From IMG/VR virus record IMGVR_UViG_3300010885_024818, positions 1 to 37,997 of that record: a stretch of 37,997 nucleotides of DNA. One strand, given 5' to 3'. The notes below the pieces were generated by a model. The model ran no database searches. It was not told where the DNA came from and saw nothing but the letters and a program-made list of their open reading frames with translations. Both the position numbers and the translations under genes were made by a program. Each line of letters begins with the position of its first letter. The first letter of the stretch is position 1. This DNA comes from a virus. This document shows positions 1 through 37,997 of the stretch, piece by piece.

Positions 1-123
1 CGCCTAGCGGCTGTGTTGGGCAGTGGGCGCCGCCCCGGCGCTCTCTGAAGGTAAGCACCGCAACTCCGACGAAAGGTTCAGACGATGAAGTCAACTAAGA
101 AAGCCAAGACCCGCCCTGTGCTC
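1..123. repeat. terminal direct repeat, left copy (circular closure)
   Basis: The first 123 bases are identical to bases 37875-37997, and the match runs exactly to the end of the window. The gene that starts at 85 is therefore reached by reading through from the last gene, which ends at 37873. This is the usual sign of a circular or circularly permuted genome assembled with a redundant overlap. A true short terminal repeat on the virion DNA is possible but less likely, because it would cut the gene at 85. Confidence 0.95.
27..46 (+). promoter_or_regulatory. GGCGCTCTCT start-associated motif with overlapping hairpin
   Basis: GGCGCTCTCT occupies 37-46 and ends 38 nt before the ATG at 85. A 6-bp inverted repeat, GCGCCG (27-32) and CGGCGC (36-41) with a CCC loop, overlaps its left half. 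The same decamer, or a variant with C at the fourth position, lies at a similar distance upstream of seven other genes in the window, so it is probably a control element of this phage. Its mechanism is unknown. Confidence 0.6.
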
Positions 124-387
124 ACGCCGGGATGGTCGGAGACTGACACGATGACCGCCGCGAACGGGCGCAAGATTGAGAAGGGCACCGCCCTCAGCAT
201 CAAGGGCGAGCGGGGCCGGTTCAAGTTCATGCGCCACATCACTACTGACACGACTGAATGGATCGACGTACTGGGCGGGAAGAAAGGCTATGAGCAGTGG
301 AGGTCGTTCTATCCTGACCGTATCCGCGTCGTGCATATCGGCTCACGCCGTGCCCGCGCTGTTGCCCGTGGAGAGGTCGGGGTCTAG
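85..387 (+). CDS. small conserved actinophage protein, function unknown
   Basis: A 100-residue basic protein. The ATG at 85 is preceded by GAAAGG at suitable spacing and by the GGCGCTCTCT motif, so the start is well supported. The body has a GWSETD segment near residues 17-22, a GERGRFKF segment near 41-48 and a WIDVLGGKKGYEQWRSF stretch near 59-75. From memory, proteins with this pattern are common small genes near the left end or HNH/terminase region of actinophages; no biochemical role is known to me. It is followed immediately by the GTG-started gene at 388. It is probably the head of the rightward transcription unit that leads toward the packaging genes. Confidence 0.85.
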   Translation: MKSTKKAKTRPVLTPGWSETDTMTAANGRKIEKGTALSIKGERGRFKFMRHITTDTTEWIDVLGGKKGYEQWRSFYPDRIRVVHIGSRRARAVARGEVGV

Positions 388-588
388 GTGCAGACCTACG
401 CGGAGCGGTGCGACTCCTGCTCAGCAGAGGCGTACGTCCAGACGGCACGCGGCTTAGCCCTGCTCGCCTTCTGCGCTCACCACTTCCGTACCCATGAGCC
501 GACGCTACTGGCACGCGGGTGGCGCCTCATCTCTGACCACAGAGCAGACCTGCTCCAGCGCCAACACATCGACACACCAGACGCCTAA
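388..588 (+). CDS. small zinc-binding protein (CxxC and CxHH)
   Basis: A 66-residue protein starting with GTG at 388, the base after the stop codon of the previous gene, with a GAGAGGTCGGGG stretch as Shine-Dalgarno. It has CDSC near residues 8-11 and CAHH near 29-32, four plausible metal ligands of one small zinc finger, followed by a helical tail. This arrangement resembles a widespread small protein of actinobacteria and their phages that has no assigned function. Head-to-tail spacing indicates co-expression with the gene at 85. Confidence 0.8.
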   Translation: MQTYAERCDSCSAEAYVQTARGLALLAFCAHHFRTHEPTLLARGWRLISDHRADLLQRQHIDTPDA

Positions 589-892
589 CGCTAGACACTG
601 GATAGATGGGCACCCTACCTAGGTCAGTGGCTTAGCGTGGCGCTGTGTGGCTCTGAGGATGTACGCCCTCTACGAGGGTAAGCGTGGGCAGGCAGGCGCC
701 TTCTATATATGGAAAGAGATACGACTTTCCATTGAGACGTTCACCGACTCGCCTCCAGCGTATAGACGTGGAGCAGCGGCACGCCTCACGCACAGACCGC
801 CGGGTGTGCAGACGTGCGGCCCGGTTAAGCACGGGGTTACCTCCCACTCCGGTAGATGGTAGCCCCGTGCCCTTCTCTGGCAGGGAGTACAC
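589..892 (+). other. 304-bp non-coding stretch with three hairpins
   Basis: I see no convincing gene here: open frames in this interval lack a good ribosome site and look random in composition. Three inverted repeats stand out. CCCTC/GAGGG with a 3-nt loop lies at 666-678. ATGGAAAG/CTTTCCAT, a perfect 8-bp stem with an 8-nt loop, lies at 709-732. GCACGGGGTTAC/GTAGCCCCGTGC, 11 of 12 pairs plus a mismatch and an 18-nt loop, lies at 829-870, just before the gene at 893. It could hold a structured transcript leader, a non-coding RNA or packaging-site elements. Confidence 0.55.
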
Positions 893-1081
893 ATGGCAGG
901 CAACACCCCCGCCTACACCCCTGCCGCCTTCCCCCTCCTACGCCTACGCGCCCTACGCTCAGCAGGCTACCGCTGCGCTGAATGTCAGGGCATGACTAGC
1001 CATGTCACTACTGAACTAGAGGTGAGGTGCGTGCCATGCGTGCAGGTCGCGTCTGCTCACGCTCAGGATGCGGAACGATAG
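893..1081 (+). CDS. small protein with two CxxC motifs
   Basis: A 62-residue protein whose ATG has a strong upstream AGGGAG. It contains CAEC near residues 28-31 and CVPC near 47-50, spaced like a zinc ribbon, preceded by an arginine-rich helix. The 'GYRCAEC' context resembles the first half of a small HNH fold, but no HNH histidines follow. It overlaps the start of the HNH gene by 46 nt in another frame, an unusually long overlap that leaves some doubt. Function unknown; probably co-translated with the HNH gene. Confidence 0.55.
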   Translation: MAGNTPAYTPAAFPLLRLRALRSAGYRCAECQGMTSHVTTELEVRCVPCVQVASAHAQDAER

Positions 1082-1380
1082 TCGATAGATCAGGTCGCTG
1101 CTCTGCATGTGCAACAGCAGCAGACAGGCAACGCGGCACAGCCGCCGACCGTGGGTACGGCAGGCAGTGGCTACCCGTTCGTCGTAGAGTCTTGGCTCTC
1201 ATGCCTTACTGTGTTGAGTGCGGAAAGATAGCGACAGTGGTAGACCACATCGACGGCCTAGGGCCACTCGGCCCCAGAGGTTACGACCTCGCAAACTTGC
1301 GTGCCATGTGCGCCACCTGTCACGGGCGGCGAACGGCACAGGATCAGCCCGGCGGATGGAACACCGACCCCGCCCGCTGA
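1036..1380 (+). CDS. HNH endonuclease, terminase-associated
   Basis: A 114-residue HNH nuclease. I prefer the ATG at 1036, which has GAGGTG upstream, over the GTG at 1027. An N-terminal pair of cysteine clusters (CSRSGC, CSAC) precedes the conserved RGYGRQW segment, then CVEC, VVDHID (HNH His and Asp), NLRAMCATCHGRR (Asn, CxxC and final His). Single-domain HNH proteins of this kind lie next to the small terminase gene in many cos-type phages and are needed for specific DNA cleavage by terminase in HK97-like systems. Here it lies directly upstream of the terminase genes, supporting a cohesive-end packaging mode. All zinc and catalytic positions appear present. Confidence 0.9.
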   Translation: MRAGRVCSRSGCGTIVDRSGRCSACATAADRQRGTAADRGYGRQWLPVRRRVLALMPYCVECGKIATVVDHIDGLGPLGPRGYDLANLRAMCATCHGRRTAQDQPGGWNTDPAR

Positions 1381-1499
1381 CCGGACGGCACGTCAACCCG
1401 CTCGCGGGGGTGGGGGATGACCCCATCGCCTCGCGTGCTCAGTACCGCTGGGGAGATCGCCCAGAAATCGGTCAGGTTCAAAACTTCTGAGGAGGCACG
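1381..1499 (+). other. gap between HNH and terminase; possible cos region
   Basis: 119 bp without a gene. It contains a G-rich run at about 1405-1417 followed by GATGACCCC, so GGGG and CCCC can pair across a short loop. Cohesive-end sites of actinophages are often G/C-rich and near the HNH and terminase genes, so this is a candidate cos location. The sequence alone does not prove it, and the 589-892 stretch is an alternative. The last bases carry GAGGAGG, the ribosome site of the next gene. Confidence 0.3.
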
Positions 1500-1982
1500 A
1501 TGCCTAAGGGCGGCGCACGCACACGCTCTGGGCCTGCCCCCGACCCCACAGCCCTACGCCGTGAGCGGGCAACGGATGGAGACTGGCTCCTCCTGCCCGC
1601 CACCATCACCGACCCGGCCCCCGACTTCCCCCTCCCCGCACCGACACCCCGCGAACTAGAAATATGGGTACGCCTATGGGCGCTACCGCAGGCGTTCGCA
1701 TGGCGTCTATACACAATGGAAGATCAGGTCGGCCTGTACACGCGTCGATGGGCTGAGGCAGAACGCCCCGACTCTCCCGCCGCACTGTCAACCCTCGTAC
1801 GGCAAATGGCTGACGCGCTCGGTATCACAATCCCCGGTATGCACTCCCTACGGTGGCGGCTCCCCGCTGCTCCGGTGGAGACTCACGCCACCACACGGTC
1901 AGGCCGCTCTACGGCGGCGGGACAGGGTGCGGGCGTGGTAACTGACCTGCGCTCACGTTTGAAGGCGGCAGGGTCAGACTAA
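1500..1982 (+). CDS. terminase small subunit
   Basis: A 160-residue protein with ATG at 1500 after a strong GAGGAGG. Its N-terminus (GGARTRSGPAPDP, residues 4-16) and the region around residues 112-124 (LGITIPGMHSLRW) match the pattern of small terminase subunits in actinophages. This subunit recognises the packaging site on concatemeric DNA and recruits the large subunit. Its position between the HNH nuclease and the large terminase gene supports the call. The C-terminal 35 residues are Ala/Gly/Arg-rich and probably disordered. Confidence 0.88.
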   Translation: MPKGGARTRSGPAPDPTALRRERATDGDWLLLPATITDPAPDFPLPAPTPRELEIWVRLWALPQAFAWRLYTMEDQVGLYTRRWAEAERPDSPAALSTLVRQMADALGITIPGMHSLRWRLPAAPVETHATTRSGRSTAAGQGAGVVTDLRSRLKAAGSD

Positions 1983-2015
1983 ACGGTAGCGCGATGCTGC
2001 TAGGAAGGTTGTCCA

Positions 2016-3626
2016 GTGGCTCAGCGTCCTCTCCTAGTGGCTCTCGCATGGATTGAAGCGCACTGTGTGATCCCTGATGGATTCGATCAGGGGTTACCGT
2101 TCTCTCTCCCACCGTGGCAGTTAACTTTCCTAGCGAATCATTACGACGTGCGAGCGGAAGCAAAGCGCGGACAGTTCGCTCCGGCGTTCACGTTCCGCCG
2201 TTCCCTGTTGATCCGTCCGCAGAAGGCCGGTAAAGGCCCGCTCACAGCAGCGCAGGTCTGTCTAGAAGGTGTCGGCCCTGCCCTGTTCGACGGGTGGGCG
2301 GCAGGACATGAACTGTACGTCTGCAAAGACAACGGCTGTGCGTGCGGATGGGTTTACGAGTATGAGACGGGCGAACCGATGGGGACGCCGTGGCCGACTC
2401 CTCTCATTCAGGTCACCGCCACATCAGAAGAGCAGACGGACAACATCTACGCCGCACTACGCCCCATGATTGAGAAGGGGCCACTCACTGAAGTGATCCC
2501 AAAGACTGGGGAGGCGTTCATCCGTCTACCCGGCGGAGGGCGTATAGACACCGTTACTAGTTCGGCCCGGTCACGTCTGGGGCAGCGCGTCACATTCGTA
2601 GTTCAGGATGAGACTGGCATCTGGACTAAGACCTCGGGCATGGTTAAGGTCGCCGAAACTCAGCGGCGCGGTCTGGCCGGTATGGGCGGGCGGTCTGTTG
2701 AGACGACGAACGCTTACGATCCGTCAGAGAACTCTGTAGCACAACGTACGACGGAAGCGGCGAGCACTGCCGGAGATGTTTACGTCGATCATGTTCGCGC
2801 ACCCGGTCACCTGTCATATCGCAATAAGCAGGAGCGGCGCCGTATTCATAAGTTCGTGTATGCCGGGTCGCCGTGGGTAGACCTAGACGCTATCGAAGCG
2901 GAAGCGACAGAACTACTCGTCAATGATCCAGCGCAGGCCGAACGCTTTTTCGGTAACCGGATCGTCGTCGGTTCTGATGCGTGGCTTGACGAACCGGAAC
3001 AGTGGGACGTGCTCGCACGCTCTGACCTGACTGTCCCTGATGGTGCGCGTATCGTGCTCGGTTTCGATGGGTCAATGTATGACGATCACACCGCGATTCG
3101 TGCCCGATGGTTAGACACTCCTGACGGTGTACCGTTCGCGTTTACGCCCCGGTTCGCTGATGGAATGTTGACGCACTGGCGTCCTGAAGATTACGCCGGA
3201 GAAGTACCCCGCGAATCTGTGCAGGCCGCTATCGGTGAACTGTTCGACCGTTACGACGTGATCCGTATCTATGCTGACCCTGAACTGTGGCAGTCCGAAC
3301 TAGACGCGTGGACGAACCGTTACGGATCGAAACGTGTCATCGTGTGGCCGACGTATCGTGCCCGACAAATGTCGGCAGCACTGGAACGACTCAAGACTGA
3401 TATCGCTACCGGCGCGTTAACGCACGACGGTGACGAGACGATGGCTCTCCATATTCGTAACGCCCGCAGAGTGCGGCGTCCCGGCGGTGTTGTCATCGGT
3501 AAGCCTGCCCAACATCAGAAGATCGACGCGGTAATCGCAGATGCTCTCGCCCATGAGGCGGCGGGCGATGTGGTAGCCGCCGGTCTAGATAAGCCGCGAC
3601 ACCGTGGCCGGATGATCGTGCTCTAA
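2016..3626 (+). CDS. terminase large subunit (ATPase-nuclease)
   Basis: A 536-residue packaging motor starting with GTG at 2016, with AAGG upstream. The ATPase half has a Walker A-like segment PQKAGKGP at 68-75 and a Walker B segment FVVQDE at about 194-199. The nuclease half has an RNase H-like arrangement: D351 in LGFDGS, D421 in YADPEL, and D504 in QKIDAVIADA. A cysteine cluster (C103, C108, C110) forms an insertion between Walker A and B. It uses ATP to drive DNA into the prohead through the portal and cuts the concatemer. Length is normal for the family. The portal gene follows after 23 nt. Confidence 0.95.
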   Translation: MAQRPLLVALAWIEAHCVIPDGFDQGLPFSLPPWQLTFLANHYDVRAEAKRGQFAPAFTFRRSLLIRPQKAGKGPLTAAQVCLEGVGPALFDGWAAGHELYVCKDNGCACGWVYEYETGEPMGTPWPTPLIQVTATSEEQTDNIYAALRPMIEKGPLTEVIPKTGEAFIRLPGGGRIDTVTSSARSRLGQRVTFVVQDETGIWTKTSGMVKVAETQRRGLAGMGGRSVETTNAYDPSENSVAQRTTEAASTAGDVYVDHVRAPGHLSYRNKQERRRIHKFVYAGSPWVDLDAIEAEATELLVNDPAQAERFFGNRIVVGSDAWLDEPEQWDVLARSDLTVPDGARIVLGFDGSMYDDHTAIRARWLDTPDGVPFAFTPRFADGMLTHWRPEDYAGEVPRESVQAAIGELFDRYDVIRIYADPELWQSELDAWTNRYGSKRVIVWPTYRARQMSAALERLKTDIATGALTHDGDETMALHIRNARRVRRPGGVVIGKPAQHQKIDAVIADALAHEAAGDVVAAGLDKPRHRGRMIVL

Positions 3627-3649
3627 CTTCACGCCTTTAGGGAGGCTAT

Positions 3650-5008
3650 GTGTCTACGCTATTTACGCCCGACGAATGGCGAGTCCGCCTCTGGAATAAG
3701 GTGCTCTCTGATTCGTCGTCGCTGACTTTGTTGAGCCGCTACTACGAGGGTACTCAGCCGCTCACCTACATGGCGCCGGAACTGATCCGCGAACTCGCAC
3801 CGCGTATCACGTCGGTGGTAGTGAACTGGCCGCGTCTAGTGGTGGACTCTCTGGAAGAGCGTCTAGACGTAGAAGGTTTCCGACTGAATAGTTCAGTGGC
3901 CGATTCGTCTCTGTGGGATATCTGGCAGTCGAACGGTCTAGACGAGTTTTCACAACAGGCACACATCGACGCGCTCGCACTCGGTCGCGCATTCGTCATC
4001 GTCGGCGCGGGCGACAATGGCGGCCCGCCCGTCATCACTGTCGAATCAGCGTCACAGGTTGCGTGCTCTTTCGATCCGCGTACGCGCACCGTTCGCGCTG
4101 CTCTCAAATATTGGAAAGACACTGAGACGCTAGACGAGTTCGCCACGCTCTACTTGGCTGACTCAACTCACTACTACCTGAAGGTACGCGACGCCCGCGA
4201 CGTAGCGGAGTACCACGTCGATAACCATAACCTCGGCGTCGTCCCTGTCGTCCCGCTAGTGAACCGTCCGCGCATCTTGGCCCCGTGGGGTACGAGTGAA
4301 CTCGCCGACGTGCTCCCGCTCTCTGATGCGGCATGCAAGATCGCTACCGACATGATGGTCAGTGCGGAGTATCACGCCATGCCACGCCGTTGGGTCGTCG
4401 GGATGGGGCCGGAGGACTTTGAAGACCCCGATGGCAACACGATCAGTGAATGGTCACGCATCGCCGGTCGTGTCTGGGCGGCGCAAGGGTCACCCGCTGA
4501 AGTTTCGATGGGTCAATTCCCGGAAGCGAACCTATCGAACTTTCACGACACTTTGAACACACTGTCCAAGATGGTCGCCGCGATGGCAGGCTTACCGCCG
4601 CACGCGCTCGGCATGACGACCGATAACCCGGCGTCTGCTGATGCGATCCGCTCGGCTGAATCGCGTCTAGTGAAACGTGCCGAACGCCGACAGCGTGCAT
4701 TCGGTGAGGCATGGGAAGCGGTGCTACGTCTTGCGCTACAGGTGCAAGGTATCGACGTGACTGGTACTGAACGTATGGAAACTATCTGGCGTGATCCGGC
4801 TACGCCGACCATCGCACAGAAAGCCGATGCGGCTGTGAAACTGTTCACCGCCGGAGTCGTTCCGCTACGTCAAGTACGCGAAGACTTGGGTTACTCAGTT
4901 GAGCAGATCGACCGCATGGAGTTACAAGACTCTAGCGCCGCTGCTCGCGTTCTGGCCGGAGACTTCTCGTCTCTCGTCGGAGGTAAGCCGCCGGTCACTG
5001 GCCCGTAA
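3650..5008 (+). CDS. portal protein
   Basis: A 452-residue protein starting with GTG at 3650 after GGGAGGCT. Position directly after terminase, length and sequence features (a YYEG motif near residues 31-34, IRELAPRITSVVVNWPRLVVD near 45-65, the mid-protein wing region and a C-terminal helical part) fit SPP1-type/actinophage portals. Twelve copies form the ring at one capsid vertex through which DNA passes and on which the connector assembles. The MuF gene follows 15 nt downstream. I see nothing unusual in it. Confidence 0.92.
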   Translation: MSTLFTPDEWRVRLWNKVLSDSSSLTLLSRYYEGTQPLTYMAPELIRELAPRITSVVVNWPRLVVDSLEERLDVEGFRLNSSVADSSLWDIWQSNGLDEFSQQAHIDALALGRAFVIVGAGDNGGPPVITVESASQVACSFDPRTRTVRAALKYWKDTETLDEFATLYLADSTHYYLKVRDARDVAEYHVDNHNLGVVPVVPLVNRPRILAPWGTSELADVLPLSDAACKIATDMMVSAEYHAMPRRWVVGMGPEDFEDPDGNTISEWSRIAGRVWAAQGSPAEVSMGQFPEANLSNFHDTLNTLSKMVAAMAGLPPHALGMTTDNPASADAIRSAESRLVKRAERRQRAFGEAWEAVLRLALQVQGIDVTGTERMETIWRDPATPTIAQKADAAVKLFTAGVVPLRQVREDLGYSVEQIDRMELQDSSAAARVLAGDFSSLVGGKPPVTGP

Positions 5009-5023
5009 CTGTGAGGAGGCGGC

Positions 5024-7567
5024 GTGGCTAGTTCAAATATCGCCGACGCCTACTATCGTCGCTCGGCAGCATTAGCGAAAGGCACCGCGCAACGCGTACA
5101 ACACATCTGGAAGCAGAAGATCGGCACCGCTGATCCGGCGGGCGACTTCTGGACTGGCGGTGTCGGCGAGGAACTCGCGCAGACCATCTCGGTGGGCCAG
5201 TTCGCGGCAGCACAAACAGCCGGGGACTATGTGGATTCAGTCGCACTAGACGCCGGTCTAGACGGCTCACCGCTCACTGTTGACGCTCGCGCATTCGCTG
5301 GACTTACTGACGCGGGCGGCTCTTTGAAGAGTGCTCTCTATCAAGGTCTACTGCAACAGGTTGCCGACATGGCAGCAGGACGTAACCGGGTGGAAGCACA
5401 GAGCGCGGCTCTCGGTCGTGCTGTGCTGCTCGGCGGGAATGAGACGGCGCTCGCATCGCGTAACGCGGAAGCGGCAGCAATCGGCGCCCACCCGAAGTTC
5501 GGCGGATACTTTAGACAACTCACCCCGCCATCCTGTGATCGTTGCGTCGTCCTCGCGGGCAAGTGGTATCACTGGAATGCCGGATTCTTGCGGCATCCGT
5601 ACTGCGACTGTATTCACGTTCCGATAGAGGCAGCAGATACGACAGGTGCTCCGGCGCTGTTCTCACCGGAAGGCTATTTCGCGGCACTGTCGCGGGCGGA
5701 ACAGGACAAGCAGTTCGGCTTAGCAGCAGCGGAAGCGATCCGTAACGGTGCCGACATGGGCCGCGTGATTAACGCCTCACAATCGACCACTATCGCCGGT
5801 ATCTATAAGGGCGGTAAAAAGGGCTACATATACGGCCAGAAGGCTATCGGCGGACGCCGGATGCGTGGCACTCCCACGACGCTAGGTGTCGGCGACATTA
5901 TGCGCCTAGCCGGTGGCGATAAAGAGAAGTTTCGACAACTGCTAGCACAGCACGGCTACATGGTGTCGCGCATATTCACACCGCAACCATTCACACCGGG
6001 TAAGCCGTGGGACTGGGCGAAGATCGACGCGGCAGCGGGGCGCATCACTGTTGTGCCTAAGACATGGCAAGAGTCGTGGCGTACTGAAATAGACGGTGTA
6101 CCGGCTGATCGTCACGCATTCGGGAAGATCAGTTACATACCGGATGATCTCAAACTGATGATAGACACACAGGCGCAACTAGAACGCGATCTACCGTCTG
6201 TCGTTGCGGCACTACCAAACGGGTTGAGCGCAGAGAAACTGTGGGCGTCGTTACCGGCGGAGACGCGGCGACGATTCGATCATCTAGGTCTAGGGCTTGA
6301 TGATCTCGTCTCGCAAGTTGAAGTGTTCGGGCAGGAGAACGTGAAGGCCGCACTAGATGCGCTACTCAGTGACTCCGGCTCATACCTGACGAACCGTGTA
6401 GCACACATAGCAAAAGATGCCCCCTACGATTCGGCTACCGCTGCTGAACATCTGGCGGCAACGATCCGCGCCGGAGATGTGCTGTCTACTGAACTGGACA
6501 GGCGCATTCAGGCTCGCGTCGTATCGGAGGGTCTGACCTTTGATACGTCGGCTATCGCACGTTACGACGCGATGACAGCGGCTATCGCCAAGTATGACGA
6601 ACTACCCGCGATACGGACGGCTGTCGCTGATGCGAAGGCGCAAGGATTCGACATAACGGCGAAAGACTTAGCGGAGCACGCTCGCATCATTTCTCTCACT
6701 GATGGCGGGTGGGCAGCAGCACGCGCCCTACCTGATGCTGAACTTCTAGCACGTTGCGACCGGCGCGGGTGGCCTCACTCGGTGATCGACGTACTACGCG
6801 ATCCGGCGACAGAGAGAAATATGGCGGCCCGTGCCGCACAGAAGGACATGATCGTAGAAGTATCGAAAGTGAAAGAGGCTATCAAGTACGGGCGCGGCTT
6901 ATGTTCTGCTGGAGATTATGCGCGGCTGCAACGTGAAGAGACGCTGAAGATTCTCAGTGAAATACGCGAAATGGGCGGGGGACGCTTCCCCGGTTATAGC
7001 GTGAAGAGCGGTGTCGCTCACGATCTACTGGACTACGCGTTCGGCTCGTATCCGTCAGAATGGAACACTGCTGTCCATGACGGTATCGGTCGTATCGACG
7101 TGAAGTACGGTCGGGATATTCGCGGCTACAACGCTGACAATGGCGCGACGATTCGCATCGGAGGCACGGTGCGAGGTGTTGACCAGATCGGAATATACGG
7201 TAGTTCGGCGGAGGCTACGGCTGTCCATGAGGTAGGTCACTCTATGGAGGAAGTTATCGCCGGTCTGAAAGAGGCAGAGTGGGCGTTCATTGAAAGCCGC
7301 CGCACCTCCGAAACGGTGGAGAGTCTCGGTAAAGGTATGGAACGGGAAATGTATTTCCCCGGCCCGTGGCGTGAGAACTATACGGGTAAGGATTACAATA
7401 GAAGAGGGCAAGCAGCGTGGACACAATCACGCGAAGTGTTCACTACAGGTGTTGAGTCTCTACTCTCAGGCTCGCGCCATTTCGTCGGTACTACAGATGC
7501 CGCCATCGAACTAGGTTTCGATGATGAACTCCGCTCATTCATCCTAGGGGTGCTAAGTGGTTTCTAA
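5024..7567 (+). CDS. MuF-type minor head protein fused to a zincin-like domain
   Basis: An 847-residue protein, GTG start at 5024 after GGAGGCGG. Residues 1-250 look like the MuF/minor head module, including the Cys-rich segment C171xxC174 ... C194xC196. This module normally binds the portal inside the capsid and may be ejected with DNA. The remaining ~600 residues are an extension: a long helical middle and, near the C-terminus, HEVGH at 735-739, the zinc-binding HExxH signature of zincin metallopeptidases. E804 or E811 downstream could be a third ligand. Fusions of MuF to a C-terminal enzyme are the hallmark of MuF polymorphic toxins of temperate phages; an ejected protease or an internal prohead protease are both possible. 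No separate prohead protease gene is evident. The next gene overlaps its end. Confidence 0.85.
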   Translation: MASSNIADAYYRRSAALAKGTAQRVQHIWKQKIGTADPAGDFWTGGVGEELAQTISVGQFAAAQTAGDYVDSVALDAGLDGSPLTVDARAFAGLTDAGGSLKSALYQGLLQQVADMAAGRNRVEAQSAALGRAVLLGGNETALASRNAEAAAIGAHPKFGGYFRQLTPPSCDRCVVLAGKWYHWNAGFLRHPYCDCIHVPIEAADTTGAPALFSPEGYFAALSRAEQDKQFGLAAAEAIRNGADMGRVINASQSTTIAGIYKGGKKGYIYGQKAIGGRRMRGTPTTLGVGDIMRLAGGDKEKFRQLLAQHGYMVSRIFTPQPFTPGKPWDWAKIDAAAGRITVVPKTWQESWRTEIDGVPADRHAFGKISYIPDDLKLMIDTQAQLERDLPSVVAALPNGLSAEKLWASLPAETRRRFDHLGLGLDDLVSQVEVFGQENVKAALDALLSDSGSYLTNRVAHIAKDAPYDSATAAEHLAATIRAGDVLSTELDRRIQARVVSEGLTFDTSAIARYDAMTAAIAKYDELPAIRTAVADAKAQGFDITAKDLAEHARIISLTDGGWAAARALPDAELLARCDRRGWPHSVIDVLRDPATERNMAARAAQKDMIVEVSKVKEAIKYGRGLCSAGDYARLQREETLKILSEIREMGGGRFPGYSVKSGVAHDLLDYAFGSYPSEWNTAVHDGIGRIDVKYGRDIRGYNADNGATIRIGGTVRGVDQIGIYGSSAEATAVHEVGHSMEEVIAGLKEAEWAFIESRRTSETVESLGKGMEREMYFPGPWRENYTGKDYNRRGQAAWTQSREVFTTGVESLLSGSRHFVGTTDAAIELGFDDELRSFILGVLSGF

Positions 7568-7850
7568 CTCATTCACCGCGACGCTCCCTAGTGGGGTCGT
7601 CATCACATGGCGGGCTGAACCGGATACGTTCGGCTCTCACCTGTCAGGTGATGCGTACGCCGTGTCTGCGCTCATGCTGGAACTCGTCCAAGATGATGAC
7701 TTCCCCTTGACGCCGACCGGCCCTGACTATCCATGCGACCCGTCCGATCCTGTATCGGTAGCCATCGCATTGGATCGGCTATATCCCGGCACTACGGGCG
7801 CCCCTGAGTGGGCGCATCTCGTACCTAGCAGCGGGGACGTTCTCTACTAA
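7557..7850 (+). CDS. small acidic protein overlapping MuF gene; possible immunity partner
   Basis: A 97-residue acidic protein with no family I recognise. The GTG at 7557 lies inside the end of the MuF gene (11-nt overlap), with AGGGG upstream, so the two are translationally coupled. It has no signal peptide or membrane segment; its middle is acidic (QDDDF) and proline-rich. In MuF polymorphic toxin loci the gene directly after the toxin often encodes its immunity protein, and a small acidic cytosolic protein fits that role. It could equally be a small head protein. The immunity role is inference from position only. Confidence 0.7.
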   Translation: MVSNSFTATLPSGVVITWRAEPDTFGSHLSGDAYAVSALMLELVQDDDFPLTPTGPDYPCDPSDPVSVAIALDRLYPGTTGAPEWAHLVPSSGDVLY

Positions 7851-7921
7851 GTAACACCGTCTAAACACACCTTGTCCGCACGATGCGGGCAGGGTTATTC
7901 GCCTTGCGATGAGGAGCACTC

Positions 7922-8488
7922 ATGGAACCCGTTACACCTACCGACGTTGCCGCACCTGTTGAGGTAACACCCGCCGCTGATGAGCCGACAACTCCTGCCC
8001 CGCTTACGGGCGAGGAAGATTCGCTAGGCGAGGGCGGTAAGCGTGCTCTCGATGCGGAACGTCGCGCCCGTCGTGCTGCTGATAAGCAGACAGCGGAACT
8101 CTCTGCTCGTCTCAAAGAGATTGAGGATAGGGATAAGAGCGAGACTGAACGTCTCGCCGACCGTTTGAAAGATGCAGAGGCGGAAGCGTCTGTGTTGAAG
8201 TCTGAAGCGATCAAGTTGCGCGTAGCGGCTGAGGTCGGCTTGCCGAATGAACTTACAGAGTTTCTATCCGCAGGGGATGAAGAAACTGTGAGAGCACAGG
8301 CAGAGAAACTGCTAGCCGCGACGGCAGCACGCCGGGGAACTCCGGCACCTGATCCGACTCAAGGCGCTAAGCCTGCGGGCGGTATCTCTCAACTCTCAGA
8401 AGCGGACTTGGCGGGCATGTCTACAGAGGCAATTGTCAAGGCTAAGTCAGAGGGCCGGTTTAACGACCTGCTCGGAATCCGCTCCTAA
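7922..8488 (+). CDS. capsid scaffolding protein
   Basis: A 188-residue protein, ATG at 7922 after GAGGAG. An acidic, Pro/Thr-rich N-terminus (1-37) is followed by a long charged helix predicted to form a coiled coil (about 40-105: AERRARRAADKQ, DRDKSETERLADRL), then a segment around 105-140 (GLPNELTEFLSAGDEE) typical of phage scaffold proteins, and a C-terminus that probably binds coat. It guides assembly of the major capsid protein into a prohead and leaves before DNA packaging. It lies immediately upstream of the capsid gene, the standard order. Confidence 0.88.
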   Translation: MEPVTPTDVAAPVEVTPAADEPTTPAPLTGEEDSLGEGGKRALDAERRARRAADKQTAELSARLKEIEDRDKSETERLADRLKDAEAEASVLKSEAIKLRVAAEVGLPNELTEFLSAGDEETVRAQAEKLLAATAARRGTPAPDPTQGAKPAGGISQLSEADLAGMSTEAIVKAKSEGRFNDLLGIRS

Positions 8489-8497
8489 TCCCCCAAC

Positions 8498-8513
8498 ATT
8501 GACAGGAGTCAAT
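8498..8513 (+). promoter_or_regulatory. hairpin presenting the capsid-gene Shine-Dalgarno in its loop
   Basis: ATTGAC (8498-8503) and GTCAAT (8508-8513) form a perfect 6-bp stem around the tetraloop AGGA (8504-8507). The Shine-Dalgarno AGGAG spans the loop and the first stem base, and lies 10 nt before the ATG at 8519. A loop-presented ribosome site could favour very efficient or regulated translation of the most abundant virion protein. The stem is short, so it may be fortuitous. Confidence 0.5.
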
Positions 8514-8518
8514 AACTA

Positions 8519-9361
8519 ATGGCTATTAGCAATTTTCAGCCGACCCTATGGTCGGCGACCCTGCTTGACTCATTGAAGAATAGTCTCGTCTTTGCAGGCC
8601 CAAACGTCGCTAACCGCACGTATGAAGGTCAGATTCAGAGCGCCGGTACTTCAGTGAAGATCACGAACGTATCCGACCCGACCGTGAATTCGTTCACGAA
8701 GGATACGGATATCACGGTGCAGGCTCTCACCGATGCGACGACCTCGCTCACCATTGACCAGCAGAAGTACTTTGCTTTCGAGGTCGATGATCTGGATAAG
8801 GTGCAGTCTGCCGGTGTCGTTCTGGATCAGGCCGCCGTTCAGGCCGCGTACGCGTTGCGTAACGTCGCCGATGGTGTTGTCGCTGCTGAGATCAAGGCCA
8901 ACACTCTCGCCGGTAACAAACTCGGCGCAACTGCTGTCTCATCTGCCGATCTCGCATTCAGTCTGCTGAAGGACATCTGGGTCAAGATGACTAAGAACAA
9001 TGTCCCGGTAGATGGTCGCTGGGTCGTCGTTCATCCTGAACTGTACGGCAAGTTCCTGATCGACAATCGGTTCGTGAATGCGAACCTCGCCGGAACTGAT
9101 CAGGGTCTGCGTAACGGTATCGTCGGTCGCGCCCTCGGTTTCGACATCTATGTGTCGAACAACTGCGCCGCCGGAGCGAGCACCGGAACTATCGTCAGTG
9201 CCGGTCACCCGATGGGACTCGCCTACGCTGATCAGATTCTGAAGGTGGAAGCGTTCCGCATGGAGAAGCGTTTCGCAGATGGCATTAAGGGTCTGCATGT
9301 GTACGGCACTAAGGTGATCCGTCCCTCGGCTCTCGTCACTGCTGACGTAACCGTCTCGTAG
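8519..9361 (+). CDS. major capsid protein (HK97-type fold)
   Basis: A 280-residue protein, ATG at 8519. The N-terminus (FQPTLWSATLLDSL), the strand-rich middle with VKITNVSDPTVNSF, the FEVDDLDK segment near residues 83-90, the domain with WVVVHPELYGKFL near residues 164-176 and the C-terminal ADGIKGLHVYGTKVI pattern are characteristic of short HK97-fold coat proteins from actinophages. Hundreds of copies form the icosahedral shell. No long N-terminal delta domain is present, consistent with a separate scaffold gene. Codon choice is more uniform and GC-ending than in neighbours, as expected for a highly expressed gene. Confidence 0.94.
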   Translation: MAISNFQPTLWSATLLDSLKNSLVFAGPNVANRTYEGQIQSAGTSVKITNVSDPTVNSFTKDTDITVQALTDATTSLTIDQQKYFAFEVDDLDKVQSAGVVLDQAAVQAAYALRNVADGVVAAEIKANTLAGNKLGATAVSSADLAFSLLKDIWVKMTKNNVPVDGRWVVVHPELYGKFLIDNRFVNANLAGTDQGLRNGIVGRALGFDIYVSNNCAAGASTGTIVSAGHPMGLAYADQILKVEAFRMEKRFADGIKGLHVYGTKVIRPSALVTADVTVS

Positions 9362-9365
9362 TTGT

Positions 9366-9406
9366 AACGGCGGCGGCTACTGGTAACCCCGGTAGTCGTC
9401 GCCGTT
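9366..9406 (+). terminator. long hairpin after capsid gene
   Basis: Just after the capsid stop codon the sequence folds into a 15-bp stem (9366-9380 with 9392-9406, two G-U pairs in RNA) and an 11-nt loop. No T-run follows, so full intrinsic termination is doubtful; it may be a partial terminator or an RNA-stabilising structure that separates high capsid expression from the connector genes downstream. Confidence 0.55.
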
Positions 9407-9434
9407 CACTGTCTCTTCAGAAAGGGGTCACGCT

Positions 9435-10076
9435 ATGGCTGATCTAGTCACGACAGCGGAACTGGCCGCGTATCTCCAGCGCACCTTAGACGCGACCTCT
9501 TCTGCTCTCGCGGTGACGAGCGCGTCGGCGATGGTGCGGACACATTGCGGGCAACAGTTGACCGCGCAGACATACACCTCTGTCTCTCTTCCCGTCCTCG
9601 GCGGGCCGCGTGGCTATCGTGTGCGGATACCTCAGCGCCCGGTCACGGCGGTGACCTCCATCGCCATTTATGGCAAGACACTCGTAGATGGTACGGATTA
9701 CGCGTGGGATGGTGCGACACCGGCCATTGACGTGGCCGCGATCCCTTCCGTATTCTTCACATTCGCGGCGGCTCCGCGTGCCGTTGTCACTTACACGGCG
9801 GGCTACTCCGCTGTCCCCGCCGACGTGAAAGCAGTCACGCTCAGCATCGCGGGACGTTTATACGACAACCCTCGCGGCATTCGTACTCGCGTCATCGGCG
9901 ACTATCAAGAAACTCTGTCAGGTACTGACGACATGATCGCTAGTCGCAAGTTGTCGCACGCGGAGAAAGTGCTCCTGTCGAAGTACCGCATCAGTGCCGG
10001 GTCAATCGGTGGCGGGTCAATCGGTGCCGGAGCGTACGGTACAGGGTGGTCTACCCTAGGCTCGGTCGGATCGTGA
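9435..10076 (+). CDS. head-tail adaptor (HK97 gp6-like connector)
   Basis: A 213-residue protein, ATG at 9435 after GAAAGGGG. The N-terminal helical pattern (TTAELAAYLQRTLD), the strand segment with RPVTAVTSIAIYG near residues 69-81, and a helix-rich middle following VVTYTAGYSAVPADVK (about 118-133) are typical of head-tail adaptors that form a ring beneath the portal. The last 30 residues are Gly/Ser-rich. Its stop codon overlaps the GTG of the next gene (GTGA), indicating coupled translation of the neck genes. Confidence 0.82.
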   Translation: MADLVTTAELAAYLQRTLDATSSALAVTSASAMVRTHCGQQLTAQTYTSVSLPVLGGPRGYRVRIPQRPVTAVTSIAIYGKTLVDGTDYAWDGATPAIDVAAIPSVFFTFAAAPRAVVTYTAGYSAVPADVKAVTLSIAGRLYDNPRGIRTRVIGDYQETLSGTDDMIASRKLSHAEKVLLSKYRISAGSIGGGSIGAGAYGTGWSTLGSVGS

Positions 10077-10465
10077 CGCCGCTATCAGAACTCGTCACCA
10101 TCGCCCGCGCCGCACACGAAATGTTGTGCATCGACACATGTGTCGTTACGCGAGTTACGCCGGGGCCATTGAATACGACAACAGGTCTCTACCCGTCATC
10201 CACTGCCACTCTGTACACGGGCGCGTGCCGTGTCGAAGTAGTAACACCTGTCGATGTTCCGACCGAACCACTAGAGCGTGAACGTGCGCGACCGCGTATG
10301 ACATTGCCGTGGTCTGCTGCTGCCTCTCTCGTCCTAAGCATGGGCGATCTAGTGGCGGTGACTTCAACTGATCCGCGTCTGAATGCTCAGGCATACTCGG
10401 TGGTTTCTGAGATCGTCGGCTCCACCGCATCAGCACGCCGCTACATTCTGGAAGAGGTGGAGTGA
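10073..10465 (+). CDS. head-tail stopper-like neck protein
   Basis: A 130-residue protein. I chose the GTG at 10073, whose GTGA overlaps the stop of the adaptor gene; a GTG at 10046 in the same frame is possible but would overlap by 31 nt. The sequence is mostly beta-strand in character (TLYTGACRVEV, MGDLVAVTSTDPRL, AYSVVSEIVG), fitting the small beta-barrel stopper that closes the connector after packaging. Its place between adaptor and gp10-like gene supports this. Assigned by context and pattern; no catalytic motif is expected. Confidence 0.72.
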   Translation: MTPLSELVTIARAAHEMLCIDTCVVTRVTPGPLNTTTGLYPSSTATLYTGACRVEVVTPVDVPTEPLERERARPRMTLPWSAAASLVLSMGDLVAVTSTDPRLNAQAYSVVSEIVGSTASARRYILEEVE

Positions 10466-10815
10466 TGTACGGACTAGACGACTTGAAACATGATCTAGAG
10501 GTAGCCGCTGAAGTGTCGGCGGAAGTGAGCGCCGTCATCAGTAAAGGCGCTCTGAATATCAAGAATGACTGGCGAGCATCTGTCGGCGGCGCCTTCACAC
10601 CCGCCTACCCTTACTCCATTTCTTACGACTTGAAAGGCCCGCTCGCGGCGGAGATCGGCCCCGATAAAGGCGCACGACAGGGAGCACTGGGCAACCTGAT
10701 CGAATACGGCTCAGTCCATAACGCCCCCGGTAATCAGGGCAAACATGCGTTAGATGCTGAAGAGCCACGCACTGTTATTGCCCTCTATGAAGTTCTCAAG
10801 AAACGGCTCGACTAA
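10465..10815 (+). CDS. HK97 gp10-like neck/tail completion protein
   Basis: A 116-residue protein. The ATG at 10465 shares a base with the preceding TGA (TGATG), with GAGGTGGAG upstream; a GTG at 10462 is in frame. An N-terminal helix rich in Ala/Val/Glu is followed by IKNDWRASV near residues 32-40, then a beta region (YSISYDLKGPLAAEIGPDK) and IEYGSVHNAPGNQG near residues 77-90, a pattern seen in HK97 gp10-like proteins that join head and tail. A gap with an open but start-less frame follows. Confidence 0.8.
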   Translation: MYGLDDLKHDLEVAAEVSAEVSAVISKGALNIKNDWRASVGGAFTPAYPYSISYDLKGPLAAEIGPDKGARQGALGNLIEYGSVHNAPGNQGKHALDAEEPRTVIALYEVLKKRLD

Positions 10816-10952
10816 TCTCTGCGGCTCCGCTGCCCGTCCCGCTCTCTACTGCTGTCGGCGAAATTAAGCCGGGGCATCTTCAAACGGCCTACGCGGCTGT
10901 CACAGTCAACCCCGGCCCTGCGCCGTGGGTTATATCGACGGGAGTATCTTCC
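10816..10952 (+). other. 137-bp gap, open and coding-like in the frame of the next gene
   Basis: No gene with a standard start fits here, yet the reading frame of the gene at 10953 is open back to 10791 and translates to plausible protein (for example GEIKPGHLQTAYAAV at about 10857-10901). No ATG, GTG or TTG occurs in that stretch; a CTG occurs at 10830. It could be a non-standard N-terminal extension, the remnant of a gene, or spacer. GGGAG at 10940-10944 is the likely ribosome site of the TTG at 10953. Confidence 0.4.
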
Positions 10953-11354
10953 TTGGCTATTCCGGCTAGTGCCTCGGCACACGTTCAGGCGGTCATCAGT
11001 TATCTCACGTCACAAGGTGTCACCACATATCGCGGTGAAGCACCTCGTACCGCTACCGCCCCCTATGTCGTATTACATGCGGCCCCTGCCATCGTCGGGA
11101 CTTCTAACCTGATAGACGCGGCAGACTTGCGTGTGGACTTCCAGACGACCTGTGTCGGTGGTACGTCAGAACAAGCCGAATGGCTCTCTGACAAAGTTGT
11201 GGTCTCTTTATGGAGGGCTACCCCTGCGGTAGCGGGACGCTCGGTGCGTCCGATCTATTCAGAACAGCCGCCCCAGTCAGTGCGACGTGATGACGCACTA
11301 GCCGAACCACTTTTCTATGCCACGTCGCGGTGGACGATTCGTTCCTCCGCATAA
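10953..11354 (+). CDS. tail terminator-like protein
   Basis: A 133-residue protein. The start is TTG at 10953 with GGGAG 8 nt upstream. The alternation of helix (ASAHVQAVISYLTSQG) and strands (YVVLHAAPAIVG, DLRVDFQTTCVG), and the C-terminal PLFYATSRWTIRSSA resemble tail terminator/completion proteins that cap the tail tube and bind the neck. Position between neck and tail-tube genes agrees. The upstream open frame means the protein might be longer at its N-terminus. Confidence 0.7.
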   Translation: MAIPASASAHVQAVISYLTSQGVTTYRGEAPRTATAPYVVLHAAPAIVGTSNLIDAADLRVDFQTTCVGGTSEQAEWLSDKVVVSLWRATPAVAGRSVRPIYSEQPPQSVRRDDALAEPLFYATSRWTIRSSA

Positions 11355-11378
11355 ACGTGCCTACCTTTAGGAGCATTC

Positions 11379-11702
11379 ATGGCGCTCATTAGCGTGCAAC
11401 AAATTACTAGCGTAGGACTTGCGCCCACTATGACGGCGGCCAATCTGACCGACACGGTGTCCTATTCAAGCCCGAACGTATTCCTCCAAGTGTTGAACGG
11501 ATCAGGTTCTACGATCACGGTCTCCATCTCTGACGCCGGGGCAACCCCGTCAGGTAATGCGGGCACCATCGTTCCGGTGTCGATTACGGCAGCACAGACG
11601 AAACTGATCCCGCTCCCGCTCGGTGCTATCGCTACGACAGGTGTCGCAACGATCACCTACTCGGCGATCACCTCAGTGACGGCGGGTGCCATTTCACGAT
11701 GA
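11379..11702 (+). CDS. small beta-rich virion protein, probably decoration or tail accessory
   Basis: A 107-residue Thr/Ser/Ala-rich protein, ATG at 11379 after TAGGAG. It is almost entirely beta-strand in pattern (VFLQVLNGSGSTITVSI, AQTKLIPLPLGAIA, ATITYSAITSV). Related-looking proteins with a 'FLxVxNGSG' core are frequent in actinophage structural operons, where they are treated as small head or tail decoration proteins. No enzyme motif is visible. Its stop overlaps the ATG of the next gene (ATGA). Confidence 0.65.
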   Translation: MALISVQQITSVGLAPTMTAANLTDTVSYSSPNVFLQVLNGSGSTITVSISDAGATPSGNAGTIVPVSITAAQTKLIPLPLGAIATTGVATITYSAITSVTAGAISR

Positions 11703-12016
11703 GTTACGACTATGTAGTCATTGAGAACGCGGCACTAAATGGTGCGCGTGGCGTCGTCGCTGTTGAGTCGGTGCCATCACATGAGGCACGCGGCTGGACA
11801 TGTGTTGGCCCCACCTCAATGCAGCGTGATCCGATTCGCACTGATGAAGAGCAGGACACATTCGACAGTGAAGAGCAGGCACGTCTAGACGCTCTCCTCG
11901 TCCCCGTCCCTGAAGCAGTAACGAAAGTTACGGCACCTGTTAAACCGGCGGCGGAACCATCTGCCCCCGCAACGTCGGCAGACGCCGATGCTGACGACGC
12001 ACCACAAACTAATTAG
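11699..12016 (+). CDS. acidic protein with Ala/Pro tail, unknown function
   Basis: A 105-residue protein coupled to the previous gene by ATGA. The first 45 residues look like a small beta domain (YDYVVIENAALNGARGVVAVE); the rest is charged helix (EEQDTFDSEEQARLDALL) and a disordered Ala/Pro/Asp tail. Small genes of this design, between decoration and tail-tube genes, are common in actinophages, but I know no experimental role. It may interact with the protein at 11379. Confidence 0.65.
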   Translation: MSYDYVVIENAALNGARGVVAVESVPSHEARGWTCVGPTSMQRDPIRTDEEQDTFDSEEQARLDALLVPVPEAVTKVTAPVKPAAEPSAPATSADADADDAPQTN

Positions 12017-12024
12017 GAGTTACA

Positions 12025-12498
12025 GTGGCTGACATTCTTATGGACGGTAATATCCGCATTTCGTGGGTTACCTCCATCGCTAACACCGCCGCCCCGACCG
12101 TTGCAGAATTGAACGCGGGCATCGCCCTTGAAACGTTCGTCACCCCTGACGGTTACAAGATCAGTACCTCAGATGACAAGGTAGACACCTCTGTCCTGAA
12201 CTCGACGGACAATACGTTCGTGCCCGGTCGTCGTAGTGATGACATCGCTATCACGTTCAAGCATCAGGGTGATGCGTCTGCACCGTGGACGACACTCTCG
12301 GGACGCCCTTCCGGTTTCATCGTGGAGCGCACCTCTATCGCCAGTTCGACAGCATGGGCGACCTCGCAGAAGGTTCGCGTATTCCCTGTGACCGCGAGCA
12401 ACCGTCAGAAGCAGGAACGCTCAGCCAACGAGGTCGAGAAGTTTGCCTGCGACTTTTTCAAGACTGGCCCTGCTGTTGACTCAGCGACCACAGCCTAA
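12025..12498 (+). CDS. major tail tube protein
   Basis: A 157-residue protein starting with GTG at 12025 after TAGGAG. It is strand-rich with one helix (TVAELNAGIALETFVT) and ends in EVEKFACDFFKTGPAV, a pattern typical of tail tube proteins of actinophages. It polymerises as rings around the tape measure. It directly precedes the tail assembly chaperone genes, the standard order, and its short length fits a tube without an extra Ig-like domain. Confidence 0.85.
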   Translation: MADILMDGNIRISWVTSIANTAAPTVAELNAGIALETFVTPDGYKISTSDDKVDTSVLNSTDNTFVPGRRSDDIAITFKHQGDASAPWTTLSGRPSGFIVERTSIASSTAWATSQKVRVFPVTASNRQKQERSANEVEKFACDFFKTGPAVDSATTA

Positions 12499-12526
12499 TA
12501 ACTGAACTACTGCGGAAGGATTCGAC

Positions 12527-13033
12527 ATGGCAGATATTAACGACATCATCGCTACCGCGAAACTACGAGAGCACACGATCTCTCTGTGTTTGCGTGGCGA
12601 TCTTGCAGCACAACATGAGCAAGCCTCTACCGAACTTGAGGCAGTGACCCGCGACGGTTTATCCGATTCGTTGGCAGCACCTCAAGCAGAAGCGGCTAAG
12701 AAAGTGCGCGACATCGAAGAGATGATGCGTGCCTCGTCCACGGACTTCACGTTCCGCGCTCTCGGTGATCGTGCCTACCGTGCTCTGAAGGCGGCGCATG
12801 TTGGGCGAGAAGGTCACTCGGAAGCGTTCAACATTGAAACGTATCCGGTGGCTCTCATCGCGGCAGCATCTGCCGATCCTGTCATGTCGATCCCTGACGT
12901 AGAGAGACTGTTTGAAGTGCTCGCCGAAGGGCAACGCGACGCACTGTTCGGGGCAGCGTTCACAGTGAATGAAGGGCAGGCGGGTGTCCCTTTCAGCGAA
13001 CGCGCCTCAACAGTGATCCGCTCCTACTCTTAG
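12527..13033 (+). CDS. tail assembly chaperone, short (G-like) form
   Basis: A 168-residue helical protein, ATG at 12527 after GGAAGG. Features include a Glu/Ala-rich helix (residues 20-65) and conserved-looking FRALGDRAYRALKAAH near residues 66-81 and FNIETYPVALIAAAS near residues 97-111, typical of the G protein of actinophage tail assembly chaperones. It binds the tape measure with its longer frameshifted form to nucleate tail assembly. The slippery site is at 12988-12994, twelve codons before the stop. Confidence 0.9.
   Translation: MADINDIIATAKLREHTISLCLRGDLAAQHEQASTELEAVTRDGLSDSLAAPQAEAAKKVRDIEEMMRASSTDFTFRALGDRAYRALKAAHVGREGHSEAFNIETYPVALIAAASADPVMSIPDVERLFEVLAEGQRDALFGAAFTVNEGQAGVPFSERASTVIRSYS
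12988..12994 (+). promoter_or_regulatory. programmed -1 ribosomal frameshift site
   Basis: CCCTTTC is in the exact X-XXY-YYZ register of the chaperone frame (codons CCT at 12989-12991 and TTC at 12992-12994). Slipping back one base enters a frame that is open from 12973 to 13380 and carries the typical C-terminal extension of the long chaperone. This is the conserved lambda G/GT-type arrangement. Confidence 0.88.
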
Positions 13034-13380
13034 AAGCACAGACGGCTCGGGCGTGGGGTGTGCCTCCCTCCATCTTTTACGGTGGAGGGTGGCCCGCTCC
13101 CGGCGAACCGTTGTGGACTGATGAGGATCGGGATACTGCTGTGGCGCTGACACTGATCGACGCGGAGAAGTGCGGCGGCTGTGGTCAATCTGTTAAAGAG
13201 TCGATGAACCCTGCCAACGAATACGCCTACGACGTTCACCTAACGCGCTGTCATGCGTGTGCGGCGGTGGAACGTGAAACGCGCCGGTTCGCTAATGCGA
13301 ACAGCAGCGACGGCACCGTTCGTGATGGTGCAATGGCAGGTCTGTTTACCACTGTGGAGCGGGACATCCCGCCCGTCTAA
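12994..13380 (+). CDS. tail assembly chaperone extension (T part of GT fusion, via -1 frameshift)
   Basis: After the slip the ribosome reads CAG at 12994 and adds 128 residues, giving a fusion of about 284 residues. The extension contains LLLEAQTARAWGVPPS, then WTDEDRDTAVALTL, a zinc-finger-like CGGC and CHAC pair (around 13171 and 13249), and an acidic end. These features match the T part of actinophage long chaperones, where a cysteine cluster is common. An internal GTG at 13060 exists but has no convincing ribosome site, so a free T protein is unlikely. The tape measure gene follows, as expected. Confidence 0.87.
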   Translation, partial: QRTRLNSDPLLLLEAQTARAWGVPPSIFYGGGWPAPGEPLWTDEDRDTAVALTLIDAEKCGGCGQSVKESMNPANEYAYDVHLTRCHACAAVERETRRFANANSSDGTVRDGAMAGLFTTVERDIPPV

Positions 13381-13398
13381 ACGTCTGGAGTGTGGCCC

Positions 13399-16300
13399 GT
13401 GGCTGACCGTACCGTATCCGTAGTCCTGAAGGCTGATATCGCTAACTTCACGTCAGGGATGCAACGCGCCGCCATGTCTACACTGGCCTTGAAGAGTGCT
13501 GTCGATAAGGCGCAAGCGACCCAAACGATGGCATGGACGAACATCTCTCGCGGTGCGATGGTGGCCGGAGCAGGTCTCGTAGTGCTCGCCAAACAGAGCA
13601 TTAAGGCCGCGTCAGATATGGCCGAAACTCAAAACAAAGTGAAAGTTATTTTCGGCGACTCATCAGAGAAAGTTAAGACGTGGGGGGAGACGTCTGCCCG
13701 GTCTATGGGTATGTCATCGCGTACGGCGGTGGAGGCGGCAGCAACTTACGGCAACCTGTTTGTAGGGATGGGTATCGTTAGCGATAAGGCCGCCGGAATG
13801 TCTATGCGGATGGTTCAACTCGCCGCCGACTTGGCCTCTCTACATAACACGTCACCGGAGCAGGCTCTCGGCGCGATCCAGTCGGGACTCGTCGGGATGG
13901 AACGGCCACTCCGTCAGTACGGCATCGTCCTAGATGCGGCAGGCTTGAAGCAGGAAGCATTCGCGCTCGGCCTCACTAAGTCAGTGAAGGGCGCACTCAC
14001 TCCAGCAGAGAAAGCCCTCGCCTCCTATTCGCTGATCCTCAAAGCAGGAGCAGTAGCGAACGGCGATTACAAGAATACGGCAGATGGATTAGCCAATAGT
14101 CAGAAGACTCTTAATGCTGAGTGGGATAACGCTAAAGAGAAGATGGGCGCCGACCTTATCGGCCCGATGGCGCAAGTTACGGGCATGGCTACGAGCATGC
14201 TCGGCAGTTTCAACTCGCTACCTCCAGAGATCAGAAACGTAGCGATGGCCGCTGTCGTTCTAGGCGTCGGCCTCCTAATCCTTATTCCTAAAATTGCGGC
14301 AACGGCTACCGCACTAAAGGGTCTAAACGGTAGTGCCGTGAAGAGTCTCGGCGTCGCGGCGGGCTTAGCGGCGGTCGGTGCAACTATCGCTGGTATCGTC
14401 ACGCAACCCATCGGCGACTGGATGTTCGGGGCCACTGTCCCGGCGGATCAGTTGACCGGCTCACTGTTGAAACTTGGCGTCGCAGGGCGTCAAGCAGCGG
14501 GCATCAACTTGGGCGCATTCGGTCTCGGCTTGCATGGCATCGGTCAAGAGATCGAACACTTGCAACACCCCGGCGTACAGCAGCGCATCGAAGACCTCGT
14601 AGGTTCTATCGGTCATCTGTCGAATACAGGCGGAGAAGGCCGCGCCCGCGTCATCGCACAACTGGGCCAAGTTGATCAGGCGCTCGGTAACATGATTACG
14701 AGCGGTAACGCTAAGGGTGCAGAGTCGGCGTTCAAAGCGATTCAGCAAAGTGTCACCGATGCAGGCGGCGACGTGTCAGGTCTGTCGGCGCTCTTACCGA
14801 TCTATGCCGGTGCTGTTGAGCAGGCCGGAACGGTGTCGGTCGGTGCGGCGGGGAACATCAAGACGACAGGTCTCAGTGCCACTATCGCAAAGCAGGCGAT
14901 GGAAGGTCTCAAGACGGCGACCGATAATCTGAAGACTTCTCTAGATGGTCTCGTCGGTAAGCAGTTGACGGCTGATACAGCGACCGCCGCGATGAATGCG
15001 TCCTACGATCAGGCGACCGCAACGATTAAGCAGAACGGCGAAACGGTCACCAATCATTCTCGCAAGTTAGACCTCACAACTCAGAAGGGCCGCGATAATG
15101 CGGCAGCACTTCAAGGGATCGTCACTAGCGCACTGAGTGCGGCAGACGCGTACAAGACTGCCGGTATCTCTACTGCGTACATCGGCGATCAGATGACTAT
15201 CGCTCGCGGCAAGTTCGTGGCATCGGCGGAAGCCGCAGGACTTAATAAAGTGGCGGCTAACCGTCTCGCCACGGCGTACGGTCTCGTTCCGAAGGATGTC
15301 GTAACCACAATTAAGGCGTCAGGTGTTGACGCGGCATCATCCGCCGTAGCCGGACTTAAGGCTCAAGCCGATGCGCTGAACGGTACGACAGCCGTCGTCA
15401 CGACAGTACTGCGGACAGTGAATGAGACCGTATCCTCCAATGGGTGGGGGAACGCCGCTCGCCCCGGCCCGTGGCGGTCGTCTGGCACTTCTGCGGGCGC
15501 GACAGGTGGCCTGTTCACGGGTGACCGTTTCCACTATGCAACGGGCGGCCCGGTCAATGGCCCCGGCGGCCCTAAAGAGGATAAAGTTCCGGCGCTGCTC
15601 AGTGCTGGAGAGTTTGTTCTCAATGCGGCAGCAGTGGGCAAGTATGGTGTAGCGACACTGCTCGCCATGAACGCGCAACGACTCGCACAGGGCGGCGTCG
15701 TCGGCTTGAAAGCGGGCAGCAAGAGCGCCGTACGGAAACGGAAAGAGAAGCGCCTCGCCACTGCTAAGACAGACTTACAGTCTGCACTAGATCAGAGACA
15801 GTCCTCCATAAAAAGTACTGCCTCATCGTTAGCCGGTGGTATGTCGTTTGATGTGAACGCGCACACGCAATCACTACAGACAGCAGCGGCGGCGACGAAA
15901 GCGTTAGCCGATGCACAGACCGCCTTGAATGATGCACGTCGCGTCGCTATGGCGACCGGCGGATCACCGTCCGCGATGGCCGCTCTCGCCTCCGCGCAAG
16001 ATGTGTTAACGGCGGCGCAGGTTGCCTCTAATGCGGCGAACAAAGATGCGGCCAAGACAGCAGTCACCGGCTCCAACATTGTTGCCGACATGGCAGCACG
16101 GGCCGCAGCGATGGAGAAGTTTTCTAGCACACTGGCACGACTCCGCAGGATGGGTCTAAACGGTGACACGCTCGGACAACTTGCCGCCGCCGGAGTTGAT
16201 AGCGGCGGGGCGCAAGCCTCCGCACTGTTAGCCGGTGGCCGCAACATTGTTGGGCGAGCGAACCGGGCACAGAGCCGCATCGGAACAGCGTCTACCAGTA

Positions 16301-16542
16301 TCGGCGGACTCGTCACCGATTATTCCACTATTGCGGCAGCACAGCGTGAAGTACGCGCCGCGCAGCGTGACCTCACCGGCCCGACGCGTTCACGTTCCAG
16401 TGTCGCCGCTCCTACCGTGGTGACGTTGCATGTGGCGAACGACGGGAAGCCGGTCATCTTGCGTCTAGACAGTAAAGACATCCAGCAGGGTCTCCTCCGA
16501 CTTAAGCGCACACAGGGCGGCTTGACACTCGGACTTGCCTAA
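13399..16542 (+). CDS. tape measure protein
   Basis: About 1047 residues. GTG at 13399 has GGAG with 8-nt spacing; a GTG at 13390 is in frame but has no spaced ribosome site. N-terminal residues 1-250 form a TP901-type helical core. Hydrophobic segments lie around residues 277-305 and 315-334. Later comes the Gly-rich GGLFTGDRFHYATGGPVNG and KVPALLSAGEFVLNAAAV stretch typical of actinophage tape measures (about residues 705-755), then a Lys/Ala-rich coiled coil and a short beta tail. It sets tail length and helps pass DNA through the host membrane. No lytic enzyme domain is obvious. At roughly 1.5 angstrom per residue this length suggests a tail of about 150 nm (rule of thumb). Confidence 0.95.
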   Translation: MADRTVSVVLKADIANFTSGMQRAAMSTLALKSAVDKAQATQTMAWTNISRGAMVAGAGLVVLAKQSIKAASDMAETQNKVKVIFGDSSEKVKTWGETSARSMGMSSRTAVEAAATYGNLFVGMGIVSDKAAGMSMRMVQLAADLASLHNTSPEQALGAIQSGLVGMERPLRQYGIVLDAAGLKQEAFALGLTKSVKGALTPAEKALASYSLILKAGAVANGDYKNTADGLANSQKTLNAEWDNAKEKMGADLIGPMAQVTGMATSMLGSFNSLPPEIRNVAMAAVVLGVGLLILIPKIAATATALKGLNGSAVKSLGVAAGLAAVGATIAGIVTQPIGDWMFGATVPADQLTGSLLKLGVAGRQAAGINLGAFGLGLHGIGQEIEHLQHPGVQQRIEDLVGSIGHLSNTGGEGRARVIAQLGQVDQALGNMITSGNAKGAESAFKAIQQSVTDAGGDVSGLSALLPIYAGAVEQAGTVSVGAAGNIKTTGLSATIAKQAMEGLKTATDNLKTSLDGLVGKQLTADTATAAMNASYDQATATIKQNGETVTNHSRKLDLTTQKGRDNAAALQGIVTSALSAADAYKTAGISTAYIGDQMTIARGKFVASAEAAGLNKVAANRLATAYGLVPKDVVTTIKASGVDAASSAVAGLKAQADALNGTTAVVTTVLRTVNETVSSNGWGNAARPGPWRSSGTSAGATGGLFTGDRFHYATGGPVNGPGGPKEDKVPALLSAGEFVLNAAAVGKYGVATLLAMNAQRLAQGGVVGLKAGSKSAVRKRKEKRLATAKTDLQSALDQRQSSIKSTASSLAGGMSFDVNAHTQSLQTAAAATKALADAQTALNDARRVAMATGGSPSAMAALASAQDVLTAAQVASNAANKDAAKTAVTGSNIVADMAARAAAMEKFSSTLARLRRMGLNGDTLGQLAAAGVDSGGAQASALLAGGRNIVGRANRAQSRIGTASTSIGGLVTDYSTIAAAQREVRAAQRDLTGPTRSRSSVAAPTVVTLHVANDGKPVILRLDSKDIQQGLLRLKRTQGGLTLGLA

Positions 16543-16564
16543 CCATTGAGAGAGAGCGCCGACA

Positions 16565-18520
16565 GTGCCGACCTACACACTGAAAGACTTCACCTTCAAC
16601 TGTGGTATCGACTGGACAGCCACTAACGGCCCCCTAACTGATACCCCGACCTACACGAATGTTTCCGCAGACGTTCTCGCGGGTCGGGGTATCTCTCTCA
16701 AGCATGGACGCGCCCCCGAATCGACACGCGCCGACGTGGGGCAAGCATCATTCACTTTGAAGAATCCGGCAGGCGCCTACACTCCTGTGCGTACTGCTGC
16801 TGTCACACTTGGCCGACCTGTGCAGTGGAAGGTAACGCCACCGGGCGGCACGGCACAAACCATCTGGACAGGGGCGATCTCTGACTACAAGGTGACCCGC
16901 GACTCCGGCTCGTACGGTGTCACGCAGGTAACCGCGAATGATTCGATGGCAGCAGTCGGCGGCTTGACGATGCGTGAACTGTTAGACGCTGATATTCGGG
17001 CTAGTGCTCCGGCGGTCTATCTGCCACTCAATGATGGGGCGTTAGGGTATGCCGCTGACGCGCTGACAGGGCAGCGCATACTCTCTTACACGCGTTCCGC
17101 AGATAGCGACGTGAACACGTTCCTCGCGGATACGTTATGGAACGGTACGGCGGCGACGCGAATCACGAAACCCGGCGCCCCTCTCACAGACGGCCTCTCA
17201 TCTAGAAATAGCACCCTGCCGTGTACAGCCACAACACAACTATCCTTCTCCATATGGGTACGCGTTAACACGACTCCGACGGTCGGAGAGGTAGTTAATG
17301 TCATTAACTGCACGTCGGACGTATTCGATACGAACTACTTTGCCATTGACTTAGTTTATAACGGCCTTACCGGAACGGACTTTACGGCTAAGGTTGAATG
17401 GGCGTCTGGCGGTGTCGTCGCGCCAAACATTCTCAGCAGTGTTCTAGTCTACGCCGGAGCGTGGGTGAAGTTAGATGTCATTCAGTCAGTATCAGCGGGA
17501 ACACGAACTACCACGCTGTATGTGAATAGTGTCGCCGCCGGGTCTGTAGCGGGGGCCGGAGCGGCGGTCGTCAATCCGTTTGCAGCGTTCTATGTGCTGA
17601 ATCTGGGGGCGGGCGGCCAGATAGGGGCTACGTCGGTCACTATTGCAGACTTCACTATCCACACTCGTACTCTCACGCAAGCAGAGATCATTAACCAAAA
17701 CTGGCTGTCGGTCGGATGGACTGGGCGCTACGGCGTCGATAACGCGCTAGACGCGTCGGCACGTTTCCAGCGTCTCGCGCTGCTCGCCATGCAAAAGACG
17801 ACGAGTGCGCGAGTCGCGTCGATCATCACGCAACCGCAGACAGAGGTACTCCAGTCGATCACTGATGTACGGGCGCAGAAGTTTCTAGACGCCGTAGATG
17901 GTGCTGTGACTACCTGCGGCGGGATCATCTACGCCTCACCGCTCGGCGTGCTCACGTTGCGCGACGCGGGCTATAAGTATGTAGCGACTCCGGCGGTGAC
18001 ATTCGATGCGCGGACGATGCTCGCAGAAATGGCGACCCTCGCCGACTTCAACACTCAAGGCTTATGTAATGAGGCGACCGTCGCTCAGGTGAACGGTAGC
18101 GAAATTGCGGTGCGCGATCAGACCTCTATCACAGCGAACGGGCAGCAGTCCGTCACCGCGACAACATGGTCAAACCGTTGGACGAACGCTTACGAACTAG
18201 CAGCATGGCTCGTCACCGCACGCGCTACACCAACTCCCAAAATAGATCAGTTACAGGTGAACGTGCTCGCGTTCGTTAGTGCGGGCGGTTCGTTCAATGC
18301 GCTCGCCGCTCTGACTATCGGCTCACAGGTTGCGGTGACGAATCTGCCCGCAGAGGCAGCAGCATCGACGGCGACTCTGTTTGTCGATTCGGTGGAGTGG
18401 CATATCGACGCAAACAATTTCACGGTGACGCTCGGCACTTCTCCAGCGTTACCGTTCACGGTGCCCGTGCTAGATAACGCGGCGGCGCAACTGGATACGA
18501 ATATCAAACTCGGCCTATAG
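16565..18520 (+). CDS. minor tail protein with LamG-like carbohydrate-binding domain
   Basis: 651 residues, GTG at 16565. Residues 1-140 look like a distal-tail type domain (the DxTxxN-like strand pattern, SFTLKNPAGAYTPV). Residues 148-370 form a concanavalin/LamG-like jelly roll: APAVYLPLNDG, LSFSIWVRVN, AGAWVKLDVIQ, TTLYVNSVAAGS, ADFTIHTRTLTQAEI, the classic order for such domains. The rest resembles tail-associated hub proteins. It probably sits at the tail tip and binds cell-wall glycans during adsorption. Only this one large minor tail protein precedes the lysis genes, so the adsorption apparatus is compact. Confidence 0.85.
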   Translation: MPTYTLKDFTFNCGIDWTATNGPLTDTPTYTNVSADVLAGRGISLKHGRAPESTRADVGQASFTLKNPAGAYTPVRTAAVTLGRPVQWKVTPPGGTAQTIWTGAISDYKVTRDSGSYGVTQVTANDSMAAVGGLTMRELLDADIRASAPAVYLPLNDGALGYAADALTGQRILSYTRSADSDVNTFLADTLWNGTAATRITKPGAPLTDGLSSRNSTLPCTATTQLSFSIWVRVNTTPTVGEVVNVINCTSDVFDTNYFAIDLVYNGLTGTDFTAKVEWASGGVVAPNILSSVLVYAGAWVKLDVIQSVSAGTRTTTLYVNSVAAGSVAGAGAAVVNPFAAFYVLNLGAGGQIGATSVTIADFTIHTRTLTQAEIINQNWLSVGWTGRYGVDNALDASARFQRLALLAMQKTTSARVASIITQPQTEVLQSITDVRAQKFLDAVDGAVTTCGGIIYASPLGVLTLRDAGYKYVATPAVTFDARTMLAEMATLADFNTQGLCNEATVAQVNGSEIAVRDQTSITANGQQSVTATTWSNRWTNAYELAAWLVTARATPTPKIDQLQVNVLAFVSAGGSFNALAALTIGSQVAVTNLPAEAAASTATLFVDSVEWHIDANNFTVTLGTSPALPFTVPVLDNAAAQLDTNIKLGL

Positions 18521-18539
18521 GAAGCGGGACAACTAAATA

Positions 18540-19751
18540 ATGGCTACGTCAATTAACGGCTGGCAGGTGCTCGATAATCCGGCATGGGATGACTCGCGTC
18601 TAACTCATGCGAAGATACCCGGCACGCCCTGTGTGTTCTATGGTCGCGCCTCTGTTGCGCCGCTGTTCATTTCTCTCGCGTTGGATTATCACGCGACGAT
18701 TCATCCGCTCACGGGTAGCGGCGATGTAGACGCATATGACTACAGAATTGCGCGAGCGAGTTCGTCCTACTCAGATCACGCCGCCGGGGTGGCGATGGAT
18801 ATCCGCGCATCAGCGGAAGGTGCTCAGGGGACGAGTACCTATGACTGGTGGGTCGGTGCGAAGAGTGCCGCTGCTCGCGTCATCAAGGCTCGGTATGAGA
18901 TTTTCATCTGGGGTGCAGCGAGCGACCTCGGTGGAGATTACGGTAATCCTAGGTATTTCGATAGTATGCACTGGGCGCTTAAGCCGGGTACTTCTCAGGC
19001 TGACGTAGACCGTGTGATCCGTAAGTTAGGTATCCGCCCCGATGGTACGCGGGGTGCGGCTCCTGCCCCGTTGTCACCGCATCAGGCGCACCTACAACAC
19101 TTGCAGAGCACAGGACAACCGCTCCCGGTGTTGTCACCTCATGCCGCGCATCTCGCGCACTTAGTGAACACGGGACAGCCGCTACCTAAGCCCGCCCCGG
19201 CTCCTAAGCCTGCCCCGTTGTCTGCTCATCAGTTGCACCTCCAACACTTGCAGAGCACAGGACAGCCGCTACCTAAGCCCGCGCCGGTAGCGGGTGTGCT
19301 GAAAGGTGAGGCAGCAGTTAAAGCGTGGCTAGCGAATCCGGCCCGTAAACTATCGCCCGCTGTTCAGCGTGTCCTGTGGTGCATCGCTGTTCGTGAGAGC
19401 GGCTGTGATTCACAGATGCAGTACCCGGCGGGTACACATGATCCGACGATGGAACAGCCGCCGTCAGACTGGGGACTCTGGCAGGTCAACTCCACGCACC
19501 TACCGTCGATTCGTGTCACGTTCGGCCCCGCTGCTGATATGCGGGCGATGCTTGACCCGGTGAAGGCGCTCGCATATGTCGCCGTGATTAGTAACAATTT
19601 CACGCGATGGCTGGACTGGGGATTTCGTCTAGACGCTACCGGCGGTGTCGTATTCGACTGGTCGGAATACCCCGCCGGATGGGTTAAGCAGAACGGCGCT
19701 AGCGCAGAGGCGGGACTACTCGCCGCATTCACTCGTTACACATTGAAGTAG
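18540..19751 (+). CDS. two-domain endolysin (M15 peptidase plus lysozyme/SLT-like)
   Basis: 403 residues, ATG at 18540. Residues 1-170 are an M15 D-Ala-D-Ala carboxypeptidase-like domain: H80xxxxxxD87 in SDHAAGVAMD and H144 in SMHWAL supply the zinc ligands. Residues 179-246 are a linker of three 18-residue repeats, each ending TGQPLP. Residues 255-403 resemble a lysozyme/transglycosylase fold: E286 in AVRESGC is the likely catalytic acid, followed by WGLWQVNSTHL and LDPVKALAYVAVI. It should cut both peptide cross-links and glycan strands of the cell wall. No signal peptide, so a holin is needed; membrane genes follow directly. It could also be virion-associated. Confidence 0.9.
   Translation: MATSINGWQVLDNPAWDDSRLTHAKIPGTPCVFYGRASVAPLFISLALDYHATIHPLTGSGDVDAYDYRIARASSSYSDHAAGVAMDIRASAEGAQGTSTYDWWVGAKSAAARVIKARYEIFIWGAASDLGGDYGNPRYFDSMHWALKPGTSQADVDRVIRKLGIRPDGTRGAAPAPLSPHQAHLQHLQSTGQPLPVLSPHAAHLAHLVNTGQPLPKPAPAPKPAPLSAHQLHLQHLQSTGQPLPKPAPVAGVLKGEAAVKAWLANPARKLSPAVQRVLWCIAVRESGCDSQMQYPAGTHDPTMEQPPSDWGLWQVNSTHLPSIRVTFGPAADMRAMLDPVKALAYVAVISNNFTRWLDWGFRLDATGGVVFDWSEYPAGWVKQNGASAEAGLLAAFTRYTLK
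19074..19274 (+). repeat. three direct repeats in the endolysin linker
   Basis: Units encode residues 179-196, 199-216 and 228-245 (nt 19074-19127, 19134-19187, 19221-19274). Consensus: S-P/A-H-x-x-H-L-x-H-L-x-x-TGQPLP. Units 1 and 3 are closest to each other at DNA level, separated by Pro/Ala spacers. The His- and Leu-rich units could be a linker or a wall-binding repeat. Confidence 0.85.
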
Positions 19752-19762
19752 AGAGGCGGTGC

Positions 19763-20182
19763 GTGGTGTTTAGAGAAACACTTCTACGCCGTCCCTACGA
19801 GATCGTTGTCGCTCTCACTCTCGGCCTCGTCGGGCTGGAAGATATTACGAGTGACGGCTATCCGCCGGAGATCGCCGACGCTACCTCTAACCTGCTGCTC
19901 CATGTGTACGGCGTCTGGATCGTGGTCGGGAGCGTCTGTGTACTCGCGGGACTGTTTCGTCCAGCGACAGCGAAAGCGGCAGCACTGGCACGGTTCGGGC
20001 ATACGGTCTTAGCGACGGGGCTAGTGGCGCTGCTCATCGTCGTACTTCCGGGGGCGACCGTCAACCCGCGCCTGTGGACTTCTGTCGGAACGTGCGCCCT
20101 GTTGGCTCTGTGTTCGATGGCTCGCGCTATGTATCTCGCACCGTCTAGACGCCCTCGGGCACCGGGTGGAGGTAATGCGTGA
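19763..20182 (+). CDS. multi-spanning membrane protein in lysis cassette, holin candidate
   Basis: 139 residues, GTG at 19763 (an adjacent GTG at 19766 is equally possible) after GAGAGGCGG. Hydrophobic segments lie around residues 13-25, 47-65, 78-100 and 106-123, and the C-terminus is basic (PSRRPRAP), suggesting three or four membrane passes. It directly follows the endolysin and is coupled to the next gene by GTGA. A holin or holin partner is the most economical reading, though no family signature is visible. Confidence 0.75.
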   Translation: MVFRETLLRRPYEIVVALTLGLVGLEDITSDGYPPEIADATSNLLLHVYGVWIVVGSVCVLAGLFRPATAKAAALARFGHTVLATGLVALLIVVLPGATVNPRLWTSVGTCALLALCSMARAMYLAPSRRPRAPGGGNA

Positions 20183-20436
20183 CACTCCTAGAGATCATCG
20201 AACTATCAGCCCTCGCATCAGGGACGCTCGTAGCACTCATCGGCTATGTGAAAGATCGGGCCAAGAATCGGGCGTCCACCTCTAGCCTCGCTGTCGATGC
20301 GGCGGGCGATGCGGTGGCTACGGTGCTGCTCGTCTTTGAGACGGTGCGGGCGGAGTTAGATGCGGCCCGCGACGAGATCGCCCATCTACGAATCAAAATA
20401 TCTGAACTTGAACGCCGGTTATCCGGCCATGAATAG
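20179..20436 (+). CDS. single-pass membrane protein with coiled coil, lysis cassette
   Basis: 85 residues; GTG at 20179 overlaps the previous stop (GTGA). One N-terminal hydrophobic segment (about 7-24) is followed by a charged region and a long helix with heptad character (TVRAELDAARDEIAHLRIKISELERRL). This topology is common in actinophage lysis cassettes, where such proteins accompany the holin and may act as a regulator or spanin-like partner. Exact role unknown. Confidence 0.75.
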   Translation: MTLLEIIELSALASGTLVALIGYVKDRAKNRASTSSLAVDAAGDAVATVLLVFETVRAELDAARDEIAHLRIKISELERRLSGHE

Positions 20437-20444
20437 GAGCACCT

Positions 20445-20714
20445 GTGACCATTTCTAAAACTTTCCTCATCGACATGGCAGAGCGCGTCGCCGCTACTTA
20501 CGCTGTCACTTTGTTGTCGCTGCTGATCACCGCTGACCTGACCGACGTGTCGGCAGTGAAGGCGGCAGCACTGGCCGCGATCCCGGCGGCGCTGATGATT
20601 CTCAAGTCATCTATCGCCCTGTTCATCGGCGACCCGAATAGTGCCTCGCTCCTCCCGGCACCTGTAGCACTCCCGGCGCCTGTAGAACTCCCGGCGACAC
20701 CTAGCACCGACTGA
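20445..20714 (+). CDS. holin, r1t-like
   Basis: 89 residues, GTG at 20445 after TAGGAG. The N-terminus (FLIDMAERVAATYAVTLLSLLI), a second hydrophobic segment (VKAAALAAIPAALMILKSSIALFIG, about 45-69) and the following DPNSASLLP match the r1t-type holins widespread in actinophages. It would form the membrane lesions that release or activate the endolysin. The C-terminal tail carries a short Pro/Ala repeat (ALPAPVELPA). This is the strongest holin candidate of the three membrane genes. Confidence 0.85.
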   Translation: MTISKTFLIDMAERVAATYAVTLLSLLITADLTDVSAVKAAALAAIPAALMILKSSIALFIGDPNSASLLPAPVALPAPVELPATPSTD

Positions 20715-20726
20715 GAGGGCTAACTC

Positions 20727-21248
20727 ATGGCATGGACAACACCGCGCACATGGGCGTCACTTGATGCGCTGACAGCGGCCCTGTTCAATACCCATATCAG
20801 AGATAATCTTTCCTATCTCGCATCGCCGCCCTACTGTAATCTGAAGAGCGGCACGACTCAGACACTGACTCTCGCCTCTACGCAATACGCTCTCACGTTC
20901 GATACGGAAGTGGACGACGCGTACGGGATGCACGTCGCCGGTAATACGGCAGCAGTCGTCGCCCCGGTCGCCGGGATTTATATGATCTCGGCGGGATGGC
21001 AAGCGAGCGTCACATCAGGCCAGACAGTCCGCGTCTCTATCGCTATCGCCGGTACGACAGTTGATGATGCTCACGTCCAGATCGGTTCGCCTATTGCCGG
21101 TGTCTATACGCCGACCATCACGCGGATCATGCGGCTCGCGGCGAGTGACTCGGTGACGATTCTCGCGCTCACGTCTCAGGCTGGACTCGTCACAGCAGCG
21201 GCTACCGGCACGAAAGCATTCTTTCAGATTCGATGGCTCGGCCCGTAA
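20727..21248 (+). CDS. tail-fibre-like protein with C-terminal beta sandwich
   Basis: 173 residues, ATG at 20727 after GAGAGG. The N-terminus (WTTPRTWASLDALTAALFNTHIRDNL, about 3-28) is a recognisable phage tail-fibre or tail-tip motif. The remainder is beta-rich with GIYMISAGWQASV and KAFFQIRWLGP, like C1q/TNF-type jelly-roll heads. It may form trimeric knobs that touch the host surface. Its position after the lysis genes is unusual but seen in some actinophages. It is the last gene of the rightward structural operon. Confidence 0.78.
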   Translation: MAWTTPRTWASLDALTAALFNTHIRDNLSYLASPPYCNLKSGTTQTLTLASTQYALTFDTEVDDAYGMHVAGNTAAVVAPVAGIYMISAGWQASVTSGQTVRVSIAIAGTTVDDAHVQIGSPIAGVYTPTITRIMRLAASDSVTILALTSQAGLVTAAATGTKAFFQIRWLGP

Positions 21249-21262
21249 CTCGTAATAACGAA

Positions 21263-21304
21263 AGCCCCCGCACTCTCCCGCTACTGGCGGAAGGGTCGGG
21301 GGCT
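21263..21304. terminator. bidirectional terminator between convergent operons
   Basis: AGCCCCCG (21263-21270) pairs perfectly with CGGGGGCT (21297-21304); an inner CCCGC/GCGG stem extends the structure. It lies between the end of the rightward structural operon (21248) and the end of the leftward operon (21324), so it can stop transcripts from both sides. T-richness on the right side is weak (ATTCGTCGTTT). Confidence 0.8.
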
Positions 21305-21323
21305 ATTCGTCGTTTAGACGGTG

Positions 21324-21554
21324 CTAGTAGCAGGCGTCGGCGGTGCAGTGCGTAGCACTATGTCCCATCGACCGGCCACGGTAGAGACAGTTATCGTGCA
21401 AGACGAACGGGGAGCGGGAACAGGTTTCGCATCCTTTCACGGCGGTGATGACAGTCACTCGTGCCGGACGATCTTTGTCGTACAGCGTCCATGTGTTCAC
21501 GACATGCACACCGTCACCGCTCGGTACTGAGGTGATCAGTTCAGCGGTCGTCAT
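21324..21554 (-). CDS. small Cys-rich protein, unknown function
   Basis: 76 residues. The ATG overlaps the stop of the gene upstream (ATGA, 21554-21551). The first 40 residues suggest a small beta domain (HVVNTWTLYDKDRPARVTVITAV); CETC at about 42-45 and later cysteines (C56, C70, C75) with two histidines suggest a metal site. No family recognised. It ends just before the convergent terminator, making it the last gene of the leftward operon. Confidence 0.7.
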   Translation of the reverse strand: MTTAELITSVPSGDGVHVVNTWTLYDKDRPARVTVITAVKGCETCSRSPFVLHDNCLYRGRSMGHSATHCTADACY

Positions 21555-21700
21555 CGGGCACCGCCGCGCTTGACGCCGGGGCGCGGCTCATACCCTAGGA
21601 GACGTTCGTAGGCGGCGGCGTCGTTCTCGTCCATCACGTCGCGTTCATCGAATGTGGCGTAGTCGTACGGTACGCCGGTGTGTTCCTCAGTGCTGTGCAT
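21551..21700 (-). CDS. small acidic protein, unknown function
   Basis: 49 residues (MHSTEEHTGV...). The start at 21700 is chosen because AGGAGGAG lies just upstream and the GGCGCTCTCT motif is 33 nt upstream; an in-frame ATG at 21769 would lack both and run into the sigma-like gene. The sequence is acidic and probably helical (ERDVMDENDAAAYERLLGYE). No family recognised. Its stop overlaps the next start (ATGA). Confidence 0.7.
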   Translation of the reverse strand: MHSTEEHTGVPYDYATFDERDVMDENDAAAYERLLGYEPRPGVKRGGAR

Positions 21701-21733
21701 GATGTTCTCCTCCTGTAGTTGTGGGCTATCGGT

Positions 21734-21743
21734 AGAGAGCGCC
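21734..21743 (-). promoter_or_regulatory. GGCGCTCTCT start-associated motif
   Basis: On the minus strand GGCGCTCTCT lies 33 nt before the ATG at 21700. The motif also decides between two possible starts of that gene. Confidence 0.6.
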
Positions 21744-21765
21744 TGCGCGGCCTTCCCTGCCCGCC

Positions 21766-22473
21766 TCATTCGCTGATCCCTAGCGACTTGCGGGCGGCGT
21801 CTAGACCACTCGTCCGCGCCCGTTGCACGGCGGAGCGGGACATCTCAACTTCCTCCGATATTTCGCCGTCGCTCAGTGGCCGGTAGGAGTCGAACGCGTA
21901 GGCCAGTCGCACGACGCGACGTTGTGTGTCGTCCATCGCTCCTAGTGCTTGACGGCTCATCACCTGATCGTCGATGGAGTCGTAGAGGTCGTTCGTGTCT
22001 GCCGGTTCGGCTAGCCCTAACGGCAACTCTTCCCGCGTGACAGCCGCGTGAATGGCGCTAAACGTCTCACGCGTCATCCCATGTTCTTGAGCAGAGATGG
22101 AGGAACGATTCACGTCTCCATCGCAGGCGCGAAGGATCGCCCAATAGCGGGTTAGGGTGCGGGCTGGTATCTGAATATGTCCGGCGCTGGATGCGGCCCC
22201 GGTCAACTCTTCTAACATGTAGCCGATCACGATGGCGGCCAGTCGGTCATACTTGGCCGGATCGTAGGCGGCTATGGCGGTGAGGATTCCTAGCCGCGCT
22301 GTCTGGAGGGCGTCCTCCGCGTCCAGTGTGCTCCCGAATCGGTTCGCGGCAGCGCGTGCAGCATTGTCGTAGGCGGCGAGTAACTGTTCGGTGGCCGCAT
22401 GGTCACCGTTCTGTGCAGCAGCGATCAGGGCGCCCTCTGCGGCGGCGTCGGGGATGCGTGGTAGATGGGACAT
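21766..22473 (-). CDS. sigma-70-like transcription factor
   Basis: 235 residues, ATG at 22473 after GGAGGAAAC. Residues 12-75 resemble sigma region 2 (AAQNGDHAATEQLLAAYDNAARAAANRF, then DAEDALQTARLGILTAIAAYDP, the core-binding and -10-recognising helices). Residues 178-232 resemble region 4 (DDTQRRVVRLAYAF, then a helix-turn-helix PLSDGEISEEVEMSRSAVQRAR), which would contact a -35 element. The linker (99-165) resembles region 3 only weakly. It could redirect host RNA polymerase to the repeated phage promoters in the right arm; this is inference. Sequences upstream of the gene include an exact copy of the 15-bp core of those promoters. Confidence 0.85.
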   Translation of the reverse strand: MSHLPRIPDAAAEGALIAAAQNGDHAATEQLLAAYDNAARAAANRFGSTLDAEDALQTARLGILTAIAAYDPAKYDRLAAIVIGYMLEELTGAASSAGHIQIPARTLTRYWAILRACDGDVNRSSISAQEHGMTRETFSAIHAAVTREELPLGLAEPADTNDLYDSIDDQVMSRQALGAMDDTQRRVVRLAYAFDSYRPLSDGEISEEVEMSRSAVQRARTSGLDAARKSLGISE

Positions 22474-22502
22474 GTTTCCTCCAGTGGTAGGTGTTTAGCG
22501 TG

Positions 22503-22523
22503 AGTCGTCTAACGGGTCTAGAC
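22503..22523. promoter_or_regulatory. operator-like site upstream of the sigma-like gene
   Basis: AGTCGTCTAACGGGT (22503-22517, + strand) is identical to 34771-34785 in a right-arm promoter and is followed by the palindrome GTCTAGAC (22516-22523), which also occurs next to the right-arm promoters. Here it lies 30-50 bp upstream of the sigma-like gene in the opposite orientation. It may be an operator bound by a shared regulator, or an antisense promoter. Confidence 0.5.
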
Positions 22524-22529
22524 GAACTT

Positions 22530-22604
22530 CTAAGGGGTATCAACCCATAGAAGTAGATCGGCGATGGTGCCGGATTCAAGGATGCGTACGGCCTCGGTGT
22601 GCAT
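22530..22604 (-). CDS. 24-residue leader peptide or miniprotein
   Basis: A 24-codon frame starting MHTEAVRILESG and ending in WVDTP, an amphipathic helix-like sequence. It lies upstream of the sigma-like gene (57 nt between them) and its ATG is 33 nt from a variant of the start-associated motif (22638-22647), the same distance as for the annotated genes. It lacks a clear Shine-Dalgarno sequence. An overlapping frame from 22609 running into the sigma-like gene looks less natural. It may be a leader peptide, a small regulator or fortuitous. Confidence 0.45.
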   Translation of the reverse strand: MHTEAVRILESGTIADLLLWVDTP

Positions 22605-22637
22605 GTCATCAGGTGACAATGCTCAAACCTGCTTTCG

Positions 22638-22647
22638 AGAGAGGGGG
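22638..22647 (-). promoter_or_regulatory. start-associated motif, divergent copy (CCCCCTCTCT)
   Basis: On the minus strand CCCCCTCTCT retains the invariant CTCTCT and C-rich left half, and lies 33 nt before the ATG at 22604. It is the weakest of the eight copies. Confidence 0.4.
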
Positions 22648-22667
22648 TCGCCCTCACTCATCTTGGG

Positions 22668-22748
22668 CCTAGTTACTGGTGAGTAACTAGGTAGGTCGCA
22701 CATTACCTGTAGTAACAGAAGATAAACAATCTGTAACAGGACCTACCT
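22668..22748. repeat. cluster of inverted repeats between HNH gene and sigma region
   Basis: CCTAGTTACT (22668-22677) and AGTAACTAGG (22682-22691) form a perfect 10-bp hairpin with a 4-nt loop. Overlapping it, AGGTAGGTC (22689-22697) pairs with GACCTACCT (22740-22748), which includes the HNH stop codon, and CTGTAGTAACAG and CTGTAACAG lie between. On the minus strand TTGTTT, an 18-nt spacer and TAATGT (22705-22700) also resemble a sigma-70 promoter. It is likely a terminator-promoter or operator region for the leftward operon. Confidence 0.6.
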
Positions 22749-23273
22749 TACACGGCTAAAGACAGCGTTAGACGTTTGACGCGCCAAGTCACCTAGATGG
22801 CCCATAGCGGACGGCATGTCCGACTGTCGCCGATATAGGAGGATTCGGAGACGCAAGACTTCCGCTTCCAGTTCATCTATTTTTCCTCTGTATGCTTTAC
22901 GTTCCAACATCTCTGCCGCGTTCTCCCGTTGGCTGATCAGTTGTAAATGTTCGATATTTGCACACGTCCGATTACCGCAGATGTGGTGGACAGATTCGGC
23001 GTGGTGCAGTTCACCGTGATAGAGCCAATAGGCCAAACGGTGGACATGCCAGTTCCCCGCCGCTGCTACGCCGAACGTGTCCGCGTGGACAGAATGCCGC
23101 CCGTAGCCGTGCCCATTCTGCGACCGTACCCACTCCAGACAGCCCGCTTTCGTAGGTTGCAGTTCGGCGGATAATGCCCGGTACGCCGCTGGGCCGCCAC
23201 CCTCAGAGAATGCACCCGACATTCTCCAGTTGAGCGATCCGCGCACTAGTCTCCCGTTAGTCGTCTTACGCAT
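22743..23273 (-). CDS. HNH endonuclease (free-standing)
   Basis: 176 residues from the ATG at 23273, which overlaps the end of the upstream gene by 8 nt; upstream in-frame ATGs would lie deep inside that gene. Residue numbers from this start: C45 in GCLEW, HVHRLAYWL near 76-84, then the H-N-H core HHICGNRTCANIEHL (96-110) with H96/H97, C99, C104, N106 and H109. This is the HNH family found as homing-type free-standing endonucleases in phages. The C-terminal third is a coiled-coil helix (KIDELEAEVLRLRILLYRR). It may be a selfish element in the replication operon or take part in DNA processing. Confidence 0.85.
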   Translation of the reverse strand: MRKTTNGRLVRGSLNWRMSGAFSEGGGPAAYRALSAELQPTKAGCLEWVRSQNGHGYGRHSVHADTFGVAAAGNWHVHRLAYWLYHGELHHAESVHHICGNRTCANIEHLQLISQRENAAEMLERKAYRGKIDELEAEVLRLRILLYRRQSDMPSAMGHLGDLARQTSNAVFSRVR

Positions 23274-23565
23274 TGAAACCACGGTACGGGCGTAGCGCAT
23301 AGTCCAGACGGTCACAGGCGACGCGGAGCGATGCGTCTACCTCGGTCGTCCTCTGACGTAGCCGGAGACGATCCTCATCTAGTGCGATATCGGTCGTCGT
23401 ATCGGTGCGCTCGCGGGTGCCGCTCGTCCGATCCGATGCCCAATAGTCGATGGTCGGAGACTTAGCCCATTCAGCAGCGCGTGCCTCTTGGAGCAGTTCC
23501 AGTAGTCGTAGACACGTCGCGGCCACATCGGCGGCTGTCGCTAATCCGTTCGCCCTGCTGCTCAT
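23266..23565 (-). CDS. helical protein of unknown function, downstream of DNA polymerase
   Basis: 99 residues from the ATG at 23565, which overlaps the polymerase stop (ATGA) and has AGGAG upstream; the longer frame from 23613 is rejected. It is helical, with LEL/LQEARAAEWAKSPTIDYWASDR in the middle and an Arg-rich second helix (DEDRLRLRQRT). Genes of this type are common beside replication genes of actinophages but have no assigned role. Coupled to the polymerase. Confidence 0.72.
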   Translation of the reverse strand: MSSRANGLATAADVAATCLRLLELLQEARAAEWAKSPTIDYWASDRTSGTRERTDTTTDIALDEDRLRLRQRTTEVDASLRVACDRLDYALRPYRGFNA

Positions 23566-25415
23566 GCTGTCTCCTGTAGGTTGTCGGCGGGGGCGCCGTA
23601 AAGGTGGCCCCACGATGAGCCGGTAGCGATCTCTGCATCTGCCTCTATAGGCACACCGTTGAAGGTGCTTGTCATTACGGCCTGTACTTCACGGGCCATC
23701 TCCTGCGCCTCTTTCACGGGCGCACTGAGTAGTGCCTCGTCATGGATCACCATCCGTAACGCGCCGATCAGGCCACGGTCGGCTAGATCGACAACGGCTT
23801 GCGCCATCAGGTCGCGGGCCGTGGACTGGACGACATAGTTCGTCGCCGCGTATAGACGGTCTTTGTCTAATGGCAGGTGTCGTCCTGCCGGGGTGACCAC
23901 TTCACGCGCCCCAAACTCTGCGCGTCGTTGCAGGGCGCTCGCCCATTTCGCTACACCGGGGAAGGTCGTATCGAATGCGCGAATAGCGTCAGTCACATCG
24001 GCTAACGGTGCGCCGGTCTGTCGGCTGATCGTTGCCGCACCGCCGCCGTAGCAGCGACCAAACACGACACCCTTAGCGAGTTGCCGGTGCCGTTTCGTGT
24101 AGCCCTCGCCAAAGATGGCCCGCGCTGTCTGTGCATGCAGGTCACCTCCGGCGGCGATAGCGGCGCGTAGCGTCGGATCACCGCAGAGGGCAGCAAGTAC
24201 GCGCACCTCTACAGAGGAGAAGTCAACAGAGACGAACACCTCTCCCGGCTCTGCCAGAATGGCTCGCCGTATCTGCCAGTCCCCGGCGGGCAACTGTTGC
24301 AACGCTGGACGACTAACGCTCATTCGCGCCGTGCGTGCGCCTAACGTGTTTATGCTCGGATGGATACGTCCGGCATCGTCGGCGACCTCTAGGAACCCAT
24401 CGGCATAGGTGACCGCATACTTCCCGGCTCGCTTAGCCTGTACGACAGCAGCGGCGAGCGGATTAGGTAGCCGGGTGCCTAACGGTTTCCAGTCACGATC
24501 AAGATCAGCGAGTGATAAGAGTACGGCGCGATCAACTTTCACAGCACCGCTCGGCGTACGTTCATCTAGCGTCTCGCCCATTGCAGTGAGAGCCTCCGCC
24601 ACTTGGGCGGTACTGTTCACATTCGACACACCGAAATAGCGGGCGGTGGCACTGTAGGACTGGGCATCTTTGAACAGTTGCGCCCGCAGGTTCTGAGTGT
24701 AGGGAACGTCTAGACGTATCCCCGTCGTCTCTACTTGCGAGATGAGAGCGGCTAGCCGGTGCTCAAACTTTGCCAGTTCGGCGAGACGTTCGATCCCGTT
24801 AATGAGTCCCGCTAGTTCATCGTGGAGGCGTCGCGTATAGATCACATCGAGTCCGGCGTACAGGGTGTAGGTCGGCTCTTCAATGTCGATAGCGGCCCAC
24901 CCTGACGCGAGTGTCTGACCCATCGACGCGAACACCTTCGCTAGTCCGGCGGAAGTGTCAGGGGCCGCCGGATCGACGTATACCTCGGCGAGTGCTTTCA
25001 ACCCATGACCGATGCCGCCTTCACTGCGCGTACGCGGGTCTAACAGGTGCGCGAGGATTCGCGTATCTGTCACGCGTGCCCACAGCATCTCTGCATCGGC
25101 TAGCCCGTGATGTGCGAGTACCTGAATGTCATAGTTCGCGTTCTGCATGATCCATTCACGATCTAACTTCAGAGCGTCGCGGATTACCCATGCGAACCGA
25201 TCTACACGAATGTTCCATGCGACCTCGCGTGTACCGAACTGGACGATACGCACGCCATGACCGGGACTGTAAATGTTCAGCCCGGTAGTTTCCGTATCGA
25301 CAGCGACCCGCTGGGCGGAGCGGAGGAATGCCGCGAACCCTGCGAGGTCGGCGTCTGTCTGTGGCGTCACGATGGTGCAGGTCTGTCCGCCGATGGTGTG
25401 TGTCTGTGTAATCAT
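23562..25415 (-). CDS. DNA polymerase I (family A) with 3'-5' exonuclease domain
   Basis: 617 residues from the ATG at 25415 (ATGA overlap with the upstream gene; GAGGACGAGG before it). Exonuclease residues: D40/E42 in VDTETTG, D96 in NANYD, D190 in YAGLDVIYTRR. Polymerase: motif A around D398 (VDFSSVEVR), motif B K448 with F452 (LAKGVVFGRCYGGG), motif C H558-D559-E560 (VIHDEA). All catalytic residues are present, so a proofreading replicative polymerase is expected; a 5' nuclease domain is absent, as usual in phages. F452 corresponds to the position of Taq F667. It lies in one operon with primase-helicase and nucleases. Confidence 0.95.
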   Translation of the reverse strand: MITQTHTIGGQTCTIVTPQTDADLAGFAAFLRSAQRVAVDTETTGLNIYSPGHGVRIVQFGTREVAWNIRVDRFAWVIRDALKLDREWIMQNANYDIQVLAHHGLADAEMLWARVTDTRILAHLLDPRTRSEGGIGHGLKALAEVYVDPAAPDTSAGLAKVFASMGQTLASGWAAIDIEEPTYTLYAGLDVIYTRRLHDELAGLINGIERLAELAKFEHRLAALISQVETTGIRLDVPYTQNLRAQLFKDAQSYSATARYFGVSNVNSTAQVAEALTAMGETLDERTPSGAVKVDRAVLLSLADLDRDWKPLGTRLPNPLAAAVVQAKRAGKYAVTYADGFLEVADDAGRIHPSINTLGARTARMSVSRPALQQLPAGDWQIRRAILAEPGEVFVSVDFSSVEVRVLAALCGDPTLRAAIAAGGDLHAQTARAIFGEGYTKRHRQLAKGVVFGRCYGGGAATISRQTGAPLADVTDAIRAFDTTFPGVAKWASALQRRAEFGAREVVTPAGRHLPLDKDRLYAATNYVVQSTARDLMAQAVVDLADRGLIGALRMVIHDEALLSAPVKEAQEMAREVQAVMTSTFNGVPIEADAEIATGSSWGHLYGAPADNLQETA

Positions 25416-25636
25416 TCCTCGTCCTCCCAACCTGTTTTATCCCTGAATGCAGGGTCGGAACTGAATCCGAATATCTGAGTTTCAGCACCTAGCCGGAGCA
25501 GTTCAGCGATGACAGATTCATCGACGCTTTCTGTCTCCTCGTCGTCGCTGTCATCGGTGGCAGCGCCCCACCATTTATCGCCGACCGTGAATGCAAGATG
25601 CACCGGGCCGATATCGAACATGAGATGTAAAGCCAT
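25412..25636 (-). CDS. small acidic protein between primase and polymerase
   Basis: 74 residues, ATG at 25636 with AAGGCGG upstream, 11 nt after the primase stop and coupled to the polymerase by ATGA. The N-terminus looks like a small beta unit (LHLMFDIGPVHLAFTVGDKWW); the middle is a run of Asp/Glu; the end is acidic. Acidic small proteins next to replication enzymes may be accessory factors or DNA mimics, but nothing here identifies a role. Confidence 0.72.
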   Translation of the reverse strand: MALHLMFDIGPVHLAFTVGDKWWGAATDDSDDEETESVDESVIAELLRLGAETQIFGFSSDPAFRDKTGWEDEE

Positions 25637-25647
25637 CGCGCACCGCC

Positions 25648-28050
25648 TTAGAATCGGATCGGACTATCAGTGATGTTCTGGCCCTCAGCCGGGTAGCCTG
25701 CCCGCAAGATGCTTGCCTTCCGTACTCCGGTGAATACGACTCCGGCGGTGCGCTTATGGCGACTAGCGCCGCGCTCTTCCAGTGCTGACCAGAACGTCTT
25801 ACGCGTCCACTTCTCACGCGTTTGTAGACCTTCAGCGTCTGTCCATTCGCAGTACGCTTCCCACAGTGTTTGTCCTAGAACGAAATCGGTCGGATCACCT
25901 GTGACGGCATAATCATCACCGTCGCTCGTCCCGATGAATCCGGCGAGCGCGTCGGACGTTTCCCGATATTCGCGTGTCCCATCGACAACGGTCGGCGGAT
26001 CACCTAAACCATCGGCGTACCATGTGACAGCACCGGCAACAGCCCATGCAAGAATCCCGGCGGACTCCTCTGCAAGCAGCGTCTCCGCTAGTCGATGATC
26101 GCGCTCATGGGCCGCGAAATAACGATTGAACGGGACTAACTTGACGCGCCTCCACAGCCCTTCATCTTGACCCTTGAACTGGGGTCGGTAGTTCGTGGCG
26201 AGCATCAGCAGGAATGTCGGAGCGAACTCAAAAAACTCGCGCCGCATGAAGCGGGCGGAGATCATGTCGCGCCCCGTGACACGTTTCAGGATCGCCTCAG
26301 CCATCGGGCGCCCACTCTCTCCCTCGCTCGCCATCACTAGCCGCGCACCTTTCAGTGCCGCAATATCGTTAGGGATACCGCCGCTAGACCGATCTTCAAA
26401 AGTGCTGAACGGTGTCGTCGTTGTGTGTTCACGAAAGACCCGTGTCAGTACGTCAGTGAGAACCGATTTACCGTTCGCCCCTGTCCCGTAGAACACGGCG
26501 AAACATTGTTCGGATGTGCTCCCGGTGATCCCGTAACCGATGAGCCTCTGCATGAACTCGGGTAGTGCCGGATCACTGGGGAACACTTCACTGAGGAACT
26601 GTGTCCACCGTGGTGCAGTGGCTGTCGGATCGTAGGCAACATTCACCCGGCGAGTGAGTAGGTAGTCCGCGCTCGGTGGGAGCAGGACGCCGGTTCGTAG
26701 ATTGACGACACCGTTCGTCACCGCGAGCAAGTGTTCGTGTGCGTCGAATGAGTTGATATCGACAGCGACTCCGGCGAGTGCGCCTAACTCTTTCAATGCC
26801 GCATCTAGACCGCGAGAACTGGACACATGAATCCCCCACTTGTTGATCCGGTTACGCGTCGGATCGTCGGGAGCGTTCACCGCATCGCGGAACACTTGGG
26901 AGGCGGCGGCCTGTGCGAGTGTGCGTGTTGTGTCTAACGCGTCAGGACGCCATACGCCACGATCTAGCAGGAAGAATCCGGCCTCCGGCGTGTACCGTAC
27001 GTCGCTACCTGTTGCCCGAATATGTGCGAGCACTCGTCGCGCCTGTCCAAGATCGGAGAAGGTAGAAACGTCGGCGTAACTGACACGCACATCAGCGCCG
27101 GTCTGTGCCGCCGTAACAGCAGCAGCGACCGCCGTATCAAGTGCGGCACTGAACAGGTCGGGAGCGTTTAGACGCCAATCGTTTACGTCTGCTGCTTCCG
27201 GCTGAAGTAGGCACGCCTTCCCGCCGTTGTCGGTGATAGCGAACCGTACGCGTTCCGCGAACTCGCGGCCCGCCGGATCATCATCGCCAACAATGACAGC
27301 CCACCGGCTACCGATCATGCGAACTAGATCAGCGACCGTATCGGAGGCGTCGGCGAGAGCCGCACCGCGCACCGCAACAGCGGTATATCCGGCGGCAACA
27401 GCGGTGAGCGCATCGGATGGCCCTTCGCAGATGATGACTTCATCGCCTGCGCCGTTGCCTTCAAAGTAGGCGACCTTAGACCATGCGGCGCCGGACTCCG
27501 TATTCTTCGCCGACCTCCAGCGCACAGGATCAGTCGGGTCTAGAGCACGCATCTGGTAGCCCCGCGCCATACCCTCTTCATCTAGAAATGGGATGACAAG
27601 GTGACCTGTTGCAGTGTCGGTATCTACTGGCCCTGAGTAGCCGATCTTCAGACGGTCAATGTCGTGATCGGTCAAGCCGAAACGGTTACGCGCATAGTCG
27701 AATGCGTAAGCAGCACCTAGCCCGCCGGTACTGGTAAGGGCGTAGTGGTATCCCTCCAGTTCCCATGCGAGCGCGGCCACATCACTCACCGATGCGGGTA
27801 GGTGTGCTGCTTTCACTTTCACCGGAGCGCCTTTTGTGCTCGGCAGTTCAGCAGCAGACCGGAACCCTAGTGCTGTGATGACGGCAGGGAACTTGCACCC
27901 GGCGCGACAGTTCAACAGCAGACGATCACGCTCTCCCGCGTCGATGCGTAGTGAGGCGTGAGTATCAGCATGAGCGGGGCACCGGGCGACCCATCCATCA
28001 CCTTCAGGTGTTGCAGATAGTCGGGTGAGGAATGTAGCGAACTCGGTCAT
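25648..28050 (-). CDS. primase-helicase (TOPRIM plus D5/SF3 helicase)
   Basis: 800 residues, ATG at 28050 after TAGGAGG. Zinc finger C24xxH27 ... C48xxxC52 comes first, then the TOPRIM core with E209 in IICEGPSDA and D256-D258 in VGDDDPAG. The second half is a D5-type SF3 helicase: Walker A GTGANGKS (522-529), Walker B region LVMASEGE (571-578), sensor N620 in MLATNYRPQF. It primes and unwinds DNA at the phage fork, partnered by the polymerase downstream. The fused layout and length are typical of actinophages. The gene carries a start-associated motif 32 nt upstream and heads the replication operon. Confidence 0.95.
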   Translation of the reverse strand: MTEFATFLTRLSATPEGDGWVARCPAHADTHASLRIDAGERDRLLLNCRAGCKFPAVITALGFRSAAELPSTKGAPVKVKAAHLPASVSDVAALAWELEGYHYALTSTGGLGAAYAFDYARNRFGLTDHDIDRLKIGYSGPVDTDTATGHLVIPFLDEEGMARGYQMRALDPTDPVRWRSAKNTESGAAWSKVAYFEGNGAGDEVIICEGPSDALTAVAAGYTAVAVRGAALADASDTVADLVRMIGSRWAVIVGDDDPAGREFAERVRFAITDNGGKACLLQPEAADVNDWRLNAPDLFSAALDTAVAAAVTAAQTGADVRVSYADVSTFSDLGQARRVLAHIRATGSDVRYTPEAGFFLLDRGVWRPDALDTTRTLAQAAASQVFRDAVNAPDDPTRNRINKWGIHVSSSRGLDAALKELGALAGVAVDINSFDAHEHLLAVTNGVVNLRTGVLLPPSADYLLTRRVNVAYDPTATAPRWTQFLSEVFPSDPALPEFMQRLIGYGITGSTSEQCFAVFYGTGANGKSVLTDVLTRVFREHTTTTPFSTFEDRSSGGIPNDIAALKGARLVMASEGESGRPMAEAILKRVTGRDMISARFMRREFFEFAPTFLLMLATNYRPQFKGQDEGLWRRVKLVPFNRYFAAHERDHRLAETLLAEESAGILAWAVAGAVTWYADGLGDPPTVVDGTREYRETSDALAGFIGTSDGDDYAVTGDPTDFVLGQTLWEAYCEWTDAEGLQTREKWTRKTFWSALEERGASRHKRTAGVVFTGVRKASILRAGYPAEGQNITDSPIRF

Positions 28051-28082
28051 GGTGCCTCCTAGGCGCGTGAAGTGTCATAGTC

Positions 28083-28092
28083 AGAGAGCGCC
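28083..28092 (-). promoter_or_regulatory. GGCGCTCTCT start-associated motif
   Basis: On the minus strand CCCCGGCGCTCTCTGA matches the copy at the left end over 16 bases. The decamer lies 32 nt before the primase-helicase ATG. Confidence 0.65.
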
Positions 28093-28112
28093 GGGGGAGG
28101 AACATCTACCCG

Positions 28113-28451
28113 CTACGGTTCAAGTTTCTGTAGGAGCGTTACAAGGTCGGCGAGTCTCATCACCGCGTACGCCTCACCGACTGGGCGGCGAATACGTTTC
28201 ACGACAGCGATCCCGTACGGGCGTCCCGCGTGCTCGGCTTGCAGGACAGCGCCGTCTAACCCTTCACGCATCGCTGCTTCCCATGACTTCCAGTCTTTCG
28301 CCTGCCACACGGCATCGGCGGCGTGAATGTCGCCCACATCTTTGTGACCCTCTTGCCGTGGCTTATAGGCGCGGGCGTCTAGACGTTCGCGGAGGTAGGC
28401 GAGTACGGCTGTCTCCCACCGGGTGCCGCGTGCTTTCGCCGGATTAGACAT
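28113..28451 (-). CDS. PD-(D/E)XK-type nuclease, resolvase-like
   Basis: 112 residues, ATG at 28451, overlapping the upstream gene by 8 nt. E13 in RWETAV, D38/D41 in KDVGDI and Q50-A-K52 in WQAKDW form the classic E...D...QxK core of PD-(D/E)XK nucleases of the Holliday-junction-resolvase/VRR type. It probably cuts branched DNA made in replication or recombination, before packaging. Length and position near primase fit. I cannot say which subfamily it belongs to. Confidence 0.75.
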   Translation of the reverse strand: MSNPAKARGTRWETAVLAYLRERLDARAYKPRQEGHKDVGDIHAADAVWQAKDWKSWEAAMREGLDGAVLQAEHAGRPYGIAVVKRIRRPVGEAYAVMRLADLVTLLQKLEP

Positions 28452-28641
28452 GGCGTGCCCACATCGTTAACAGGTTGTCGCGTGTCTGTTCCAGTGTCAT
28501 CGACACGGCCCGCGCCACCGGATTATCCTGATCGCAGAAGGCGTCCACACTGTCGGCGCACACTTTCAAGTGTTCGCAGAACTCGCGGATATGGACGTAC
28601 GGTTCACCGTCGATCACTTGCACTGTCGCCAAGTCACTCAC
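28444..28641 (-). CDS. small protein of unknown function
   Basis: 65 residues, GTG at 28641 overlapping the preceding gene by 8 nt. It reads like a small single-domain protein (VQVIDGEPYVHIREFCEHLKVCADS), with helix-rich C-terminal half and three cysteines. The 'EPYVHIREFCEHL' segment has some resemblance to phage DNA-binding or antirepressor N-termini, but too weakly to call. Tight overlaps on both sides support expression. Confidence 0.68.
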   Translation of the reverse strand: MSDLATVQVIDGEPYVHIREFCEHLKVCADSVDAFCDQDNPVARAVSMTLEQTRDNLLTMWARHV

Positions 28642-28819
28642 TGTCTAATCTCCGAATCTCTCCGCCTTGCACAACGAATACGCCGATGGCTACTGCCCAT
28701 CGCGCAACTTCTCGGCCTGACTCGCGGCCCTCTATCCGCAGGTAACCTGTGGCACCTTGTAGGTCGGCGGGGCCGCGTACTTCTGTCCAGTGCCCGTCCT
28801 GCTTATGCCAGATACGCAC
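28634..28819 (-). CDS. small basic protein of unknown function
   Basis: 61 residues, GTG at 28819 with AGGACAG upstream. It has a strand-like N-terminus (MRIWHKQDGHWTEVRG) and a hydrophobic patch (WAVAIGVFVVQGG, about 41-53) that is too short and flanked by charges to be a sure membrane segment. It overlaps the next gene by 8 nt and follows the terminator at 28849-28874, so it probably starts a transcription unit, though no start-associated motif is visible. Confidence 0.6.
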   Translation of the reverse strand: MRIWHKQDGHWTEVRGPADLQGATGYLRIEGRESGREVARWAVAIGVFVVQGGEIRRLDSE

Positions 28820-28848
28820 CGCGCTGTCCTGTCTCTAGAAAGGCGTAA

Positions 28849-28874
28849 GCCCCCGACATTGAGGCGCCGGGGGC
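28849..28874 (-). terminator. hairpin terminator candidate
   Basis: GCCCCCG (28849-28855) and CGGGGGC (28868-28874) form a 7-bp GC stem with a 12-nt loop just after the gene ending at 28882 on the minus strand. It resembles the other terminators of this genome (GCCCCC core), but no T-run follows on the minus strand. Confidence 0.6.
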
Positions 28875-28881
28875 CACGCGT

Positions 28882-29052
28882 TTACTTCTGACTCTTAGGG
28901 ATGAATACGCCGTGAATGTATGCCTCATCCTCCGGCTCAATATCGAACGCTCCACTCACGTCGATGCGTAGCCAATTCCATCCCCACTTGATGAGACGAA
29001 ATAGGCCAACGAATGCGAACGTGAGCGCAACGATCAGAACGACAGCGCCCAT
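28882..29052 (-). CDS. small membrane protein (56 residues)
   Basis: An ATG at 29052 shares its A with the upstream TGA (TGATG), giving a 56-residue protein. An N-terminal hydrophobic segment (VVLIVALTFAFVGLF, about 4-18) is followed by a Trp/Lys/Arg boundary (IKWGWNWLR) and an acidic cytoplasmic or periplasmic tail (DIEPEDEAYIHGVFIPKSQK). Translational coupling, a sensible membrane topology and a terminator after the stop codon support it as a real gene. Function unknown; small membrane proteins in early phage regions can affect superinfection. Confidence 0.72.
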   Translation of the reverse strand: MGAVVLIVALTFAFVGLFRLIKWGWNWLRIDVSGAFDIEPEDEAYIHGVFIPKSQK

Positions 29053-29453
29053 CAGAACGGCGCCTTCTCCGCCGCCTCACTCAGAGCAGCAGCGGCCTTC
29101 TGTACCGCCTCGCTCGGTGCGGCGAATCGTGGCGCCTTCCCGCCCTGCTTAGTTTCGTAAGCGTCAACAGTGACGAGCACCTTCTGTCCGGCGCTGCTCC
29201 GCAACTGATCGACAGGTGCGGCATTGAAGATCAGAACGCTAGTGAACTTTGCGCCGTCACTTACCCGAATAATTTCGGGGCATTCGATAGCCGTCTTAAC
29301 GCCGTATGAGGTCGTGACCTCTTTCGGGCCGCTCACCGTAATGATGAGTGACTCTCCAATATTTTCGGCGAGACGGAAATCATCGCCGCCGCTTAGCGTC
29401 TCTGAGAAGTTGACGATACTTGCCGGTGAATCTCCAAACACATTGAGCGCCAT
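29052..29453 (-). CDS. putative ssDNA-binding protein (OB-like)
   Basis: 133 residues. The ATG at 29453 is chosen over 29483 because AGAGGAG lies upstream and the start-associated motif is then 34 nt away. The middle is beta-rich (ESLIITVSGPKEV, FTSVLIFNAAPVDQLRSS, KVLVTVDAYETKQGGKAPRF) and the last 30 residues are Ala/Glu helix. Genes of this pattern between exonuclease and primase in actinophages are likely single-strand binding or recombination accessory proteins. The assignment rests on pattern and context, not a diagnostic motif. Confidence 0.6.
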   Translation of the reverse strand: MALNVFGDSPASIVNFSETLSGGDDFRLAENIGESLIITVSGPKEVTTSYGVKTAIECPEIIRVSDGAKFTSVLIFNAAPVDQLRSSAGQKVLVTVDAYETKQGGKAPRFAAPSEAVQKAAAALSEAAEKAPF

Positions 29454-29487
29454 TAGGTTGCGCTCCTCTCTCTTAGGGGACATCTAG

Positions 29488-29497
29488 AGAGAGGGCC
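29488..29497 (-). promoter_or_regulatory. GGCCCTCTCT start-associated motif
   Basis: On the minus strand CCCCCGGCCCTCTCT lies 34 nt before the ATG at 29453. It carries C instead of G at the fourth position. It follows the exonuclease terminator, so it belongs to the leader of a new unit. Confidence 0.6.
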
Positions 29498-29529
29498 GGG
29501 GGTCGCATACCTGCCCGCCGATGTGCAAA

Positions 29530-29562
29530 CAAAAAAGCCCCCACCCGGTAACAGGTGAGGGC
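29530..29562 (-). terminator. rho-independent terminator of the exonuclease gene
   Basis: On the minus strand GCCCTCACC (29562-29554) pairs with GGTGGGGGC (29545-29537), eight Watson-Crick pairs and one mismatch, around an 8-nt loop, followed by TTTTTT. This is the clearest intrinsic terminator in the window and lies 15 nt after the exonuclease stop. Confidence 0.9.
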
Positions 29563-29576
29563 GTTTCTGTTGATGC

Positions 29577-30356
29577 TTAGAGAGTGGCGGCACCCTTAGC
29601 GACAGGCTTGCCGACGACAGCCTTCGACGTTGTGGTGTCCCAAGTGAACACGCGCCGCAAGTCTAGGAAGTGGGCGAACACTTCATCGGTGACAGGCACC
29701 TCATAGAGTGCCCATCCTTCAGGTCGCACATGCACGACGACGCCACGATCAGCCTGTGGCTGGAGTAACTGCTCTCCCGTATCGCCGTCCAGCATGTAGT
29801 CCGCATTCTTGTAGGCGGAAAGTTGTAGAGCCACCTCCGCATGAACACCGGACTTAGTTGTCTTATTGTCAACCCAACAGCGTTGCCCTTGAATCTCGGC
29901 GAACGCATCGAACGATCCGGCGTAGCCGTGAGTCTCAGACCACACTGTCTCTTCCGTTCGTAGATACGTCGGCTGAACCGTATCTAGGAAGTCTTGGAAG
30001 TGTTTCTGAAATGGGAGGAGAGCCTCTGATAACTGGCCGACCGACTCGCCTAGACTCATCGCCTCAAAGACGCTATGTGCTGCCGTACCAATATCGGCGG
30101 CGCCTTGCGTGCTACGTCCCGGCGCACGTTTCAAATAGTCGATAGCACCGGCAGGATCACTAGCCGACATCTGGACGAGTGACGGGGCCATCGCTACCGC
30201 AGTTTCGGCGACAACTTTCGACGCCCACGCCTTCAGAAATGGTTTCGGCAACATGCCTAGAACACTGGTAACGCCGGGAACTTTGTCGCCGGTCTTAGGG
30301 TGAATGTAGTAACGCGAACCGCCGCGCTGGAGAGTCGGAATTTTGGGCTGAGTCAT
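29577..30356 (-). CDS. Cas4/RecB-like PD-(D/E)XK exonuclease
   Basis: 259 residues, ATG at 30356. Conserved core: H94 in IGTAAHSVFEA, D150 in AGSFDAFAEI, D163-N-K165 in WVDNKTTKS, Q178 in ALQLSAYKNA. This is the signature of RecB/Cas4-family nucleases that phages use in recombination-dependent replication. The four Cys ligands of Cas4 iron-sulphur clusters are not evident, so it is closer to the plain RecB-like group. The start-associated motif lies 37 nt upstream and an intrinsic terminator follows, so it may be its own transcription unit. Confidence 0.9.
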   Translation of the reverse strand: MTQPKIPTLQRGGSRYYIHPKTGDKVPGVTSVLGMLPKPFLKAWASKVVAETAVAMAPSLVQMSASDPAGAIDYLKRAPGRSTQGAADIGTAAHSVFEAMSLGESVGQLSEALLPFQKHFQDFLDTVQPTYLRTEETVWSETHGYAGSFDAFAEIQGQRCWVDNKTTKSGVHAEVALQLSAYKNADYMLDGDTGEQLLQPQADRGVVVHVRPEGWALYEVPVTDEVFAHFLDLRRVFTWDTTTSKAVVGKPVAKGAATL

Positions 30357-30393
30357 CGACTAGCCTCTCTGTGTAGGTGAGTTAGACACCAAC

Positions 30394-30403
30394 AGAGAGG
30401 GCC
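30394..30403 (-). promoter_or_regulatory. GGCCCTCTCT start-associated motif
   Basis: On the minus strand CCCGGCCCTCTCTG lies 37 nt before the exonuclease ATG, in the 60-bp gap after the gene ending at 30417. Confidence 0.6.
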
Positions 30404-30416
30404 GGGACGTTACCTA

Positions 30417-30974
30417 CTACCCACGTTTACGGGCTAAGACTTGCTGCAACTCTTTCACCCGCACCGCTGCCGCTTCGATCATCACATCGACAACTTGCAG
30501 AGTGAGAAGATCAGCACCGTCTAGGTCTATACGATCCAGCAGCACTCGCGCCGCCGTCGCCGCTTTCGCCGGATCAGGACTACTCGCATCGCCGAACACT
30601 GCCGACAGGACGACGCTACGTTCGCTCCGATTCTTCACGGCCTCTTCCACAGCCGTCGTAGGACGTAGCCCTAGACGTGTCACATCGGCGGCGTCCAAAT
30701 ATTCGCGCAACACTTCACCGACGTGATACCGCATCGCGGCGGCAACCCTGTTCCGTTCAGCGCGTGGCGCCGCCTCACCGTAGATACTGCCGATCCATTG
30801 ACGGTATGCGTAGGAGCGGCCTAGATAGTCAGGCTCTCCATCGTTGCCGGTGAAATGGCGGGCGCGAGTATCGACAACGATTCGCGCCGCCTCCCGGTAG
30901 TCGTGTGTTTCCCCCGCTAGTCCGCCCCGAATGAGGGGGACTACCTTTCTCGCGGTTTTCTCTAGTGTGTTCAT
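30417..30974 (-). CDS. helical protein of unknown function
   Basis: 185 residues, ATG at 30974 with TAGGAAC upstream. It is strongly helical and rich in Ala, Arg and Val, with MRYHVGEVLREYLD near residues 81-94 and alternating charge through the C-terminal coil (AAAVRVKELQQVLARKRG). No DNA-binding or catalytic motif is clear. The 36-bp gap after the dNMP kinase suggests co-transcription with it. Possible replication accessory protein, unproven. Confidence 0.72.
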   Translation of the reverse strand: MNTLEKTARKVVPLIRGGLAGETHDYREAARIVVDTRARHFTGNDGEPDYLGRSYAYRQWIGSIYGEAAPRAERNRVAAAMRYHVGEVLREYLDAADVTRLGLRPTTAVEEAVKNRSERSVVLSAVFGDASSPDPAKAATAARVLLDRIDLDGADLLTLQVVDVMIEAAAVRVKELQQVLARKRG

Positions 30975-31010
30975 GTTCCTAGAGTACAGCCGTGGGGCGT
31001 CTAACGCTAA

Positions 31011-31589
31011 CTACAGATCAAGGTCAGTTAAGAGCCGATTAAGGAATCTTTGAACGCCTGCGCCTGAAGGGTCGTTATAAACCGTGTAGGAACACAACTC
31101 TGATAATGCACCCGTTTGGGCTAACGCTTCCGTAATGTGAGCATCTGCCGTATCTGTCGTCAACCCGTCGCGGCGCACCTCCACAAAGATGCCGCCCGCA
31201 TCGCGGATCGCTTGCACCTCAGCGTGCATCCGTACATCAGTGATCACCACCGGCATACCTAAAGTTCGGAAGTCTGCGGCGGCCTCCATCACAGGACGTA
31301 ACCACACGTTTGCATCAAGGGCACGCGCCGCCATGCCGCACGTCTGCAAGGCCCGACGAATCTCGGGGTGAACTTTCGCCCGATCCCATCCGACCGACGC
31401 GACAAGATCAGACACACGCAAAGAGCCATGCCCGACAAACGGATCAGCATCTAACACAAACTCGCGGACACGATCAGCGAACGCTAACCGGGTGAAACCG
31501 ATCTGCCTGATCAGAGCGTTAGCGGTGAAATCTTTCCCCGAACCTTTCCGACCGATCAGACCTAGCAGCGGGGCAGAATCTGGATACAT
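31011..31589 (-). CDS. deoxynucleoside monophosphate kinase
   Basis: 192 residues, ATG at 31589 after GAGGAG. P-loop GRKGSGKD at 13-20, then WDRAK...PEIRRALQTCGMAAR (about 69-90), DANVWLRPV near residues 93-101 and the ITDVRMHAEVQAIRDAGG segment typical of phage dNMP kinases that supply dNTP precursors. Length matches the family. It is the first leftward gene from the divergent region at 31590-31699 and carries the start-associated motif 35 nt upstream. Confidence 0.9.
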   Translation of the reverse strand: MYPDSAPLLGLIGRKGSGKDFTANALIRQIGFTRLAFADRVREFVLDADPFVGHGSLRVSDLVASVGWDRAKVHPEIRRALQTCGMAARALDANVWLRPVMEAAADFRTLGMPVVITDVRMHAEVQAIRDAGGIFVEVRRDGLTTDTADAHITEALAQTGALSELCSYTVYNDPSGAGVQRFLNRLLTDLDL

Positions 31590-31624
31590 GGGAACTCCTC
31601 AAGGTAGACATCGGGAACACCCGT

Positions 31625-31634
31625 AGAGAGCGCC
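31625..31634 (-). promoter_or_regulatory. GGCGCTCTCT start-associated motif
   Basis: On the minus strand TAGGCGCTCTCTA lies 35 nt before the kinase ATG in the intergenic region shared with the rightward integrase gene. Confidence 0.62.
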
Positions 31635-31663
31635 TACAGCCGTCCCGCTACCCATCTACACTG

Positions 31664-31699
31664 TTAGGTAAGTTCGTGCAGGCGTAGTAACCTAAAAGT
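31664..31699 (+). promoter_or_regulatory. integrase promoter, apparently leaderless, with inverted repeat
   Basis: TAACCT (31688-31693) is a plausible -10 hexamer and lies exactly 6 nt before the integrase GTG at 31700, the same spacing as in the right-arm promoters. There is no Shine-Dalgarno sequence before the GTG. TTAGGT (31664-31669) and ACCTAA (31690-31695) form an inverted repeat that covers the -35 and -10 regions, suggesting an operator. A -35 match is weak. Confidence 0.5.
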
Positions 31700-33091
31700 G
31701 TGAAAGCCGCCCTGTACGTCCGCCTCTCCTCCTACCGGGGTGCCGCCGACCCATCGACTAGCCCCGAACGACAGGAAGAGATAGGCCGCAACTATGCCGC
31801 CGCTCGCGGCTGGAACGTGTCCACCGTCATACGCGACCTAGACGTGAGCGGCAGCAGTAAAGGGGAACGACTAGACCGCTCCGGCCTCCGCGATGTACGA
31901 AACCTGTTCGGCCAGATCGACGTACTCATCGTGTCCAAAGTAGATCGCCTCGCCCGCGACACACTGGACTTCCTCGCATTCGCTGAAGAGTGTGATCGCA
32001 ACGGTGTCGCCCTCGTCAGCGTCGCCGAATCGCTAGACATGACAACACCCGGCGGAAAGTTCACCGCCACCATCCTCGCCGCATTCGCAGAGATGGAAGC
32101 CAAGACGATCAGCGAACGAACAGCAGCAGGCCGCGCCGGAACCATCAGCGCCGGACGCTACCCGGGCGGCAGAGTGCCCTACGGATATCGCACCGTGCCG
32201 CACGCGTCGGGCGCAGGACGCGGGCTAGACGTTGTACCAGAGGAGGCAGCACATATCCGCTCTGCTGCTGCTCACGTCATAGCAGGGGGAACTCTCTACT
32301 CTGCTGTTCAACTGATCGGAGCGCACGGTTCAGTACCGCGCACCGCTCCAACATGGACGAGCGCATCGTTACGCGTCGTCTTAATGAACACCGTCCTCTT
32401 GGGCTACCAGAAAGAGCAGGGCCGCGACGTACTAAGCAGCGATGGAACTCCCGCCGTCTACTGGCCGCCGATCATCGACACGGAAACACATCGACAACTC
32501 GTCGCACGACTAACACCGACCAAACAGCGCCGCCGTGCTCGCGCCGACTATCTACTGTCCGGCGTGCTCACCTGTGCGAACTGTGGACATGTTCTATACG
32601 CGACGAACCGGAGCCGTTACGCGACGTACCGGTGCCCCACCGAAACAGGATGTGTGGGGCGTGTAGAGATTCAGTGTGGACTCGCAGAGTCAGAAGTAGT
32701 CGGCGACTTTCTTGCCCGCTACGGCTATGAAGAGGTCTACTACACGATCACCGAAACGGCGCCGGAGCACTCGCACCGGCTCGCGGCGGTGGAGTCAGGC
32801 TTACGGGCGACCGCCGACGAGTTGACACGTCCCGGCGCCGACATGGCCGGACTGCTGGAGCGTCTAAACGCGCTACGCGATGAACGCGAACTACTCGCCG
32901 CGAAAGGGCCGACCATCGTGAACCGTCGCGTCTCGGCGGGGATGACTGTCGCCGACCTGTTCGCCGAACTGGGGGAGACGCCGGGAAGTGTCCGCGAATG
33001 CCGGGAACGTATCGCTGAACATCTGGTATCAGCGGTGGTATCAGGTCGCGCCGCGTCCGGTAACCGCCGAATCGTGACGGTGTGGCGGTAG
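31700..33091 (+). CDS. int: serine integrase (large serine recombinase)
   Basis: 463 residues, GTG at 31700. Catalytic domain 1-150: S10 in YVRLSS, then DRSGLRDVRNLF and SKVDRLARDTLDF, a standard resolvase fold. The recombinase domain includes GGRVPYGYRTVP near 155-166 and TSASLRVVLMN near 220-230. The zinc ribbon begins with C292xxC295, and a coiled coil lies around residues 350-410. Length is normal for actinophage serine integrases. It inserts the phage genome between attP and attB by strand exchange; the attP site usually adjoins the gene, and a strong dyad lies just downstream. It proves a temperate life style. Confidence 0.96.
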   Translation: MKAALYVRLSSYRGAADPSTSPERQEEIGRNYAAARGWNVSTVIRDLDVSGSSKGERLDRSGLRDVRNLFGQIDVLIVSKVDRLARDTLDFLAFAEECDRNGVALVSVAESLDMTTPGGKFTATILAAFAEMEAKTISERTAAGRAGTISAGRYPGGRVPYGYRTVPHASGAGRGLDVVPEEAAHIRSAAAHVIAGGTLYSAVQLIGAHGSVPRTAPTWTSASLRVVLMNTVLLGYQKEQGRDVLSSDGTPAVYWPPIIDTETHRQLVARLTPTKQRRRARADYLLSGVLTCANCGHVLYATNRSRYATYRCPTETGCVGRVEIQCGLAESEVVGDFLARYGYEEVYYTITETAPEHSHRLAAVESGLRATADELTRPGADMAGLLERLNALRDERELLAAKGPTIVNRRVSAGMTVADLFAELGETPGSVRECRERIAEHLVSAVVSGRAASGNRRIVTVWR

Positions 33092-33101
33092 GTCGTGTCA
33101 C

Positions 33102-33125
33102 AACCGTACCGAAATGGGTACGGTT
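33102..33125 (+). terminator. hairpin after integrase
   Basis: AACCGTACC (33102-33110) and GGTACGGTT (33117-33125) make a perfect 9-bp stem with a 6-nt loop, 10 nt after the integrase stop. There is no T-run, so it is a weak or atypical terminator, or a protein-binding dyad. Confidence 0.55.
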
Positions 33126-33148
33126 CAGCCCTCCGAATAAACGGAACT

Positions 33149-33252
33149 ATGACGGACATCCTCAAACGCGCCCCTATCTCATTAGAGTGCATGTTTATTT
33201 ATAAAACTGTACAAGCAATAGAGATAGGGACTCAGAATCTGATGTCCGTCAT
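33149..33252. other. 104-bp nested dyad, candidate attP
   Basis: ATGACGGACATC (33149-33160) faces GATGTCCGTCAT (33241-33252), and CCCTATCTC (33172-33180) faces GAGATAGGG (33221-33229). Both pairs share one centre at 33200/33201 and both sides have 11-nt unmatched gaps between the arms. The core is AT-rich (GTTTAT TT ATAAAA) in a GC-rich genome. Position 58 bp after the integrase gene and dyad symmetry suit an attP of a serine integrase, though the arms reach further out than a minimal ~50-bp site. A structured RNA or repressor-binding region is the alternative. Confidence 0.5.
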
Positions 33253-33303
33253 ATTGCCGCTTATTCACTGCTCCTAGATCGTCTGGGCAGACTCACCCCG
33301 GCG

Positions 33304-33313
33304 GGCGCTCTCT
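33304..33313 (+). promoter_or_regulatory. GGCGCTCTCT start-associated motif
   Basis: The decamer lies 33 nt before the ATG at 33347, following CCCCGGCG. With the copy at 37-46 it is one of only two on the + strand placed upstream of a gene. Confidence 0.6.
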
Positions 33314-33346
33314 CCTAGTGACCACACCTCACACCTAGGAGCAGAC

Positions 33347-33718
33347 ATGGACGACACGACTTACCATGCAGACACCGAACTAGTCCCGCTCACCTTCCGG
33401 CAGCGGATCGCTGTCGCCTTCGACGTACTACGCGGCACCTACGATCCCGACCTACTGGAAGTATCCGACAAGGGCGCCGTAGTCACCATCGGCAGCATCT
33501 GCCCACTAGAAGGGGGCGTCGGCCTCACCTATGTACTCCGCGCCCGCTACCAGAACATGGGCGCTGTTGGCCTCGGATTCACGACACCGACAGGTGACGG
33601 ACTGATCGTGCTCACCCCGCGAGGTGCTCGCAGTTTCGCCGCCGGAATGTTGAACGCCGCCGACATGCAAGACGGCACCGTCCCGCTGTTCGCCTTCAAT
33701 GAGAAGGCCACCGAATGA
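33347..33718 (+). CDS. protein of unknown function, head of right-arm operon
   Basis: 123 residues, ATG at 33347 after TAGGAG and the start-associated motif. It looks like a single alpha/beta domain: LTFRQRIAVAFDVLRGTYD (15-33), then strands (GAVVTIGSICPLEGG, GLTYVLRARYQN, VGLGFTTPTGDGLIVLTPRG). No DNA-binding helix-turn-helix is evident. Being the first gene after attP on this side, it is a place to look for an immunity regulator, but the sequence does not show one. Its stop overlaps the next start (ATGA). Confidence 0.7.
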   Translation: MDDTTYHADTELVPLTFRQRIAVAFDVLRGTYDPDLLEVSDKGAVVTIGSICPLEGGVGLTYVLRARYQNMGAVGLGFTTPTGDGLIVLTPRGARSFAAGMLNAADMQDGTVPLFAFNEKATE

Positions 33719-34407
33719 ATGCGACCCGAACCTGCCTCACCTGCGCGGCGCTACTGCCCGACAGTGAGGGGCCGGGGCGCCCGCGCCTGTTCTGTAATGA
33801 GTTGTGTCGTAAGCGTCGCCCTGCGCGTAACTATGTGTGTGGTGACTGTCCGGCGGGGACGGTGCATCAGGTGACATCGGGGCAGCCCGGTGTGTTGCCA
33901 TCACGGTGTCCGGCGCATACGTCCGCGTTCCGTCTGGCGGCTCATGCGGCCTACTTTGAGCGGGCGCGGATTGACCGCGAACGGTTCTCTTTGTGGACGC
34001 GGCTAGAAGATGTGGACGCGACCGTGGAGCGTTTAGACACTGATGCGATGCGTGCCCGATGGTGGGCGGCGGCAGCAGATACTCAGTTACTGTCGATCAC
34101 TCCGGCGACTGATCCGTTCATCCTGTTTGAGTCGCTCGCGCAGGCGTTCCGTAACGTGTCGAATCGTCTCGTCACGGCGGCGGCGGCAGCGTACCTCCTG
34201 TCTGAGAGGGCGGAGGAACTGTTAGAAGTTTTCGAGTCTGAGGGCGTGCATGTGGCTGACCAGATTGTCGATGAGGCGCGTGAAATTCTGCATGCGCTCG
34301 CAGTGGCCGGTACTGATGCGCTGAACGACTTCACGCGTCTACGGTCACGGTTTCGTGATGCGGGCGGAGTCTTACCAGTGCCGAAAGGTGAAGGGGTTTA
34401 CCGATGA
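33715..34407 (+). CDS. zinc-finger protein with long helical domain
   Basis: 230 residues, coupled to the gene before by ATGA. Residues 1-70 carry three cysteine pairs: CLTC (7-10), CNELC (27-31) and CGDC (42-45), with C65 and H68 further on, a zinc-finger unit with an RKRRPARN basic run that suggests nucleic acid binding. Residues 75-230 are almost wholly helical with acidic and Ala-rich runs. It could be a transcriptional or replication regulator. The next small gene overlaps it. Confidence 0.75.
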   Translation: MNATRTCLTCAALLPDSEGPGRPRLFCNELCRKRRPARNYVCGDCPAGTVHQVTSGQPGVLPSRCPAHTSAFRLAAHAAYFERARIDRERFSLWTRLEDVDATVERLDTDAMRARWWAAAADTQLLSITPATDPFILFESLAQAFRNVSNRLVTAAAAAYLLSERAEELLEVFESEGVHVADQIVDEAREILHALAVAGTDALNDFTRLRSRFRDAGGVLPVPKGEGVYR

Positions 34408-34523
34408 TCTATACACATTTCTCTAATTGCCCTCACTATGGTGTCGCTGCTGAAGAGTCGGTAGAAAGTTGTACAACATGCGACAAGATCGGCGACGCGT
34501 GGCGGTTCAGAGTTGAAGGTTAA
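34404..34523 (+). CDS. 39-residue zinc-finger-like protein
   Basis: ATG at 34404 overlaps the stop of the previous gene (ATGA) and has AAGGGG upstream. The 39-residue product has CPHYG (C9, H11) and CTTC (C23, C26), a compact C/H-x-C-x-x-C metal site, and a basic end. Coupling and the metal motif argue that it is expressed. Function unknown. Confidence 0.65.
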   Translation: MIYTHFSNCPHYGVAAEESVESCTTCDKIGDAWRFRVEG

Positions 34524-34683
34524 GCCGACCCCGGCGGCATGGCTGATCGCGGTCGCGGTGTTACTGATCCTGCCGGAGCATTACGTCCGGCGGTATCTCC
34601 AGACTCGGCGTGCTGCTCGCCCTTGTGGTAGGGGGCGGGTAGTACGCCGTTCGGGTGTCATTCGGCTTAGATACTTGCGCTAG
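34513..34683 (+). CDS. small basic membrane protein, TTG start
   Basis: A 56-residue frame from TTG at 34513 (11-nt overlap with the previous gene). It has a hydrophobic segment (WLIAVAVLLILP, about 10-21) followed by a very basic tail (RRYLQTRRAARP, then RGRVVRRSG). Its TAG lies inside the first right-arm promoter repeat, as do the stops of two later genes. The uncommon start and lack of a strong ribosome site lower confidence. Confidence 0.45.
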   Translation: MKVKPTPAAWLIAVAVLLILPEHYVRRYLQTRRAARPCGRGRVVRRSGVIRLRYLR

Positions 34684-34703
34684 TCGTCTGGCGGGAGTAA
34701 ATT
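34675..34703 (+). promoter_or_regulatory. right-arm promoter element, copy 1 (no leader ATG)
   Basis: TTGCGC (34675-34680), a 17-nt spacer with AGTCGTCTGGCGGG and TAAATT (34698-34703). Unlike the other four copies no ATG follows 6 nt downstream; the only nearby frame is a six-codon one from 34712. It may drive an untranslated leader or be a decayed copy. Confidence 0.6.
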
Positions 34704-34763
34704 AGTGTTTGATGCCTAAAAACATTTATTAGACCAAACGGGGGACATGGTGTGTCTAGACGC

Positions 34764-34799
34764 TTGCGTTAGTCGTCTAACGGGTGCTACGTTCTCTAC
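34764..34799 (+). promoter_or_regulatory. right-arm leaderless promoter, copy 2
   Basis: TTGCGT (34764-34769), 18-nt spacer, TACGTT (34788-34793), then exactly 6 nt to the ATG at 34800. A GTCTAGAC palindrome precedes it (34753-34760). The expected transcription start, 7 nt after the -10 box, is the A of the ATG. Confidence 0.75.
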
Positions 34800-35066
34800 A
34801 TGAGCACTTCACCTACCACCGACAAGGGAGTCACCATGAGCAATAACACAGCGACCGGCCCAAAGGTAGCCGCCCGCCTACGCGCCGCCGGTATACCTGC
34901 TAAGACGACACGCTGCACTTCCACAGGTAAGTCAGTATTCATCTACTGCCAGACGGCGGTAGTAGACGCTGTGGTAGACGCGCTTAATGCTGCTGGATGG
35001 GATTACGAGAAGCGGTCAGAACACCTAGTAATTGTCACTAGCACCATCTGGGACGGTGCCCGATGA
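34800..35066 (+). CDS. accessory protein with MSTSPTT leader, unknown function
   Basis: 88 residues from the leaderless ATG at 34800; a second in-frame ATG at 34836 has AAGGGAG upstream and would give 76 residues. Both starts are probably used or one is regulatory. The body is a small alpha/beta domain (GPKVAARLRAAGIPAKTTRC, KSVFIYCQTAVVDAVVDALNAAGWDYEK, EHLVIVTSTIW), like a small nucleic-acid or ligand-binding fold, not identified. Coupled to the SprT-like gene by ATGA. Confidence 0.75.
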   Translation: MSTSPTTDKGVTMSNNTATGPKVAARLRAAGIPAKTTRCTSTGKSVFIYCQTAVVDAVVDALNAAGWDYEKRSEHLVIVTSTIWDGAR

Positions 35067-35647
35067 CCGCCCGCAAGGCCGCCCGCTATGCCACGCGTGA
35101 CGAGTGGCTAGCGGCAGCGGTGGAGGCGCTCCGCCCCCTGTTCGTGGAGCAGGGCGCCACCATCCCGGCAGTCCGCGTCTCCTGCGGGTGGCCCGGTGGG
35201 TCGGGTCGCAAGACGGGCAGGATCGGCGAATGTTGGCCGACCTCGCTCGCATCGGACAAGGTGGCTCAGGTGTTCATCTCACCAGTGCTTAACGATCCGG
35301 CCCACATCCTCGCCACCCTCACGCATGAACTGGTACACGCTGTCGATGACTGCAAGTCAGGCCACAAGGGCTACTTCCGTACCCTCGCTACCGCTCTCGG
35401 CTTAGAGGGCAAGATGACGGCCACGACGGTGAACGCCGCGTTGGCTCTACGTCTCGCCGCTATCGCCCTGAAACTGGGCACCTATGAGCATGGCGCATTG
35501 AAGGCGCCCGCCGCTGGCGCCGGTAAGGGGCGGATGCGGAAGTGCGCGTGTGGCCGGTGCGGTTTCATCATCTACACGACGACTAAATGGATCGAACAGT
35601 ACGGCGAGTGGGACTGCCCGTGCGGCGGGTACATCTACCCGGCTTAG
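35063..35647 (+). CDS. SprT-like zinc metallopeptidase
   Basis: 194 residues, ATG at 35063 overlapping the previous stop (ATGA). HELVH at about 92-96 with HAVDD and GHKGYFRTLA after it is the SprT-family zincin signature (the H of GHKG is the third ligand). A C-terminal zinc ribbon (CACGRCG near 157-163 and CPCG near 184-187) matches the family. SprT-like proteins of actinophages are of unknown substrate; cellular relatives cut DNA-bound proteins. It shares its promoter with the gene before it; its stop codon lies in the 59-bp repeat that starts the next unit. Confidence 0.88.
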   Translation: MTARKAARYATRDEWLAAAVEALRPLFVEQGATIPAVRVSCGWPGGSGRKTGRIGECWPTSLASDKVAQVFISPVLNDPAHILATLTHELVHAVDDCKSGHKGYFRTLATALGLEGKMTATTVNAALALRLAAIALKLGTYEHGALKAPAAGAGKGRMRKCACGRCGFIIYTTTKWIEQYGEWDCPCGGYIYPA

Positions 35648-35702
35648 ACCATTCGGGCGACTAGCGCGTCTAGACACTTGCGCTAGTCGTCTGGCGGGTA
35701 TA
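35644..35702 (+). repeat. 59-bp exact repeat, copy A, with 9-bp inverted repeat
   Basis: Identical over 59 bp to 36739-36797. It includes the stop codon of the upstream gene, GACTAGCGC (35659-35667) facing GCGCTAGTC (35680-35688) around a 12-nt loop, the GTCTAGAC palindrome and most of the promoter. The right arm of the dyad overlaps the -35 box. Confidence 0.92.
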
Positions 35703-35712
35703 GATTCTCCCC
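35678..35712 (+). promoter_or_regulatory. right-arm leaderless promoter, copy 3
   Basis: TTGCGC (35678-35683), 17-nt spacer, TAGATT (35701-35706), CTCCCC, then ATG at 35713. The 6-nt distance predicts transcription starting at the ATG. Confidence 0.75.
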
Positions 35713-36198
35713 ATGAGCACTTCACCTACCACTACAGGAGTTACCATGAGTACTGTGACCGCTAAGGGTTTCACCGCCCACACGGGCGACGCTGCCCGCT
35801 ACGCACCCTGCCTCGGCCAGAATCACCACGACGCCGCCAAGATCGGCACCTGTGACGGGTGCGGCCTTGAGGTCGCCAAGACGGAGACGGGACGTATCCT
35901 CAATATCGTCACGCGTGGCGATGTGACCCGTAAGGTGGCCTGCTGGAGCAAGGGCCACGACTGCGACCCTGAGCGGGCCGCATGGTACGCCGCTCACCGC
36001 GCCGAACTGCTCGCCTCTGGTGAACTGGTCAAGGGCCAGACGGTGACCGTCGTCAAGGGCCGGAAGGTGCCCGTAGGCACGACCGGCACTATCGTGTGGG
36101 TCGGTAAGGATTCATGGGATAAGACGCGTGTAGGTATCCGCACCGCTGACGGTGAGATGGTCTACACCGCCGCGAGTAACGTGGAGGTGTCAGCATGA
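35713..36198 (+). CDS. accessory protein with zinc motif and KOW/SH3-like domain
   Basis: 161 residues from the leaderless ATG; an internal in-frame ATG at 35746 has ACAGGAG and would give 150 residues. Residues 30-95 hold CLGQNHHD, CDGCG and CWSKGHDC, a Cys/His-rich metal site. Residues 105-158 look like a KOW/SH3-type beta barrel (GQTVTVVKGRKVPVGTTGTIVWVG, TRVGIRTADGEMVY). It may bind nucleic acid. It ends EVSA with the next ATG overlapping (ATGA). Confidence 0.75.
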   Translation: MSTSPTTTGVTMSTVTAKGFTAHTGDAARYAPCLGQNHHDAAKIGTCDGCGLEVAKTETGRILNIVTRGDVTRKVACWSKGHDCDPERAAWYAAHRAELLASGELVKGQTVTVVKGRKVPVGTTGTIVWVGKDSWDKTRVGIRTADGEMVYTAASNVEVSA

Positions 36199-36416
36199 GT
36201 ATCGACTACGACCTTCAGTTCAAGAGTCTCACGTTTGCCGAAATTGAGCGCGAGGGTGAGAACTGGAAGCGCGAACGTGTGTTCTACGACGCTAGGAAGG
36301 CGTACGAGTCTGCTCGCCGATCAGAGGGGCGCGGCATCGCCGTTGCATTCGCCAAGAATGAGCACGGCACGCACGCTACCGCGTACTACGTCTGGAGCGG
36401 GGAGGTGACCGCATGA
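36195..36416 (+). CDS. small charged accessory protein
   Basis: 73 residues, ATGA-coupled to the gene before and after; GGAGGTG precedes the ATG. The first half is helical and highly charged (FAEIEREGENWKRERVFYDARKAYESARRSEG), the second half has strands (IAVAFAKNEHGTHATAYYVW). It ends in EVTA, whose codons GAGGTGACCGC also serve as ribosome site for the next gene. Unknown function. Confidence 0.72.
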   Translation: MSIDYDLQFKSLTFAEIEREGENWKRERVFYDARKAYESARRSEGRGIAVAFAKNEHGTHATAYYVWSGEVTA

Positions 36417-36742
36417 GCCTAAAGGTGTCGGTAGTGAAGGTAGGCGCCCCTCTGGGCCGCTATGGCGCTATGTATCAGGTGTCATGGACGGACAGCGCGG
36501 GCCAGTTCAATAAGGTAAGCCTACGCGGGTACGGGAACGCTCACAGTTACGCGAAACTGATTCGCCGCAAAGCACGCGAGCAGGCGAGCGACTCTCTGAA
36601 CGTCCGCCAAACTCACGGCACCGTCGATCCGGCAGCGCCGCTCCCTCCCGCTGAGTGCGCTCAGTGCGGGGAGGAGATGGGCACGCTAGTGCGCGGGGCA
36701 GACGGAGCGTTCCGCTGTGTGGCGTGCGCGTATGCCCGTTAG
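36413..36742 (+). CDS. accessory protein with C-terminal zinc ribbon
   Basis: 109 residues, ATG at 36413 within ATGA and GAGGTGA upstream. The N-terminal half is beta-rich and basic (LKVSVVKVGAPLGRYGAMYQVSW, HSYAKLIRRKAREQ); the C-terminus carries CAQCGEEM and CVACAY (two CxxC pairs spaced for a zinc ribbon). Unknown function; nucleic-acid binding is possible. Its stop codon is the start of the second 59-bp repeat. Confidence 0.74.
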   Translation: MSLKVSVVKVGAPLGRYGAMYQVSWTDSAGQFNKVSLRGYGNAHSYAKLIRRKAREQASDSLNVRQTHGTVDPAAPLPPAECAQCGEEMGTLVRGADGAFRCVACAYAR

Positions 36743-36797
36743 ACCATTCGGGCGACTAGCGCGTCTAGACACTTGCGCTAGTCGTCTGGCGGGTATA
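36739..36797 (+). repeat. 59-bp exact repeat, copy B, with 9-bp inverted repeat
   Basis: Identical to 35644-35702. GACTAGCGC (36754-36762) and GCGCTAGTC (36775-36783) are the dyad arms. The match ends just inside the -10 box. Confidence 0.92.
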
Positions 36798-36807
36798 CGT
36801 TCTCTAC
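36773..36807 (+). promoter_or_regulatory. right-arm leaderless promoter, copy 4
   Basis: TTGCGC (36773-36778), 17-nt spacer, TACGTT (36796-36801), CTCTAC, then ATG at 36808. Confidence 0.75.
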
Positions 36808-37134
36808 ATGAGCACTTCACCTACCACTAAGGGAGTTACCGTGAACCGTCTAAAGTTTGAGAAGAGCGACCTAGGCTGGAACCGTTCGTACGCACGCGGC
36901 GAGACCTGCTCGTACGTCATTCAGCGTCGGCCAGAGCACAGCGGCGGCTACTACGTCACCGTGTTCGCTGTTGACCTGAGCATCGCTGCTGAATCATGGA
37001 CGAACAGTAAGCGTCTTGCCGTTGCCTACGCGAATCAGTACGAGGCTCTGACGGATGAGTTCAAGGGCAGCGAACATGGACACATGTCCCGCGACACGGT
37101 GGCTTACCGTAACGCGTGCGCGGTGACCGCATGA
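36808..37134 (+). CDS. accessory protein with MSTSPTT leader, unknown function
   Basis: 108 residues from the leaderless ATG; the internal start is a GTG at 36841 with AAGGGAG, giving 97 residues. The body is a small alpha/beta domain (YVIQRRPEHSGGYYVTVFAVDLS, then helix RLAVAYANQYEAL). No motif recognised. It ends AVTA, with GGTGACCGC leading into the next ATG (ATGA). Confidence 0.74.
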   Translation: MSTSPTTKGVTVNRLKFEKSDLGWNRSYARGETCSYVIQRRPEHSGGYYVTVFAVDLSIAAESWTNSKRLAVAYANQYEALTDEFKGSEHGHMSRDTVAYRNACAVTA

Positions 37135-37319
37135 CCGCCGCCTCGCGTCCTGCGCGCGCTGTGGTGCGTTCTGCGGGGCTACAGATGGGATGGACGGTGA
37201 CGTGGACGCACCCGATAGAGGGGGAGCAGTTCTACTACTCGCGGTCGTTTGAAGAGGCGGAGCGGGTCGCTAATTCGGTGAACACGCTGTTAGACCAAGA
37301 GAGTGAACCTACCGTCTAG
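37131..37319 (+). CDS. small basic accessory protein
   Basis: 62 residues, ATG at 37131 inside the ATGA overlap; a frame start at 37116 is rejected because the ribosome-site junction GGTGACCGCATGA recurs at this point in other genes. It resembles a small strand-helix unit (GWTVTWTHPIEGEQFYYSRSFEEAERVANSVNTLL), a layout seen in small phage proteins without known function. Its stop codon lies in the upstream edge of promoter copy 5. Confidence 0.72.
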   Translation: MTAASRPARAVVRSAGLQMGWTVTWTHPIEGEQFYYSRSFEEAERVANSVNTLLDQESEPTV

Positions 37320-37323
37320 ACAC

Positions 37324-37358
37324 TTGCGCGAGTCGTCTAACGCGAGTACGTTCTCCAT
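37324..37358 (+). promoter_or_regulatory. right-arm leaderless promoter, copy 5
   Basis: TTGCGC (37324-37329), 17-nt spacer, TACGTT (37347-37352), CTCCAT, then ATG at 37359. It lacks the upstream GACTAGCGC arm found in copies 3 and 4 but keeps GTCTAGAC (37315-37322). Confidence 0.73.
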
Positions 37359-37589
37359 ATGAGCACATCACCTACCACTACAGGAGTCCAGATGAACGTC
37401 ACAGACCGCATCTACATCCCCACCGGGAATATCGTTACAGGTACTCGCTTCCTGCACCTAGGGCGCGTAGTGGAGGCGGCGGAGAATGTACGCCGCTTAG
37501 GCTTGCGTACCGGCTCTGTCGTTCTACTTACGGACGGCACAGTAGCCGCCCTCCACTCTTCTAAGGTTGCCCTAGAGGTGACCGCATGA
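37359..37589 (+). CDS. accessory protein with MSTSPTT leader, unknown function
   Basis: 76 residues from the leaderless ATG; an internal ATG at 37392 with ACAGGAG would give 65 residues. The body looks like a small beta barrel (DRIYIPTGNIVTGTRF, TGSVVLLTDGTVAAL). It ends KVALEVTA with GAGGTGACCGC before the next ATG (ATGA). No family recognised. Confidence 0.74.
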   Translation: MSTSPTTTGVQMNVTDRIYIPTGNIVTGTRFLHLGRVVEAAENVRRLGLRTGSVVLLTDGTVAALHSSKVALEVTA

Positions 37590-37873
37590 ATACCACCGCA
37601 AGCACCGCCGCCGTCGTCAAGTTGTCTAGCAACGTGAGCGAATTCGGAGACGACGCGGAGTACATTGTCTACGTTAATGGCATAAACGTGGGCCGCGTAT
37701 GGCGCCGCTCAGAAACTGGTAGCGGCTACTACGGCGCGTGGGCCGGTCGATCAAACTACAGCCGCAGCGCCTACTCCAGCACTATCTACGACGATACGCG
37801 TAAGAATGCCGTCGCCGAACTGGTACGCCTCTACGCGCTGTGGGCCGGAGAGTTTTACAGCGAGACGCACTAA
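37586..37873 (+). CDS. small accessory protein of unknown function
   Basis: 95 residues, ATG at 37586 overlapping the preceding stop. It contains a strand pair (EYIVYVNGINVGRVWRR), a Gly/Tyr/Ser-rich middle (SGYYGAWAGRSNYSRSAYSS) and a C-terminal helix (TRKNAVAELVRLYALWAGEFY). No known motif. It is the last gene before the circular junction. Confidence 0.72.
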   Translation: MNTTASTAAVVKLSSNVSEFGDDAEYIVYVNGINVGRVWRRSETGSGYYGAWAGRSNYSRSAYSSTIYDDTRKNAVAELVRLYALWAGEFYSETH

Positions 37874-37874
37874 A

Positions 37875-37997
37875 CGCCTAGCGGCTGTGTTGGGCAGTGG
37901 GCGCCGCCCCGGCGCTCTCTGAAGGTAAGCACCGCAACTCCGACGAAAGGTTCAGACGATGAAGTCAACTAAGAAAGCCAAGACCCGCCCTGTGCTC
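37875..37997. repeat. terminal direct repeat, right copy
   Basis: Identical to 1-123. It starts two bases after the stop codon of the last gene and contains the second copy of the GGCGCTCTCT motif region (37911-37920). Confidence 0.95.
37959..37997 (+). CDS. 5' fragment of the gene at 85 (duplicated by circular overlap)
   Basis: The first 13 codons of the gene at 85-387, cut by the window end. It is the same gene seen twice and not an independent one. Confidence 0.95.
   Translation, partial: MKSTKKAKTRPVL

Follow-up and report, generated by a model that had tools for sequence, protein, structure and literature searches.

What does a domain bearing the motif of a zinc metallopeptidase do at the end of a phage minor head protein, and why is its gene overlapped by a small one that belongs to no catalogued family? 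These questions are raised by IMGVR_UViG_3300010885_024818, a viral record of 37,997 bases that was analysed over its whole length and is called here the window, in which terminase, portal, MuF, scaffold and capsid genes follow one another in that order. An earlier note, made from the letters of this DNA alone, had proposed a MuF head protein fused to a zincin, together with a coupled immunity gene. The analysis described below favours the same answer: the pair is probably a MuF polymorphic toxin and the matching immunity protein, in which the zincin would be an effector protease restrained by its partner. The features that the argument needs are the following.

3650-5008 (+): portal protein gene, adjoining the MuF-zincin gene upstream (PF05133, E 4.1e-45)
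5024-7567 (+): MuF-zincin fusion gene, 847 aa, GTG start, with an SD-like GGAGG upstream (ORF call)
5030-5995 (+): MuF-type minor head domain, residues 3-324 (phrog_1522, E 1.2e-52; tblastn to actinophage MuF proteins)
5996-6931 (+): spacer, residues 325-636, with no recognised domain
6932-7564 (+): zincin domain, residues about 637-847 (phrog_8561, tblastn, family alignments, model)
7226-7240 (+): HEVGH, residues 735-739, with proposed zinc ligands H735 and H739 and general base E736 (invariant in alignments)
7433-7435 (+): E804, putative third ligand of the zinc, within the helix motif E-[VIL]-[FLV]-[ST]-x-G (invariant in 54-70 sequences)
7557-7850 (+): acidic partner, 97 aa, GTG start, proposed immunity protein (overlaps the zincin gene by 11 nt)
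7833-7847 (+): C-terminal tail of the partner, GDVLY, proposed active-site plug (conserved among partners; low model confidence)
7922-8488 (+): scaffolding protein gene (phrog_1793, E 3.2e-21)
8519-9361 (+): major capsid protein gene (phrog_267, E 6.5e-65)
31700-33091 (+): large serine integrase gene (PF00239, E 9e-32; phrog_95, E 5.5e-86)

The window phage is probably temperate, as is predicted from its large serine integrase. The structural module is followed immediately by a gene for a sigma-70-like factor in the opposite orientation (21766-22473, minus strand).

A minor head protein with a long extension

The gene limits read by the earlier note were reproduced, with a single HEVGH in the 847-residue frame and a next frame that overlaps it by 11 nt. 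Its recognition of a MuF-like N-terminus was borne out by the phrog_1522 match and by tblastn matches of residues 3-324 to MuF-like minor head proteins of Streptomyces, Arthrobacter and Brevibacterium phages; the MuF models of Pfam gave no match to this region. The domain, which contains a cluster of cysteines (C171/C174/C194/C196), lies directly downstream of the portal gene, the portal ending at 5008 and the fusion gene starting at 5024. In Streptomyces phage Nesbitt the MuF homologue is only about 348 aa long and the scaffold gene comes directly after it. The window protein runs on past the normal MuF end and closes with the conserved zincin; extra C-terminal residues had been noted from the start, and they are present, at about 520 and not the 600 or so first estimated. 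The spacer within this extension had no match in Pfam, PHROGs or NCBIfam, and its single weak match (E 0.004) was to another zincin protein, that of locus L177. No close relatives were returned when viral contigs were scanned with the whole gene as a single-protein query.

In phrog_1522 and in several GenBank records, the MuF family is labelled as a head or capsid maturation protease. The region matched under the name “head maturation protease” lies in MuF, outside the zincin, and the label on that part is apparently misleading; if true, the toxin reading argues the same for the label on the family.

The zincin domain and its carriers

In alignments of 54-70 diverse relatives, H735, E736, H739, E742, Y786, G788, E804 and D833 are invariant, a set as would be expected for a zinc site of two histidines and a glutamate with a catalytic glutamate. 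The AlphaFold2 model of the domain (pLDDT 82.8, pTM 0.83) places HExxH on a helix, and its best 10 PDB neighbours are all zincins, for example Zmp1/PPEP-1, LTA4 hydrolase, AsaP1 and Wss1, with fold matches that are weak and in no case significant (E 0.17-0.4). The earlier note had named a predicted fold without a zinc site as evidence against its reading; the modelled fold is zincin-like and the HExxH...E pattern is conserved, this part of the answer being qualified by the weakness of those PDB matches. Since the residues are invariant in 54-70 relatives and the modelled fold is zincin-like, HEVGH is not a chance motif. A search of the zincin sequence against PDB sequences gave no match below E 0.09, a fold search of BFVD with the model returned six phage proteins at E<1e-3 (best TM 0.74), and one member of the family matches Peptidase_M90 (E 2.8e-4).

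By tblastn, residues 637-844 share homology with the C-terminal part of minor head proteins from S. pyogenes phages, 315.3 among them (27.5% identity, E 9e-7 or about 1e-6), and weak homology (E 0.03) was obtained with the minor head protein of Bacillus phage vB_BboS-125. More than 80 further zincin loci came from alignment-based scans of IMG/VR, and the domain is also found in annotated phages of Lactococcus, Planktothrix, Vibrio and Flavobacterium; a scan with the window and locus L019 as query returned L019 alone. The only match of the genome scan, the weak bacterial locus L100, was excluded from the alignments. A MuF domain (PF04233 or PF06152) is present in 40 of the 54 full-length zincin proteins (39+1), and in the protein of L019 the zincin is the sole recognised domain.

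The position of the zincin, which is nearly always at the extreme C-terminus, also fits a different explanation: a protease for self-processing or cargo release, which would cleave the MuF protein to which it belongs either ahead of packaging or afterwards, with the partner as a timing inhibitor or assembly chaperone. Self-processing or effector roles were proposed for phage zincin-like domains, self-processing among others for P1 DdrB, in the available portion of the work of Iyer and others on polyvalent proteins (Iyer et al., 2017; PMC5512222), and the 312-residue spacer without a known domain that separates MuF and zincin would suit such a cut. According to the same portion, those zincins resemble the window domain in having HExxH with a glutamate on a later helix and in belonging to multidomain, virion-associated phage proteins; the likeness is one of description, and dedicated partner genes are not mentioned there, whereas the window has one (PMC5512222). 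Against self-processing, no second effector domain was recognised that could be released, MuF proteins with unrelated toxin domains function without a protease, and the short zincin protein of locus L152 (194 aa) carries no other domain at all. Self-processing is considered unlikely.

The partner gene

A reading frame of 60-130 aa comes next after the zincin gene in 82 of the 87 loci where the end of the zincin gene is complete. A few zincin loci, such as that of Planktothrix phage PaV-LD, have no evident partner, and therefore the partner seems dispensable at some loci. In the window it is a protein of pI 4.05 and net charge -11 at pH 7, without a match in Pfam, PHROGs, NCBIfam or phage records. 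The description of it as a protein of no known family consequently holds for the catalogues, yet uncatalogued relatives adjoin the same zincin in other loci. The partner model (pLDDT 75.8) shows three strands, two helices and a C-terminal tail of low confidence, and its comparison with PDB folds gave nothing meaningful.

Membership of the window protein in the partner family is moderately supported by profile comparison. Initial partner profiles did not single it out, and with a profile of all partners it ranks only 13th (E 12). With the profile of group B (18 members), a group picked after visual resemblance to the window partner, it comes first of 2598 (E 0.05) and outscores every one of about 18,000 composition-preserving shuffles, whether its last eight residues are kept or removed. 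The support is graded as only moderate because of the way in which group B was picked and because of the rank obtained with the profile of all partners.

The regular presence of a partner also bears on the view that the zincin, restrained by the partner until injection, is a protease that would then serve infection, in early host takeover or against host defences, and not the killing of competitors. Jamet and others considered that mildly toxic MuF peptidases might steer the choice between lysis and lysogeny or resist host defences (Jamet et al., 2017; PMC5576092), and some large proteins in other phages, for example in Vibrio phage VP-1, carry relatives of the zincin as well, as such a role would allow. 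However, a dedicated partner gene at nearly all loci suits immunity better, and a host-takeover role is judged less probable again than self-processing.

Portal-related phages

The extension can be compared with the MuF proteins of phages that have a related portal. A search with the portal protein gave 80 loci at 51-66% identity, about 70 of them with a MuF match, and the MuF proteins of these phages are about 27-42% identical to that of the window. In these roughly 70 relatives, nearly all MuF reading frames end at about residue 314-330, a few tens of residues at most from window residue 324, and have no zincin. The genuine exceptions are loci L082 and L083, where a MuF protein of 600 aa has another C-terminal extension, with a match to a PI3/4-kinase-like family (E 1.6e-6), and is followed by a 76-aa reading frame with a 4-nt overlap. 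Because the portal relatives mostly have no extension and these two have a kinase-like one, and because a small gene overlaps the extended gene in either case, the extension is accessory and exchangeable, which is the pattern of polymorphic toxins. The C-terminal domain is exchanged in that a related MuF carries the kinase-like domain and the same zincin is found on other MuF types.

That the window phage uses the zincin as its prohead (capsid maturation) protease, the alternative offered by the earlier note, is very improbable, since the zincin is absent from nearly all portal-related MuF genes and Flavobacterium phage pippi8-1 has, besides a MuF-zincin (gp28) and its partner (gp29), a separate ClpP-like protease (gp34, PF00574); it was suggested by a head module with no other evident protease gene and by the database name of the MuF family, but scaffolding in this head is left to a protein of its own, as in SPP1, where the capsid undergoes no proteolysis. 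The main proposal of that note, a zincin MuF toxin with a coupled immunity gene, fared better, being favoured by the domain swapping, the mobility of the zincin, the near-obligate partner and the serine integrase.

The frame at L082:3734-5536, with MuF and the PI3/4-kinase-like domain, forms another candidate MuF effector pair together with the 76-aa reading frame. Some other long frames were rejected: the long “MuF” frames of L028, L045, L089, L092 and L097 are wrong frames of GC-rich DNA, and the long MuF proteins of L057, L060, L061, L062, L064 and L067, considered as toxin fusions, owe their length to inteins instead, an intein-like insert of about 315 residues lying between the halves of a Cys motif (HPRC...CDC).

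Relation to known systems

The kind of system is already known. Jamet and others described 191 putative MuF toxins, 20% of them with a metallopeptidase domain, and a small ORF follows 89% of the MuF toxin genes (Jamet et al., 2017; PMC5576092). Their metallopeptidase members have the layout of the window, with MuF after the portal, a C-terminal metallopeptidase, a downstream ORF of <150 aa and a temperate phage; the metallopeptidases are likened by description, and the window MuF belongs to the actinophage (MuF4/VG15-like) type, whereas theirs come mostly from Firmicutes (PMC5576092). Peptidase MuF toxins were predicted in 2017, and the experiments in the literature found concern nucleotide- and ADP-ribose-based members only.

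These experimental precedents are Apk2/IapK and Bxa/Bsi, in which a bound small protein inhibits a MuF enzyme (PMC12226406; PMC11699363). Both resemble the window in gene layout, with a MuF carrier, a C-terminal enzyme and an adjacent small protein. Where the window is predicted to encode a protease, they have a (p)ppApp synthetase and an ADP-ribosyltransferase; both also carry second, enzymatic immunity genes, of which none was seen in the window.

Another example is S. pyogenes phage 315.3, where SpyM3_1120 is a minor head protein with the homologous C-terminal zincin described above and SpyM3_1119, a small gene of 77 aa, overlaps it by 4 nt and ends in ENAIY. The MuF type of SpyM3_1120 is unlike that of the window, and the core of SpyM3_1119 has no detectable similarity to the window partner. 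The window pair is real and probably an ordinary member of the predicted class, to which the shared tail adds a regularity; it would extend the class to the actinophage type of MuF and provides a concrete, small and testable protease-antidote candidate.

A shared tail and a proposed mechanism

The 66 distinct partners, chosen by closeness to the zincin stop codon alone, differ widely but have a common tail, [GDN]-[AVI]-[IV]-Y. Position -2 is I or V in 64 of the 66, compared with 9.4% of background ORFs, and position -1 is Y in 43 (0.7% of the background), a contrast that is somewhat overstated because the background consists of six-frame ORFs, many of which are not genuine genes; the strict tail occurs in 38 of the 66, against 0 of 2597. 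Compared without their last 12 residues (BLAST, E 1e-3), the partner cores form three clusters, of 33, 20 and 7 members, and a number of singletons; no similarity was detectable between these, and yet the tail is kept across them. The window partner ends in SGDVLY, the Lactococcus gp32 in ENIIF and the Flavobacterium gp29 in PKEIY. A literature search over open-access papers other than preprints found none on the shared tail.

Since the tail accompanies the zincin on different carriers and with different partner cores, it would be the part that contacts the zincin, although it could serve something other than the active site. It is conceivable, and put forward here tentatively, that the partners form an unrecognised and very widespread class of zincin inhibitors, in which an inhibitory tail is borne on unrelated-looking cores as one antidote principle in phages of many bacterial phyla. 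A check of whether the motif is avoided inside the toxin was uninformative, because it is depleted there but control motifs are likewise.

A mechanism may be proposed on this basis. Each virion is believed to contain 2-3 copies of its MuF protein, a minor head protein (PMC12226406), and from MuF biology the MuF domain would place a few copies of the fusion protein in the head near the portal. The C-terminal zincin would act as an effector protease, delivered to the cell along with the DNA or freed at lysis, and would cut a cytoplasmic target. The 97-aa protein would bind the zincin and block its activity both in lysogens and in the cell that makes the phage, the flexible tail of the partner (...GDVLY-COOH) probably lying in the active-site cleft as a product-like plug, a role suggested because the tail is the sole feature common to otherwise dissimilar partners. 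With a tail of five residues, deletion should separate immunity from folding, which makes the antidote mechanism directly testable.

Two variations in the genes after the zincin were observed. At the divergent zincin loci L172-L174 the next gene is longer (154-155 aa) and ends in ADVVD, without the usual tail. In vB_BboS-125 (L003:6360-6647) an unannotated, partner-like frame ending in ...EGAIV follows the zincin gene, its full length being reached only with ATT among the starts tried.

Follow-up and report, generated by a model that had tools for sequence, protein, structure and literature searches.

The right end of the phage genome analysed here (the window, a stretch of 37,997 nucleotides forming IMG/VR record IMGVR_UViG_3300010885_024818) contains five promoter-like elements that we consider rather likely to represent a phage-group promoter class with a built-in operator, four of which (copies 2–5) would give rise to leaderless mRNAs that also bear an in-frame second start preceded by a Shine-Dalgarno (SD) sequence. 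Promoter-like elements, a group-wide fixed spacing to the ATG, a recurrent palindrome and in-frame SD-led starts can all be read from the DNA, and from these we infer promoter activity, the exact +1, the use of each start and the binding of a repressor. In the proposed model, the class consists of a −35 TTGCGY, 17–18 nt and a −10 TAnnnT, with a predicted +1, usually an A, located 7 nt past the −10, and the palindrome CGYWAG-N4-CTWRCG would serve as an operator. Because this palindrome is built into the −35 and spacer, binding of a repressor would obstruct RNA polymerase, and the right-end operons would be silent in a lysogen. Upon derepression, copies 2–5 would produce leaderless mRNAs that begin with the AUG of MSTSPTT..., and these same mRNAs would carry an in-frame SD-led start 33–36 nt downstream of it; thus, the genes of this phage probably have two start sites, a leaderless AUG and an SD-led AUG or GUG, yielding proteins that would differ by 11–12 N-terminal residues. 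The elements are real, partly as the original prediction had read them, and constitute a variant of known phage control logic.

The five sites that had been reported were recovered base for base at 34675, 34764, 35678, 36773 and 37324, with the following composition:

34675..34703, + strand: copy 1, −35 TTGCGC, 17-nt spacer, −10 TAAATT; palindrome 34678-34693; no leaderless gene in frame
34764..34793, + strand: copy 2, −35 TTGCGT, 18-nt spacer, −10 TACGTT; perfect 6-4-6 palindrome CGTTAG-TCGT-CTAACG 34767-34782
35678..35706, + strand: copy 3, −35 TTGCGC, 17-nt spacer, −10 TAGATT; palindrome 35681-35696
36773..36801, + strand: copy 4, −35 TTGCGC, 17-nt spacer, −10 TACGTT; palindrome 36776-36791
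37324..37352, + strand: copy 5, −35 TTGCGC, 17-nt spacer, −10 TACGTT; palindrome 37327-37342

All five copies contain the spacer sequence AGTCGTCTRRCG without a mismatch, and exactly 6 nt separate the −10 hexamer from an ATG in copies 2–5, both as originally described; in copy 1, the ATG lies 8 nt past the hexamer and opens an ORF of 6 codons. The arrangement TTGCG-N17/18-TAnnnT occurs five times on the + strand of the window and never on the − strand, compared with 1.25 occurrences on both strands of shuffled sequences. Copies 2–5 are situated within duplicated cassettes of about 110 bp (80–86% identity over 65–110 bp), and the four 6-nt spacings are therefore not four independent observations. 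The string that covers the −35 and the palindrome, TTGCGYTAGTCGTCTRRCG, has a single other exact match in the IMG/VR collection, in contig L006; this contig was rejected as a relative, as its sequence looks unrelated and the match apparently arose by chance. Three features had gone unremarked in the original prediction, namely the dyad in the spacer, the octamer GTCTAGAC that closely precedes the −35 in copies 2–5, and the SD-led second start.

The family had been regarded as phage-specific, but the same promoter class is common to a large group of phages comprising Arthrobacter cluster AZ, Microbacterium cluster EH and IMG/VR contigs, from which 127 further distinct promoters were collected for comparison. 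In 52 of the 127, an ATG lies 6 nt (30) or 7 nt (22) after the −10; all 52 open ORFs of at least 52 codons, and in none does the scanned stretch contain a further SD start. Another 59 precede an SD-led start located 25–54 nt past the −10, and the presence of A at +7 or +8 after the −10 in 56 of these 59 suggests that transcription probably begins on that A. On the + strand of cluster EH, every TTG-N17/18-TAnnnT-d-ATG with d between 2 and 13 has d = 6 (21) or 7 (19). These spacings support the view that an ATG spacing that would set +1 on the A of the ATG is a recurrent property of the class. Matches to TTGnn-17/18-TAnnnT begin with TTGCG in 52 of about 60 cases in EH and 32 of 35 in AZ, and none in either cluster begins with TTGAC. 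Defined here as TTGCGN-N17/18-TAnnnT, the class is located at gene starts and is enriched over shuffles (3–10 copies on the + strand of each relative vs. 0–0.4), and of 16 loci retrieved by the sigma protein alone, 14 contained promoters of the class, 38 distinct ones in total. No nucleotide relative of the window was found in the phage collection at the megablast level, and primase and integrase scans of IMG/VR gave no matches. The window shares with the AZ/EH phages (PMC8758107) the promoter class, the operator format, and the sigma, SprT, primase and polymerase genes. It differs from them in start type, since AZ promoters are SD-led and EH promoters are mostly leaderless without an SD, whereas the window has both on the same predicted mRNA. 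The description of the controlled genes as accessory is only partly right, because the first operon includes an SprT-like protease gene that is found in all AZ/EH relatives compared.

The spacer motif is a 6-4-6 palindrome, CGTTAG-TCGT-CTAACG, that is present in all five copies, and AGTCGTCTRRCG is one side of this operator-like palindrome rather than a part of the core promoter. The dyad lies between the −35 and the −10 and recurs at another gene of the window, which encodes a sigma-like protein and has one further exact AGTCGTCTRRCG upstream of it, at 22503, outside the right-end region:

21766..22473, − strand: P0001, a 235-aa protein of the sigma-70 family that is conserved among the AZ/EH relatives compared
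22471..22493, − strand: leader of the sigma gene, CACCTACCACT-GGAGGA-AAC-ATG; the leader motif of copies 2–5, with SD and without an upstream ATG
22499..22523, − strand: the same palindrome (CGTTAGACGACTCACG, 22499-22514) adjoining GTCTAGAC (22516-22523), upstream of the sigma-like gene

The window contains two exact palindromes (0.07 expected) and eight with at most one mismatch (1.6 expected), and EH phages contain 6–12 (0.3–0.5 expected). In 13 of 19 sigma-bearing relatives of this group, the palindrome precedes the sigma gene by about 30–60 nt, with 11 or 12 of 12 positions matched; it is absent before the sigma gene of phage Albright, which lacks an integrase. Because it recurs in relatives, including upstream of a conserved sigma-factor gene, the palindrome is probably a repressor operator. 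Covariation of the arms was rejected as proof of the dyad because the signal is weak: one pair gave 37 vs. 28.7 +/- 3.1, and the other pair did not reach significance. No repressor gene was identified in the window contig; clusters AZ and EH have been reported as temperate without an identifiable repressor, and the lysogens of one AZ phage are stable and homoimmune (PMC8758107). It is tempting to speculate, with somewhat less than even confidence, that the palindrome, perhaps together with a dispersed GTYTANAC octamer, forms the DNA component of the AZ/EH immunity system, gating operons that are leaderless in EH, SD-led in AZ and dual-start in this phage.

The start regions of copies 2–5 are arranged as follows:

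34800..34838, + strand: copy 2, predicted leaderless ATG1 34800, SD AAGGGAG 34824-34830, in-frame ATG2 34836
35713..35748, + strand: copy 3, ATG1 35713, SD AGGAG 35736-35740, in-frame ATG2 35746
36808..36843, + strand: copy 4, ATG1 36808, SD AAGGGAG 36829-36835, in-frame GTG2 36841
37359..37394, + strand: copy 5, ATG1 37359, SD AGGAG 37382-37386, in-frame ATG2 37392

The original reading as leaderless promoters holds for the promoter-like structure and the +1-on-ATG geometry of copies 2–5, in which the start codon stands at the position predicted for +1, about 7 nt after the TAnnnT hexamer. It does not extend to copy 1, nor does leaderless initiation stand as the sole reading, since an SD-led ATG or GTG lies 33–36 nt downstream in four of four copies, a combination seen in none of the relatives examined. 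Because this in-frame start is situated at the AZ distance from the −10, an SD-led or dual reading has to be taken seriously as an alternative. Transcripts may start at or near ATG1 and the genes at the SD-led ATG or GTG only, as in AZ, with ATG1 an incidental ACG-to-ATG change within a conserved 5′ leader. In three copies the second start lies 39 nt past the −10, and in copy 2 it lies 42 nt past it; both values fall within the 25–54 nt spanned by the 59 SD-led promoters found in relatives, and 39 nt is the commonest AZ distance; moreover, the AZ leader (e.g., ACGAGCAAGGCACACCTACCCAGGAGGACAAAATG in Emotion) resembles that of the window with ACG replacing ATG1, so ATG1 could be incidental. The window's own sigma gene likewise has a CACCTACCACT-GGAGG-ATG leader without ATG1. 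However, the spacings between the two starts (33, 33, 33 and 36 nt) are all multiples of three and stop-free, and third codon positions account for five of the eight variable columns between them, a weak signal from a hand count. The +7 triplet in SD-led relatives is mostly ACG, ACA or ATC, as if an unused 5′ AUG were avoided, and an mRNA starting with AUG or GUG is sufficient for translation in mycobacteria (PMC4633059). We regard SD-led initiation alone as rather unlikely; leaderless initiation in copies 2–5 is plausible from their geometry, and the leaderless ATG is probably not the only start.

A second alternative concerns the polymerase: the TTGCG element may be read by P0001 instead of the host housekeeping sigma factor, the whole forming a phage sigma regulon in which the palindrome is secondary. 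P0001 contains sigma-70 regions 2 and 4 according to Pfam and aligns with PDB sigma factors over most of the profile; its AlphaFold model has a pLDDT of 45, which makes a fold search from the model meaningless. Proteins of its family occur in 17 of 17 aligned phages and match WhiG (6pfv, E 8e-13), SigB, FliA and SigA over regions 2–4, and AZ/EH promoters are almost all TTGCG, not TTGAC. Nevertheless, Albright has a sigma homologue yet no TTGCG promoter, Kalimba has only two, the −10 and spacing resemble those of ordinary housekeeping-sigma promoters, and the specificity of P0001 cannot be read with confidence from its sequence; we regard a phage sigma regulon as unlikely. It is highly improbable that the repeats are mainly recombination cassettes, i.e., boundary sequences for module exchange that are promoter-like by descent and share no regulation, for although blocks of about 110 bp are duplicated between operons and contig L005 has a similar 130-bp duplication bearing two such promoters, what phages without megablast-level similarity to the window have in common is confined to the promoter, the operator and the geometry of the start, and the spacing rule holds across many unrelated genes.

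The favoured model, a promoter class with a built-in operator, has several counterparts. The early promoter PR of mycobacteriophage BPs, like the window phage a temperate actinobacteriophage, also has a palindromic operator, OR, in the spacer between −35 and −10 and further dispersed operators at other promoters (PMC4557955). Its 12-bp palindrome differs (CGACATATGTCG, with no exact copy in the window), and in the window the left arm overlaps the −35, five promoter copies lie in one arm and the ATG is at +1. In cluster O phages such as Corndog, transcription is likewise predicted to begin with the initial base of the start codon, and palindromes (17-bp in cluster O) are scattered through the genome; however, three such promoters are described there, SigA-like and with no spacer operator described, the palindrome is another one, and the phages lack an integrase (PMC4351075). 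The ESAS/SAS system of cluster K similarly combines a repeated promoter with inverted repeats at gene starts (PMC11373665). The SAS 13-mer is absent from the window, the best match having three mismatches. Among the papers listed, no relevant report of leaderless promoters in Arthrobacter or Microbacterium phages was found.

With a probable operator of defined sequence that is present many times in each genome, the repressor gap of AZ/EH becomes a matter for a pull-down experiment, and within the group, leaderless, SD-led and dual-start genes that share one promoter type can be compared as they occur in nature. Some annotated gene starts are probably wrong, e.g., Zeta1847 genes that start at a GTG inside the promoter or operator.

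The octamer GTCTAGAC is the most over-represented of the genome (15 vs. 1.03 expected), and most of its copies outside promoters lie inside genes of the window; those at promoters are (no strand assigned):

34754..34761: GTCTAGAC closely preceding the −35 of copy 2
35668..35675: GTCTAGAC preceding the −35 of copy 3
36763..36770: GTCTAGAC preceding the −35 of copy 4
37314..37321: GTCTAGAC preceding the −35 of copy 5; ORF 37116-37319 ends on the TAG within it

Octamers of the form GTYTANAC are GTCTAGAC in the window, GTTTACAC in its place in AZ/EH phages and GTTTAAAC in L005. No relevant report of GTTTACAC as a phage motif was found among the papers listed, and P0001 is unlikely to bind it, because phiMiGM15, whose recognition helix is almost identical to that of UtzChips, lacks GTTTACAC. 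The operators and stoperators of cluster A (L5) are many dispersed short sites in promoters and near gene ends (PMC9283540), to which GTTTACAC in Crewmate and GTCTAGAC in the window may correspond. The L5 sites, 13 bp in length, lack symmetry and follow the direction of transcription, whereas GTCTAGAC is palindromic and GTTTACAC occurs in Crewmate 14 times forward and 7 times in reverse, so that neither octamer is of the oriented L5 type. In Crewmate, 71% of the GTTTACAC copies lie within 50 bp of a CDS boundary, compared with 23% at random.

All five promoter-like elements of the original prediction were found at their positions. Each combines a TTGCGY −35 box with an operator-like 6-4-6 dyad whose left arm overlaps that box:

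34675 (+), copy 1: 17-nt spacer, −10 box TAAATT, dyad CGCTAG-TCGT-CTGGCG
34764 (+), copy 2: 18-nt spacer, −10 box TACGTT, dyad CGTTAG-TCGT-CTAACG
35678 (+), copy 3: 17-nt spacer, −10 box TAGATT, dyad as in copy 1
36773 (+), copy 4: 17-nt spacer, −10 box TACGTT, dyad as in copy 1
37324 (+), copy 5: 17-nt spacer, −10 box TACGTT, dyad CGCGAG-TCGT-CTAACG

The predicted distance of exactly 6 nt from the −10 box to an ATG (ATG1) holds in copies 2–5. TTGCG-N17/18-TAnnnT occurs five times on the plus strand of the window and never on the minus strand (1.25 over both strands in shuffled sequence). Copies 2–5 lie in cassettes with 80–86% identity across 65–110 bp; therefore, the window by itself provides little more than a single observation of the 6-nt rule. 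In the interval between copies 1 and 2 (34704–34763), copy 1 is followed by just a six-codon ORF; copy 2 comes next, 89 bp downstream of copy 1, and the two form tandem promoters before one operon. In a relative (L005), a 130-bp cassette with the same type of promoter and palindrome is duplicated (9611–9740 and 10435–10564; 76% identical), which suggests repeated cassette duplication.

The window, a whole 38-kb IMG/VR virus record, carries terminase, portal and head protease genes in its left part, followed by a long tape-measure-like ORF, a minus-strand block of sigma-like, polymerase and primase genes, a serine integrase and then the region of copies 1–5. A nucleotide search of the phage collection found no close DNA relative; the polymerase, primase, SprT-like protease, integrase and sigma-like proteins share 27–58% identity with their counterparts in Arthrobacter cluster AZ and Microbacterium cluster EH phages. 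In these phages, TTGCG accounts for most TTGnn-17/18-TAnnnT matches (52 of about 60 in EH loci, 32/35 in AZ), among which TTGAC is absent, and each relative has 3–10 plus-strand copies versus 0–0.35 expected. The element was present in 14 of 16 loci (38 distinct promoters) fetched solely by similarity to the sigma protein, including L035, probably phage Yang itself. The Arthrobacter phage Isolde, in which no sigma homologue was detected, has one element versus 0.8 expected.

Among 127 distinct promoters of relatives, an ATG lies at 6 nt in 30 and at 7 nt in 22, a Shine-Dalgarno (SD)-led start lies 25–54 nt on in 59, and 16 have neither. No plus-strand TTG-N17/18-TAnnnT in EH loci has an ATG at any other distance within 2–13 nt. 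Each of the 52 leaderless-type ATGs begins an ORF of 52 codons or more; among these ORFs are SprT proteases (Zeta1847, L041) and one of 483 aa in L041, and in several phages related small proteins (xxPHRhTKADL; MTDPxxxxPRITKxDL) start at this ATG. Of the 59 SD-led promoters, 56 have an A at +7 or +8, the +7 triplet being mostly ACG, ACA or ATC, which points indirectly to that A as the transcription start. In mycobacteria, leaderless initiation needs AUG or GUG at +1, which alone suffices, and ATC served as the non-initiating control (PMC4633059). EH promoters lacking a leaderless ATG often have ATC at the predicted +1 (L011 7840 and 15309; L013 7729 and 8057; L015 11316 and 11707; L010 7207), which resembles avoidance of a 5′ AUG. 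Six annotated starts in Zeta1847 (L010; 6402, 7227, 14224, 15119, 16051 and 16517) fall inside the promoter/operator, upstream of the predicted leaderless ATG, and are probably mis-called.

The reading of these elements as promoters of leaderless mRNAs is plausible, and independent phages now lend it support. For this phage it is incomplete, because copies 2–5 also offer, 33 or 36 nt into the leaderless ORF and in frame in every case, a second start preceded by a good SD (AAGGGAG or AGGAG). This start lies 39 nt (42 in copy 2) from the −10 box, the commonest AZ start distance. The leader resembles AZ leaders, such as ACGAGCAAGGCACACCTACCCAGGAGGACAAAATG of Emotion, and another copy of its motif, CACCTACCACT-GGAGG-ATG without an upstream ATG, precedes the window's sigma gene. 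Since none of the 52 leaderless-type promoters of relatives has such a second start, the two designs come together in the window. For copies 2–5 this leaves two options, an incidental ATG1 or use of both starts. That the two starts share one frame, and that most changes between them fall at third codon positions, weakly favors use of ATG1.

The original prediction described half of the dyad as a spacer motif and missed the putative operator. L005 has CGTAAG-TCGT-CTTACG at the same place, Kalimba has CGTGAG-TCGT-CTCACG, and EH phages have CGYAAG-N4-CTTRCG within or just upstream of the promoter. Matches to CGYWAGNNNNCTWRCG with at most one mismatch number 8 in the window (1.6 expected) and 6–12 in EH phages (0.3–0.5 expected); AZ phages are more mixed (0–7). 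Of 19 phages of the group, 13 also have a palindrome site (11 or 12 of 12 positions matching) ~30–60 nt before the sigma gene; Albright has none there. A palindrome across the RNA polymerase site would be placed as expected of a repressor operator, much as OR of mycobacteriophage BPs lies between −35 and −10 (PMC4557955). No repressor is identifiable in AZ and EH phages, and Powerpuff lysogens are nonetheless homoimmune (PMC8758107). We infer that the palindrome is a candidate operator of this missing repressor, a question that thereby becomes testable. The system follows a known phage control logic in a new form.

TTGCG may be read by P0001, the window's sigma-70-family protein (21766–22473, minus strand), which matches WhiG, SigB, FliA and SigA and whose family is kept in 17/17 aligned phages. 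Albright argues against a simple link, as it has a sigma homologue but, across its whole genome, no TTGCG promoters; it also lacks an annotated integrase. Homologues of P0001 occur in phages of Arthrobacter, Microbacterium and Curtobacterium and often bear only the annotation “DNA binding protein.”

The palindromic GTCTAGAC is the window's most over-represented octamer (15 versus 1.03 expected; 3861, 3936, 5256, 11883, 16463, 19627, 20143, 21799, 22516, 24708, 28377, 34754, 35668, 36763 and 37314). It adjoins the −35 box of copies 2–5 and the sigma-gene palindrome, and is otherwise scattered through the genome. It recalls the stoperators of cluster A (PMC9283540); however, its orientation is not consistently with transcription and its copies outside promoters are mostly intragenic, so we do not claim it as one. 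Its counterparts are GTTTAAAC in L005 and GTTTACAC in AZ/EH phages. A role for P0001 in reading GTTTACAC is unlikely, since phiMiGM15 has kept the recognition helix without having the site. Crewmate has 21 copies of GTTTACAC (0.08 expected), 71% of them no more than 50 bp from a gene boundary versus 23% of random positions.
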